Below, piece by piece: positions 1 through 45,161 of a stretch of 45,161 bases of DNA. The first letter of the stretch is position 1. Each line of letters starts with the position of its first letter. The translations under genes were made by a program, and so were the position numbers. Source of the DNA: Bacteriovorax sp. (GTDB lineage Bacteria > Bdellovibrionota > Bacteriovoracia > Bacteriovoracales > Bacteriovoracaceae); the NCBI GenBank assembly GCA_014377485.1, contig JACMPM010000107.1:1-45161 (forward strand), written 5' to 3'. The notes below the pieces were generated by a model that saw nothing but the letters and a program-made list of their open reading frames with translations, had not been told where the DNA came from and searched no databases.

Positions 1-16
1 CCAATTTTTTTTTCAT
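1..16 (-). CDS. Start of a probable antitoxin gene (partial, runs off the window)
   Basis: An ATG on the minus strand at 16-14 opens a frame reading M-K-K-K-L before the window ends. It lies 13 bases after the stop of the RelE/HigB-type toxin and on the same strand. In HigBA-type systems the toxin gene comes first and a helix-turn-helix antitoxin follows, so this is most simply the antitoxin. Only five codons are visible, so the identity rests on position alone. Confidence 0.35.
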
Positions 17-29
17 ATTTTTCTCGAAA

Positions 30-305
30 TTAATATTTATGTTTGTTGACTTCAATAACAATGATGAAATCTATTTCGCCACTAGGTCTTTCTGTATAAA
101 TAGCCCGATAAGCAGAAGATAACCTTATTGATCTTTGGCCTTTTCGAAAGCCTTTAAGAGGCTCATCGTGATAGCCAGAATACTTACGTAATTCCATAAT
201 GCCGAACATCTCTACTTCTTCAGCCCACTTCAATAATTTACGAGAAATGTAGCTTGGGAGTTTATCAATATCTTTTTTGGCTTTATCAAAAATGACTTTA
301 TTCAT
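30..305 (-). CDS. RelE/HigB-family toxin of a type II toxin-antitoxin system
   Basis: This 91-residue basic protein has the layout of RelE/ParE-superfamily toxins related to phage Gp49 and HigB. An N-terminal helical pair (DKAKKDIDKLP, then a WAEEVE helix) is followed by a GYHDEPLKG segment. After it come a strand with R-S-I-R-L, the core Y-R-A-I-Y-T-E, and a C-terminal strand ending E-V-N-K-H-K-Y. In the family such proteins are ribosome-dependent mRNA interferases held in check by a cognate antitoxin. The start ATG has a GGTGAG ribosome site seven bases upstream. A perfect palindrome lies just before that site, and a second frame begins directly downstream, which fits a toxin-first operon. 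Catalytic residues vary in this family, so activity cannot be read from the sequence. Confidence 0.85.
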   Translation of the reverse strand: MNKVIFDKAKKDIDKLPSYISRKLLKWAEEVEMFGIMELRKYSGYHDEPLKGFRKGQRSIRLSSAYRAIYTERPSGEIDFIIVIEVNKHKY

Positions 306-316
306 TTTTTCTCACC

Positions 317-335
317 TTATGTCAAAATGACATAA
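317..335. promoter_or_regulatory. Perfect palindromic operator before the toxin-antitoxin operon
   Basis: TTATGTCA-AAA-TGACATAA is an 8-bp perfect inverted repeat with a 3-bp centre. It sits 12 bases upstream of the toxin start codon, and TTGACA on the minus strand overlaps its distal side (342-337). Type II antitoxins usually bind such palindromes over their own promoter. The assignment as an autoregulatory operator is inferred from position and symmetry. Confidence 0.6.
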
Positions 336-448
336 TTGTCAATCTACAAGATGTAAGTACAAATTAGGAATGATTTTAGGAATATGTAACAATTTAATTT
401 TAAAAGGCTGAATGAGGGACAGAGTGAATAATTGACTTGGAAGTGGAT

Positions 449-479
449 ATAGCCGTTAACAAATATTGTTAACGGCTAT
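449..479. terminator. Strong 14-bp inverted repeat, probable hairpin
   Basis: The arms ATAGCCGTTAACAA and TTGTTAACGGCTAT are perfectly complementary around a 3-base ATA centre. The element ends 13 bases beyond the stop of the small zinc-ribbon gene and sits between it and the toxin promoter region. Transcripts from that gene would therefore form a very stable hairpin. There is no good T-tract on either side, so it may be a bidirectional hairpin, an RNA-stabilising end or a DNA-binding site rather than a classical Rho-independent terminator. Confidence 0.5.
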
Positions 480-492
480 TAAATATTGGCCA

Positions 493-705
493 TTAATTAA
501 TCACATGAATAATTTTTCTATTACCTTGACCGCAATCTGGACATCTGGCTGATTCTTGCATCAAAAGATTTTTATAATCTGAAAGATGAGTAATAACTAG
601 TTTAGATCCACAGATATGGCATTCATTAATTATTTTTTTTACGTTTTTGATATCGCCGTAATATTCTTGAAAGTTCTCAAATTTATAGTCGGTTTCCATT
701 GACAT
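493..705 (-). CDS. Small zinc-ribbon protein of unknown function
   Basis: A 70-residue protein with two CxxC pairs, C29/C32 in CHICGS and C55/C58 in CPDCGQ, separated by 22 residues. This is the signature of a small treble-clef or zinc-ribbon fold that would bind one zinc ion. The start ATG is preceded by AAAAGGAG at good spacing, so the gene is very probably expressed. It is divergent from the DNA-glycosylase-fold gene, with only 47 bases between the two starts. No signal peptide or membrane segment is visible, so it is presumably cytoplasmic. I do not recognise a function; a nucleic-acid or protein-binding adaptor would fit. Confidence 0.75.
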   Translation of the reverse strand: MSMETDYKFENFQEYYGDIKNVKKIINECHICGSKLVITHLSDYKNLLMQESARCPDCGQGNRKIIHVIN

Positions 706-752
706 GCAGGTACTCCTTTTAAGTTACAAATTCTTTTTCGGAAGAACTTTCA

Positions 753-1481
753 ATGGTCTTTACACACGGTCGTCAAAATGAGAGTTTGAGGATATATTTG
801 CTTATGGAACAACAATTTAAAAAACTTCTTCAAAAAACTAAAGCTCAAAAGGAGCAAAAAGATCCTCTTTTCAAATCTTTTGAAGGGGCGCTTTTTCAGA
901 ACTCAGCTTGGTTTTTTCAATTTCAAGACAATGCAATACCGCTTATAGAAAGTGCTCATTCTCCAATGATAATTGCACCAAATTCTAAAGTTGTTAAGGT
1001 GCTTGATGAAGTGGTAATTGTTATCGCTAAAACTGGTTTGACCTTCTTAAGCGAAGTTTTATTTGTCGGGGATACGTTTGCTGACGAGGGGGATGATTTA
1101 CTCGGCAAAATGATCGCTGCGATGAAATTAAGCGGAATTGAATTTCACCGATACCCGATGGAAGAAGAACTGGATAATGTTGTTGATTTGGCAAAAAATC
1201 TTGAAGAGCCTACAAGCGCCACTCAAAAACTCTTCGAAATAATCGCTGAAAAACGTCCTAAAGTAGTAGTGAGCTTAGGGGCCACTGTCACTAATATTCT
1301 TCTTGGAAAAAGAGAAAAACTGTCAACTATCCATGGTCAATTTTTTGAAAAACGAATAGGTGAATGTGTTTACAGCTTGATGCCTATTTTTCATCCTGAT
1401 TTTCTAATCATAAACCCCAATATGAAAAGAACTGCTTGGACTGATCTCCAAAAAGTAATGGAACGTATAGGGAAAATTTGA
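753..1481 (+). CDS. Uracil-DNA glycosylase superfamily protein (family 4/5-like fold, divergent)
   Basis: The C-terminal half carries two segments typical of family 4/5 uracil-DNA glycosylases. One is the strand-turn SLGATVTNILLG (about residues 174-185); the other is the HPDFLIINPNMKRTAW motif (about 214-229), equivalent to the HPAYLL...R..W segment that enters the minor groove. The first active-site motif, normally GExPG, is degenerate (FVGDTFADEGDD, about 104-115). Family 4 enzymes use four cysteines to bind a 4Fe-4S cluster, but this protein has a single cysteine (C205), so no cluster is possible. An alternative start lies at 804 (M18, MEQQFKKLL). It could be a repair glycosylase of altered specificity or a non-catalytic relative. 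Confidence 0.75.
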   Translation: MVFTHGRQNESLRIYLLMEQQFKKLLQKTKAQKEQKDPLFKSFEGALFQNSAWFFQFQDNAIPLIESAHSPMIIAPNSKVVKVLDEVVIVIAKTGLTFLSEVLFVGDTFADEGDDLLGKMIAAMKLSGIEFHRYPMEEELDNVVDLAKNLEEPTSATQKLFEIIAEKRPKVVVSLGATVTNILLGKREKLSTIHGQFFEKRIGECVYSLMPIFHPDFLIINPNMKRTAWTDLQKVMERIGKI

Positions 1482-1556
1482 TCGATCTTGTGGGTAATTC
1501 CATATCCTAGCTAGAATAGTCTATGAGTTTCATGATGAGGCTCGAAACTTTGATTC

Positions 1557-2732
1557 ATGGATATCGACTGCAGGATGCGAGAGATACTTCTAACCTTTAT
1601 ATTGTTACTCAATCTTCAATCTGCATTTGGTAGTGAAGTGCCAATTGTCAGCGTTCGCATTGGCAAGTCCCTGAAAAATATTTTAGTGACAGGGTTTGAT
1701 CTCAAAAGACATCTCATATTCAACAATGACTTCCGGACATATAACGGAAAAAAAACAGTGAAGTTTAATTGCGAAACATTCACGACTTTAAACAAACGAA
1801 GAAATACACCGATCCTTTTAGCTACGCTTGAGTCTCCAACAGGCCTCTTGTCGTATGCCAACGATAAATATCAGGGAATGTTTAAAGTTATTACTTCTTC
1901 TAAAGGTGATAGCTGCGATATCGTCAATGAAATTCCGATGGAAGCTTATATCAGTTCACTCTTGACCAAAGAAATGAATTCCAAGTGGCCTATAGAGGCG
2001 CTAAAGGCGCAAGCAGTTGCAGCCCGAACATATGCTCTTCATAAAATGAGAACTCAGCAGGTGACCAAAGAATTGGGATCAGAAGCTTATTACGATCTGG
2101 AGAGTTCTGAGAAGCACCAAGTGGGGGGGAATTTTTTCGATGCAACTGAATCAACCAATACTGCAAGCTATGATACTAAAGGTGAAGTCTTGACTACTGA
2201 GTCTGGTCAGATTCATCCAATTTTTTTCCATGCTAAGTGCGGAGGAAGAACTCTTCGTCCTGATCAGGTTTGGCATAATAAAGAAGAAAGTTATCAATCA
2301 GTGAATTGTCCTTTTTGTCACGATATCGGACCAAAATCGTGGAATAGTATAATTTCACGGGAGCGCTTAAAAAGTTTTTTCTTGTGGGCCAGCGAACAAA
2401 AATATATTAAAGAGAAGCTCTCAGGGGACTTGAGTTCAATTGTTTTAGTACCCGACGAACTCGATAAGTTTACTGTCAATTTCTATATTAACGATAGACC
2501 ATTTATCATTGAGAAAACAGTGTTAAGAAAATTTTTTGGTAGAGTCATTTTTCCTTCAAATACTTTTTCTGTAAAAAAGCAAGGAGAGGGAATTATGGTG
2601 TTGGGTGAAGGTCTTGGTCATGGAGTAGGTCTTTGTCAGATGGGTGCTTATGCCATGGCAATGCAAGGCTGGTCTTATAAAAAAATCCTTGCCCATTACT
2701 TTCCTGGTCACGTTCTGAAAAAGATGTATTAA
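1557..2732 (+). CDS. Secreted SpoIID/LytB-domain protein (peptidoglycan lytic transglycosylase type)
   Basis: A hydrophobic N-terminus (LLTFILLLNLQSAFG) acts as a signal peptide, placing the protein in the periplasm or outside. The SpoIID/LytB family signature is clear: YISSLLTKEM (131-140, with the conserved acidic E139), EALKAQAVAARTYAL (147-161), the CGGRT loop, and the C-terminal GLGHGVGLCQMGAYAMA segment. Bacillus SpoIID cleaves denuded glycan strands during engulfment. Gram-negative homologues are thought to act with amidases that strip peptide stems. An amidase follows 10 bases downstream, which supports co-transcription and a two-step peptidoglycan attack. An alternative start at 1575 (MREILLT) would begin nearer the signal peptide, and neither start has a strong ribosome site. 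Confidence 0.9.
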   Translation: MDIDCRMREILLTFILLLNLQSAFGSEVPIVSVRIGKSLKNILVTGFDLKRHLIFNNDFRTYNGKKTVKFNCETFTTLNKRRNTPILLATLESPTGLLSYANDKYQGMFKVITSSKGDSCDIVNEIPMEAYISSLLTKEMNSKWPIEALKAQAVAARTYALHKMRTQQVTKELGSEAYYDLESSEKHQVGGNFFDATESTNTASYDTKGEVLTTESGQIHPIFFHAKCGGRTLRPDQVWHNKEESYQSVNCPFCHDIGPKSWNSIISRERLKSFFLWASEQKYIKEKLSGDLSSIVLVPDELDKFTVNFYINDRPFIIEKTVLRKFFGRVIFPSNTFSVKKQGEGIMVLGEGLGHGVGLCQMGAYAMAMQGWSYKKILAHYFPGHVLKKMY

Positions 2733-2742
2733 ACTATTATTC

Positions 2743-3519
2743 ATGAAATACTTGCTGATATTTTTTTTTACGAGCTTAATTGCACTATCAAACGCTCAGG
2801 CTCTAACTATTTTAATTGATCCTGGCCACGGCGGAGAAGATGACGGCGCCAAAGCAAAAACAATCGGCAGAGTTCCAGAAGAATTGATCAGAGAAAAAGA
2901 TATTGCCCTCTCAATTTCTAAAAAAATCTATGACAAACTTCAAGCTAAAAATTACACCGTTTTTTTAACCAGAAGCTTTGATCGAACTGTAAGTCTTCCG
3001 GAGCGAGCGGCAATTGCCGAAAAAACAAAAGCAGATCTTTTTATTTCAGTACATATCAATTCCAGCCCGGAGTCTGGAGCCGTTGGTTTCGAAACTTACT
3101 ATTTGGACAACCACAATGATGTTGCCATTAAGAAAGTCGAAAAAACTGAAAACGTTCAGATGAAAGGTGACGAAGTTGTGGTTCAACAAATTCTAGTTGA
3201 TCTGGTGGTCGAGCAAACTGTGAGCACCTCCAAGCCGCTGGCCCAAAACATCCACTCTGAAATTAAAAATTCCGTAGGAAGAAAATATGGAATTCCAAGC
3301 CGTGGAATAAAGCCCGGGCTCTTTTTTGTCCTTGCACTTTCCAAGCGGCCTGGGGTTTTATTGGAAGTAGGATTTATTTCTACACAAAAAGAAAGGGTGC
3401 GAATGATGGATCCTAAATTTCAAGATGATTATGCGAGTGCGGTAGTTCGTGGGATTGAAAGCTTTTTAAAAAGTAGACAGCAGCATAAACCAAGAATCAA
3501 AACAAAAAAAAGGCATTAG
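2743..3519 (+). CDS. Periplasmic N-acetylmuramoyl-L-alanine amidase (Amidase_3)
   Basis: A signal peptide (about residues 1-20, ending SNAQA) precedes a full Amidase_3 domain. The zinc ligands and catalytic residues are in place: H29 in DPGHGG, an acidic residue in REKD (about 50-53), H104 in SVHINSS, and E208 in LLEVGFIS. Such enzymes cut the amide bond between N-acetylmuramic acid and L-alanine, for cell separation or wall remodelling. There is no separate targeting domain (no AMIN, SPOR or LysM), and the tail is strongly basic (KPRIKTKKRH). Its neighbour is a SpoIID/LytB protein that would act on glycans freed of peptides. The stop codon lies inside the stem of the downstream terminator. 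Confidence 0.93.
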   Translation: MKYLLIFFFTSLIALSNAQALTILIDPGHGGEDDGAKAKTIGRVPEELIREKDIALSISKKIYDKLQAKNYTVFLTRSFDRTVSLPERAAIAEKTKADLFISVHINSSPESGAVGFETYYLDNHNDVAIKKVEKTENVQMKGDEVVVQQILVDLVVEQTVSTSKPLAQNIHSEIKNSVGRKYGIPSRGIKPGLFFVLALSKRPGVLLEVGFISTQKERVRMMDPKFQDDYASAVVRGIESFLKSRQQHKPRIKTKKRH

Positions 3520-3543
3520 AAGTGTAAACTTCTAATGCCTTTT
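3508..3543. terminator. Bidirectional Rho-independent terminator between convergent genes
   Basis: The arms AAAAGGCATTAGAAG (3508-3522) and CTTCTAATGCCTTTT (3529-3543) are perfectly complementary around a 6-base loop. An A-run lies on the left and a T-run on the right, so it works on both strands. It serves the amidase gene from the left and the convergent lipoprotein gene from the right. The amidase stop codon TAG is within the left arm. Confidence 0.92.
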
Positions 3544-3558
3544 GGATTATTTATTAAA

Positions 3559-4215
3559 TTAAAATTGACCGTTACAAGATGGTTTAGTGAATGAAGTATA
3601 AACCGGATAATCTGAAGTATAAGGATTAGTTGTACTTTTTTGAGAGACGATTAAAGTATTAATCGCTGCATCGACAACTCCGTATCCACAATAAGTATTC
3701 GTATCAAGAACAATTCCGTTACCAGCCTGGAAATTAACTAGAGCTCTGTCATTTGAAACCAGTGCTGGGTAGTTAACGTAAGCATTCGGCACTTCACAGA
3801 ATGAAAGCGTAACGTTGTATCCAATTACTTGTGAACCACCGTTTGTAACTTTAGTGACAAACATTAGGTCGCGATAAGCGCTTACACCAATATAAAGATT
3901 GCTGATAGTTCCTGTGTTCATGAATCCGAGTTGCCAGTTACCACCAATTGTTGTTCCGCTGATTGACCCGCTATTGATATAAAAGCTGACATCATTCGCA
4001 AGTCTGTTTCTTCCGCTAAGACAGGTTACTGAAGAGCGTACACTTTGCACTTGGTTGACTATTGTAGAACTTACTGCTGAGTTACCAACATAAAAAGGCG
4101 AAGTGCCTGAGGCTCCTACACTTGAATTTACCGTATTCTTTTTCCCACATGAACCTAGCAATAGCAGGGATGCCGTTAAGGTTATTTGAAGGGAATATTT
4201 AAATCGCAATTTCAT
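3559..4215 (-). CDS. Secreted lipoprotein of unknown function
   Basis: A type II signal peptide with lipobox LLGSC places the mature lipidated cysteine at C23. The remainder (about 195 residues) is rich in Ser, Thr, Gly, Val and Asn, with few charged residues and repeated beta-prone stretches. This suggests a beta-sandwich exposed in the periplasm or on the outer membrane. Four or five further cysteines (in CLSGRN, SFCEVP, TYCGYG and PSCNGQ) could form disulfides. No family is recognised. The gene is alone on its strand, ends at a shared bidirectional terminator, and has its own 169-base upstream gap. Confidence 0.8.
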   Translation of the reverse strand: MKLRFKYSLQITLTASLLLLGSCGKKNTVNSSVGASGTSPFYVGNSAVSSTIVNQVQSVRSSVTCLSGRNRLANDVSFYINSGSISGTTIGGNWQLGFMNTGTISNLYIGVSAYRDLMFVTKVTNGGSQVIGYNVTLSFCEVPNAYVNYPALVSNDRALVNFQAGNGIVLDTNTYCGYGVVDAAINTLIVSQKSTTNPYTSDYPVYTSFTKPSCNGQF

Positions 4216-4384
4216 CTCATTACTCCACGAGAGGATTGATGTCTAAAGACCGCATCGGATAAAATATCAATTCACTTTAATACTTTCTGAAGTACAGTCT
4301 AAAACGCTCAGGTATTATAAGATTTAATGAAGAATTTTAATTATTTAGACGATAGGATGGACTTACTTTATACTTGTAGGAAAT

Positions 4385-5317
4385 ATGAAAATCAAAGCCG
4401 TTTTTATGAATCGATATAATGATGAAGAATTTATGTTTAAGCTCACCACCGGGCTTAAGTTCGTTTTTATCTCATTAGGTTTCACTTTTTCTGTCTTACT
4501 TTTTACTTATCTATTCATGAAGATAGATCTTATTTATTTTGTGGCACATGGTTATCCTGGTGCTACAGAATTTCAAGATGCTTTTTATGATTTTATCTAT
4601 TCGGCAATTATAGATGAAATCCCATATATGGTGATAGCTATCCTGTTTATCTTTTGTCTGGGGTTTTACTTGTCTTCCATCATGATTCGCCCTTTCAAAG
4701 TAATAGGTAAATATTGTGAGGAGCGCTTGTCAAATAAAACCCATTATTATTCACCAGATTATATTTCGGATTTGAAACTTCTCACCTCTTTTTCAGTCTT
4801 TTTTTTCTCTCATATCGATGAAGCGAAAACTAGAGGAAAACTAGAGAAAGTTGAAGTGCCGCAAGACTACACACGGATTCATAAACCTGTTTTTGAAAAA
4901 AACTTCTTTTTTAACTATATTTTTATTATTGTCATTTTTGCCTTACTGGCTTCTGTCGGTATTTTTGTAGTCAACAATATTCTTCGTGAGCAAATATTTC
5001 AACTTACTCAGAAGTTTCTGTCTAGCAACACAATCGCAGGTAGTAAGGGAATTCGTTATTTTCTAGAAGAACAATTTTCCGTTGCCGATATAGCTGTTTA
5101 CTTTTTTCTTTCAATGCATATCCTGATGTACTGTCTTTTAGGAGTGCATCTTTATGGTAAAATCTCAGGTCCTGCCTTTGCTGTTTTTGCTACAATGAGA
5201 TCATTTCTCAGAGGAAATTATCACAATCGAGTTCACTTAATCGGGCATTATTATCTTCGTGATGATTGTCGCAAGATTAATAAATATCTCGATCATATAC
5301 AAAAAAACCTAACCTGA
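4385..5317 (+). CDS. Inner-membrane protein with two tandem TM-TM-HAMP-like units
   Basis: Four strongly hydrophobic segments lie near residues 24-46, 77-98, 173-198 and 237-258. Each pair is followed by a segment resembling a HAMP linker. The first is at about 100-150 (IRPFKVIGKYCEER...). The second is at about 262-308 (ISGPAFAVFATMRSFLRGNY...DDCRKINKYLDHI), with the proline, the central Gly-Asn and the second amphipathic helix. The two halves look like an ancient duplication. There is no kinase, cyclase or chemoreceptor output domain. A membrane signalling adaptor is the best guess; the specific function is unknown. Confidence 0.7.
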   Translation: MKIKAVFMNRYNDEEFMFKLTTGLKFVFISLGFTFSVLLFTYLFMKIDLIYFVAHGYPGATEFQDAFYDFIYSAIIDEIPYMVIAILFIFCLGFYLSSIMIRPFKVIGKYCEERLSNKTHYYSPDYISDLKLLTSFSVFFFSHIDEAKTRGKLEKVEVPQDYTRIHKPVFEKNFFFNYIFIIVIFALLASVGIFVVNNILREQIFQLTQKFLSSNTIAGSKGIRYFLEEQFSVADIAVYFFLSMHILMYCLLGVHLYGKISGPAFAVFATMRSFLRGNYHNRVHLIGHYYLRDDCRKINKYLDHIQKNLT

Positions 5318-5428
5318 GAGTACTTGATTAGAATTGTCTTGTTTAAAACCTTTGAAAAAAATTAAAAATTTGAGAAAATGATAAAGCAAAAAAATGAACA
5401 AAAAGTTTTCCCCAACAAAAGGATGGAT

Positions 5429-6226
5429 ATGAAATTTGCAAAATTACTAGTTGTATTTATGAGTGCAGCACTCCTGGTGAGCTGTACGTCAGACGAGAAA
5501 ATGAAACAACAGATCACCAAGATCTTAAAAGACGATCCAAAGGTTTTAACTGAAGCGATCGAAAAACACCCGGCTGAGTTTATTGAAGCACTTCAAAAAG
5601 CTGCGAAAAATGCTCAAGAAGAAATGGGTAAAAAACGTGAAGATGATGACAAGAAAAAGATGGAAGAATCTTTTGATAAGCCATTAGTTGCACAAATTAG
5701 AAATGATGAATCTATTCGCGGTCCAAAAAATGCTCAAATTACACTTGTTGAATACTCTGACTTTGAATGCCCATTTTGTTCAAGAGGATATGATACAGTT
5801 GTCGCATTGTTAAAAAAATATGACGGTAATATCCGTTTTATTTATAAACACCTTCCTTTGAGCTTCCATGAACAAGCAATGATCTCTGCAAGATATTATG
5901 AAGCAATAAGAATGCAAGACGAGAAAAAAGCTTTTGCTTTTCATGATGAAGTTTTCAAGAATCAAAGAAAACTTAAAAATGGTGTAGCTTTCCTTGATGC
6001 AACAGCAAAACAAGTTGGTGCAGATATGGCAAAACTTAAAAAAGACTTAAGCTCAGAAGCAATAACAAAAAGAATTGAAGCTGATATGAAAGAAGCTGGA
6101 TCTTTTGGAATGCAAGGAACTCCAGGGTTTCTACTTAACGGCGTACCTGTAAGAGGAGCTTATCCACCGGAATATTTCGTAACTATCGTTGATGAATTAC
6201 AAAAACGTGGAAAAATTAAACTTTAA
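5429..6226 (+). CDS. DsbA-like thioredoxin-fold lipoprotein
   Basis: The start at 5429 is chosen because AAAAGGA precedes it by five bases and it opens directly into a lipoprotein signal with lipobox LLVSC (C19). A charged helical linker of about 65 residues leads to a DsbA-family thioredoxin domain. That domain has the redox motif C114-P-F-C117 after VEYSDFE, and the cis-proline loop GTPGF near the end. The family (DsbA/DsbG/BdbD-like) makes or isomerises disulfides in exported proteins. Several cysteine-containing secreted proteins lie in this window and are possible substrates. An upstream in-frame ATG at 5378 would bury the signal peptide and is not preferred. Confidence 0.9.
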   Translation: MKFAKLLVVFMSAALLVSCTSDEKMKQQITKILKDDPKVLTEAIEKHPAEFIEALQKAAKNAQEEMGKKREDDDKKKMEESFDKPLVAQIRNDESIRGPKNAQITLVEYSDFECPFCSRGYDTVVALLKKYDGNIRFIYKHLPLSFHEQAMISARYYEAIRMQDEKKAFAFHDEVFKNQRKLKNGVAFLDATAKQVGADMAKLKKDLSSEAITKRIEADMKEAGSFGMQGTPGFLLNGVPVRGAYPPEYFVTIVDELQKRGKIKL

Positions 6227-6307
6227 GAAAAGTATAAGTCTAAAATTTAATCTTAAGATTAGAGAGCAAGTTTGTATTTTCAAGAATAATAATTATAATG
6301 AATTTAA

Positions 6308-6340
6308 AGAGAGCCGCTTAATTGCGGCTCTTTCTTTTTT
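6308..6340 (+). terminator. Rho-independent terminator after the DsbA-like gene
   Basis: GAGCCGC (6311-6317) pairs with GCGGCTC (6324-6330) around TTAATT, flanked by extra A-T pairs. It is followed by TTTCTTTTTT. Confidence 0.92.
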
Positions 6341-6365
6341 ATGAATTTTATTTGATGAGAATATT

Positions 6366-6794
6366 ATGGAAGGATCAGTTTACAGCAATCTTGGATTAAA
6401 AATGAACCGCACGTATCAAGAGAAACGTGACGAAGAAGTTTTTACGCTTAAAGATTTTCTAGAACACAAATGGACTTTGAACAGCAACGAAGAATTGAAA
6501 AGAACATTTGCCCGCGATCTTAAAGTTGTATTACAAAAAGAAAACCTTTTTGATCTGATAAATGGATTTTTTGAACTTGAAAGCGATCTTAACCATGTAC
6601 TCGATCAAGTAGAATTCGAAGTCAGTATTTTGAACTTTGACGAGTTTTACAAAAACCTCTCGCCCGTCCTGATGAGATCGCTGCTGGAAAATTCGCAAGC
6701 TCCAGACAATGCTTCCCTTATACTGCAATCAATAAAAGAATCTCTTCGAATCGCTCTTGAAGAAGAACTTTATCAACTAGAAGATTTAATCTAA
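6366..6794 (+). CDS. Hypothetical protein, mainly alpha-helical
   Basis: A 142-residue acidic, leucine-rich protein without signal peptide, membrane segment or cysteines. Predicted content is helical throughout (FTLKDFLEHKW, then ELKRTFARDLKVVLQKE, then a C-terminal ESLRIALEEELYQLEDL helix). It starts just after a terminator and ends 16 bases before the HU gene, so the two are probably co-transcribed. I do not recognise the family. The coding potential is supported by the consistent frame and by the clean junctions on both sides, but the ribosome site is weak. Confidence 0.65.
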   Translation: MEGSVYSNLGLKMNRTYQEKRDEEVFTLKDFLEHKWTLNSNEELKRTFARDLKVVLQKENLFDLINGFFELESDLNHVLDQVEFEVSILNFDEFYKNLSPVLMRSLLENSQAPDNASLILQSIKESLRIALEEELYQLEDLI

Positions 6795-6810
6795 AAATTT
6801 AGGACATTGT

Positions 6811-7089
6811 ATGAACCGCAAAGAACTCATTGAAGCTCTATTGAAGGATCGCGATCTATCCACCATGACAAAAAAACAGGCAAATCAATTTATTGAAGTC
6901 ATGCTTGAAACAATTAAAAAAACGGTAAAGAGAGGCGAGGATGTTACTTTAGTCGGATTTGGTACTTTTACTAAATCCAGAAAAGCTTCCCGGATGGGTG
7001 TGAATCCATCCACAGGTGAGCGAATTAGAATTCGAGCAAGAGTTGTTCCAAAATTCAAACCAGGAAAACCTTGGAAAGAAAGTTTATAA
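6811..7089 (+). CDS. HU-family DNA-binding protein
   Basis: At 92 residues this has the standard length of an HU/IHF subunit. It carries the family signature GFGTFTKSRKASRMGVNPSTG in the beta-arm region, followed by a PKFKPGKPWKESL C-terminus. HU dimers bend and compact DNA and assist replication and transcription. AGGA lies six bases before the ATG. Whether it acts as an HU homodimer or an IHF-like partner cannot be settled from one gene. Confidence 0.95.
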   Translation: MNRKELIEALLKDRDLSTMTKKQANQFIEVMLETIKKTVKRGEDVTLVGFGTFTKSRKASRMGVNPSTGERIRIRARVVPKFKPGKPWKESL

Positions 7090-7154
7090 GCATTCTGATC
7101 GGGTAAATTTTTCCACTGTCAAAACTTCAACTGTCAAACAACCATCATTAACTA

Positions 7155-7176
7155 GCCCAAACTCATAAGTTTGGGC
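7155..7176 (+). terminator. Hairpin after HU, possible terminator
   Basis: GCCCAAACT pairs perfectly with AGTTTGGGC around CATA. The T-run (ATTTTTT) begins eleven bases after the stem rather than directly after it, so termination may be inefficient. It separates the HU unit from the flagellar promoter. Confidence 0.6.
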
Positions 7177-7204
7177 ACAATTTGCCATTTTTTAATAAGA
7201 TCAC

Positions 7205-7233
7205 TTGAACCAAATTGCCTTCCTATGTATAAT
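7205..7233 (+). promoter_or_regulatory. Sigma-70 type promoter of the flagellar operon
   Basis: TTGAAC (7205-7210) and a consensus TATAAT (7228-7233) are separated by exactly 17 bases, about 40 bases before the fliL start. No good sigma-54 or sigma-28 element is seen, so transcription by the housekeeping sigma factor is the simplest reading. Confidence 0.75.
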
Positions 7234-7274
7234 TTTTGACAGGTACGCTTTAATTCCATGGATGGTAAAAAAAA

Positions 7275-7883
7275 ATGGCCGAAGAAAAACACGAGAAGGA
7301 TGATGCAGGAGCAGCACCTTCCGGAAAGAATCCCCTCTTAGTAATATTAGTATTAGTAAACACAATCGCCGTTGGAGCTATTGGGTTTTTTCAATTCCAA
7401 AATCATAAAAAATTAAATTCAGTTACGACTGCTGCAGACGTCATGAAACAAGATCTGGAAGGTGGTGGCGAGCACGCTGCTGCTGCTGAAGGCGGACATG
7501 GCGAAAAGAAAGCAGAAGGTCACGGTGGTGGACACGGTGGTGCTGAGGCTAAGGCCGAAGTTGAAGGCGTGAAAGCTGATGGTCTTCTCTATCCACTTGA
7601 GCCCTTTACTGCGAACCTTGCTCAAGGCGATGGCCCTAGAAGATTCATTCGTATCAGTCTGGTGCTGAAATTTAGTAAAGAAACAAAAAAAGAAGAAGTA
7701 GATGCTCGTAAACCTCAAATCAGCGACACCATCATTAGTATGCTGAACGCTAAAAAGCCCGAAGAGCTTTTGAAGAAAGAAGGCAAAGAGTATTTGAAAG
7801 AGGAAGTGAAAACATCTATCAACAACTTTTTAGTTGATGGACAGATTACTGATATTTACTATGTAGGATTTCAAATCAACTGA
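7275..7883 (+). CDS. fliL: FliL, flagellar basal-body stator-associated protein
   Basis: FliL sits beside the stator units and stabilises them under load. The protein has a short cytoplasmic head, one membrane segment (about residues 20-42) and a long low-complexity linker (about 64-96) rich in Gly, His, Ala and Lys. The conserved FliL domain follows (LYPLEPFTANLAQGDGPRRFIRISLVLKF...). Near the C-terminus, KTSINNFLVDGQITDIYYVGFQIN matches the usual FliL ending. The start follows an A-run and has only GGATGG as a ribosome site. It is the first gene after the flagellar promoter and is followed by fliM, as in many proteobacteria. Confidence 0.92.
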   Translation: MAEEKHEKDDAGAAPSGKNPLLVILVLVNTIAVGAIGFFQFQNHKKLNSVTTAADVMKQDLEGGGEHAAAAEGGHGEKKAEGHGGGHGGAEAKAEVEGVKADGLLYPLEPFTANLAQGDGPRRFIRISLVLKFSKETKKEEVDARKPQISDTIISMLNAKKPEELLKKEGKEYLKEEVKTSINNFLVDGQITDIYYVGFQIN

Positions 7884-7958
7884 AATCCCGCAAGTATTTC
7901 CAGGGCTCCGACATGATGTTAGTGCTCAAAGCTTTAAGAATCCCAGGAGGGGAAGATT

Positions 7959-8984
7959 ATGGCGCAAGTTTTAAGTCAAGATGAAGTAGATGCACTATTA
8001 AATGCGGTAAACGATGGCGGTGGCGATTCGTTTTCTGGCGGTGATAATGGCGGCGGCGGGTCAGCTGACGATTCAGATGAAAATATTCAGACCTACGACC
8101 TAACCAATCAAGACAGGGTTATCCGTGGAAGAATGCCAATTCTTGAAATCATCTATGAAAGATTTATCAGAAGCTTTCGTGTTTCTTTATCAAACTCCCT
8201 TCGTAAAATTTCAACTATATCAATTATCTCTACTGACCTTTTAAAGTTTGGTGAATTCGTAAACACGTTACCGATTCCATCGTGTATGTGTATTATGCGT
8301 TTTAACGAACTCAGAGGTCCTGCTCTTTTAGTTTTTGAATCAAAATTAGCTTACGCAATAATAGATTCATATTTTGGTGGAACAGACAGACCATTCACTA
8401 AGATTGAAGGAAAAGAATTTACCATGATCGAACTCTCATTCATGAGAAAGATTATGGATATGGCCATCAACGATCTGGAAGAAGCTTGGGCACCAGTTCA
8501 TAGAATCGATGCTCAGTATTTAAGAACAGAAATTAACCCTCAGTTCGTAGGCGTTGTTCCTCCTTCAGACGTTATTATCGCGACAACTCTTGAAGTTGAA
8601 TTTGAATCTGCTTCAGGAACAATCATGATTGTTGTTCCTTACTCAACAATCGAACCAATTAAGCAAAAACTTTCTTCAAGCTTCCAAACTGATAACGAGA
8701 TGGCCGATTCGATCTGGACACAGGCGATGAACGAGCACATCAAGAATACTAAAGCGACAGTGGTTGTTCGTCTGGGTGAAGCTGAAATGACTCTAGGGGA
8801 TCTCTTAACTCTTGAGCCGGGAGATATTATCCCTCTCAATCAGGATGCTTCAGGTGAAGTGAGCTTAGCGATTGAAGGAGTTGAGAAAATGAAATGTTTA
8901 ATGGGAACTTATAAAGGAAATCGTGCAGTTCAAATCACTAAAGTAAATTCTGGAATAATTTACGAGGCAAAAGAAGAAGAATAG
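7959..8984 (+). CDS. fliM: FliM, flagellar motor switch C-ring protein
   Basis: At 341 residues it has typical FliM length. The N-terminal peptide VLSQDEVDALLNAV is the conserved CheY-P binding segment. It is followed by a Gly/Asp/Ser-rich linker and the middle domain (GRMPILEIIYERFIRSFRVSLSNSLRK). The C-terminal SpoA domain pairs with FliN. The preserved CheY-binding peptide suggests chemotactic control of rotation. AGGAGGGG before the ATG is the strongest ribosome site in the operon. Confidence 0.97.
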   Translation: MAQVLSQDEVDALLNAVNDGGGDSFSGGDNGGGGSADDSDENIQTYDLTNQDRVIRGRMPILEIIYERFIRSFRVSLSNSLRKISTISIISTDLLKFGEFVNTLPIPSCMCIMRFNELRGPALLVFESKLAYAIIDSYFGGTDRPFTKIEGKEFTMIELSFMRKIMDMAINDLEEAWAPVHRIDAQYLRTEINPQFVGVVPPSDVIIATTLEVEFESASGTIMIVVPYSTIEPIKQKLSSSFQTDNEMADSIWTQAMNEHIKNTKATVVVRLGEAEMTLGDLLTLEPGDIIPLNQDASGEVSLAIEGVEKMKCLMGTYKGNRAVQITKVNSGIIYEAKEEE

Positions 8985-9029
8985 AGAAATTAGATTTAAG
9001 TAAAATAATGGTTCAAGAGGGAGAGAGAT

Positions 9030-9362
9030 ATGAATAAAGTTAATGTAGAAAGAATGGCCGATGAAGTAAAAGCAGGGGACGATTCCCTCAACAAACTAAA
9101 GGTTCAGAACCTCGACTTTATCCTGGATATTCCTCTAAAAGTTTCAGTTGAATTAGGAAGAACACAAATAATCGTGAAAGACTTACTACAACTTGGTCAA
9201 GGTTCGGTTTTAGAACTTGATAAGCTGGCTGGTGAACCTCTAGAGATCCTGGTAAACGGCAAGCTAGTTGCAAAAGGAGAAGTAGTTGTTGTTAACGAAA
9301 AATTTGGAATTCGCTTAACAGATATTATTAGCCCAATTGAAAGAATTGAAACTCTTAAGTAA
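9030..9362 (+). CDS. fliN: FliN, flagellar motor switch C-ring protein
   Basis: A 110-residue protein consisting of one SpoA domain. The typical FliN sequence runs from [18 protein letters not shown] through [48 protein letters not shown]. It forms the lower C-ring with FliM and a docking site for the FliH export complex. AGGGAGAG precedes the start. The gene lies 45 bases after fliM. Confidence 0.97.
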
Positions 9363-9377
9363 TATTTTGGATTTTCC

Positions 9378-10619
9378 ATGGAGCTTCTAGTGAAAAAATT
9401 AACACTTCGTCAACTGGCCTTTCTTCTATTACTTACATCGTTTGGAGCAATAGCTTCCGAAGTAAATATTAAAGGAGTTGAACTGACGAGCGACAAAGCT
9501 TTGACGAGCCGTCTTTCAATCAAACTTGTAGGAAATCTTAATGATAATCCTCTTATTTCAGTGAATGATAAAACTCTTCAGATCATAATTCCAAATGCTC
9601 ATGTGAATACAAAAATAGAGCGGAAGTTTCACGAAACAACTGTAACAGCTACTCAAGCGGATAGAGATTCAGTAAGTATTAGAGCAGTACTTCCTTACTC
9701 ACTTCAGGGAAAAGAGTCTTTAGTTAATATCACTCTTAAAGATGGTTCAGTCGATGTTAGTTTTCCTAGAGTTGCCGCTAGCAAAGTAAGCCGTTCTCCT
9801 GGTTTAGTAGCTCCTGCAGCTAATGCAAAAGCGATTGAAGCTAATAATGCAGAAGCAGAAAAATTGGATGAAAATTATTTATCATCTCTAGTAAAAGAGA
9901 ATGAAAAACTAGCGGCCACTCAACACCCAGAAGCCACAAAAGCCAACATGCTCAAAAAAGATACCCAAGCTGATACCGCTCAAGCTGGAGATCGAGTCAA
10001 TTTGGCTCAATCGGGAATTCAAAAAGACTCAGCTAAGTCTGTATTTAATAAAGAAGAGCCCGTAAAATCTTCTTTTTCGCTGACGTCATATATCGGCAAG
10101 TTCGTTGCATTTCTAAGCTTAATGGTTCTTGGATTTTACGGAGTCCTAACTCTGTTTAAAAAAGGAGTTATTAAAAAAGGCAAACTTGGATTTCTTCACA
10201 GTACAAAATTAGTTGAGGTATTAAGCACAACTCATGTGGCACCTAAGAGAACATTGATGATGGTAAAAGCTCATAAGCAAATTTTCTTAATCTCAAACTC
10301 TGAAACTGGAATGCAATTAATTTCAGAAATAAATGATGTAACTGGATTGATTAAAACTGGTGAAGAAGAGCTTACAGGATCAAACTTTGATACAAATCTA
10401 TTTAAAGCATCTAGAAAAGAAAAAGAATTTAAATTAAAAGAAGACTCAGTTGCAAATGACTACTCACTAGATGACATGTTGAATGACAATGAAGGAGTGG
10501 GTGTAGATAAGACAGAGACCCATGCACTAAAATCTATAGCTAAAAATCCTGTTAAAGATCAGGTGAGATTTTCAGATCAAATTAAAACGAAACTGAAAAA
10601 CATGAAACAGATACAATAA
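9378..10619 (+). CDS. fliO: FliO-like flagellar export protein with a large N-terminal periplasmic domain
   Basis: Position between fliN and fliP, and a C-terminal part of FliO type, support the call. One membrane segment (about residues 233-258) is followed by a cytoplasmic beta-rich domain (KLVEVLSTTHVAPKRTLMMVKAHKQIFLISNS...). FliO assists assembly of the FliP pore. This protein is 413 residues, against about 120 in Escherichia coli. The extra N-terminus has a signal peptide (ending GAIASE) and an AMIN-like beta domain (about 28-130), then an Ala/Glu/Lys-rich linker. AMIN domains target proteins to peptidoglycan or secretin complexes, so this part may contact the cell wall. Confidence 0.82.
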   Translation: MELLVKKLTLRQLAFLLLLTSFGAIASEVNIKGVELTSDKALTSRLSIKLVGNLNDNPLISVNDKTLQIIIPNAHVNTKIERKFHETTVTATQADRDSVSIRAVLPYSLQGKESLVNITLKDGSVDVSFPRVAASKVSRSPGLVAPAANAKAIEANNAEAEKLDENYLSSLVKENEKLAATQHPEATKANMLKKDTQADTAQAGDRVNLAQSGIQKDSAKSVFNKEEPVKSSFSLTSYIGKFVAFLSLMVLGFYGVLTLFKKGVIKKGKLGFLHSTKLVEVLSTTHVAPKRTLMMVKAHKQIFLISNSETGMQLISEINDVTGLIKTGEEELTGSNFDTNLFKASRKEKEFKLKEDSVANDYSLDDMLNDNEGVGVDKTETHALKSIAKNPVKDQVRFSDQIKTKLKNMKQIQ

Positions 10620-10637
10620 AAAATAGGAATGGTGGCC

Positions 10638-11420
10638 ATGTCCGCTCTAAAGTCTTTAAAGCTTTTAAAATTAACTAAAATCCTATCAGTGCTGGCACTC
10701 TTAATGTTGCCAGCTTTGGCGTTTCCACAGGCAGCAACTCCTAATGGATTAAATTTACCAGGAATGGCGATTAACTTTGGTCAAGGTGTGAATTTAGTTG
10801 ATTCAATAGAGGTCCTACTTCTATTTACAATTATTACTCTTGCTCCATCGATTTTAATTTTATGCACAAGTTTCACAAGAATCCTAATCGTTCTCTCATT
10901 TATGAGACAAGCAATTGGGACTCAGAACATGCCGCCTAACCAGGTTCTGGTTGGATTTTCATTATTCTTATCAATGTTTGTTATGCAACCAACCGGTGAG
11001 AGAATTTACAACAAGGCCATACAGCCATATATGGCTAAGACTATTGCAACAACAGTTGCGATTGATGAAATTACTCTTGCGCTTCGTTCATTCATGCAAA
11101 AACAAGTTAGAAAAGCCGATATCGGATTGTTCTATGATGTAACTGGTAAAGCTGCACCTCAAACTATTGATGATGTGCCTATTCATTATTTAATTCCTGC
11201 GTTTATTATTTCGGAACTTAAAACATCCTTCCAGATAGGATTTTTACTTTATATTCCGTTCTTGATTCTGGATATGGTTGTGGCCTCAGTTCTCATGGCA
11301 ATGGGGATGATGATGTTACCGCCTGTCGTAGTGTCCTTACCGTTTAAATTATTACTTTTTGTATTAGTTGATGGATGGCAGTTGGTAACAGGATCGATAC
11401 TGAGATCGTTTAATCCGTAA
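10638..11420 (+). CDS. fliP: FliP, flagellar type III export gate protein
   Basis: The four-helix FliP core is evident, including TIITLAPSILILCTSFTRILIVLSFMRQAIG and QMPPNQ-like QNMPPNQVLVGFSLFLSMF. The C-terminal part (AFIISELKTSFQIGFLLYIPFLILDMVVASVLMAMGMMMLPP) is a hallmark of FliP. FliP pentamers with FliQ and FliR form the export pore. The N-terminus is a signal peptide (LLKLTKILSVLALLMLPALAF), as usual. The start at 10638 is chosen because AGGA lies nine bases before it; the upstream ATG at 10629 abuts the same AGGA directly. Confidence 0.97.
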   Translation: MSALKSLKLLKLTKILSVLALLMLPALAFPQAATPNGLNLPGMAINFGQGVNLVDSIEVLLLFTIITLAPSILILCTSFTRILIVLSFMRQAIGTQNMPPNQVLVGFSLFLSMFVMQPTGERIYNKAIQPYMAKTIATTVAIDEITLALRSFMQKQVRKADIGLFYDVTGKAAPQTIDDVPIHYLIPAFIISELKTSFQIGFLLYIPFLILDMVVASVLMAMGMMMLPPVVVSLPFKLLLFVLVDGWQLVTGSILRSFNP

Positions 11421-11443
11421 GTTTTTTTAACCAGGTAGTAAAT

Positions 11444-11719
11444 ATGCAATTTGATTCTTACGCAGACATATCTCACCAAGCGATCAAAGTCGCTTTGATG
11501 GTTTCTGCGCCAATGTTGATTGGGGCCCTGATCATGGGGATCTTGGTTTCACTTTTTCAAGCGGTCACTCAAATCAACGAACAAACATTAAGTTTTATTC
11601 CAAAAATTTTAGTTATCGTTGCAGCTCTAGTATTTTTTGCTCCATGGATGTCAGACACAATGACAACTTTTACGAAAGATTTGTTTTTAAGTATTCCAAA
11701 AATAGTTATGGAACGTTAG
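11444..11719 (+). CDS. fliQ: FliQ, flagellar type III export gate protein
   Basis: A 91-residue protein with two transmembrane helices and the conserved segment ALIMGILVSLFQAVTQINEQTLSFIPKI, diagnostic of FliQ. It packs around FliP and FliR in the export gate. It sits between fliP and fliR in the standard order. Confidence 0.97.
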   Translation: MQFDSYADISHQAIKVALMVSAPMLIGALIMGILVSLFQAVTQINEQTLSFIPKILVIVAALVFFAPWMSDTMTTFTKDLFLSIPKIVMER

Positions 11720-11732
11720 GGACTTAGAGAAA

Positions 11733-12512
11733 ATGTTAAATATACAAATTACAGACATGACCGTTATCGTAGCCTTTTGGCTAGCGTTCTCGCGCTGGTT
11801 CGCGGTTATGTTTCAATTGCCATTGTTTGATAATGTGGCAATTCCTATAATTGTAAAAGTTCTTACTGCCTTAATGATTACTTTCGCTTTTTTTCCAATG
11901 GTTCAAGCTCAAATCATGATGGACATTAAATATGTTGGTGTTGACAGCTTTTGGTATCTAACAATTTTTGAAACGATTATTGGTCTTGCGATCGGATTTT
12001 TTGTAAAATCGATAATGAGTATTTTTGTATCAGCAGGTGCGATCATTACTCAACAAGTGGGCTTCAATGCTCTCCACTATTTTGATCCAAGTGCCGGTGG
12101 ACAAGTCGGACCTTTTGAAAAATTAATTGAATGGACAGTGTTAATGATGGTGCTTACTTCGGGCGCACTTATTCCAATGTTCAAAGGTGTGGTTCATTCA
12201 TTTTCATCGGTTCATATTTATAACCTTGGAAAAATGGCCCACTCGCCAGAATTTTTTATCATGATGTTTAAAGCATTTTTTGTCTCGGCTTTGATGCTTT
12301 CAACTCCGATGATTTTTATTAACATCGTAATCAATTCTGTTATGGGGATTGTCTCTCGTGCAGTTCCGCAGATGAATGTTATCGCTGTGAGTTTTGCCAT
12401 AAATATCGGACTTGGACTTTTAGTTTTTGTCGCGGGTTCAGATGAATTTTTTCAAACTTGCTTTAAAATTTATACAGAGAAATTAGGACAGTGGTTTCAG
12501 TTCATGTCATAG
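11733..12512 (+). CDS. fliR: FliR, flagellar type III export gate protein
   Basis: A 259-residue membrane protein with about six hydrophobic segments. It carries the FliR pattern of RWFAVMFQLPLFDNVAIPIIVKV near the start, the central GFFVKSIMSIFVSAGAIITQQVGFN, and the Q-M-N-V-I-A-V-S-F-A-I-N-I-G segment. One FliR copy completes the FliP5-FliQ4-FliR1 gate. Its stop codon lies in the loop of a hairpin preceding flhB. Confidence 0.96.
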   Translation: MLNIQITDMTVIVAFWLAFSRWFAVMFQLPLFDNVAIPIIVKVLTALMITFAFFPMVQAQIMMDIKYVGVDSFWYLTIFETIIGLAIGFFVKSIMSIFVSAGAIITQQVGFNALHYFDPSAGGQVGPFEKLIEWTVLMMVLTSGALIPMFKGVVHSFSSVHIYNLGKMAHSPEFFIMMFKAFFVSALMLSTPMIFINIVINSVMGIVSRAVPQMNVIAVSFAINIGLGLLVFVAGSDEFFQTCFKIYTEKLGQWFQFMS

Positions 12513-12530
12513 AATGTGACATGATTTTTT
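12502..12530 (+). terminator. Attenuator-like hairpin between fliR and flhB
   Basis: TCATGTCA (12502-12509) pairs with TGACATGA (12517-12524) and is followed by TTTTTT. The loop TAGAATG contains the fliR stop codon. The stem is short and AT-rich, so readthrough is expected. A ribosome finishing fliR would keep the stem open. Confidence 0.45.
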
Positions 12531-12544
12531 AGGAGAAGGCTAGG

Positions 12545-13624
12545 ATGGCCGACGAACAGGACGACGGGGAAAAGACCGAAGAACCGTCCCAACACAGGAT
12601 TGATGAGTTTAGGAAAAAAGGGGACGTAGCGTCTTCGAAAGAACTCACGTCTGTTCTTGTATTGGCCGCTTGTTTGCTGACTTTGTCGATGTCACTAGTT
12701 TATGTCTATGAAGAAATGGCAAAATATATTGAGTGGCTCTACACTCTCGATATTGCTTCTGCTTATACTGAAAAATCACTTAACACTATTACAACTAGAA
12801 CTTTTATGGTGGCCCTAAAATGTGGAGCACCGGTAATGTGCACAGCTCTTTGTGCTGGTATATTTGCTCAAGTCGCACAAATTGGTTTTCTCTATTCTCC
12901 AGATGTTCTTGAACTTAATTTTGATAGAATCAATCCATTAAACGGCATTAAAAAACTTTTTTCAATGCAATCAATTTTTGAAGCTGTTAAAGGGGTCATC
13001 AAATTCGCGGTGATTTTATCAGTCGTCTATATTTATTTAAAAGATGATATTTCTCGTTATAACGGATTTATGCATCTTGAGTTCTTTCAATCATTTCTCT
13101 ATGGAAAAGAACTTCTTATGAAATTAGCTTTTGCAATGATTATGGCCCTAGGGGTAGTTGCAATGTTGGATTTTACTTATCAAAAAATTACATACCAAAA
13201 GAAACTTAGACAAACGAAGCAACAATTAAAGCAAGAAAGTAAAGAGCAAGACGGGAATCCTGAAATTAAGCAAAGAATCCGTCAGATGCAAAGAGAGATG
13301 TCTCGAAAACGGATGATTAAAGATGTGCAGACGGCTGATGTAATTATCACAAATCCAACTCATATAAGTATTGTTTTAAAATATGACCAATTGAATATGG
13401 TGTCTCCGATGATTATCGGAAAAGGGCAGGATCATATGGCGATGAAAATTAGAGAGATCGCTAAACTTCATAATATTCCCATCGTAGAAAATGTTCTTCT
13501 CGCAAGAACACTTTATAAGACAGTAAAAGTGGGATCCCCTGTACCCCGCAATTTATATAAAGCTGTTGCAGAAGTTTTGGCGTTTGTTTACAAACTTAAG
13601 AAAAAGAAAAAAGCTCTAGCGTGA
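12545..13624 (+). CDS. flhB: FlhB, export switch protein of the flagellar secretion system
   Basis: Family features include the N-terminal EKTEEPSQHRIDEFRKKGDVASSKEL, four membrane segments and the basic linker. The autocleavage motif N-P-T-H follows (in IITNPTHISIVLKYD), where cleavage between Asn and Pro switches export from rod/hook to filament substrates. The C-terminal domain continues through MAMKIREIAKLHNIPIVENVLLARTLY, and the length (359) is typical. AGGAG precedes the ATG. Confidence 0.97.
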   Translation: MADEQDDGEKTEEPSQHRIDEFRKKGDVASSKELTSVLVLAACLLTLSMSLVYVYEEMAKYIEWLYTLDIASAYTEKSLNTITTRTFMVALKCGAPVMCTALCAGIFAQVAQIGFLYSPDVLELNFDRINPLNGIKKLFSMQSIFEAVKGVIKFAVILSVVYIYLKDDISRYNGFMHLEFFQSFLYGKELLMKLAFAMIMALGVVAMLDFTYQKITYQKKLRQTKQQLKQESKEQDGNPEIKQRIRQMQREMSRKRMIKDVQTADVIITNPTHISIVLKYDQLNMVSPMIIGKGQDHMAMKIREIAKLHNIPIVENVLLARTLYKTVKVGSPVPRNLYKAVAEVLAFVYKLKKKKKALA

Positions 13625-13646
13625 GTTTAAGAGAGAAGGTTAATTT

Positions 13647-15725
13647 ATGAACGATATGTTGAAAAAAATGAAAATCTTCACACAGGGACCAGATGTTCTG
13701 GCCGCTGTTGGTATTTTGATGATTTTAGTGGTGATGATCGTTCCGATTCATCCCTTCCTGCTGGATTTGCTATTAGCTCTTTCACTGGCATTTTCAGTAA
13801 TGATCATGCTTGTTGCTCTCTATACAAAAAGACCATTGGATTTCTCTACATTTCCTTCTGTGCTTTTAATCTCGACACTTTTTCGACTGGCCCTAAACGT
13901 TGCATCAACTAGAAATATTTTGATTCACGGACCAAGTGACGGTACTGAGGCGGCGGGATCAATCATCAAATCTTTTGGTGAATTCGTTGTCGAAGGAAAT
14001 TTTGTTGTCGGTATCGTTATTTTTATTATTTTAGTCATCATCAACTTCATGGTTGTAACTAAAGGTGCTGGAAGGGTCGCTGAAGTTGCAGCTCGATTTA
14101 CATTAGATGCAATGCCCGGGAAGCAAATGGCGATCGACGCCGATTTGAATGCCGGATTAATCAATGATGTTGAAGCGAAAAGACGAAGAAAGGAAGTTGC
14201 AGAAGAAGCAGATTTTTACGGGTCGATGGACGGTGCTTCGAAGTTCGTTAGAGGAGATGCAATCGCGGGTATTTTAATTACAGCGATCAACATTATTGGC
14301 GGTATTATTATTGGTGTGGCCCAAAATGGTATGGATATCGGAAAGGCTGCTGAAACTTTTACTCTTCTTACAGTAGGGGATGGTCTTGTTACGCAAATTC
14401 CAGCTCTAATTATTTCTACTGCCGCCGGTATTCTTGTTACAAGAAATACTAACGATGACAATATCGGGACTCAGGTTTCGAAACAATTTAAGGTTCATCC
14501 AAAGGCCATATACATTGCAGGCGCCGTTTTAGTTTTCTTTGGTTTAATTCCAGGACTGCCAAAACTTCCATTTTTTATGATGGGAGGAATGTTGGGATTC
14601 GTTGCTTATAAAATTGAACAAAATAATTCAAAAGACGAACTTGCTGAAAAACAAAAATCAGTTGAAGTTACCAAAAAATCTAATCCACAAAATCTGGAAG
14701 AACTTCTCAACATGGAACTTGTTGAACTGGAAGTTGGTTACGGTTTAGTTCACTTGGTTGATACGGAACAAAACGGTGATCTCCTTGAGCGTATTACTCA
14801 TATGAGAAAAATATTTGCATTGGATTGGGGGGTTATCATTCCTTCAGTCAAGATCAAAGACAATCTGGAACTAAAGCCGGGTGGATACTCTGTTAAAATT
14901 AAAGGCATTCAAATCGCGAAAGGCGAGTTGATGTCTGATTATTTCCTGGCGATGGATCCAGGGACAGTCATTGAAAAAATGGATGGAGTTGAAACTACTG
15001 AACCAGTTTTTGGATTGCGTGCAGTTTGGATTTCTGAAGATCAAAAAGAAGATGCTCAATACAATGGATATACCGTAGTAGATTGCTCGACAATTGTCGC
15101 CACTCACTTAACAGAACTTTTAAAATCAAACCTTCATGAACTATTTGGACGTCAGGAATTAGTCCGTGTTGTGGACAATTTTAAAGAGACAAATCCAAAA
15201 TTGGTCAATGATTTAATTCCAGATATTTTAAATCTTGGAATAGTTTTAAAGGTCATGAAAAATTTACTAAGAGAAGGTGTTTCAGTTCGTGATCTACGCA
15301 CAATTTTAGAGACATTATCGGAGTATGGCTCTACAATTAAAGACACTGAAGCGCTTACCGAGTTCGCTCGTCAAGCTCTTTTTAGAACTATTACTGAGAA
15401 GATAAAAAGTGAATCTGGAGATATTCCATTGTTTACTTTAGATCGTAATATTGAAGAGTCGATTGCTCAAAATATTATACAGACAGATCAGGGACAACAG
15501 CTTTCTCTTGATCCAAAAGTTACTCAGATCATCCTGGCTTCACTCAATGAAAAAATTGAAGAAGCGACAAACATGGGTGAGAAGATGGTTGTTCTTTGCT
15601 CTCCGGTTATCCGCTCACACTTTAAGCGTTTAACTGAAAAATTTATTCCAAACCTTGTGGTAGTAAGCCACAATGAGCTTTCGCCAGATGCTAATATCAG
15701 GTCCCTTGGAACGGTGAGGTTGTAA
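13647..15725 (+). CDS. flhA: FlhA, flagellar export platform protein
   Basis: At 692 residues with about eight N-terminal membrane helices and a large cytoplasmic domain, this is a full-length FlhA. The FHIPEP-family signature is present as ARFTLDAMPGKQMAIDADLNAGLI, along with STLFRLALNVASTR. FlhA forms the nonameric ring that receives chaperone-substrate complexes and couples export to proton flow. It is followed by flhF after three bases. Confidence 0.98.
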   Translation: MNDMLKKMKIFTQGPDVLAAVGILMILVVMIVPIHPFLLDLLLALSLAFSVMIMLVALYTKRPLDFSTFPSVLLISTLFRLALNVASTRNILIHGPSDGTEAAGSIIKSFGEFVVEGNFVVGIVIFIILVIINFMVVTKGAGRVAEVAARFTLDAMPGKQMAIDADLNAGLINDVEAKRRRKEVAEEADFYGSMDGASKFVRGDAIAGILITAINIIGGIIIGVAQNGMDIGKAAETFTLLTVGDGLVTQIPALIISTAAGILVTRNTNDDNIGTQVSKQFKVHPKAIYIAGAVLVFFGLIPGLPKLPFFMMGGMLGFVAYKIEQNNSKDELAEKQKSVEVTKKSNPQNLEELLNMELVELEVGYGLVHLVDTEQNGDLLERITHMRKIFALDWGVIIPSVKIKDNLELKPGGYSVKIKGIQIAKGELMSDYFLAMDPGTVIEKMDGVETTEPVFGLRAVWISEDQKEDAQYNGYTVVDCSTIVATHLTELLKSNLHELFGRQELVRVVDNFKETNPKLVNDLIPDILNLGIVLKVMKNLLREGVSVRDLRTILETLSEYGSTIKDTEALTEFARQALFRTITEKIKSESGDIPLFTLDRNIEESIAQNIIQTDQGQQLSLDPKVTQIILASLNEKIEEATNMGEKMVVLCSPVIRSHFKRLTEKFIPNLVVVSHNELSPDANIRSLGTVRL

Positions 15726-15728
15726 TAA

Positions 15729-17255
15729 ATGTATGTAAGAAAATTTGAATCTGACACTATTGAAGAAGCACTTAGAGACATCAAACGCGAGCTTGGTCCT
15801 GATGCGGTTATTTTAAAAACAATAACCAACAAAGGATTGAAGGGCGCATTCAAAAAAAAGAAAATCGAAATTACAGCGGCTATTTCTGAAAAGAACTATG
15901 TGAGAAAAGCACAAGTCGATACTGTCTTGAATGAAGATCAAAAAGAAGAATTTTATAACTCTAGCTCTGGGTATATAGCCAATATGATAGATCAACATGA
16001 CCAATCAAGAGATAATAGACGAGGCAATTCAGAGTCCCCTCGAAGTGGAGCAGGATACGGCTCAATGGGACTTAATCGTCCGGTTGCATCTACCAAAGGC
16101 ATAGCTTCGCAAATTAAATCAGGAATAAGTGCAGGACTTGATGATTTTTTAAGTCTTGGTGAAAAAGAGGACAGACACACTCGATCAAATAAAAACGATT
16201 TTAATTTTGATGATGAAGTGGAAGCAAGTCGTCCAATTACTCAGGCTCCACGTAAAGAAGCCTCGAGAGAAATGCAAAGAGAAGTGCCTCAAGCTCAAAC
16301 TAGAAAAGAAATGCAATCAGCACCTGTTCAGCAACAACAGGTCAACTCGTCCGGGTCTCGTTTAATTGGTGAAGAAATGTACGAAAAACAAAAAACTAAA
16401 ATTGATGAATTAGAGAAAAAACTTTTTGAACTTACTCGCAGTTTTGAACGCATCCATAAAAAAGAACCAATCGGTGTTTACCAGCTTCGCACAACTCTTA
16501 GAAGTTTAGACATCAATGAATCTTATATTCAACACTTAATCAAGAAAGGATTATTTGAATTAACAGAATCAGATGTTGAAAATGCAGATATTGTTTTTGA
16601 ATTCGCACTTCGCGAAATGATGACAACTGTAAGTACAGCAATGCCACTTTTCTCAATGTCAGTTAATGGAAAAGAAGCTCAAAAAAATCCTGTTATCACT
16701 GTTTTTCTTTCAGAAGCATCATGCGGACAGAGTTCAATGGTTCAAAAAATTGGAACTATGAAAAAAGATTCAGTTATTATCAGAAATATCACTTCAGTCA
16801 ATGAACCTAAATCAAATTTCGCAGAAAAACTTTTTGGAATGAGTATTACAAAAGTTGCTAGCATCGCTGAAATTGTTTCTGAATGCCGTAAAGCAATTGA
16901 GAGCGGGAAATGTGTTTTCATTGATTACAAATGCAACGAGACAGAAAGCAATGATACTAAGAAATTTATTGACGGACTAAGACGCGCTTTTTCAAAAGTG
17001 GAAGTATTGATCACTCTTTCAGCAATTCATACAGAATTATATAATAGAAAGGTTCTTGGCACTTATCGAAGACTATCGGACGGTGTGGTCGTATCGCATT
17101 TAGATGCATGCTTGAACTTTGGATCACTTTTTAATATCACTCAAGATATCAAAGATCTTCCATACAAGTTTTTTGGAACTGGAGAAGTTATTCCAGATGA
17201 TTTAGAAGCTGCAACATCAGAGAGAATAATGGCAGGGATTTTTAAGTTTTCGTAA
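15729..17255 (+). CDS. flhF: FlhF-like protein with a degenerate SRP-GTPase domain
   Basis: The N-terminal FlhF signature is clear (MYVRKFESDTIEEALRDIKRELGPDAVILKT, then KKKKIEITAAI). It is followed by a low-complexity linker and a helical N domain (about residues 220-315). The G domain keeps its fold and ending (FFGTGEVIPDDLEAAT) but has lost the nucleotide motifs. The P-loop G-x4-G-K-S/T reads S328-E-A-S-C-G-Q334-S, DTAGR reads D399-Y-K-C-N, and TKLD reads S456-H-L-D. FlhF normally uses GTP-dependent dimerisation to place the flagellum at the pole. This copy probably cannot bind or hydrolyse GTP normally. The frame is intact and the operon position is standard, so it is likely functional in a nucleotide-independent way. 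Confidence 0.88.
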   Translation: MYVRKFESDTIEEALRDIKRELGPDAVILKTITNKGLKGAFKKKKIEITAAISEKNYVRKAQVDTVLNEDQKEEFYNSSSGYIANMIDQHDQSRDNRRGNSESPRSGAGYGSMGLNRPVASTKGIASQIKSGISAGLDDFLSLGEKEDRHTRSNKNDFNFDDEVEASRPITQAPRKEASREMQREVPQAQTRKEMQSAPVQQQQVNSSGSRLIGEEMYEKQKTKIDELEKKLFELTRSFERIHKKEPIGVYQLRTTLRSLDINESYIQHLIKKGLFELTESDVENADIVFEFALREMMTTVSTAMPLFSMSVNGKEAQKNPVITVFLSEASCGQSSMVQKIGTMKKDSVIIRNITSVNEPKSNFAEKLFGMSITKVASIAEIVSECRKAIESGKCVFIDYKCNETESNDTKKFIDGLRRAFSKVEVLITLSAIHTELYNRKVLGTYRRLSDGVVVSHLDACLNFGSLFNITQDIKDLPYKFFGTGEVIPDDLEAATSERIMAGIFKFS

Positions 17256-17271
17256 ATTAAAAGACATTTTT

Positions 17272-17298
17272 AAATGAGTACCATGATGGAACTCATTT
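17272..17298. promoter_or_regulatory. 27-base pseudo-palindrome upstream of flhG
   Basis: AAATGAGT-A-CCAT-G-ATGG-A-ACTCATTT is symmetric except for its centre and one mismatched pair. It lies 36 bases before the flhG start in the widest gap inside the operon (79 bases). It could be an operator for a secondary promoter of flhG-fliA or an RNA hairpin that alters readthrough. No T-tract follows. Confidence 0.45.
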
Positions 17299-17334
17299 CA
17301 CAGTAGCAAAGCTCTAAGAGGAGACAGGAAGTCC

Positions 17335-18222
17335 ATGCTTAGTTTAAAAAAGCCCAATCCAGGTGATTGGCTAGTATCTCAGAATAAGTACCAGTCCAAA
17401 AAAACAAGTCTTAAAGCAAAAACAATTTCTGTTACCGCAGGTAAAGGCGGAGTAGGAAAAACTTCAGTTGCAGTGAAGATGGCTAAAATTTTAGCCAATA
17501 CTGGTTATAAAGTTTTATTGCTCGATTGCGATACTAATTTATCGAATACGGTAGTGAAGCTTGGGCTTCCTATCAATAATTATTTCTATGAGCTTATTTC
17601 AGCTCAGAGAGATTTTGAAGACTGTCTCCATAAAGACGGCAACCTCCATTTACTTTCCGGTTGTAATGGAAGCATTGATCTTTTTAATAAAAATTTAGAA
17701 GTTGATCGAATCATCATTGATATTCTTGTTAATCACGAGCGTGATTATGATTATATAATTCTCGATTGCCCGGCCGGAATCACCAAAGAAACACTTACCT
17801 TAAATGCTTACAGCGACTACCGCTTTGTGATCGTGACACCTGATAAATCGTCTGTCACAGACTCATATTCTCTGATTAAAATTTTGAATAAAGAATTTGG
17901 AGTGAATGACAATCATTTACTGATCAATAAAATATCCTCAGAACCACAATACCAAAGAATGGTAAAAACCTTGAGTGAAACAGTCGAAACATTCCTAAAA
18001 TGCCGACTTCACATCCTGGGAGGAATTGAAAATGTTGATGCTCCAGTAGATCAATTCGATACACTTTTGCTCAATCAGGAAAATTCTTCCCTGCATAAAA
18101 ATTTCGTGAAAATTGTAAAGAAATTTACCGAAGAGATAGAGGGCGCAGCTTTGAGTGCAGAATCTAAATTTGTACCAAAATTCACAACTCGCCTCGGACA
18201 CGATGTTCGTTTTACAGTTTAA
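17335..18222 (+). CDS. flhG: FlhG (FleN), MinD-like ATPase controlling flagellar number
   Basis: This MinD/ParA-family protein has an intact deviant Walker A motif K37-G-G-V-G-K-T43, a switch I region VLLLDCDTNLSN and a Walker B region YIILDCPAG, so ATP binding should be retained. FlhG limits flagellar number and feeds back on FlhF. In studied FlhG proteins an N-terminal DQAxxLR helix inserts into FlhF and stimulates its GTPase. Here the first 30 residues contain no such motif, which matches the degenerate FlhF upstream. GGAGACAGGA precedes the ATG. The C-terminal tail (about 265-295) lacks an obvious long amphipathic membrane-targeting helix. Confidence 0.93.
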   Translation: MLSLKKPNPGDWLVSQNKYQSKKTSLKAKTISVTAGKGGVGKTSVAVKMAKILANTGYKVLLLDCDTNLSNTVVKLGLPINNYFYELISAQRDFEDCLHKDGNLHLLSGCNGSIDLFNKNLEVDRIIIDILVNHERDYDYIILDCPAGITKETLTLNAYSDYRFVIVTPDKSSVTDSYSLIKILNKEFGVNDNHLLINKISSEPQYQRMVKTLSETVETFLKCRLHILGGIENVDAPVDQFDTLLLNQENSSLHKNFVKIVKKFTEEIEGAALSAESKFVPKFTTRLGHDVRFTV

Positions 18223-18234
18223 GGGAGGACCCGT

Positions 18235-19020
18235 ATGTCGACTCTATCTAAGAAATTAAAGAACCTAAAAGACTATCGCTCTACAGTAGGGCCAAAGGTA
18301 AAAGATGACATAATCATCGAGTACGCACCTTTGGTAAAGTACATAGCGCAAAAGATAGCGTCACGCCTTCCATCGAATATTGAATTAGATGATTTAATTT
18401 CATGTGGTGTAATCGGTCTGATGGATGCAATTGAAAAATTTGATCCGACTCGCGACAATAAATTTAAGACCTATGCTGAATTCAGAATTCGAGGGGCCAT
18501 CCTTGATGAACTTCGCGCGCAAGACTGGGTTCCCCGTTCAATTCGTGAAAAAACAAAGACTGTGGAAAGAGCTTATTCAAAACTTGAAGCTAATTTAGGT
18601 CGTCCGGCAACTGACGAAGAAATGTGCGTTGAGCTTAATATGAATCAAGAAGAATTCCATGATTTATTAAACAAAGCGAAATCAATTTCGTTATTAAACA
18701 TTGATGATTCTGCTAGTTTTAATAAAGGCGATAAAAAGCTAATTTCTGAAGTTATGGAAGATCATCGTGCTCTTAATCCATATACAACTGTAAGTCAGAA
18801 AGATTCACGCGAAAAAATAAAAGAAGGAATTATGACTTTGCCTGAAAAGCAAAGACTCGTACTTTCTTTATACTATTATGAAGATTTGAACTTAAAAGAA
18901 ATCGGACAAGTTCTTGACGTTACAGAGTCAAGAGTCTCTCAGTTACACACCCAAGCAATCTTGAAACTTAAAACAAAACTTAGAACATTGTTTGACTCAG
19001 TAGAGGATCTTGCGAGCTAA
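18235..19020 (+). CDS. fliA: FliA, flagellar sigma factor sigma-28
   Basis: All regions of a sigma-28 factor are present. Region 2 runs VKYIAQKIASRLPSNIELDDLISCGVIGLMDAIEKFD and continues into FKTYAEFRIRGAILDELRAQDWVPRSIR. Region 3 follows, and region 4 is recognised by LPEKQRLVLSLYYYEDLNLKEIGQVLDVTESRVSQLHTQAI. It would direct late flagellar genes such as flagellin and motor/chemotaxis genes. The length (261) is normal and GGGAGG precedes the start. The next gene begins on the base after its stop codon. The anti-sigma factor FlgM is not in this window. Confidence 0.96.
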   Translation: MSTLSKKLKNLKDYRSTVGPKVKDDIIIEYAPLVKYIAQKIASRLPSNIELDDLISCGVIGLMDAIEKFDPTRDNKFKTYAEFRIRGAILDELRAQDWVPRSIREKTKTVERAYSKLEANLGRPATDEEMCVELNMNQEEFHDLLNKAKSISLLNIDDSASFNKGDKKLISEVMEDHRALNPYTTVSQKDSREKIKEGIMTLPEKQRLVLSLYYYEDLNLKEIGQVLDVTESRVSQLHTQAILKLKTKLRTLFDSVEDLAS

Positions 19021-19974
19021 ATGGAAAAAAGAAATTATCATTCAGATTATGAGATGAGTTTGAGTACTCTAGAGGACATCCAACTCCTTTCTGAGTTCTC
19101 AATGTCTCCCTTGATAGGACGAGCTTATTTCCACTTGTCAGAGATAAAGAGAAAAGCCGATGCCTCAAGCTTAGGTCATGTCGCTCACTACGATCAGGTG
19201 GCAAAAGTTCTCGATGAGAAATTTGAATCTATTTTTACAGATTTTTTTAGCAATAAATCAAAGTTCAAAAATTTTGATTATTACAAATCAACTGCAAAGA
19301 TTGACCTGAAAAAATGGAATCTCATTCTGGAAATTATTCCAGAAGTTCTCTCAATCGTTTCCATGTTTAATTATCACGGGACAATTGAAACTAGACTTGA
19401 CGAGAGCAGGCTTCTTGTTTCGGGCATGATTCTGGAAGATGGACATCTTCAGATGAATCGCAAATTTATCTATGTAGTAACCAGAAAGCTTTTAAAACAA
19501 AAAGTTCTAATTACTTTTAACTTGGAAAAGACAGCAAGGACCGGACTATTTAAGTTGGATTTAAAAGTCGATATTTCTCATGATGATTCTCTGGTTTATA
19601 AGGTAAATTTTAAAACTAACCCAAAAGAAAATTATTTGGTCGGTTTTTCAAATATTTTTTGTCATTACCGTGCGCTTCTCGAAGACGTTAAGACAGTTGG
19701 TGAACACAATATTATTGAAATTTCTAGTGACCTAAGTGTGAAGCATTCGCTGGGAGTACCGGACTTAAGCCGTCTGGAATCAGCAAACAAAGAAATTTTA
19801 CACTTTCCCTTTTTATTTCGCCCCGTTTCTATCATACTACCAATGAAAGGGAATCTTTCTACAGATTCATTTACACGTAGTTTATCTAGTAGTCATGATG
19901 ACGAACAAAAGAGGGAACAGAATGTTTCTACATATTATCGAACAATCGATTTCTTCTCCTTATTCAATATCTAA
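19021..19974 (+). CDS. Protein of unknown function directly coupled to fliA
   Basis: A 317-residue protein without signal peptide, membrane segment or recognisable domain. Its ATG is the base triplet immediately after the fliA stop, so translation is probably coupled. The N-terminus is helical. The centre (about residues 100-240) alternates beta strands (IETRLDESRLLVSGMIL, FIYVVTRKLLKQKVLITFNL, TGLFKLDLKVDIS), suggesting an alpha/beta or beta-sandwich fold. The C-terminal 40 residues are Ser-rich. Position between fliA and a sensor-like membrane protein argues for a flagellar or chemotaxis role, but nothing in the sequence identifies it. Confidence 0.75.
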   Translation: MEKRNYHSDYEMSLSTLEDIQLLSEFSMSPLIGRAYFHLSEIKRKADASSLGHVAHYDQVAKVLDEKFESIFTDFFSNKSKFKNFDYYKSTAKIDLKKWNLILEIIPEVLSIVSMFNYHGTIETRLDESRLLVSGMILEDGHLQMNRKFIYVVTRKLLKQKVLITFNLEKTARTGLFKLDLKVDISHDDSLVYKVNFKTNPKENYLVGFSNIFCHYRALLEDVKTVGEHNIIEISSDLSVKHSLGVPDLSRLESANKEILHFPFLFRPVSIILPMKGNLSTDSFTRSLSSSHDDEQKREQNVSTYYRTIDFFSLFNI

Positions 19975-19998
19975 ATTCTTATTTTCTGAGGTGCTATT

Positions 19999-22353
19999 AT
20001 GCGATTTACTCTAGGACGAGTTGTGCATTTTTATTACGTTATTGTACTAGTTGCGATGACTGGGCTTTTTGCATATGGAGCAAAACACTATTGGGAAGCT
20101 GGTCTTTTAAATATTGATTACGTCAGCAATCTTTACGATGGAACAAGTAAAGTACACGCTGTAAAAGAACGTGCAGATGTTGAAGAAATAAAAAAATTCG
20201 CGGATGGTGATCGCATAAAAGATGCAAATCGAATTTTTAATAGACTTGAGCAAGATATTCGTGATTTAAAATCTATTAAGCCGGGTGATAAAAATACTTT
20301 TGATGAAAATACTAAAAAAGTAAAAGTTGCATTAAATAATTTCCAAACAGCTCCTGAACTAACAACCATTCTTAATAATATCACTGCAAAAGTCACGAGT
20401 TTTGAAAATTTTGTTACAGAAAAGAAATGGCCAACACTAAGTAAAATGGCAGTCAACTTGCGAATTAAAACCTCTCCCGGTCGTTTAATGCAAGGAGGTC
20501 TTTATAATTTTGAAAAGACTCAAACACTTACTCAATCAGTAAATAACGATATAGAAGCAATGACAAATTTCACTGAGTCGTCAGGACTTCCTTCTGATAT
20601 TAAGACAGCAATAATAAATCGCATTCAAACGATTAAAACAGAAGTTGCCAACTTAGAAACATACGTAGATGACCACAAGAAATTCAATCGTGTTTATAAA
20701 GACTTCGCCAATGATTACCATGCATGGTTTAAATTTGTTGAACCAGAAATCGCTTTAAAGAAAATTCAATTCGAAAAAAGTTCACAAACAATTCTTTATT
20801 CTTTGATTATTATTTTTTCCGGCATGATAGCTTCATTAGCACTTGGTTTTGTAATTTATAATTATTCTACAAAACGTGGATCTAAGAAAACTGAAAAATT
20901 AATCTTAGACACTATTAAAGAAGGACTTCTTCCTACGGAAGCAAAGGGAAGTGAAAAATTTTCTCCTGAGTTCCGTAATGAATTAGAAAAATATCGGGAT
21001 TATGTACATAAAAGAATGAGTTTTGGCAGTATTTTTCAAGAGGCTATGCCTTTTGCTTCTATTCTTCTTGATTCAAATCTCAATTTAGTTTGGGGTAATT
21101 CACATTTTTATGATCAGTGGCAATTGCAAAATTTTAATCAAGATGGAGATGATTCACTGACTTGGGATTTTTTACAAAGATTCACAAATCTTGAAGACAA
21201 TAGTTCTATTCTTAATGCTCTTCGCATGAGTGCTTCAGGAGTTTATAAGATTCAAGTAAAAAATGCTTCTATGGCCAAACCTTTGCCCTATGAAATGCAT
21301 GTTTCACCAGTTGAGTATTCTGCACAAAAACGAATAATGATTATTTTTTACCCAATGTCTGAAACTGAAATTCGCCTTGATAGTCAAAAGGCTTCGATCA
21401 TTGCGCCTATGTTGAAAGCTATGGATGCTCATTTAAATGAAACAATGACTACCGAGCTAAAATTCACTTTGAGAAATGAGTCCGAAAAAGCTGGAATTCC
21501 CGAACTATTTTCTAGATTTTTGCAATATGTTGAAAAGAATGAAACTATTCATGATGAACATACCGGAGAGATAGAAAGACTTGAAAATGAACTTCAGACT
21601 CAAAGAAACGTCGTAGGTGAAATTAGAAAAACTGTCGTAGCTTCTTTTGAAACCCAAAGAGCTTCAATTGACAGGTATAACCAATTCAAGTCTTCTGTTA
21701 CAGCAGTTCTAGATGCGAGAGACCAGCTCGAAGAGCAATTTAAATATGCTCTAAGTTCATCTAGAGAGTTTTATAAGGATCAAAATAAAATTCTAAGCAG
21801 TGCAGAAAAAGCTGATAAAACAGTTGATGAGTACGTGAAGAGCTTGAAAACAATCACTGTTCTAAAAACTGATTTCAAAGATCTCAAAGGCAATGTTGAA
21901 GAATTTAAATCAAGAATTACTCAAGTACTAGATCAATTACTAATATTCCAAAACCATGAAGATGGTGCTTTAAGAGTTGATCAGTTTCTTGGCAAAGTTA
22001 AACTGGAAATGAAAGGATTTGAAAAAGTACTAAATGGATTTAGTCAGGTAGTCACGCAATTGGACATAACTGTTACTAAATTAGACATGATGGTTGAATC
22101 TCGTGAGAAAATGGATTTGGAAGGTGTTAGGCTACGTCTGGATGCCGTTAAAAATAATCTAGAGAATGCACAATTCTCAGCTTCAAAAATATCACAAAAT
22201 GCCCATTCAAAAGATGATGAAATGGTCGGTGTGTTAAAAGGACTTATTGTAAACTTGAAAACTGAAATGAAGCGTATAGATGAAATGTGCAGATTGACAG
22301 GGTTAACGTCTGAGCACCTAAAAGTCATTGCACCATTAGAGAATCAGGCTTAA
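19999..22353 (+). CDS. Large two-TM sensor-like protein: periplasmic helical domain, PAS-like domain, coiled coil
   Basis: The 784-residue layout resembles a chemoreceptor. A first membrane segment at about residues 9-27 is followed by a roughly 235-residue periplasmic helical region and a second membrane segment at about 265-290. A PAS-like domain follows (about 341-452, with FASILLDSNLNLVWGNSHFYDQW). The last 260 residues form long coiled coil. However, the conserved chemoreceptor hairpin tip that contacts CheA and CheW is not visible, and neither is a HAMP signature. There is no kinase or cyclase domain. It is the last gene of the flagellar operon and ends at a strong terminator. A localisation or structural factor for the flagellum is as likely as a sensor. 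Confidence 0.75.
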   Translation: MRFTLGRVVHFYYVIVLVAMTGLFAYGAKHYWEAGLLNIDYVSNLYDGTSKVHAVKERADVEEIKKFADGDRIKDANRIFNRLEQDIRDLKSIKPGDKNTFDENTKKVKVALNNFQTAPELTTILNNITAKVTSFENFVTEKKWPTLSKMAVNLRIKTSPGRLMQGGLYNFEKTQTLTQSVNNDIEAMTNFTESSGLPSDIKTAIINRIQTIKTEVANLETYVDDHKKFNRVYKDFANDYHAWFKFVEPEIALKKIQFEKSSQTILYSLIIIFSGMIASLALGFVIYNYSTKRGSKKTEKLILDTIKEGLLPTEAKGSEKFSPEFRNELEKYRDYVHKRMSFGSIFQEAMPFASILLDSNLNLVWGNSHFYDQWQLQNFNQDGDDSLTWDFLQRFTNLEDNSSILNALRMSASGVYKIQVKNASMAKPLPYEMHVSPVEYSAQKRIMIIFYPMSETEIRLDSQKASIIAPMLKAMDAHLNETMTTELKFTLRNESEKAGIPELFSRFLQYVEKNETIHDEHTGEIERLENELQTQRNVVGEIRKTVVASFETQRASIDRYNQFKSSVTAVLDARDQLEEQFKYALSSSREFYKDQNKILSSAEKADKTVDEYVKSLKTITVLKTDFKDLKGNVEEFKSRITQVLDQLLIFQNHEDGALRVDQFLGKVKLEMKGFEKVLNGFSQVVTQLDITVTKLDMMVESREKMDLEGVRLRLDAVKNNLENAQFSASKISQNAHSKDDEMVGVLKGLIVNLKTEMKRIDEMCRLTGLTSEHLKVIAPLENQA

Positions 22354-22390
22354 AAGTGAATTAGTCTTTATCTAATAAATAAATTAAAAT

Positions 22391-22424
22391 AAAAAAGGCT
22401 CCAGATTAGTGGAGCCTTTTTTTT
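22391..22424 (+). terminator. Rho-independent terminator ending the flagellar operon
   Basis: GGCTCCA (22397-22403) pairs with TGGAGCC (22410-22416) around GATTAG. An A-run of six precedes it and a T-run of eight follows. It would also terminate on the minus strand. Confidence 0.93.
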
Positions 22425-22440
22425 GATCAAAAGGATTTCG

Positions 22441-23499
22441 ATGCAAGATAACACTAGCAGTATTAAGAACTATTTTATCTTTGCATTGCTTTTTATCATT
22501 ATGTCTTTTTTCATTGTTCAATCTTTTATATTTGGAATTTTGTGGGGAGCTGTAACGGCTCTTTCTGTATGGCCAATCTATGAGAAAATTTCCGGTAAGA
22601 ATATATTTTTTGTTGGTAAGCGAACAAATAATCGTGCATTGAGTTTTGCCATTCTTTTTTGCCTACTTTTTCTTATTCCGCTTTTGTATGGAATTTATGA
22701 ATTAGGCGAGCTTTACAAGACAAGTAGCCATTACATTGCCACCAATACAGAGCATGGTGTGTTAAATTATCCTTCATGGTTTGAATCTTTGCCAATGAAA
22801 GAAAAGGTGATTGATTTTTGGAATACAAATATTGCAACTAGCACTGGCCTAATCGAAGCTATAGATCGTTTGAGTAGCGGTAAATTAGTTTTACTTTTCT
22901 CTTCATTATGGTCTCAGGTTTTAGATCGTGTTGTAACAACTGTTGTGATGATTGTTTCATTTTATTTTATGCTTAAAAATGGCGACATCATTAAAAAAAA
23001 TTATAAAAATGTTTTTTCCTATTGGTTGTCGGCACGTGGATTGTCACATATTGAAAATGGAATTTCCTCTTTGCGTGGAACGATAAACGGTGTTGTGTTA
23101 ATCGGCGTACTGGAAGGCATTCTCTTATCTGTTCCGTTGATTGCAGGTGGACTTAATTCAGGTTTTTTAATCGGACTAGCCGCAGGTCTCTTAGGTGTGA
23201 TTCCGCTATTAATGCCTTTTTTAATTATACCCTGCCTTATTTATATCTACATGATGGGTAATACCCTTTGGGCTGCTATCGGAGCGGTCGATTTGGTAAT
23301 TGTTTGGTTTGTATTTGAAAATATAATCAAACCACAAATGATTAGTAAAAAAGTAAAAATCAACTCGGTAATTATACTTATCTCAATGATAGGCGGAATG
23401 CAGTTAATGGGACCTGTTGGATTATTTCTTGGGCCATCAATTGTTTCAATGGCTATAGGTATGGTTCGAGATTTTTTAGCCAGCGCAAATCCAGTTTAA
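22441..23499 (+). CDS. AI-2E/PerM-family membrane protein
   Basis: The start at 22441 is used because AAAAGGA lies five bases before it. A TTG further upstream would start inside the terminator T-run. The protein (352 residues) has about eight hydrophobic segments and the family pattern. A hydrophobic hairpin near the N-terminus is followed by a soluble region (about 85-150). The core then contains GVVLIGVLEGILLSVPLIAGGLNSGFLIGLAAGLLGVIPLLMPFL and ends near GPVGLFLGPSIVSMAIGM. The family includes exporters of small molecules and Na+/H+ antiporters; the substrate cannot be inferred here. Confidence 0.9.
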   Translation: MQDNTSSIKNYFIFALLFIIMSFFIVQSFIFGILWGAVTALSVWPIYEKISGKNIFFVGKRTNNRALSFAILFCLLFLIPLLYGIYELGELYKTSSHYIATNTEHGVLNYPSWFESLPMKEKVIDFWNTNIATSTGLIEAIDRLSSGKLVLLFSSLWSQVLDRVVTTVVMIVSFYFMLKNGDIIKKNYKNVFSYWLSARGLSHIENGISSLRGTINGVVLIGVLEGILLSVPLIAGGLNSGFLIGLAAGLLGVIPLLMPFLIIPCLIYIYMMGNTLWAAIGAVDLVIVWFVFENIIKPQMISKKVKINSVIILISMIGGMQLMGPVGLFLGPSIVSMAIGMVRDFLASANPV

Positions 23500-23502
23500 C
23501 CT

Positions 23503-23523
23503 AAAAAAAGTGGTCATTGCCAC
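23503..23523 (-). terminator. Weak terminator for the leftward secreted-protein gene
   Basis: Read on the minus strand, GTGG-CAATGA-CCAC is followed directly by seven T residues, about 36 bases after the gene's stop. The stem is only four pairs, so efficiency is uncertain. Confidence 0.4.
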
Positions 23524-23558
23524 GCCAGCCGACTTGGTGAAATCCATTCTGTAGTTAA

Positions 23559-24101
23559 CTATTCTTTCTTTTTGTCTTCTTTTTCTAGAATCGTTGTAGC
23601 AGGAATAGACGGTGCAATTTGTATTGCAGCAGGACTCTCAACTGGCTCGATCTTCTTAGGACAAGCAGGTGTCATATCTATATATTTTTTTAATGCTTTA
23701 GTCGCACCAGTATAGTTATGACTTAATAGATCACTATAATTTAAACACATTTTTTTACATTTTTCGACATCGCTCGTAGAAGGCCCACCTAATCCAAGTA
23801 AACCTTTTGTGATAAATTGATCGCAACCTGTAGCACAGACCGAAAGAATTTCTTTATCAGCATTTGCCGTATTTTCAGGATCGCAAATTTTGAATGCCTG
23901 AGCATAAATACTATCCGATACTTTTTTAATATATTCCTGATTAGGTTTTTCTGCTGAGTACTGTTCATAAACATCCAAAAATGATTTTTCACGAAGGTAA
24001 GTGCACTGAATGCCTTTAGCAATAATCAGAGTTTCGTTTTTTTCTGCAGCATTAAGAAGGCCGACTAGAAACAAAGATAAAAAAATTAATGTCGACTTCA
24101 T
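23559..24101 (-). CDS. Secreted cysteine-rich protein with twin CX3C motif
   Basis: A signal peptide (FLSLFLVGLLNAA) exports this 180-residue protein. It contains seven cysteines (33, 73, 89, 93, 115, 119, 147), including two CX3C motifs, C89-ATG-C93 and C115-KKM-C119, separated by 21 residues in a helical context. Twin CX3C motifs usually form a disulfide-clamped helical hairpin. The C-terminus is a Pro/Ala/Glu/Lys-rich tail. No family is recognised. AGGAGC precedes the start. Disulfide formation would depend on a periplasmic oxidase such as the DsbA-like lipoprotein encoded at 5429-6226. Confidence 0.78.
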   Translation of the reverse strand: MKSTLIFLSLFLVGLLNAAEKNETLIIAKGIQCTYLREKSFLDVYEQYSAEKPNQEYIKKVSDSIYAQAFKICDPENTANADKEILSVCATGCDQFITKGLLGLGGPSTSDVEKCKKMCLNYSDLLSHNYTGATKALKKYIDMTPACPKKIEPVESPAAIQIAPSIPATTILEKEDKKKE

Positions 24102-24347
24102 ACTGCTCCTTTTAAAAAACTTTCTAACAATATATCTCTTACCAAGTTTGGAAGCAAAGAGTTCTCAAAAAAAGAGTTTTATTGCATACGTATTACGAAG
24201 ATTGTTGAGCAAAATGCTTTATTGGGTTTTATTTTCCAACATCATTTTACATTTGAGCATATTGCTTGCTAGAGCTTTTTCATCCTAGATATCCTAATTC
24301 CATTGGAAAATGGATTTCTAAAAAATTATCAATCAAGGACGATCATT

Positions 24348-25196
24348 ATGAAACTTATCTCTCTCGCATTTCTTACGATTCTTTCAACTCAAGTTCATGC
24401 GATGCCCGTTGGTTCTTTTGATGCATTAAAAGTAGTAAGTAAAAATTTAAATGCACTTGATCCTAATTATGATTTTAATGGAATAGTTAAACTATCAAAT
24501 TGTTCAGGTTCAATTATTCGTTTTTCCGGAATGCCTGAATCTTCTAAAGCAATCGCAATGACAAACGGACACTGTTTATCAAGTGGAATGCCTAACCCCG
24601 GTGAAGTTGTAATTGGAAAAACTGTAAGCCGCTCGATGAAAGTTTATAGTAAATCTCAAAAATTAGTCGGTATCACTGCTACTAAGGTCTTGTACTCGAC
24701 GATGACAAACACTGATGTAACTTTGTATGAACTAAAAGAAACATATAAAGACTTAACTGCAAAAGGTGTGGACTCATTTGATCTAGATGGAAATCACCCT
24801 TCACTTGGAACATCTATTGATGTTGTTTCTGGTTACTGGGATCGAGGATACAGATGCAATATTGACGCATTTATTTATGTACTACGCGAAGCTGATTGGA
24901 CAATGAAAGATTCAATTCGTTATACGGAAACAGGTTGTGACACAATCGGTGGAACTTCTGGATCTCCTATTATTCAAACTGGAACAAGAACAGTCGTTGG
25001 TATCAACAATACTGGAAATGAAGATGGTGAAAAATGTACGATGAACAATCCATGTGAAGTAGATGAACAAGGAAATATTGTTGTTAAAGCACACGCTTCT
25101 TACGGACAACAAACATATAGAATTGCTACTTGTTTAACTCCGGATTTTAGAATTGATTTAAATCTTCCCAACTGTGAATTATACAAACAGAAATAA
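24348..25196 (+). CDS. Secreted trypsin-like serine protease
   Basis: The start at 24348 (AAGGA eight bases upstream) opens into a signal peptide MKLISLAFLTILSTQVHA. The chymotrypsin-fold triad is visible: H75 in MTNGHC (the TAAHC equivalent, with C52 and C76 as the usual disulfide), D123 in NTDVTLYEL, and S204 in GGTSGSP (the GDSGGP equivalent). The length (282 residues) matches one protease domain with no extra binding modules. It is presumably released or periplasmic. Predatory relatives secrete many such proteases, but the target is unknown. A terminator follows. Confidence 0.9.
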   Translation: MKLISLAFLTILSTQVHAMPVGSFDALKVVSKNLNALDPNYDFNGIVKLSNCSGSIIRFSGMPESSKAIAMTNGHCLSSGMPNPGEVVIGKTVSRSMKVYSKSQKLVGITATKVLYSTMTNTDVTLYELKETYKDLTAKGVDSFDLDGNHPSLGTSIDVVSGYWDRGYRCNIDAFIYVLREADWTMKDSIRYTETGCDTIGGTSGSPIIQTGTRTVVGINNTGNEDGEKCTMNNPCEVDEQGNIVVKAHASYGQQTYRIATCLTPDFRIDLNLPNCELYKQK

Positions 25197-25220
25197 TAAT
25201 TTAAAAATTATTAATTATAA

Positions 25221-25251
25221 AAAAAGCCAGGCATATTGCTTGGCTTTTTTT
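25221..25251. terminator. Bidirectional terminator between protease and ParB-like genes
   Basis: AGCCAGGC (25225-25232) pairs with GCTTGGCT (25238-25245), including one G-T pair, around ATATT. A-runs lie to the left and T-runs to the right. It lies between two convergent genes. Confidence 0.9.
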
Positions 25252-25285
25252 GGTTCCAGGTGACCCCAGAAGTGCAGTGCTAAAA

Positions 25286-26200
25286 CTATTGGAGAGATTC
25301 CTCTTTGTAATCTTCATTTCCTATAGTTGGATAGTAAGCATCGTCACCAGAAAAATTCATCACAGCTTTAAAAAGTTTTTGAGTATCACCTGGAAGGTCG
25401 CTCAGAGATATTCCTTCAATTTTTAATTGTTTAAATTTTTTAAGAAGTTTTTTTAAAGTTATTTCGATTTCTAAAAACTCGCGAGCGTTGGGATCGTTTG
25501 GAGTTTCTTTAATTGCTATATCTACACCTTTTGCTTTAGCAATCTTAACGAATTTTTTGATCTCGCGAACAGGTAGAGATTTTATATGGGATAAGGACTT
25601 TTGTTGTTCATCTTTTTTAAGTTTAACTATTTCATTTGTTTGACTGAGAGAAAGCTGTCCATTTTTGCGAGCTTCTTTAACACCAGCTGAAGCCATTTCG
25701 TCTCGGTTAATAGCTTCATGGATTTGCTTTGGAGAAAGTCCTGTTTTTTCAGCTACAAGATTTAAAAATTTTTCGGATGGAAGTACTATTTTCTTTTTTT
25801 GGATTTCTATTTCTTCGCTTGAATCAACTGCAGGAGAATTTGAAGTTTTTAGTTCAACTTCCTCGTGAGGATTTAGTTTTTGATAAATTTCTTTTGCACG
25901 TCTTAAATGCCCTTCGATTTCTATTTTTGATAAGTCTTTTCTCACTAAGTTTTCATCAATAGAAACAAGTTCACTTTCCAATGCACCCTTGTCCACAATC
26001 ATCACTGGAGCTTCGGTGTAACCTAGGTTCAATAGGGCCTTAAAGCGCCTTGCTCCCGCTAAAATTACATTATCAGGAGAGATAACTATCGGTGCGATAA
26101 GCCCCAATGTTTGGATAGATTTTTCCAGCTCTAATACATCTGTACCAAACCTCAAATAAGGATTTGTTGCTTTAAGATCAATAAGCTTTCTTATTTCCAC
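25286..26200 (-). CDS. Orphan ParB/Spo0J-like DNA-binding protein
   Basis: The start is GTG, preceded by GGAGAA. The N-terminal ParB domain (about residues 1-100) shows the family motifs G49-A-R-R-F-K-A (the GERR box, which binds CTP in ParB proteins) and ENLVRKDLS (83-91, the ENxQRxDL equivalent). A central helix-turn-helix region follows (about 145-200, with EKTGLSPKQIHEAI). The C-terminal 100 residues are lysine-rich and helical, possibly for dimerisation. No parA gene is adjacent and no parS-like palindrome was noticed here. It is therefore more likely a Noc-like or regulatory ParB relative than the chromosome-partition protein. Confidence 0.85.
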   Translation of the reverse strand: MEIRKLIDLKATNPYLRFGTDVLELEKSIQTLGLIAPIVISPDNVILAGARRFKALLNLGYTEAPVMIVDKGALESELVSIDENLVRKDLSKIEIEGHLRRAKEIYQKLNPHEEVELKTSNSPAVDSSEEIEIQKKKIVLPSEKFLNLVAEKTGLSPKQIHEAINRDEMASAGVKEARKNGQLSLSQTNEIVKLKKDEQQKSLSHIKSLPVREIKKFVKIAKAKGVDIAIKETPNDPNAREFLEIEITLKKLLKKFKQLKIEGISLSDLPGDTQKLFKAVMNFSGDDAYYPTIGNEDYKEESLQ

Positions 26201-26210
26201 GATATTCTCC

Positions 26211-26260
26211 GACAGTATTTATTTGTAGGAGAAAGGGTGCCAAAGCTTCCAAGTATTGTC
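26211..26260. promoter_or_regulatory. Inverted GACARTAYTT sites upstream of the ParB-like gene
   Basis: GACAGTATTT (26211-26220) and AAGTATTGTC (26251-26260) are imperfect inverted copies, matching at 8 of 10 positions. They flank a minus-strand promoter-like pair, TTGGCA and TAAATA with 16 bases between. The layout would suit autoregulation with a loop, but this is only inferred. Confidence 0.35.
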
Positions 26261-26363
26261 AGTTGAATTAATAATAAAATATCTAACATCTTCTTAAGCT
26301 GATGAAATTTCTCATTCATATGACTTCAGGCTTAATTAAACGCAGATGCAAAATTTAGTTTTA

Positions 26364-26980
26364 TTATTTAAGCTTCTTCCAGTTGCGGATCAGCTTTCTT
26401 AATTCCTCAGACTTATTAGTAGGCTCAGGTAGATCGATGAGCTTTTCCTTCAGGAATAAAAGCTGCCATCGAACTAGCAACAGCCAATTCAACCACTCCA
26501 TTTTATCGTATCCAAGAATAAGCTCGACTTGAAAAAATTGGATTTGAGAAATATCATAAACCATTTCTTCTTCATCAAAAGAATATTTTTTCTTATTCCA
26601 CCCGCAAATGAAGACCCTGCGATCATATCGAAATCAATTAGTTTTGGTCGCAATCTTTTTAATTGTAAAATATATCTTGGATGAATAATGCGAATGGGTC
26701 GTTGGAGTCATCTTTGGTAGTCTTGGTTCACAGTTGTCGGTATTTAAGTCGATCGTGTTGTATTTATAGTTAGTAATAATCACATCTTCCGGATTTTTTC
26801 ATAGAGGTAAATTTAATTATATGATTCTTTCCGAGCATTCTCTTCTAAATTCTTCTTTGATTTGCCAAATAAAAAACCAAAGGCAACAAGCTTGCATTGG
26901 AGGCTTACTGCTGAAACACTTGTGACAAAAATTATAGGGTATAAATTATTAAGGATTGAGAAATTTCCATCCTGATCCAT
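26364..26980 (-). pseudogene. Decayed protein-coding gene, broken by a frame change and a TGA stop
   Basis: On the minus strand a frame opens at ATG 26980 and reads a hydrophobic N-terminal segment (NNLYPIIFVTSVSAVS) and then a charged stretch (KSKKNLEENARKESYN) to a stop at 26813. From 26798 a second frame reads K-N-P-E-D-V-I-I-T-N-Y and continues protein-like (LNTDNCEPRLPKMTPTTHS). A single TGA interrupts it at 26636-26634. The same frame then continues (FRYDRRVFICGWNKKKYS, DEEEMVYDISQIQFFQVEL) to a TAA at 26364. A gene of roughly 200 codons with a membrane anchor and a soluble domain would explain all pieces. The family is not recognised. The 66-codon end (26564-26364) could still be translated on its own. 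Confidence 0.5.
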
Positions 26981-27015
26981 ATTGGTCAAAAAAAGCGCAA
27001 CAAATTATGTATATT

Positions 27016-28104
27016 CTAAAATTGATTCTTCAGATAAAATTTGCGAAATGATGGTTGATTTAAAACCCAATTAAATTTATGACTAAATCGTTCCTTTATA
27101 AGAAAAATGAATGAAGTAAATATCAAAATAATTAATCCACCAATGATCACTTGATTTATTTTATTAGTGTGAAAATGTTCACCAATGGCTATTCCCCAAG
27201 GGTGAATTAGATAAAACCAATATGAAATTGAACTCAAGTAGACGTTGCTCAATAAGTTGGTTCTATATGGGGTGTCAGTGAGCTTTGTCAGTTGAATAAT
27301 AAATATACAAATGAGAAAAGCGTGTAGACTAAATCCAATTGAGTCACGAAGAGCAATTGGAAAAAAACCTACTAAAGCAATAAGTAAAAGTGTGAAACTT
27401 AATTGCAGAAATTTAAAATGCTCAAAAAAAGATAATTTTTTTTTAAAAAAATCGAGATCTATATTGAGAGCCAATAATGCACCTATGGCCAAGGCATCAA
27501 GTCTTGTTTCAAAAGAATTATAAATATAACTTTCACTGCTTAAATGGAAAATAGACAAGATCGTACGATAAACAATTACCATAATAACAACAGAAATCAA
27601 AAACCAAGACAAACCGTTACGAGTAGAAAATTTTCGCATAAAGTATTGAAAAACAACAGGCCATAGCAGATAAAATTGTATCAACATCGACGTAGTCCAA
27701 AAATGTGCAAAACCAGTATTGGGATGTCCGTGAAGAGCATTGTAATAATTGGATGAAAAAGTAATCACTGAAAGAACGTGATGAAAATCTATTGGCTTAT
27801 CGAAATAATATTTAATTAAAACATTGAACAACACAACAGCGTAGAGTGCGGGAATAATTTTCCAAAAACGTTTATTATAGAAACGAGCAAAATTAATTAT
27901 TGCTGATTGCTCCCATTCTTTTAAAAAATAACGGGTAAACGTATAACCTGAAATTACCAAGAAAAAAATAGCTCCTTGGCCTCCACCTAGGTGAATTTTA
28001 CTATGTCCGGCAAAAACTAGAATAACAGCAACCAGTCTTATCCAAGAAAGACTTGAAGGGATCATGAGATCAAATTTTTTATTATTATCAAATTCAATAT
28101 TCAT
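27016..28104 (-). CDS. Acyltransferase-3 family membrane protein (OafA-like)
   Basis: About ten hydrophobic segments span 362 residues. The family signature is present: LSWIRLVAVILVFAGHSKIH with the conserved His near the N-terminus, IFFLVISGYTFTRYFLKEW, FYNKRFWKIIPALY, and the FAHFWTTSMLIQFYLLWPVV segment. These proteins move acetyl or other acyl groups onto sugars of O-antigen, peptidoglycan or other envelope glycans. The gene stands between a decayed gene and coaE on the same strand, with 141 bases upstream that show no convincing promoter. The substrate is unknown. Confidence 0.9.
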   Translation of the reverse strand: MNIEFDNNKKFDLMIPSSLSWIRLVAVILVFAGHSKIHLGGGQGAIFFLVISGYTFTRYFLKEWEQSAIINFARFYNKRFWKIIPALYAVVLFNVLIKYYFDKPIDFHHVLSVITFSSNYYNALHGHPNTGFAHFWTTSMLIQFYLLWPVVFQYFMRKFSTRNGLSWFLISVVIMVIVYRTILSIFHLSSESYIYNSFETRLDALAIGALLALNIDLDFFKKKLSFFEHFKFLQLSFTLLLIALVGFFPIALRDSIGFSLHAFLICIFIIQLTKLTDTPYRTNLLSNVYLSSISYWFYLIHPWGIAIGEHFHTNKINQVIIGGLIILIFTSFIFLIKERFSHKFNWVLNQPSFRKFYLKNQF

Positions 28105-28245
28105 CTTGAAAACTAATACCCTTACTCTGCATTTTTAAGTTTGGGCGAATTTACTTTATAGTGCAGTGTGCGTCTAGGGAAATTCTGAAAAGTTTGAACA
28201 AATTATATGCCTGTAACTTATCGGAAATATTGAATTTTATTAATA

Positions 28246-28887
28246 TTAGATTGTAATATCACTTAAGAATTGTTTGATTGAAAGTTTTAAGTCTTCGATT
28301 TTGTTTGTGTTCATTATCACCAGATCTGATAATCTTTTTTTGTCATCAATGTCCATTTGGTTTTCAAGAATTTTTGTGGCCATTTTTATCGATGATTTAT
28401 CGCGAAGAACGATGCGCTCTATTTGTACTTTTTTTGGAGCATAGACACAGACAGAAAGATCGACATGTTTGTTAAGTTTTTTTTCAAATAATAATGGAAC
28501 ATCGTAAACAATAAAAAAAGGATTGCTCAATGTTGCGTATGCCTTTTGAAATTCTTCCGGCATAAAGACGTAGAGAAAATCTTCAAGCATTTTTTTTACA
28601 TGCGGGTCAATAAAGACCATTTCGCGCAATTTAGGAAACACAATCTTCCCGTCGGATATTGCTTGAGGAAAATGACTAATTATAAAATTTAGTGTTTCAT
28701 TTTTTTGATAAATATTTTTTATAAGTTTGTCGGCATCAATCACTGGGATATTATGTTCACGGAGGATTTCAGCCACAGTACTTTTACCGGTCCCAATTCC
28801 ACCGGTAAGTCCGATAATTGGAACGGGGATGTGGTAGAGTCGATTCTCTGGAGTTTTAGTAATCCATTTAGTTTTTAGATTTTTCAT
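28246..28887 (-). CDS. coaE: Dephospho-CoA kinase
   Basis: This enzyme catalyses the last step of coenzyme A synthesis, phosphorylating dephospho-CoA. It has the P-loop G-L-T-G-G-I-G-T-G-K-S-T, the VIDADKLIKNIYQK segment, the central FIVYDVPLLFEKKL motif (the DxPLLFE signature) and VCVYAPKKVQIERIVLRD. The P-loop is preceded by about 25 extra residues, whereas most CoaE proteins begin directly at the first strand; no closer start codon exists. A start at 28914 is also open. The 5' end overlaps the mazG 3' end by 20 bases (47 with the longer start). Confidence 0.94.
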   Translation of the reverse strand: MKNLKTKWITKTPENRLYHIPVPIIGLTGGIGTGKSTVAEILREHNIPVIDADKLIKNIYQKNETLNFIISHFPQAISDGKIVFPKLREMVFIDPHVKKMLEDFLYVFMPEEFQKAYATLSNPFFIVYDVPLLFEKKLNKHVDLSVCVYAPKKVQIERIVLRDKSSIKMATKILENQMDIDDKKRLSDLVIMNTNKIEDLKLSIKQFLSDITI

Positions 28888-29695
28888 CAACTTTCGCTTT
28901 ATTCCAGTAAACATCCATCTGCTCTTGATTCATTTCTTCGATTTTTTTACCATTGGATAACATCAAGTCTTCCATGGCGTGAAATCTTCTAAGAAATTTT
29001 TTATTTCCGGCCCTAAGTGCATCATGGGCATCAAGGTTTAGGTGACGAGCTAATTGGGCGATAGAAAAAAGTAAATCTCCCAATTCTTCAAAAACGGCAT
29101 CACGATTTACTGCTCGATTGGGTGTTAGCTCTTCTTTTAATTCTTGCCATTCTTCTTCAACTTTATAAACAACTTGTTTGTAATCTTCCCAATCGAATTT
29201 TAATTCATTAGTCTTCTTTCCGATTTTCATGGCGGCCATAAGCGGAGGTGCATTAAGAACCGAGGAGCTTATGCGGTGATGAGTTGCGAGGCTATCAAGA
29301 CGTTCCTTTTCTTCTTTTTTTATTATTTCCCAATTCACTAGAACTTGATCAGCATCAATTTTACTTTGGTTGTCTATGAAAACATGAGGATGGCGGCGAA
29401 TTAGCTTTTCAGTCAGCTTTGCTGCAACTGATTCAATATCAAATTCTCCTTTTTCAGAAGCTATTTGAGCGTGTAGCAACACTTGCATCAAAACATCGCC
29501 AATTTCCTCTTCCATATGTTTTGGGTCTTTTTCTTCGACAGCTTCAATGAATTCGTAAGACTCTTCCAGTAAATATTTTAGCAAAGACTGATGAGTTTGC
29601 TTTAAATCCCAAGGGCATCCATGCTCAGGATGGCGAAGCTCGGCGATAACATCTTTTAGTATTTCAAAATTACTCTTTTCAGGACTTTTATTCAT
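28868..29695 (-). CDS. mazG: MazG nucleoside triphosphate pyrophosphohydrolase
   Basis: This is a full-length two-domain MazG (275 residues). The first domain has CPWDLKQTHQSLLKYLLEESYEFIEAVEEKD and the metal-binding EEEIGDVLMQVLLHAQIA. The second has EEEWQELKEEL and the partner FEELGDLLFSIAQLARHL. The enzyme removes aberrant nucleotides and can lower ppGpp in stress. ATG at 29695 is preferred over GTG at 29704 because AGGTG lies at correct spacing before it. It is divergent from ybeY with only 36 bases between the starts. Confidence 0.94.
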   Translation of the reverse strand: MNKSPEKSNFEILKDVIAELRHPEHGCPWDLKQTHQSLLKYLLEESYEFIEAVEEKDPKHMEEEIGDVLMQVLLHAQIASEKGEFDIESVAAKLTEKLIRRHPHVFIDNQSKIDADQVLVNWEIIKKEEKERLDSLATHHRISSSVLNAPPLMAAMKIGKKTNELKFDWEDYKQVVYKVEEEWQELKEELTPNRAVNRDAVFEELGDLLFSIAQLARHLNLDAHDALRAGNKKFLRRFHAMEDLMLSNGKKIEEMNQEQMDVYWNKAKVDEKSKN

Positions 29696-29731
29696 TTGCG
29701 GCACCTATTAAATTTTGTTACCTTTTTAGGA

Positions 29732-30241
29732 ATGAAATTAACCATAACCCTTTATGATAGTGGAATAAAAAAGAAAACTAGTAAAGTGTCCAGCGAGATA
29801 TCGGGTCTGATTTCTCCTTTGGAAAAGAGCTTTGCTCTGTTCTTAACAAAGAACCCACATTTTAAGGGGGTCAAAGAAGTGTCAATTTCAATGACTCTTT
29901 GTGGAAAGAGAAAGATTCAATCCATGAATCAGAAATACCGCCAAATTGACAAGGCTACTGATGTTTTATCTTTTCCGGTGTTTGAGAATCTTCGTCCGGA
30001 TAAATTAGTAACTGAAAAAAATCTTCCTCAAGTCGAACTCGGTGATCTGGTAATTTGTAAGGAAATTGCAAAATCTCAAGCGCTAGAGTTTAAAATCAGC
30101 TACGAACAAGAGGTGATTCATCTTGCAGTTCACGGTTTTTTACATCTCTTGGGTTTTGATCATGAAACTTCTTTAAAAGAAGAAAAAATCATGGAGAAGT
30201 ACGAAGCTGAACTGGTGAATAAAATTTATAAAAAACTATAA
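29732..30241 (+). CDS. ybeY: YbeY, endoribonuclease for rRNA maturation
   Basis: The zinc-binding signature H-G-F-L-H-L-L-G-F-D-H is intact near the C-terminus (the HGxLHLxGyDH motif), and LGDLVICKEIAKSQA and KATDVLSFPVFE are conserved family segments. YbeY works in 16S rRNA 3'-end processing and ribosome quality control. The ATG at 29732 is used, although AGGA lies directly against it. A TTG 36 bases upstream is also open but would overlap the mazG start. It is followed by prfB, another translation gene. Confidence 0.94.
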   Translation: MKLTITLYDSGIKKKTSKVSSEISGLISPLEKSFALFLTKNPHFKGVKEVSISMTLCGKRKIQSMNQKYRQIDKATDVLSFPVFENLRPDKLVTEKNLPQVELGDLVICKEIAKSQALEFKISYEQEVIHLAVHGFLHLLGFDHETSLKEEKIMEKYEAELVNKIYKKL

Positions 30242-30264
30242 GCAAACTAATAAGGCAACAAGAT

Positions 30265-31408
30265 ATGAACGAACAAATAAAAATTGAACTCAATGAAAAA
30301 AAACTCGATATAAGAAATTACCAAGAGAAGCTCGATCTTCTTCGGAGGTCGCTTTGAGATTGAGAAAAAACAAAATCGCTTAGATGAAATTAAGCGAATT
30401 GAAGGCATGGAAGGATTTTGGGATGACTCCACTAATGCTTCAAAAATTCAAAAAGAAAAATCTGTAATTGACGAAATTGTAAATACCTATACTCACCTAA
30501 AGCAATTGTATGACGACTTCGATGTTTTATTGGACTTTGCACTGACTGAAAACGACGAAGCCTCAGCAGAAGAAGCAATCGGCGTTTATAAAAACTTTTT
30601 ATCTGAATTTTCATTGGCAGAACAAAAAGTTTTGCTCTCTGGTGAGTTAGATCCCAATAATGCAATTGTTACGGTAAACGCCGGAGCAGGCGGAACAGAA
30701 TCCTGTGACTGGGCCTTTATGATTCTTCGAATGGTCATGAGATGGGCAGAAACAAAAAAATTCAAAGTTCAGGTTCTCGATACCCAAGAAGGGGATTCAG
30801 CTGGAATTAAATCGGCAACTATTACGATTACAGGGAATTATGCATACGGATTATTGAAATCAGAATCTGGCGTTCATCGCCTGGTCAGGCTTTCTCCATT
30901 TGACTCTGCTGGAAGACGCCATACTTCATTTGCCTCGATTTATGTTTCAGCTGAAATTGATGACACGATTGAAATTGAAATACTCGATAAAGATTTGCGT
31001 ATTGATGTTTACCGCGCTGGTGGTTCTGGAGGACAGGGCGTAAACACGACTGACTCTGCTGTCCGCTTAACTCATTTGCCAACCAACTTGGTTGTCATAT
31101 GCCAGAATGAGCGCTCTCAGCTTCAAAATAAAGCGCAAGCAATGAAAGTTTTAAGATCGAGACTCTACGAATTAGAAATGGATAAACGTAGAGCAAAAAT
31201 TGCTGAAGTCGAGGCCAATAAAAAAGACATCGCTTTTGGCGCTCAAATTCGCTCTTACGTTCTTCACCCTTATAAATTAGTGAAAGATCACCGGACTGGT
31301 TTCGAATCCTCTCAAGCGGAAAAAACCTTAGAGGGAGATCTTGATGGTTTTATCGATGCCTATCTTCGCTGGACAGTTGAAAAGAACACTGCTCATGGAG
31401 ATCATTAA
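30265..31408 (+). CDS. prfB: Peptide chain release factor 2, expressed through a programmed +1 frameshift
   Basis: The real start is ATG 30265, giving 30 codons in frame 0 (MNEQIKIELNEKK...LLRRSL) before an in-frame TGA at 30355-30357. Translation resumes in the +1 frame at GAG 30356 and continues (EIEKKQNRLDEIKRIEG) to 31408, a protein of about 380 residues. The protein has the RF2 anticodon-like S-P-F motif (RLSPFDSAGRR) and the catalytic G-G-Q (SGGQGVNTTDSAVR). It reads UGA and UAA stop codons, so the internal UGA senses RF2 level. Annotating from the internal ATG at 30407 would lose the N-terminal domain. Confidence 0.96.
30344..30358 (+). promoter_or_regulatory. prfB programmed frameshift site
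   Basis: GGAGG-TCG-CTT-TGA-G. An internal Shine-Dalgarno GGAGG lies three bases before the slippery codon CTT, which is followed by the in-frame stop TGA. This is the same spacing as the classic Escherichia coli site. The ribosome slips from CTT to TTT when RF2 is scarce. Confidence 0.95.
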
Positions 31409-31411
31409 TCA

Positions 31412-32614
31412 ATGAAAGGTCAGAGGTTTAAACTTTTCCTCACTCTTTTTTTAGATAATTCTACTACTGTAAAGTTTGCCGTTGGCGTTCTCGTCGGTAT
31501 GGCCTTTTCTATTGCTGTTATTCTGTCTACCATTGGAATTATGGACGGATTTCAACGGGCCTTAAAAATTGGTCTTAAGAAATCTGTCGGTGAAGTGGTT
31601 ATGAATTCTCAAGGCGGAGGATTTTTTAAACTCAATAATTCTATCTTTGAAAAATTTAAATCTCAAAACATTGATCACTATTCAGCACTGGTTCAAACTG
31701 AAAGTTTTTTAATTTTTGATGAAGACTCTCGTGGTGTTGCGGTGAGAGGAATAGATGACTCTTATGCAGAAGTTGTTAAACTTCCTTTACTACTCAAAGA
31801 CAACGAAGTGGCGATTGGATCTGAGATTGCAAAAATAAATAAAATTAAAATCGGCGATGAAATTGTCCTTGCCTTTGCTAAAGGAAATATTAGTCTCAAG
31901 TCGATGCCCTCTCTTGAGCGCTTTAAAGTGAGTCGAATTATAAATCACGGTGTTTATCAAAAAGATTCCAAAATAGTTTATATCAAACTGGAAACTCTGC
32001 AGCGAATTCTCGAATTAGGTCATTATATTAATATGATTTCTCTGAATTTGCCTCAGGACTCAAAATACAAAGACGATATTGAAAAGATTGAAAGCAATAT
32101 CCCCATTCTGAGAAAGAAATTTAATGCAGAATTTTATTTCAAACCTTATTGGCGCGAGTTCGCACCGCTCTTGGAAGCTGTTAAAGTTGAAAAGGTGATG
32201 ATTAGTTTGATTCTGCAAATGGTAGTGGTTATCTCTATTTTTAATATTTTAGCTTTCATTATTTTTATCAATGAAAAAAAATCCAAAGAACTGTTTTTAT
32301 TTAAGGCTCTGGGGCTTTCAAAAAAAGCAATGAGCGATCTTTGGATGAAATTAGTTTTTTTAATTTGGGGACTCTCGTGTCTTCTCTCATTGGTGCTAGT
32401 GCAAATTTTTAAGTTTTTACTGCTAAAATTATCTCTTTTTGAACTTCCTTCCGAAATTTATTCAATGCCAAGAATTGAGCTTTATTTATCCTGGACTGAT
32501 TATCTTTTTGTTTGGAGTCTTACATTGGTTTGGATCTTAATCATCACTTTTTATTTATTAAGAAGATTAAAACAAAAAAGCCTGCTCGCAGGCTTAAGAC
32601 AGGAATTCGCATGA
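31412..32614 (+). CDS. LolC/LolE-type lipoprotein-releasing ABC permease
   Basis: A 400-residue permease with an N-terminal membrane segment (about 20-42), a large periplasmic domain and three C-terminal membrane segments (about 268-290, 310-335 and 365-388). This is the FtsX/MacB topology of LolC/E. The start of the first helix (KFAVGVLVGMAFSIAVILSTIGIMDGFQ) is typical. Together with the ATPase downstream it would extract lipoproteins from the inner membrane for delivery to LolA. Only one permease gene is present here, so it may work as a homodimer (LolF-like) or have its partner elsewhere. It follows prfB by three bases and overlaps lolD by four. Confidence 0.85.
   Translation: MKGQRFKLFLTLFLDNSTTVKFAVGVLVGMAFSIAVILSTIGIMDGFQRALKIGLKKSVGEVVMNSQGGGFFKLNNSIFEKFKSQNIDHYSALVQTESFLIFDEDSRGVAVRGIDDSYAEVVKLPLLLKDNEVAIGSEIAKINKIKIGDEIVLAFAKGNISLKSMPSLERFKVSRIINHGVYQKDSKIVYIKLETLQRILELGHYINMISLNLPQDSKYKDDIEKIESNIPILRKKFNAEFYFKPYWREFAPLLEAVKVEKVMISLILQMVVVISIFNILAFIIFINEKKSKELFLFKALGLSKKAMSDLWMKLVFLIWGLSCLLSLVLVQIFKFLLLKLSLFELPSEIYSMPRIELYLSWTDYLFVWSLTLVWILIITFYLLRRLKQKSLLAGLRQEFA
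32578..32595 (-). terminator. Antisense terminator-like hairpin inside the lolC/E end
   Basis: AAGCCTGC-TC-GCAGGCTT is a perfect 8-bp inverted repeat. Read on the minus strand it is followed by TTTTTTG. It lies within the last codons of the permease gene, and no leftward gene nearby needs it. It might block antisense transcription or fold in the mRNA before the lolD start. Confidence 0.35.
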
Positions 32615-33285
32615 GTCCTATAATTAAAATCGAGAATGTAAAAAAATTCTATAAACAATCTCACGCATTAAACGGTGTGAACCTCACAATGAATGAAGGC
32701 GATGAGTATCTTATTAGAGGAGCTTCGGGCTCTGGTAAATCAACTCTGCTATATTTGCTCGGAGGACTTGATCGCCCTACCGAAGGACAAGTCATTGTTA
32801 ATCAAAAAAATTTAGTTGAACTTAGCGACGAAGAATTGGCAGTCTATCGCAATCGCTATATTGGTTTTGTTTTTCAATTTCATTTTCTTCTTCCTTCAAT
32901 GAATTGTCTGAACAATTTATTACTGCCGGCCCGTCTAGCTGGGCTCTCGAGTGAAGAAACGTTGGAAGTTCAAGAGCGCGTTTTGGGTCTTGCTAAAACT
33001 TTGGGCGTGACACAATGCCTTGAAAAATTTCCATTTGAGCTCTCAGGTGGAGAGCAGCAAAGAATAAATATTATTCGTGCTCTTTCATTAAAGCCCAAGC
33101 TTTTACTTTGCGATGAGCCAACTGGAAACTTAGATTCGGAGAACTCAAAAAAAGTCATTCAACTGCTTCGTACTTTGTCAGCAGAATTCAAATCAACCTT
33201 AGTGGTTGTCACTCACGATCCAGTGATTGCAGAGAGCTTTAGCAATCAGATTTTAATGAAAGATGGAATGATTGTTAGAGCCTAG
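32611..33285 (+). CDS. lolD: LolD-type ABC transporter ATPase
   Basis: Start ATG 32611 overlaps the permease stop as ATGA and has AGGA upstream. The 224-residue protein is a single ATPase domain. It has Walker A (GASGSGKST), a Q-loop (GFVFQFHFLLP), the signature LSGGEQQR, Walker B (LLLCDEPTGNLD) and an H-loop (VVVTHD). The sequence after Walker A, LLYLLGGLDRPTEG, is typical of the LolD/MacB subgroup. It powers the permease encoded directly before it. Confidence 0.92.
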   Translation: MSPIIKIENVKKFYKQSHALNGVNLTMNEGDEYLIRGASGSGKSTLLYLLGGLDRPTEGQVIVNQKNLVELSDEELAVYRNRYIGFVFQFHFLLPSMNCLNNLLLPARLAGLSSEETLEVQERVLGLAKTLGVTQCLEKFPFELSGGEQQRINIIRALSLKPKLLLCDEPTGNLDSENSKKVIQLLRTLSAEFKSTLVVVTHDPVIAESFSNQILMKDGMIVRA

Positions 33286-33356
33286 ATATTTCTTTGCACA
33301 TCGTATTGTTCTTGCTACTTTTTAATACCTTAGTTTTTTAATCGAGTGTAAGATCT

Positions 33357-35648
33357 ATGTCTTTGAGATTGATCTCTTTATTTTTTTGGGCAGCCCTGAG
33401 TTTGAGTCTTGCGGGAAGTCTATTTGCAGCCGAAGACTTAGGTCCACGAGTTGATCTTTTTAAAATAGACCAGATTGTCGTAAAAGGTCTCAAGAAAGTT
33501 GAAAAGGAAGCTGTCCTGGAAAAAATCGGTGCAAAAATCGATATGGTTCTCGATAACTACCTTCTTAAAAAAGATCTCGAAAAAATTTATTCCATGAAGT
33601 ATTTTGAAGAAGTTTCCGCTGAACTTGAGATTATTGGTGGGAAAAACGTTTTAATTCTAAAGATGAAAGAAAAGCCTATCGTTACAAAAATCTCTTTCGA
33701 AGGAAACGATGGTTTAAGTGATGACGACTTAAAAGGAATTGTTAAAACCAAAGTTTTTTCAATCCTTGATGCCACTTCTGTAAAAAATGATATTCAGGCC
33801 CTGCTTAAGCACTATGAAGAAAAAGGCTACTTTCTGGCTTCAGTTGATTATAAAGAAAAAAAAATCAATGACGAAAATATCGAACTCATTTTTAATATTA
33901 AAGAATTTGATAAAGTTAAAGTTAAGAAAGTAAGTTTTCTCGGAAACAAAGCTTTCAAAGACGAAGAGATAAAAAGTATTCTTCAAACTCAAGAGGATAG
34001 TCTTTTCTCTGGTCTTTCAGGTTCAGGAAATTTCAAAGAGATTAATTTTCAAAACGATATTGAGCGTTTGAAATATTTCTATCGCATGAAAGGTTACCTC
34101 CAAATTAATATTGGAACTCCTGAAATCACAGTTTCTGAAGATAAAAAATGGGTTTTCATTACGATGAAACTCACAGAGGGTCCTCAGTTCTCAATTAATA
34201 AAATTACTTTCCAGGGTGAAATGCTTTTCCCAGAAAGTGAGGTGCGTGAAAAACTTACTTTGAAAGAAAATGAAACTTATTCTGAAGAGTCTCTCAGAAA
34301 AGACATTCAACTTTTAACTGAAATGTACCAGGACGAAGGTTATGCTTTCGCCAACGTTATTCGTAACCTGAATGTAGTTCCAGGGGAAAATAAAGTTGAT
34401 GTGGAATTTTCTTTTGAAAAAGGGAAGATTGCTTATTTTGGACGCATCAAGGTTAAAGGAAATTCTAAATCTCGCGATAAAGTTATTCGCAGAGAACTTC
34501 TTATCCGTGAAGGACAGAAATTTAACGGAACGGCTTTACGTCAATCTAAAGAAAACGTTCAACGCTTAGGGTTCTTTGAACCTGAATCGATTATCTTCAA
34601 CACCGTTTCACCAAAAGACAAAGAAGACATTCTGGATGTTGAAATTGCTGTCAAAGAAAAAAATACAGGACAAATTTCTCTTGGTGCAGGTTATTCAACT
34701 GCGACTGGTGGATTTTTCCAAGCCTCTGTTTCTCAATCGAACTTTAGAGGATTGGGACAGAATTTAACTTTCAGTTTAAATATAGCTAAGACTTCAAATA
34801 CTTTCAGCATAGATTTTACTGAACCTTATTTCTTAGATTCAAAATGGTCACTGGGTGGTGGCGTTTTCATGAGTAACGATGACACTTCATCATCATACAG
34901 TGAAAAGAAAAAAGGTATGAACGTGAGAGTTGGTTATCCAGTTTTTACTTTCACTAATCTTTATACAACTTATAAGTTAGAAGACACTAGAATCAAAACG
35001 GTTGATGACCCTACAATTGATGTGAATTTAGAAAATGGTTTAGCCTCTTCAATTCAAACTTCTATTGTTCACGACCGCAGAGACGATCGCTCTGATGCCA
35101 GAAAAGGTATTTTCCTGAGTTACTCAACTGAGTATACTGGGATAGGTGGCGATAAGAAGTGGATTAAAAACGAAACTGAAGCCCGTGGATTTTACCCTGT
35201 ATGGGGTGATTTGATATTGCGTTCGCGTTTTTATGCTGGTCGCTTGGACGAAGTTAACGGTCAAAAAATTCCTCGTACTGAAAAATTCACCTTAGGTGGA
35301 TCGAGAAATCTTCGCGGATATGCATACGAAGCAATTGGGCCAAAAAGACAGGGCGTAAATAATGCAGGACAAACTTTAACTTTCAATACTGGTGGTATAT
35401 TTTCTACTTTCACCAATCTTGAGTTCCAACATCCACTATCAAGAGAAGCTGGACTAAAGTGGGTTGTCTTTTTTGACGCTGGACACGCTGGTACATTTAA
35501 CGATGTAAGAATATATACTGATTATGGTTTTGGTTTTAGATGGTTTTCTCCGATTGGAACGCTTCGGTTCGAATTTGGTTACCCATTAACTGGTGTATAT
35601 AAAAATCAGGGTTCTCAATTCCATTTTGATATAGGACAATTATTTTAA
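33357..35648 (+). CDS. bamA: BamA, outer-membrane beta-barrel assembly protein
   Basis: A signal peptide (ending GSLFAAE) is followed by five POTRA repeats (about residues 33-430, with recurring GN..F....I and Y...GY patterns such as LLKHYEEKGYFLASVDY). A C-terminal 16-strand barrel of the Omp85 family follows. The barrel contains the conserved loop-6 element L-R-G-Y-A-Y-E and ends with the aromatic residue F (DIGQLF). BamA inserts outer-membrane proteins. It leads the conserved order bamA-skp-lpxD-fabZ-lpxA. Confidence 0.97.
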   Translation: MSLRLISLFFWAALSLSLAGSLFAAEDLGPRVDLFKIDQIVVKGLKKVEKEAVLEKIGAKIDMVLDNYLLKKDLEKIYSMKYFEEVSAELEIIGGKNVLILKMKEKPIVTKISFEGNDGLSDDDLKGIVKTKVFSILDATSVKNDIQALLKHYEEKGYFLASVDYKEKKINDENIELIFNIKEFDKVKVKKVSFLGNKAFKDEEIKSILQTQEDSLFSGLSGSGNFKEINFQNDIERLKYFYRMKGYLQINIGTPEITVSEDKKWVFITMKLTEGPQFSINKITFQGEMLFPESEVREKLTLKENETYSEESLRKDIQLLTEMYQDEGYAFANVIRNLNVVPGENKVDVEFSFEKGKIAYFGRIKVKGNSKSRDKVIRRELLIREGQKFNGTALRQSKENVQRLGFFEPESIIFNTVSPKDKEDILDVEIAVKEKNTGQISLGAGYSTATGGFFQASVSQSNFRGLGQNLTFSLNIAKTSNTFSIDFTEPYFLDSKWSLGGGVFMSNDDTSSSYSEKKKGMNVRVGYPVFTFTNLYTTYKLEDTRIKTVDDPTIDVNLENGLASSIQTSIVHDRRDDRSDARKGIFLSYSTEYTGIGGDKKWIKNETEARGFYPVWGDLILRSRFYAGRLDEVNGQKIPRTEKFTLGGSRNLRGYAYEAIGPKRQGVNNAGQTLTFNTGGIFSTFTNLEFQHPLSREAGLKWVVFFDAGHAGTFNDVRIYTDYGFGFRWFSPIGTLRFEFGYPLTGVYKNQGSQFHFDIGQLF

Positions 35649-35672
35649 GATATTTCTCAAAGGGAGACTACA

Positions 35673-36182
35673 ATGAAATCTTTAATCGCTGTTATGGCAT
35701 CTCTTCTATTTACGTGCTCGGCATTCGCTAAAGTAGCTGTTGGTAAAGTTGATGTGCAAAAAGTACTTATCACTGTGACTCAAGGTCAGGCCGTTCGCGA
35801 CCAATTGAAAAAAGCATTCGATGAAAAACAAAAACTTCTAAAAGAAGAAGAAGATAAAATCAGAAAACTTCAAGACGATTACCAAAAGAAAGCGTCAGTT
35901 TTAAATGACAAAGAAAAAGGTAAAAAAGAAAGAGAAATCCAGGAAAAAATCGTAGCGATTCAACAAAAGACTGCTACTTACCAAAAAGATATTCAAGATA
36001 TGGAGCAAAAACTTAAAACTCCAATCCTGGAAAAAGTAAAAGCAGTTGTTGATGAAGTTGCAAAAAGTGCAGACGTTGATCTTGTTTATGAAGCAGCAAC
36101 AGCTCCAATCCTTTACGCAAAAGAAGAAAAAGACCTTACTGATGACGTAATAAAAATGTTCAATAAAAAATTTCCTAAATAA
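35673..36182 (+). CDS. skp: Skp/OmpH periplasmic chaperone
   Basis: A 169-residue protein with a signal peptide (ending CSAFA), a conserved start VAVGKVDVQKVL and a long charged helical hairpin (about 45-120, KAFDEKQKLLKEEEDKIRK...). A C-terminal small beta/helix part follows (DLVYEAATAPILYAKEEKDLTDDVI). Skp trimers hold unfolded outer-membrane proteins in their arms and hand them to BamA, encoded immediately upstream. AGGGAG precedes the start. Confidence 0.95.
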   Translation: MKSLIAVMASLLFTCSAFAKVAVGKVDVQKVLITVTQGQAVRDQLKKAFDEKQKLLKEEEDKIRKLQDDYQKKASVLNDKEKGKKEREIQEKIVAIQQKTATYQKDIQDMEQKLKTPILEKVKAVVDEVAKSADVDLVYEAATAPILYAKEEKDLTDDVIKMFNKKFPK

Positions 36183-36212
36183 CATTTTAAGTAAATTTAG
36201 AATTTCAAATAC

Positions 36213-36255
36213 GGGATCCGTTGAGCGAAAAGCTTATCGGATCCCATAATTTTTT
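36213..36255 (+). terminator. Long hairpin with T-run between skp and lpxD
   Basis: GGGATCCG (36213-36220) pairs with CGGATCCC (36238-36245). The stem continues inward, after one T-T mismatch, with TGAGC and GCTTA around GAAAA, giving about 13 pairs. ATAATTTTTT follows. It has the form of a Rho-independent terminator placed inside an otherwise continuous operon, so it probably sets a lower level for the lpx genes than for bamA-skp. Confidence 0.75.
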
Positions 36256-36269
36256 AAGAGGATGTTCCT

Positions 36270-37301
36270 ATGAAACTAGGAAACCTAAAAAACTTCGATT
36301 CAACTCTCGCAATCATCATAGGTGAGGAAGAGTTTACAGTTGTCGGTATCACCGACAGCTTTCAACTGGCACATCATCATTTTGTTTTTATTAAAAATAA
36401 GAATTTTTTAAATGATTGGTTGGAAAAAAATAAAACACCAAAAAGTACCGGTGTAATTTTTGAAAAAAAATTCTTTGATCTAATGAATGAAGAAATTAAA
36501 TCACAAGTTCAAGACTTCGCTTATTTTACAGCGATAGTAGACGATGTGAATCTTGCTATGTCTTATCTTTCAAAACCTTTTTTTGAAGAAAAAATAAAAA
36601 ATGTAAATGACATGGTTGATGGTCGACAAATGGGATCGGCGATAGTGGATTCTAGTGCATGGATTGCACAAGGCGTTTTCATTGGAGAAAGCGTATCGAT
36701 TCACGCTGATGTAAAAATTCACCCTGGAGTGGTGATTATGTCAGGAGTTGAAGTTGGGATAGGAAGTGAAATCTATCCAAATACAGTTATTTACCGAAAT
36801 GTAAAAATTGGAAAAAATGTTCGCATCCACGCTAACTGCTCAATTGGTTCGGATGGATTTGGATATAATTTTAAAAATGGCGAACACTTAAAAGTTTGGC
36901 ATATGGGTAGTGCAATCATTGGCGATAAAGTTGAAATCGGTGCCAATACAAGTATTGATGGTGGAACTTTTTCTCCAACTATAATTGGTGCCGGTTCAAA
37001 AATAGATAATCTTGTTCAGATTGGGCACAATTGTCGTTTGGGGATCGGTGTTGTTATTTGTGGTCAAGCTGGGCTCGCCGGAAGCTGTATTGTTGGTGAC
37101 TACACTGTAATGGGCGGTAGGGCCGCGATTGCTCCTGGAGTGACAATCGGTAAAGCTGTGCAAATTGCAGGCAATGCCGGAGTCGTAAGCAATGTTGGCG
37201 ATGGTGAAATAGTTGGTGGGTTTCCTGCGCGGGAAATTAAAGAGTGGAGAAAAGAAGTTGCGCTGATACGCAAGCTTTCTTCAGCAAATACAGTAAAATA
37301 A
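36270..37301 (+). CDS. lpxD: LpxD, UDP-3-O-acyl-glucosamine N-acyltransferase
   Basis: An N-terminal uridine-binding domain (about 1-100) precedes a left-handed beta-helix of hexapeptide repeats ([19 protein letters not shown]..., [16 protein letters not shown]...). The catalytic histidine lies in [10 protein letters not shown], and [12 protein letters not shown] is the conserved pre-catalytic segment. LpxD adds the second acyl chain, from acyl-ACP, to the lipid A precursor. AAGAGGATG precedes the start. The normal SIDRGT-like segment reads SIDGGT. Confidence 0.95.
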
Positions 37302-37320
37302 TTGATAAGCAGGAGTTTTT

Positions 37321-37812
37321 ATGTTTTTAAATACTGAGCAGGTAATGAAGATTCTTCCTCATCGCGATCCTTTTCTTTTTATTGATTCAGTTGAATCAGT
37401 GTCAATTCCAGGACGCACTTTAGTTCCAGGTGAAGTCGTAGACATGAAAGAAATTGTAGACTCTGAAGTAGTGGCTCATTATAGAACAAAAAAAGATCAC
37501 GCTATCTTTAAAGGTCACTTTCCAGATTTTCCAATTCTTCCCGGTGTAGTTCAAGTTGAAATGATGGCCCAGGCAACAAGCTTCGTAGTTTTTTTGATTC
37601 ATAAAGAACCTATGAAAATGAAAATGGATGTCGCGCTTTTATCTATTACTGAAGCTAAATTTAGAAAACCTGTTTTGCCTGAAATGGATTTGAAATTAGT
37701 CACTCGAATTATAAAATTGAGAGGAACGATAATAACCAGCGAATGCAAACTTTATCACAATGATCAATTGATGAGTGAGGCTACGGTTATGGCCTCGCTT
37801 AAGATGCAATAA
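37321..37812 (+). CDS. fabZ: FabZ, 3-hydroxyacyl-ACP dehydratase
   Basis: Typical hot-dog-fold FabZ of 163 residues. The N-terminal ILPHRDPFLFIDSV is conserved. So is the active-site helix motif G-H-F-P-D-F-P-I-L-P-G-V, with the catalytic Glu in QVEMMAQA. FabZ dehydrates 3-hydroxyacyl-ACP in fatty acid elongation and so competes with LpxD/LpxA for the same substrates. The placement within lpx genes is the usual one. AGGAG precedes the ATG. Confidence 0.97.
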   Translation: MFLNTEQVMKILPHRDPFLFIDSVESVSIPGRTLVPGEVVDMKEIVDSEVVAHYRTKKDHAIFKGHFPDFPILPGVVQVEMMAQATSFVVFLIHKEPMKMKMDVALLSITEAKFRKPVLPEMDLKLVTRIIKLRGTIITSECKLYHNDQLMSEATVMASLKMQ

Positions 37813-37838
37813 AAAAAGCAATTAACAAGGAATAGTTT

Positions 37839-38624
37839 ATGATACATCCAAGTTCTCTTATTGATCCTCAAGCTAAAGTTCATGAAACAGTAAAAATTGG
37901 ACCATTTTGTATTGTTGGTCCGAATGTAGAAATTGGTGCCAATTGTGTTTTACACTCTCACATCGTTGTAGATGGTCATACGACTATTGGTGAAGGTAAT
38001 ATTTTTTTTCAAGGATGCTCGATTGGAGCACCTCCTCAAGATACATCTTATAAGGGTGAACCAACTCAGACTGTGATTGGAAATAATAATACTTTCCGTG
38101 AATATGTTTCAATTCACCGCGGGACTCTTAAAGAAAATAGAATTACTCAAATTGGAAATAACTGCTTCTTCATGGCCTACGTTCACGCAGGTCACGATGT
38201 TGGAATCGGAAATAATGTTGTCATTGCAAACTCTACAAATTTCGCAGGCCATGTAAAAATCGGCGACCGTGTAACAATCGGTGGTGGAACAAATATTTCT
38301 CAATTCGTAACAATTGGAAGAGGAGCTTATATTGGTGGAGCTTCAGCTATTGATCGCGATATTCCAGTTTTTTGTACAGCAATGGGAAATAGAGTTTACT
38401 TGAAAGGAATAAATATCATCGGTCTTCGTCGCCAGGGATACTCTAAGCAAGAAATTTCTGAAGTCGTGGATTTCTACCGCACAATGGAAGCTTCGGCACT
38501 TTCTCCACGCACATTCGTCGACCATGCTGAATTTATGGCGGAGTTTAAAGACAACCGCGTAGTTCAGGAGATGGTAGAGCAAATTAAGAAAACTGAAATT
38601 GGAATTGCACCTTTCAATTCATAG
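37839..38624 (+). CDS. lpxA: LpxA, UDP-GlcNAc (or UDP-GlcNAc3N) O/N-acyltransferase
   Basis: The 261-residue left-handed beta-helix protein begins IHPSSLIDPQAKVHETVKIGPFCIVG. It has the catalytic His segment MAYVHAGHDVGIGNN, the GGGTNISQFVTIGRGAYIGGASAIDRDIP region, and the C-terminal helical part INIIGLRRQGYSKQEI. LpxA starts lipid A synthesis by placing a 3-hydroxyacyl chain on position 3 of the UDP-sugar. The GnnA-like gene directly after it suggests the substrate may be the 3-amino analogue, which would give an amide rather than an ester. Confidence 0.96.
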   Translation: MIHPSSLIDPQAKVHETVKIGPFCIVGPNVEIGANCVLHSHIVVDGHTTIGEGNIFFQGCSIGAPPQDTSYKGEPTQTVIGNNNTFREYVSIHRGTLKENRITQIGNNCFFMAYVHAGHDVGIGNNVVIANSTNFAGHVKIGDRVTIGGGTNISQFVTIGRGAYIGGASAIDRDIPVFCTAMGNRVYLKGINIIGLRRQGYSKQEISEVVDFYRTMEASALSPRTFVDHAEFMAEFKDNRVVQEMVEQIKKTEIGIAPFNS

Positions 38625-38648
38625 GAATTAATTCAGGATGGAGTGGTT

Positions 38649-39599
38649 GTGGGAAAAATAAAAATTGCAGTTATAGGTTATGGTCACCTCGGAAAATGGC
38701 ATGCACAAAAAGCCGAAGCCTTTCCAGAGTTAGCGGAGTTAAAATACATTGTTGAAAAATTTCCGTCTGCTATAGAGGCTGCAAAAATTGCTCATCCCAA
38801 TGTTCAGGTGGTCGATGATATTTCAAAAGCGATTCACGATATCGATGCAGCTTTTGTCGTAACGCCCACATCATTTCACTTTGAACTAGTAGAGTTTCTA
38901 TTAAAAAATAATAAGCATGTTTTTTGTGAAAAACCATTAACCGAAACGACGGCTCAGGCTCTTAAGCTAAAAGATTTGTTAGTTGGTCGTGACCTGGTTT
39001 TACAAGTTGGTCACTCCGAGCGATTTCACCAGGCCTGGGAGAGAAAAGAAAATTACAAACAATTTTTTAATTCACCCGCTCATATCACTTTAAAAAGAGT
39101 TGCTCCTTTTAAAGGACGCGCAACCGACGTTGATGTGGTTCAGGATCTAATGATTCACGATTTAGATCTACTAGTATATCTCTTTGGAGAAACACCGATT
39201 AGTGTTGAATCAGTTGGATTTAAGATGAGAACTAACCGCTATGATTATGTTTCTTCTAATTTTAAATTTAAGTCAGGTCATAAGGCGACTATCACTGTAG
39301 GTCGCAATCAAACTAAAGAGGTTAGAGAGCTTGAAATTTCTAATAAGTCCGGAACACTTTTAGTCGATTTGATGAGAAACGAAATTCAGGAAGCATTGGG
39401 GAGTGATCCTGGTCCTGAGTTTGTCAGTCTCGATAAATATGAAAAACGCGACCATCTAATGCTCGAGCACAAACATTTTTATGAATCAATCAGTCAGCAT
39501 AAAAAGCCTATTGTTTCACTGGAAGATGGACTCTTGGCCGTACGATTAATCGATAAAGTTATTGAAAGCGTCGAAAGTGGCCGTGAGGTTATGATCTAA
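38649..39599 (+). CDS. Gfo/Idh/MocA oxidoreductase, probable GnnA of diamino-sugar lipid A synthesis
   Basis: A Rossmann fold begins at once (KIAVIGYGHLGKWHAQKAE). It has the family E-K-P motif (HVFCEKPLTE) and the QVGHSERFH and MIHDLDLLVYLFGE segments of the catalytic domain. GnnA oxidises the 3-hydroxyl of UDP-GlcNAc so that the aminotransferase GnnB can make UDP-GlcNAc3N. In Acidithiobacillus these genes sit with lpxA. Here the gene lies between lpxA and lpxB, which strongly suggests the same role; GnnB is not in the window. The start is taken as GTG 38649, with GGAG five bases before it. GTG 38643 is also in frame. Confidence 0.85.
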   Translation: MGKIKIAVIGYGHLGKWHAQKAEAFPELAELKYIVEKFPSAIEAAKIAHPNVQVVDDISKAIHDIDAAFVVTPTSFHFELVEFLLKNNKHVFCEKPLTETTAQALKLKDLLVGRDLVLQVGHSERFHQAWERKENYKQFFNSPAHITLKRVAPFKGRATDVDVVQDLMIHDLDLLVYLFGETPISVESVGFKMRTNRYDYVSSNFKFKSGHKATITVGRNQTKEVRELEISNKSGTLLVDLMRNEIQEALGSDPGPEFVSLDKYEKRDHLMLEHKHFYESISQHKKPIVSLEDGLLAVRLIDKVIESVESGREVMI

Positions 39600-40765
39600 T
39601 GAATCCAGTTGGAAAATCTTGCTTGATAATAACCGGTGAGAAATCGGGTGAAGAGCATGCACTTAGTTTTTTTAAAGAACTAAGATTTAATTCACCCGAC
39701 ACCAAATTCTTCGGTGTTGGCGGTGAGGATTTGAAATCGGCCGGCCTTGAACTTCTCTACAACTTAAAAGATTTTTCCTCTTGGGGTTACAGTGAAGTGA
39801 TCTTCAAAATTCCTTTTTATATAAAAGCCATGAATCATATTCTGGATGAAGTAGAAAAAAGAAATTGTAAGGTGGCCATCCTGGTAGATTACCAATCATT
39901 TAATTTAAAATTGGCCGGTAAATTAAAAGCTCGTGGAGTTGAAGTTCTCTATTACGTTGCTCCTCAGGCCTGGGCTTGGAAAGAGTACCGGGTAAAAAAA
40001 TTAAGCGCGTATGTGAATACTCTTTTCACCATTATTCCATTTGAAAAAAAATGGTTTCATAATCGCGGAGTTAAAAAAGTCGTCAGTATTGATCACCCGC
40101 TCTGGACTACTTATGAAAAAGAACTGAAGAGTTTTTCTTCCACTTTCTTTGTCCCAGGCAATAAAAAGCCAATGCGCTTGCTGCTGCTTCCCGGTTCACG
40201 TCAATTTGAAGTGGCCCTACTTCTGCCGGAATTTATCAAAAGTATTCTCCTTTTACAGAAAGAATTTCCATTGGAAGTTTCAATTGTTAAGTCTTCAGGT
40301 GTTTCTGAGAATCTATACGAATCTTATAATCAATATTTTGATAAAATATATACCAATGAAGATTTGGTTATTGCTCTCAAGTCCACTGATTTCGCTCTCG
40401 CTTCCAGTGGAACTGTGACGCTCACATGCGCTCTTTTTGAAGTACCTACTGTGGTTTGTTATAAGACATCGCTCTTAAATCAATTTATTTTCGAGGCAGT
40501 TGTCAGATATAAATGGTTCATAAGCCTGGCGAATATCGTACAGAATCGCACGGTCTTTCCCGAGCTTCTTCAAGATGAGGTGAGTAGCTATAATATCGTG
40601 TCTCATTTAAAGTTTTGGTGTAATAATGAAAGAGATTATCGCGAGCTTAAAGAGCAGTTGAAACTGACAAAAAAATTGGTCAGAGGTGAGGGCATTGATG
40701 TTCCTCAGTACTTGGCGAACGTAATCAATTATTCATATGGAAAAAAACTCGACACCTTTTCTTAA
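39599..40765 (+). CDS. lpxB: LpxB, lipid A disaccharide synthase
   Basis: GT-B fold glycosyltransferase (family GT19, 388 residues). It has the start LIITGEKSGEEHALSFFKEL, FGVGGEDLKSAGLELLYNLKDFSSWGYSEV, YYVAPQAWAWKEYRVKKL, LLLLPGSRQFEV and the C-terminal SSGTVTLTCALFEVPTVVCYK. It joins UDP-2,3-diacyl-glucosamine to lipid X to form the disaccharide. Its ATG overlaps the last base of the preceding stop codon. The lpxK start lies 29 bases inside its 3' end. Confidence 0.95.
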   Translation: MNPVGKSCLIITGEKSGEEHALSFFKELRFNSPDTKFFGVGGEDLKSAGLELLYNLKDFSSWGYSEVIFKIPFYIKAMNHILDEVEKRNCKVAILVDYQSFNLKLAGKLKARGVEVLYYVAPQAWAWKEYRVKKLSAYVNTLFTIIPFEKKWFHNRGVKKVVSIDHPLWTTYEKELKSFSSTFFVPGNKKPMRLLLLPGSRQFEVALLLPEFIKSILLLQKEFPLEVSIVKSSGVSENLYESYNQYFDKIYTNEDLVIALKSTDFALASSGTVTLTCALFEVPTVVCYKTSLLNQFIFEAVVRYKWFISLANIVQNRTVFPELLQDEVSSYNIVSHLKFWCNNERDYRELKEQLKLTKKLVRGEGIDVPQYLANVINYSYGKKLDTFS

Positions 40766-41807
40766 GAAGATTTTTTTTACGCCCTTATCCTGGGTGTGGG
40801 GATTCATTTATTATTTTCGTCGTATTTGTTATGACTATGGAATACTAAGACAACGCTCTTTTCAAGTTCCCATCATCTCAGTTGGCAACCTCACTTTCGG
40901 CGGCACGGGAAAAACTCCCTTTACTCTTTGGCTCTCACAATACCTTCACACTAAAAATAAAAGAGTAATGATTTTAATGAGAGGTTATAAAGGGCGTCTG
41001 GAGCATTCGAGCGGCCTTCTTTATTCAGGTAAAAAGATAAATCCCGATGCTACTGACTACGGCGATGAAGCTTTGTTATTTGCCAGACGTCTGGAAGACG
41101 CCACGGTTGTTGTCGGAAAAAAACGCAGTGAAAATTTAAGTTTTTATTTTCCAAAAGTAGAACCTGATGTCGTGCTCTTAGAAGATGGACATCAACACAT
41201 AAAAATTAAGCGAAAACTCAATATCGTTTTATTCGATGCTCTTATGCCTTTATCCTCTTACAAAGTTGCACCTTTAGGATATATGCGCGAAGGTTTTCAA
41301 GCGCTAAAAGATGCTGACCTCGTTGTTATTGGACGTGCCGACTTAGTAACGCCAGCTAAAGTTTTGGCCTTGAAAGATTTATTGATCCCGCATCTGCCTC
41401 GCGGAATACAATTTGCAGAAGTTGGCTTTCGTCCCAATGGTTTTTATAATTCTGCCTATGACATGGTGTACACTCTCGATCAGATTAGAAATCGTAAAGT
41501 TATTTGTGTGGCCGGAGTTGCAAACCCCAAGTCTTTTTTTAAATTACTGGAAGATTTAGGCGCAGATATTTTGGTAACCGAATCTTTTCCCGATCACCAC
41601 TTTTTTAAGCCTGATGAAATCAACTCACTTCTTTCTTATGCTAAAAGCGAAGATGCTCTTATCGTAACGACAGAAAAAGATATTGTTCGAATTAAGAAAA
41701 TTGTAAACGATGAAAGCATTGTTTTTTTAGAAGTTGATATTCATTTTTTGTCGGGTGAAATTGAAACAAAAGAAATTATAGATTCATGTTTGAAAAATAT
41801 TTACTAG
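40737..41807 (+). CDS. lpxK: LpxK, tetraacyldisaccharide 4'-kinase
   Basis: The N-terminal hydrophobic membrane anchor (FFTPLSWVWGFIYYF) is followed by the Walker A motif G-G-T-G-K-T (55-60, in ISVGNLTFGGTGKTPFT). Further family segments are RGYKG, GDEALLFARRL and VVLLEDGHQH, and then the second domain with VAGVANPKSFFKLLEDLGADI, FPDHHFF and VTTEKDIVRI. It phosphorylates the 4' position of the disaccharide. Bdellovibrio lipid A is reported to lack phosphate, so a phosphatase or mannosyl replacement step would be needed later if that applies here. Confidence 0.95.
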   Translation: MEKNSTPFLKKIFFTPLSWVWGFIYYFRRICYDYGILRQRSFQVPIISVGNLTFGGTGKTPFTLWLSQYLHTKNKRVMILMRGYKGRLEHSSGLLYSGKKINPDATDYGDEALLFARRLEDATVVVGKKRSENLSFYFPKVEPDVVLLEDGHQHIKIKRKLNIVLFDALMPLSSYKVAPLGYMREGFQALKDADLVVIGRADLVTPAKVLALKDLLIPHLPRGIQFAEVGFRPNGFYNSAYDMVYTLDQIRNRKVICVAGVANPKSFFKLLEDLGADILVTESFPDHHFFKPDEINSLLSYAKSEDALIVTTEKDIVRIKKIVNDESIVFLEVDIHFLSGEIETKEIIDSCLKNIY

Positions 41808-41827
41808 AAATTACTTATGGATAAATT

Positions 41828-42937
41828 ATGAACTCAAAAACCTTATTCACTTTGCTAATATTAACTCTTCTCAGCTCTTGTGGGAGTTTTGAGAAAGAGA
41901 AAGGCAGTTTGCTAACTAAGACTGAGCACAAAGACTTAGTAAATGTTTTTGACATCAATAAGGACCAAGCAGATCTTTTTAAAGAAAAAGAAATCAATAC
42001 TGAAACTGCAAAGACAGCTGAGGTAAAAGCAACAGAAGTAAAAACATCTAAAAAATCTAAAAATAAAAAGGGTTCAAAAATTGAAGATGCAAAATCTGCA
42101 ACAGCAGCTGCTGCAACTAAAAGTATCCAGGCCACTCATTCTGCGACTGCAGGATTTAACTATCCAGCCGACTATCCTCAAATTTTAAAAGATTATGATA
42201 ATGTCTCAAAAAGTATTTGGGACAAATTCAAACCAATGTTTTTCCCGGGCGAGCAGTCAATCATGGCCATCTCTTATTTGGGAGTCACTGCCGGATATAT
42301 CACCATCTCTTCTAAAGACATTGTGAAGCTCGGAGACAAAACAACCTTTCATTATTTTGCGCGTTTTAAATCAAAAGATGCCTACCGCTATTTTTATTGG
42401 CTAGACGATACAATTGAAACGTTTGTCGAAAAAAATCAATTTCTGCCTGTGAAATACTCGCTTATTCAAAGAGAGAAAAAACAAAATGTAGACGACTTAG
42501 AACTTTTTGATTTTAAAAAATTAAAAACTTTTCACTGGTATAAAAGAGTAAAAGAAGGAAATAACAAAGACCAAAAAATTGAAAATTATATTTCTCGTTT
42601 TACTCAGGATTCTTTTTCAGCTCTTCAATTTGTAAGAGGTTTGCCACTTCAAAAAGGAGATCTTTATGATTTCCCGGTTGTTACTCGCGGAGAGCCGTGG
42701 TTGTTAAAAATTGAAGTGATGGGAGAAGAGACTATTTCAGTAAACGGGACTGATATAAAAGCTTTTAGATTGAAAGCTGAAACTCATTTTCCTGGTGTTC
42801 TTCAAAAAAGTGGAGATATCAACTTTTGGTACTCAGCTGATGAAACAAGAAAACTTGTAAAATTTCAGGCCAAAGTTAAAATTGGCTCCATCTACGGCGA
42901 GCTTGTTGAATACAAGCCGGGTGTTCTAATTAAATAA
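41828..42937 (+). CDS. DUF3108-type lipoprotein
   Basis: A lipoprotein signal with lipobox LLSSC (C18) is followed by an Ala/Lys/Thr/Glu-rich linker (about 50-100) and then a beta-rich domain. Its second half (FVRGLPLQKGDLYDFPVVTRGEPW, then KAFRLKAETHFPGVLQKSGDINFWYSADETRKLV) matches the DUF3108 pattern. DUF3108 proteins are periplasmic, of a lipocalin-like or barrel type, and poorly characterised. Placement at the end of the lpx operon suggests a role with lipopolysaccharide or outer-membrane lipids, which is inference. Confidence 0.82.
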   Translation: MNSKTLFTLLILTLLSSCGSFEKEKGSLLTKTEHKDLVNVFDINKDQADLFKEKEINTETAKTAEVKATEVKTSKKSKNKKGSKIEDAKSATAAAATKSIQATHSATAGFNYPADYPQILKDYDNVSKSIWDKFKPMFFPGEQSIMAISYLGVTAGYITISSKDIVKLGDKTTFHYFARFKSKDAYRYFYWLDDTIETFVEKNQFLPVKYSLIQREKKQNVDDLELFDFKKLKTFHWYKRVKEGNNKDQKIENYISRFTQDSFSALQFVRGLPLQKGDLYDFPVVTRGEPWLLKIEVMGEETISVNGTDIKAFRLKAETHFPGVLQKSGDINFWYSADETRKLVKFQAKVKIGSIYGELVEYKPGVLIK

Positions 42938-42971
42938 GAGTTAAAAGTTAGAGATAAGGAATAGGACTTCA

Positions 42972-44138
42972 TTGGTCAATAAGTACGCTCGAAACATTCT
43001 CTATCTTTTACCCACGAGGGACTGGAGCACCAAAGAGCGCTTTGCTTTGCGCGATATTATTCTCGCCAAGAAACAAGGTTATAATATTTATCTTTGCACT
43101 TACGAAGACTCCTTTTTGGCAAAAATTGTTAGCAATCTAGACATAGAAATTATTCCCTTTAAAGAGAATTTTTTAAACCGCTTGACGGTTTTTCATAAGC
43201 ATTTCCCTCTCTCTCAAATTAATAAATTAGCAAAAATTGATATCGTTCATTGCTACGATTTTAATTTGCTCTTTTCATTAAGCGTTCAATTAAAAACAGA
43301 AAATTTCACAGTATTGGTTATTACTCAAGACCATGTGATTGATAAACCACTTCAACGTTTTTGGTACCGCCCGCTGATTTCCCGTATCGATTCGTTGATC
43401 ATGGTGAATAAGAATTTAAAGCAAGATGCAATTGGAAATTTAGGTTTACCAGTTAAAAAAATAGAATATTTTGGAATGGGATTAAAGGTTGATCCACCGG
43501 TTAATCCAGAAAGAATTGCTATTAATTTTGAATTGTATAAAGATTATTTTTTAGCTGGTACATATGTCTCACCAGAAATTTCTGAGATCGCAGCTCTCAC
43601 ACCACTATTGTCTGCGCTCAAAGTTTTAAACGAAAAAATGCCCGGTGGTAAAAAGAGCAAACTTGTTTTTATTTCAGCCGTTGAATTTCAATCAATTTCA
43701 ATTTTGCCTGAGATAATGCGCCAAGTTCAGGAGCAAGAACTCCAGGAAGATGTGCTCTTCGTGACTACTCAGGATATCGTCAGAGTCATAACATATTTGA
43801 ACGTTTGGATTAGCAATGGATCTCAGGAATTAATAGAGGATTTCGCCATTTCGGCCCTCATGCAGGAAGTGCCTGCCATTTTCGCCAGAAACTTTTGTAC
43901 GAAGGATCTGCTTGAAGAGTATGAAGGCGTAGGGGAAACTTACAAACTTTATGATGCCCGCGAACTTCGTGATAAATGGGAAAAAATAATCCTTGGAAAT
44001 GCAGTTTTTAAAGAGAAAACCGTACTTTACAAGTATTTTATCGAGAAAGAGCACTCTTATAAAACTTATAAGACCCAGCTCTTAAACCTCTATACCCGCA
44101 CCGTTCAAAGAAGGGCCCGTTTGTTTCGGAAGATTTAG
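42972..44138 (+). CDS. GT-B fold glycosyltransferase (GT4-like)
   Basis: The start is TTG 42972 with AGGA five bases upstream; no ATG fits better. The protein (388 residues) has two Rossmann-like halves. The N-terminal one has LYLLPTRDWSTKERFALRDIILAKKQGYNIYLCTYED and IDIVHCYDFN. The C-terminal one has KLVFISAVEF, DVLFVTTQDIV and the donor-side acidic region ISNGSQELIEDFAISALMQEVPAIFA, which corresponds to the E-x7-E area of GT4 enzymes. Its place directly after lpx genes suggests transfer of a sugar to lipid A or the core, for example a mannose, but the donor and acceptor are unknown. Confidence 0.82.
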   Translation: MVNKYARNILYLLPTRDWSTKERFALRDIILAKKQGYNIYLCTYEDSFLAKIVSNLDIEIIPFKENFLNRLTVFHKHFPLSQINKLAKIDIVHCYDFNLLFSLSVQLKTENFTVLVITQDHVIDKPLQRFWYRPLISRIDSLIMVNKNLKQDAIGNLGLPVKKIEYFGMGLKVDPPVNPERIAINFELYKDYFLAGTYVSPEISEIAALTPLLSALKVLNEKMPGGKKSKLVFISAVEFQSISILPEIMRQVQEQELQEDVLFVTTQDIVRVITYLNVWISNGSQELIEDFAISALMQEVPAIFARNFCTKDLLEEYEGVGETYKLYDARELRDKWEKIILGNAVFKEKTVLYKYFIEKEHSYKTYKTQLLNLYTRTVQRRARLFRKI

Positions 44139-44147
44139 CCTTTTCCC

Positions 44148-44176
44148 TGTACAAAATTCCAGAAAATTAGTATATT
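44148..44176 (+). promoter_or_regulatory. Possible rpsA promoter
   Basis: TGTACA (44148-44153) and TATATT (44171-44176) are 17 bases apart in the 138-base gap before rpsA. A transcript from here would have a leader of about 95 bases, a length at which S1 autoregulation of its own mRNA is known in other bacteria. The -35 match is only moderate. Confidence 0.4.
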
Positions 44177-44276
44177 CCACTCTCAAATCTAGTAACTCTT
44201 TTTTAAAGCAGAAGCTGGGGCCGATCTATCTGGATTCGTCTGTATAAGTTGGTAAAAAAAATCTCTCGAGGTATTT

Positions 44277-45161
44277 ATGGCTCAAAAACAAGAACTAAAA
44301 CAGAACTGGATGAAAGGTTACGACGTCGTCATTGGAGAAGACGTTGAAACTGTCATCACAACTGATTTTAGCGAATTACTGCACTCGTCTATTTCTAAGA
44401 ATTTTGAAGAAGGTGAAGTGTTCATGGGAACAATCATCAGCATCGGTCAAGACTACGTAACTGTGGACATTGGCTACAAACAAGAAGGATTGGTTTCTGT
44501 AAAAGAATTCCAAAACTACGATGGTACTCTGAAAATTAAATCAGGTGACGTTATCGAAGTTTACTTGGAAAAATTAGAATCAAACATGGGGAATTTAATC
44601 CTATCGAAAGATAAGGCTGAAATCCTAAAAGCATGGGATAGAATCTCTCTTGCTTGCGAATCTGGAGAACCATTAACTGGTACAGTTATCGCAAAAGTTA
44701 AGGGTGGTCTTTCTGTTGATATCGGAGTTAAAGCTTTCCTTCCAGGATCGCAAATTGACATCCGTCCAACTAGATACCTTGATAAATACATTGGTAAAAC
44801 AATGGAATTCAAAGTTATTAAATTTAACAAAAAACGTGGGAACATTGTTCTTTCACGTCGTGCAATCCTTGCTGAAGAGCGTGGAAAAATGCGCGGTGAA
44901 ATTCTTTCTCAAATTGAAGAAGGAATGGTTGTTAAAGGGATCGTTAAAAACATTACTGACTACGGTGCATTCATTGACCTTGGTGGTATCGACGGTCTTC
45001 TACACATCACAGATATGTCTTGGGGAAGAGTTAAACATCCAAGCAACATCCTAAACATCGGTGACGAAATCGAAGTTAAGATTCTTAAATTTGATACAGA
45101 TAAAGAGAGAGTTTCTCTTGGTCTAAAACAAGTTCAAGCTAATCCATGGGAAGAAGCTAAG
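44277..45161 (+). CDS. rpsA: 30S ribosomal protein S1 (5' part, cut by the window end)
   Basis: The first 295 codons are present and open to the window edge. GAGG six bases before the ATG sets the start. Successive S1 (OB-fold) repeats are visible. One begins EGEVFMGTIISIGQDYVTVDIGYKQEGLV. The second begins GEPLTGTVIAKVKGGLSVDIGVKAFLPGSQID. The third begins EGMVVKGIVKNITDYGAFIDLGGIDGLLHITDMSWGR. S1 brings mRNA to the 30S subunit. The remaining repeats lie beyond the window. Confidence 0.97.
   Translation, partial: MAQKQELKQNWMKGYDVVIGEDVETVITTDFSELLHSSISKNFEEGEVFMGTIISIGQDYVTVDIGYKQEGLVSVKEFQNYDGTLKIKSGDVIEVYLEKLESNMGNLILSKDKAEILKAWDRISLACESGEPLTGTVIAKVKGGLSVDIGVKAFLPGSQIDIRPTRYLDKYIGKTMEFKVIKFNKKRGNIVLSRRAILAEERGKMRGEILSQIEEGMVVKGIVKNITDYGAFIDLGGIDGLLHITDMSWGRVKHPSNILNIGDEIEVKILKFDTDKERVSLGLKQVQANPWEEAK

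Follow-up and report, generated by a model that had tools for sequence, protein, structure and literature searches.

How a bacterium might keep FlhF, and with it a polar flagellum, once the GTPase motifs of the protein have been rewritten is the question raised by the locus described here. FlhF is elsewhere described as a GTP-driven switch that places a single polar flagellum. Point mutants have been used to argue that it needs GTP binding, hydrolysis or neither, and the results conflict between species. The present locus leads to a natural case, in which the GTPase cycle and the activator helix of the partner FlhG both appear to have been removed in a clade whose cultured members have one polar flagellum. 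The window (the whole stretch of 45,161 nucleotides that was analysed) comes from an organism near Bacteriovorax and carries its flagellar cluster. It holds flhA (13647-15725) and, directly after it, flhF (15729..17255), then flhG (17335..18222) and a fliA-type sigma factor gene (18235..19020), the last three and all features within them lying on the plus strand. This flhA-flhF-flhG-fliA order matches what is expected of an FlhF operon.

The 508-residue product of flhF had been called FlhF in the original prediction, and operon position, domain structure and fold all agree with that call. An N-terminal B-domain (residues 1-66, 15729..15926) is followed by an NG domain (16368..17252), as is characteristic of the family, and the B-domain is the best conserved part of the protein, with a mean conservation of 0.64 vs 0.50 for the G domain. 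TIGR03499 matches residues 1-298 with 61 bits (E 1.5e-16), below the curated NCBIfam cut-off of 174. The NG domain model is well formed (pLDDT 89.1, pTM 0.82), and its best Foldseek match is the S. putrefaciens FlhF 8r9r, with the B. subtilis structures 2px3 and 2px0 also matched. A profile search against solved structures placed 2px0 first (E 2.8e-33) and 8r9r next, with FtsY at about 1e-18. The B-domain, NG fold, operon position and FlhG neighbour are thus shared with the FlhFs of B. subtilis (2PX0/2PX3), S. putrefaciens (8R9R), Vibrio, Pseudomonas and Campylobacter.

The nucleotide motifs are where the resemblance ends: G1 GxxxxGK[ST], G2, G3 DTAGR and G4 TKxD are all missing in their canonical form. 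When the ORF was read directly and its codons checked by hand, the P-loop was found to be S328-E-A-S-C-G-Q334-S-S336 (16710..16736), with Ser328 (tca, 16710-16712) in place of the first Gly and Gln334 (cag, 16728-16730) in place of the Lys. D399-Y-K-C-N (16923..16937) replaces DTAGR and S456-H-L-D459 (17094..17105) replaces TKxD with its Asp kept, while a G5-like F481-F-G-T-G-E-V-I-P-D-D-L-E493 (17169..17207) is retained. The three altered motifs and the intact 508-codon frame are as had been predicted. A second, canonical flhF was also looked for; a PF00448 search of the whole window genome returned only Ffh, FtsY, FlhF and a weak flhG match, so that genome has no second flhF. This complete search for canonical copies covers the window genome, and PF00448 counts for the class are among the matches listed.

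The changes extend far beyond one organism. Our class sample comprised 129 genomes of the GTDB class of Bacteriovorax and its kin, taken to be Bacteriovoracia (one family, 48 genera, mostly MAGs), and a profile search found FlhF in 120 of them, the weak match in one of these (G097) probably representing Ffh or FtsY. Motifs were counted in 119 unique class FlhF sequences, two of them partial at the P-loop. Gln occupies the Lys position in 117/117 readable sequences and is the most conserved G-domain residue in the class, and the first P-loop Gly is Ser in 115/117. G2 is unrecognisable, and G3 and G4 keep only their Asp: Asp399 (118/119) is followed freely by Y/L/V/F/I and then mostly K/R, and the G4 Lys position is mostly His, Asn or Tyr ahead of an Asp459 present in 118/118. 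Gly333 (116/117), Ser or Thr at 335 (113/117), and Gly485 and Asp491 of the G5-like element (117/117 each) are also conserved. Against random G-domain sets, conservation was higher for residues 333-335 (p 0.004) and weakly higher for G4 and G5 (p about 0.05), and that of G2 and G3 in the class was not above such sets. Class FlhFs are unlike the solved and experimentally studied ones in their Lys-to-Gln P-loop and in the loss of G2, G3 and the G4 Lys, and the window protein also falls below the curated NCBIfam cut-off. Single deviations were seen in L030, the only class FlhF with Ala for Gly333 (AQ instead of GQ), and in L084, where one in-frame TAG marks an assembly error or else a broken copy. 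An open-access literature search found FlhF joined in substance neither with Bacteriovorax nor with 'pseudo-GTPase', which is weak evidence of novelty.

Loss of motifs on this scale could be read as ongoing decay, that is, a degenerating gene carried along by its operon, and the low PF00448 match (26.8 bits) and the distance between 61 bits and the TIGR03499 cut-off of 174 would fit such a reading. The pattern across relatives makes it highly improbable. Aligned orthologues at about 30-96% identity carry the same changes, which are therefore not sequencing error or chance, and Gln334 is invariant down to about 30% identity. Frames are open in nearly all genomes, the modelled fold is intact, and pairwise comparisons between congeners gave dN/dS values of 0.04-0.10 for the NG domain, indicative of strong purifying selection. 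Class-wide invariance and dN/dS together rule out a local error or decay. Retention is equally strict: FlhF is found in 116 of the 117 class genomes with FlhA, the sole exception being G012, whose flhA match reaches only position 594 of the 657-position model; we read this as the end of a contig. The original prediction of a retained non-GTPase rather than a decaying gene is thus supported. The window protein is an FlhF, of the third SRP-type GTPase family, under purifying selection and with an NG fold that is predicted to be intact. Pseudo-GTPases keep the G-domain fold without turnover, eukaryotic CENP-M being one example. Class FlhF would resemble these in keeping the G-fold as a scaffold but belongs to an unrelated family, and here one bacterial orthologue family has changed throughout a class, together with its activator.

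That activator is FlhG, whose DQAxxLR helix stimulates the FlhF GTPase through its Gln, according to a 2025 review (PMC12826062). In the window, flhG encodes a MinD/ParA-type ATPase with an intact deviant Walker A motif, GKGGVGKT, and the GKGGVGK[TS] P-loop is present in every class FlhG readable there. With its MinD-like ATPase and its position directly downstream of flhF, class FlhG resembles the FlhG, FleN and MinD2 proteins that carry the enhancer helix. It differs from them at the N-terminus, where DQAxxLR was found in 0/107 readable class sequences; the same kind of pattern does find DQAxxLR in relatives from the same phylum. In its place the class has a motif of its own about 30 residues before the P-loop, W-L or rarely W-R in 106/107 and typically [ED]-W-L-x-S, which in the window reads P-G-D-W-L-V-S (17359..17379). 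The exception, L035, is among the most divergent members. Because the helix is described as the stimulator of the FlhF GTPase, its joint absence fits a loss of the GTPase cycle; neither this co-loss nor the aflagellate genus described below formed part of the original prediction. The W-L-x-S motif could be a new FlhF-binding element. A tandem FlhF-FlhG model of a congener, made as an artificial read-through chain of the two in-frame neighbouring genes with the intervening stop codons read as Ser, had a pTM of 0.51 and a pLDDT of about 40 for the W-L segment. No confident contact between that segment and FlhF was seen, so the proposed new interface is without structural support. In a DUF2802 (FipA) search, the controls were silent.

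Other families of the phylum were used to place the losses. GK[ST] is kept in 58/58 FlhFs sampled from eleven other families, and a 100-row tree, built with the motif columns taken out, separates the class from the other sequences by a fully supported branch with a stem length of 2.15. The Lys-to-Gln exchange needs one change on this tree. The best explanation of these data is that the FlhF lineage lost the GTPase cycle once, in the common ancestor of the class. What had been predicted for a single bacterium is thus real and is a trait of one origin shared by a whole class. Loss of the catalytic Arg of G2 was considered as a further class marker and dropped because Lys prevails at this position throughout the families sampled in the phylum.

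Several families seem to show intermediate states, which makes the order of losses testable. In f7, f8, f9, f20 and f25, the P-loop is canonical or near-canonical, mostly with DTxG and [TS]KxD, and DQAxxLR is present in 13 of their FlhGs; elsewhere in these families, FlhG is not beside flhF or its start is unreadable. Three families that form one clade in the tree, f6 (probably Bdellovibrionaceae), f11 and f18, are like the class in having FlhGs without DQAxxLR and altered FlhF motifs, with a G3 of D[YF]xG or DTPG type and a mostly changed G4 (TKLD is kept in f18). Unlike the class, they retain GK[ST] in the P-loop, and nucleotide binding is therefore likely kept there. This looks like a stepwise loss with hydrolysis control going first and the P-loop last, an order that depends on a rooted species tree. 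The single f17 genome, with a canonical FlhF and no FlhG helix, fits it poorly. Two further variants were noted. The FlhFs of f12 (L039, L040, L166, L167, L174 and L191-L193) have a normal P-loop Lys and an unrecognisable G2, and FlhG was not found in the stretches fetched for these loci. In f3 (L043, L045), FlhF-like proteins of about 370 aa have a canonical P-loop, and DSPA replaces DTAG.

Substitution of the P-loop Lys can leave weak nucleotide binding, and how much of the pocket still matters was assessed against mutants of V. alginolyticus FlhF. There, T306A and D439A abolish flagella, whereas G299A, G304A, K305A, D377A, K437A and G380A are partly or largely tolerated, some flagella still being made by the K305A mutant (PMC6092412). 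By motif-register mapping, the class keeps the T306 and D439 positions as Ser/Thr335 and Asp459 and has changed those matching G299, K305, K437 and G380. The pattern fits an FlhF that has dispensed with catalysis and with the Lys while part of the pocket is still needed, as a structural lock or for holding a ligand. The original prediction spoke of a dismantled active site. That description is right for the Lys, the first Gly, DTAGR and the G4 Lys; Ser/Thr335, Asp399, Asp459 and the G5-like TG at 484-485 persist, so that some of the nucleotide-contacting residues remain. Judged by its residues, the pocket has been rewritten, and 'dismantled' alone overstates the change. The prediction had also taken GTP-dependent dimerisation as the accepted way of fixing a polar flagellum, and this needs a caveat, since in V. 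alginolyticus and P. aeruginosa hydrolysis is reported to be dispensable for polar placement, with GTP binding thought to be needed (PMC6092412, PMC12713375).

One possibility is that the Lys-less pocket still binds a guanine nucleotide (GTP, GDP or an alarmone) and that binding rather than hydrolysis is used, as is reported for Vibrio and Pseudomonas. An invariant Gln334 beside a kept Ser/Thr335 and Asp459 leaves room for a ligand, and the conservation of the latter two is a hint that the pocket may still be occupied by a nucleotide. Gly333, Asp399 and Gly485 are kept as well, and the two residues essential in V. alginolyticus are among those retained, the lost ones matching substitutions that are partly or largely tolerated. 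The fold matches also included 7o9f, a solved complex of Ffh with ppGpp, and SRP-type NG domains therefore bind alarmones. On the other side, the Lys, the first Gly, G2 and most of G3 were lost together, the G4 Lys has mostly become His, Asn or Tyr, and the FlhG activator is lost too. On balance, we consider this binding-only reading less likely than not.

At the level of sequence, the P-loop Lys, G2, G3 and the G4 Lys have disappeared throughout the class, the FlhG helix is replaced by W-L-x-S, and FlhF is strictly retained under purifying selection. Cultured Bacteriovorax have a single polar flagellum (PMC12642874, PMC7175336), as shown for the cultured members rather than for the organism of the window, so polar placement is achieved in the group. 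The explanation that we favour, with reasonable though far from full confidence, is that FlhF of this class, having lost the GTPase cycle once, is a scaffold that does not hydrolyse GTP and that FlhG would control across a rebuilt interface. With its conserved B-domain and NG domain, this FlhF would bring the earliest flagellar components, FliF/FliG, to the pole. The FlhG ATPase, acting via its new N-terminal motif, may then provide the switching on and off for which other FlhF systems rely on GTP hydrolysis. The pocket, with Gln334, Ser/Thr335, Asp459 and Gly485, would serve as a structural lock for one conformation or would hold a ligand without turnover. Our data suggest that a flagellum is positioned without a GTPase cycle in a whole class of predator-type bacteria.

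A different view of the protein is offered by g55, a genus represented by four genomes in which no FlhA, FliG, flagellin or FliF match was found. Three of them (G096, G098 and G099; 94-99% complete; loci L228, L227 and L226, and also L153, L152 and L150) keep a shortened FlhF of the class kind. The P-loop aligns as GQ[ST] in L150 and L152, and the ORF of the third genome reads SPRSSGQSSM. In all three, FlhF lies directly upstream of a fliA-type gene, and no flhG was found near it, by search within 19 kb around flhF in two genomes and among the ORFs of the third. The dN/dS of FlhF between G099 and G098 was 0.06, close to the 0.05 of the neighbouring DsbA-type gene, and 0.26 against the more distant G096, values that are rough since dS is high. 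As FlhF has been kept where flagella were lost, it probably has a role besides flagellum placement, and this genus provides a way to find it.

Taken further, these genomes could mean that class FlhF no longer places the flagellum at all and is retained to serve some other polar or regulatory function, for instance with the FliA-type sigma factor, with other landmarks placing the flagellum. The conserved flhF beside a fliA-type gene in a genus without flagellar genes or an adjacent flhG speaks for this. However, the flagellated members examined keep the flhA-flhF-flhG-fliA arrangement, G095, in which no FlhA, FliF or flagellin match was found, has no FlhF match either, and a role added to the flagellar one is simpler than a replacement. 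We therefore regard a complete change of job as improbable. The scaffold reading can be extended to a stronger form, which we put forward tentatively and hold to be somewhat less than an even prospect. In this form, the class would run FlhF as a nucleotide-independent polar organiser, with switching wholly moved to FlhG via the W-L motif and with a flagellum-independent role that allowed FlhF to survive in the flagella-less genus.

Several neighbouring genes were noted in the course of this work. The g55 loci form a block of flhF, the fliA-type sigma factor gene and a membrane protein gene, without flhG nearby. Directly before flhF in g55, and sharing a few bases with the start of flhF, lies a gene for a protein of about 170 aa (L150 2026-2547; L153 1935-2444) that gave no convincing Pfam match. 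In the window, fliA is directly followed by a 317-aa protein (19021-19974) with no Pfam match at all, and further downstream by a 784-aa protein (19999-22353) with an N-terminal hydrophobic stretch, a long helical-looking region and no Pfam assignment above cut-off. A homologue of the latter stays beside flhF and fliA in g55 (E 2.5e-15). Elsewhere in the window's genome (G000), nine Flagellin_N matches were found on contigs C19, C23, C36, C41, C76 and C130.
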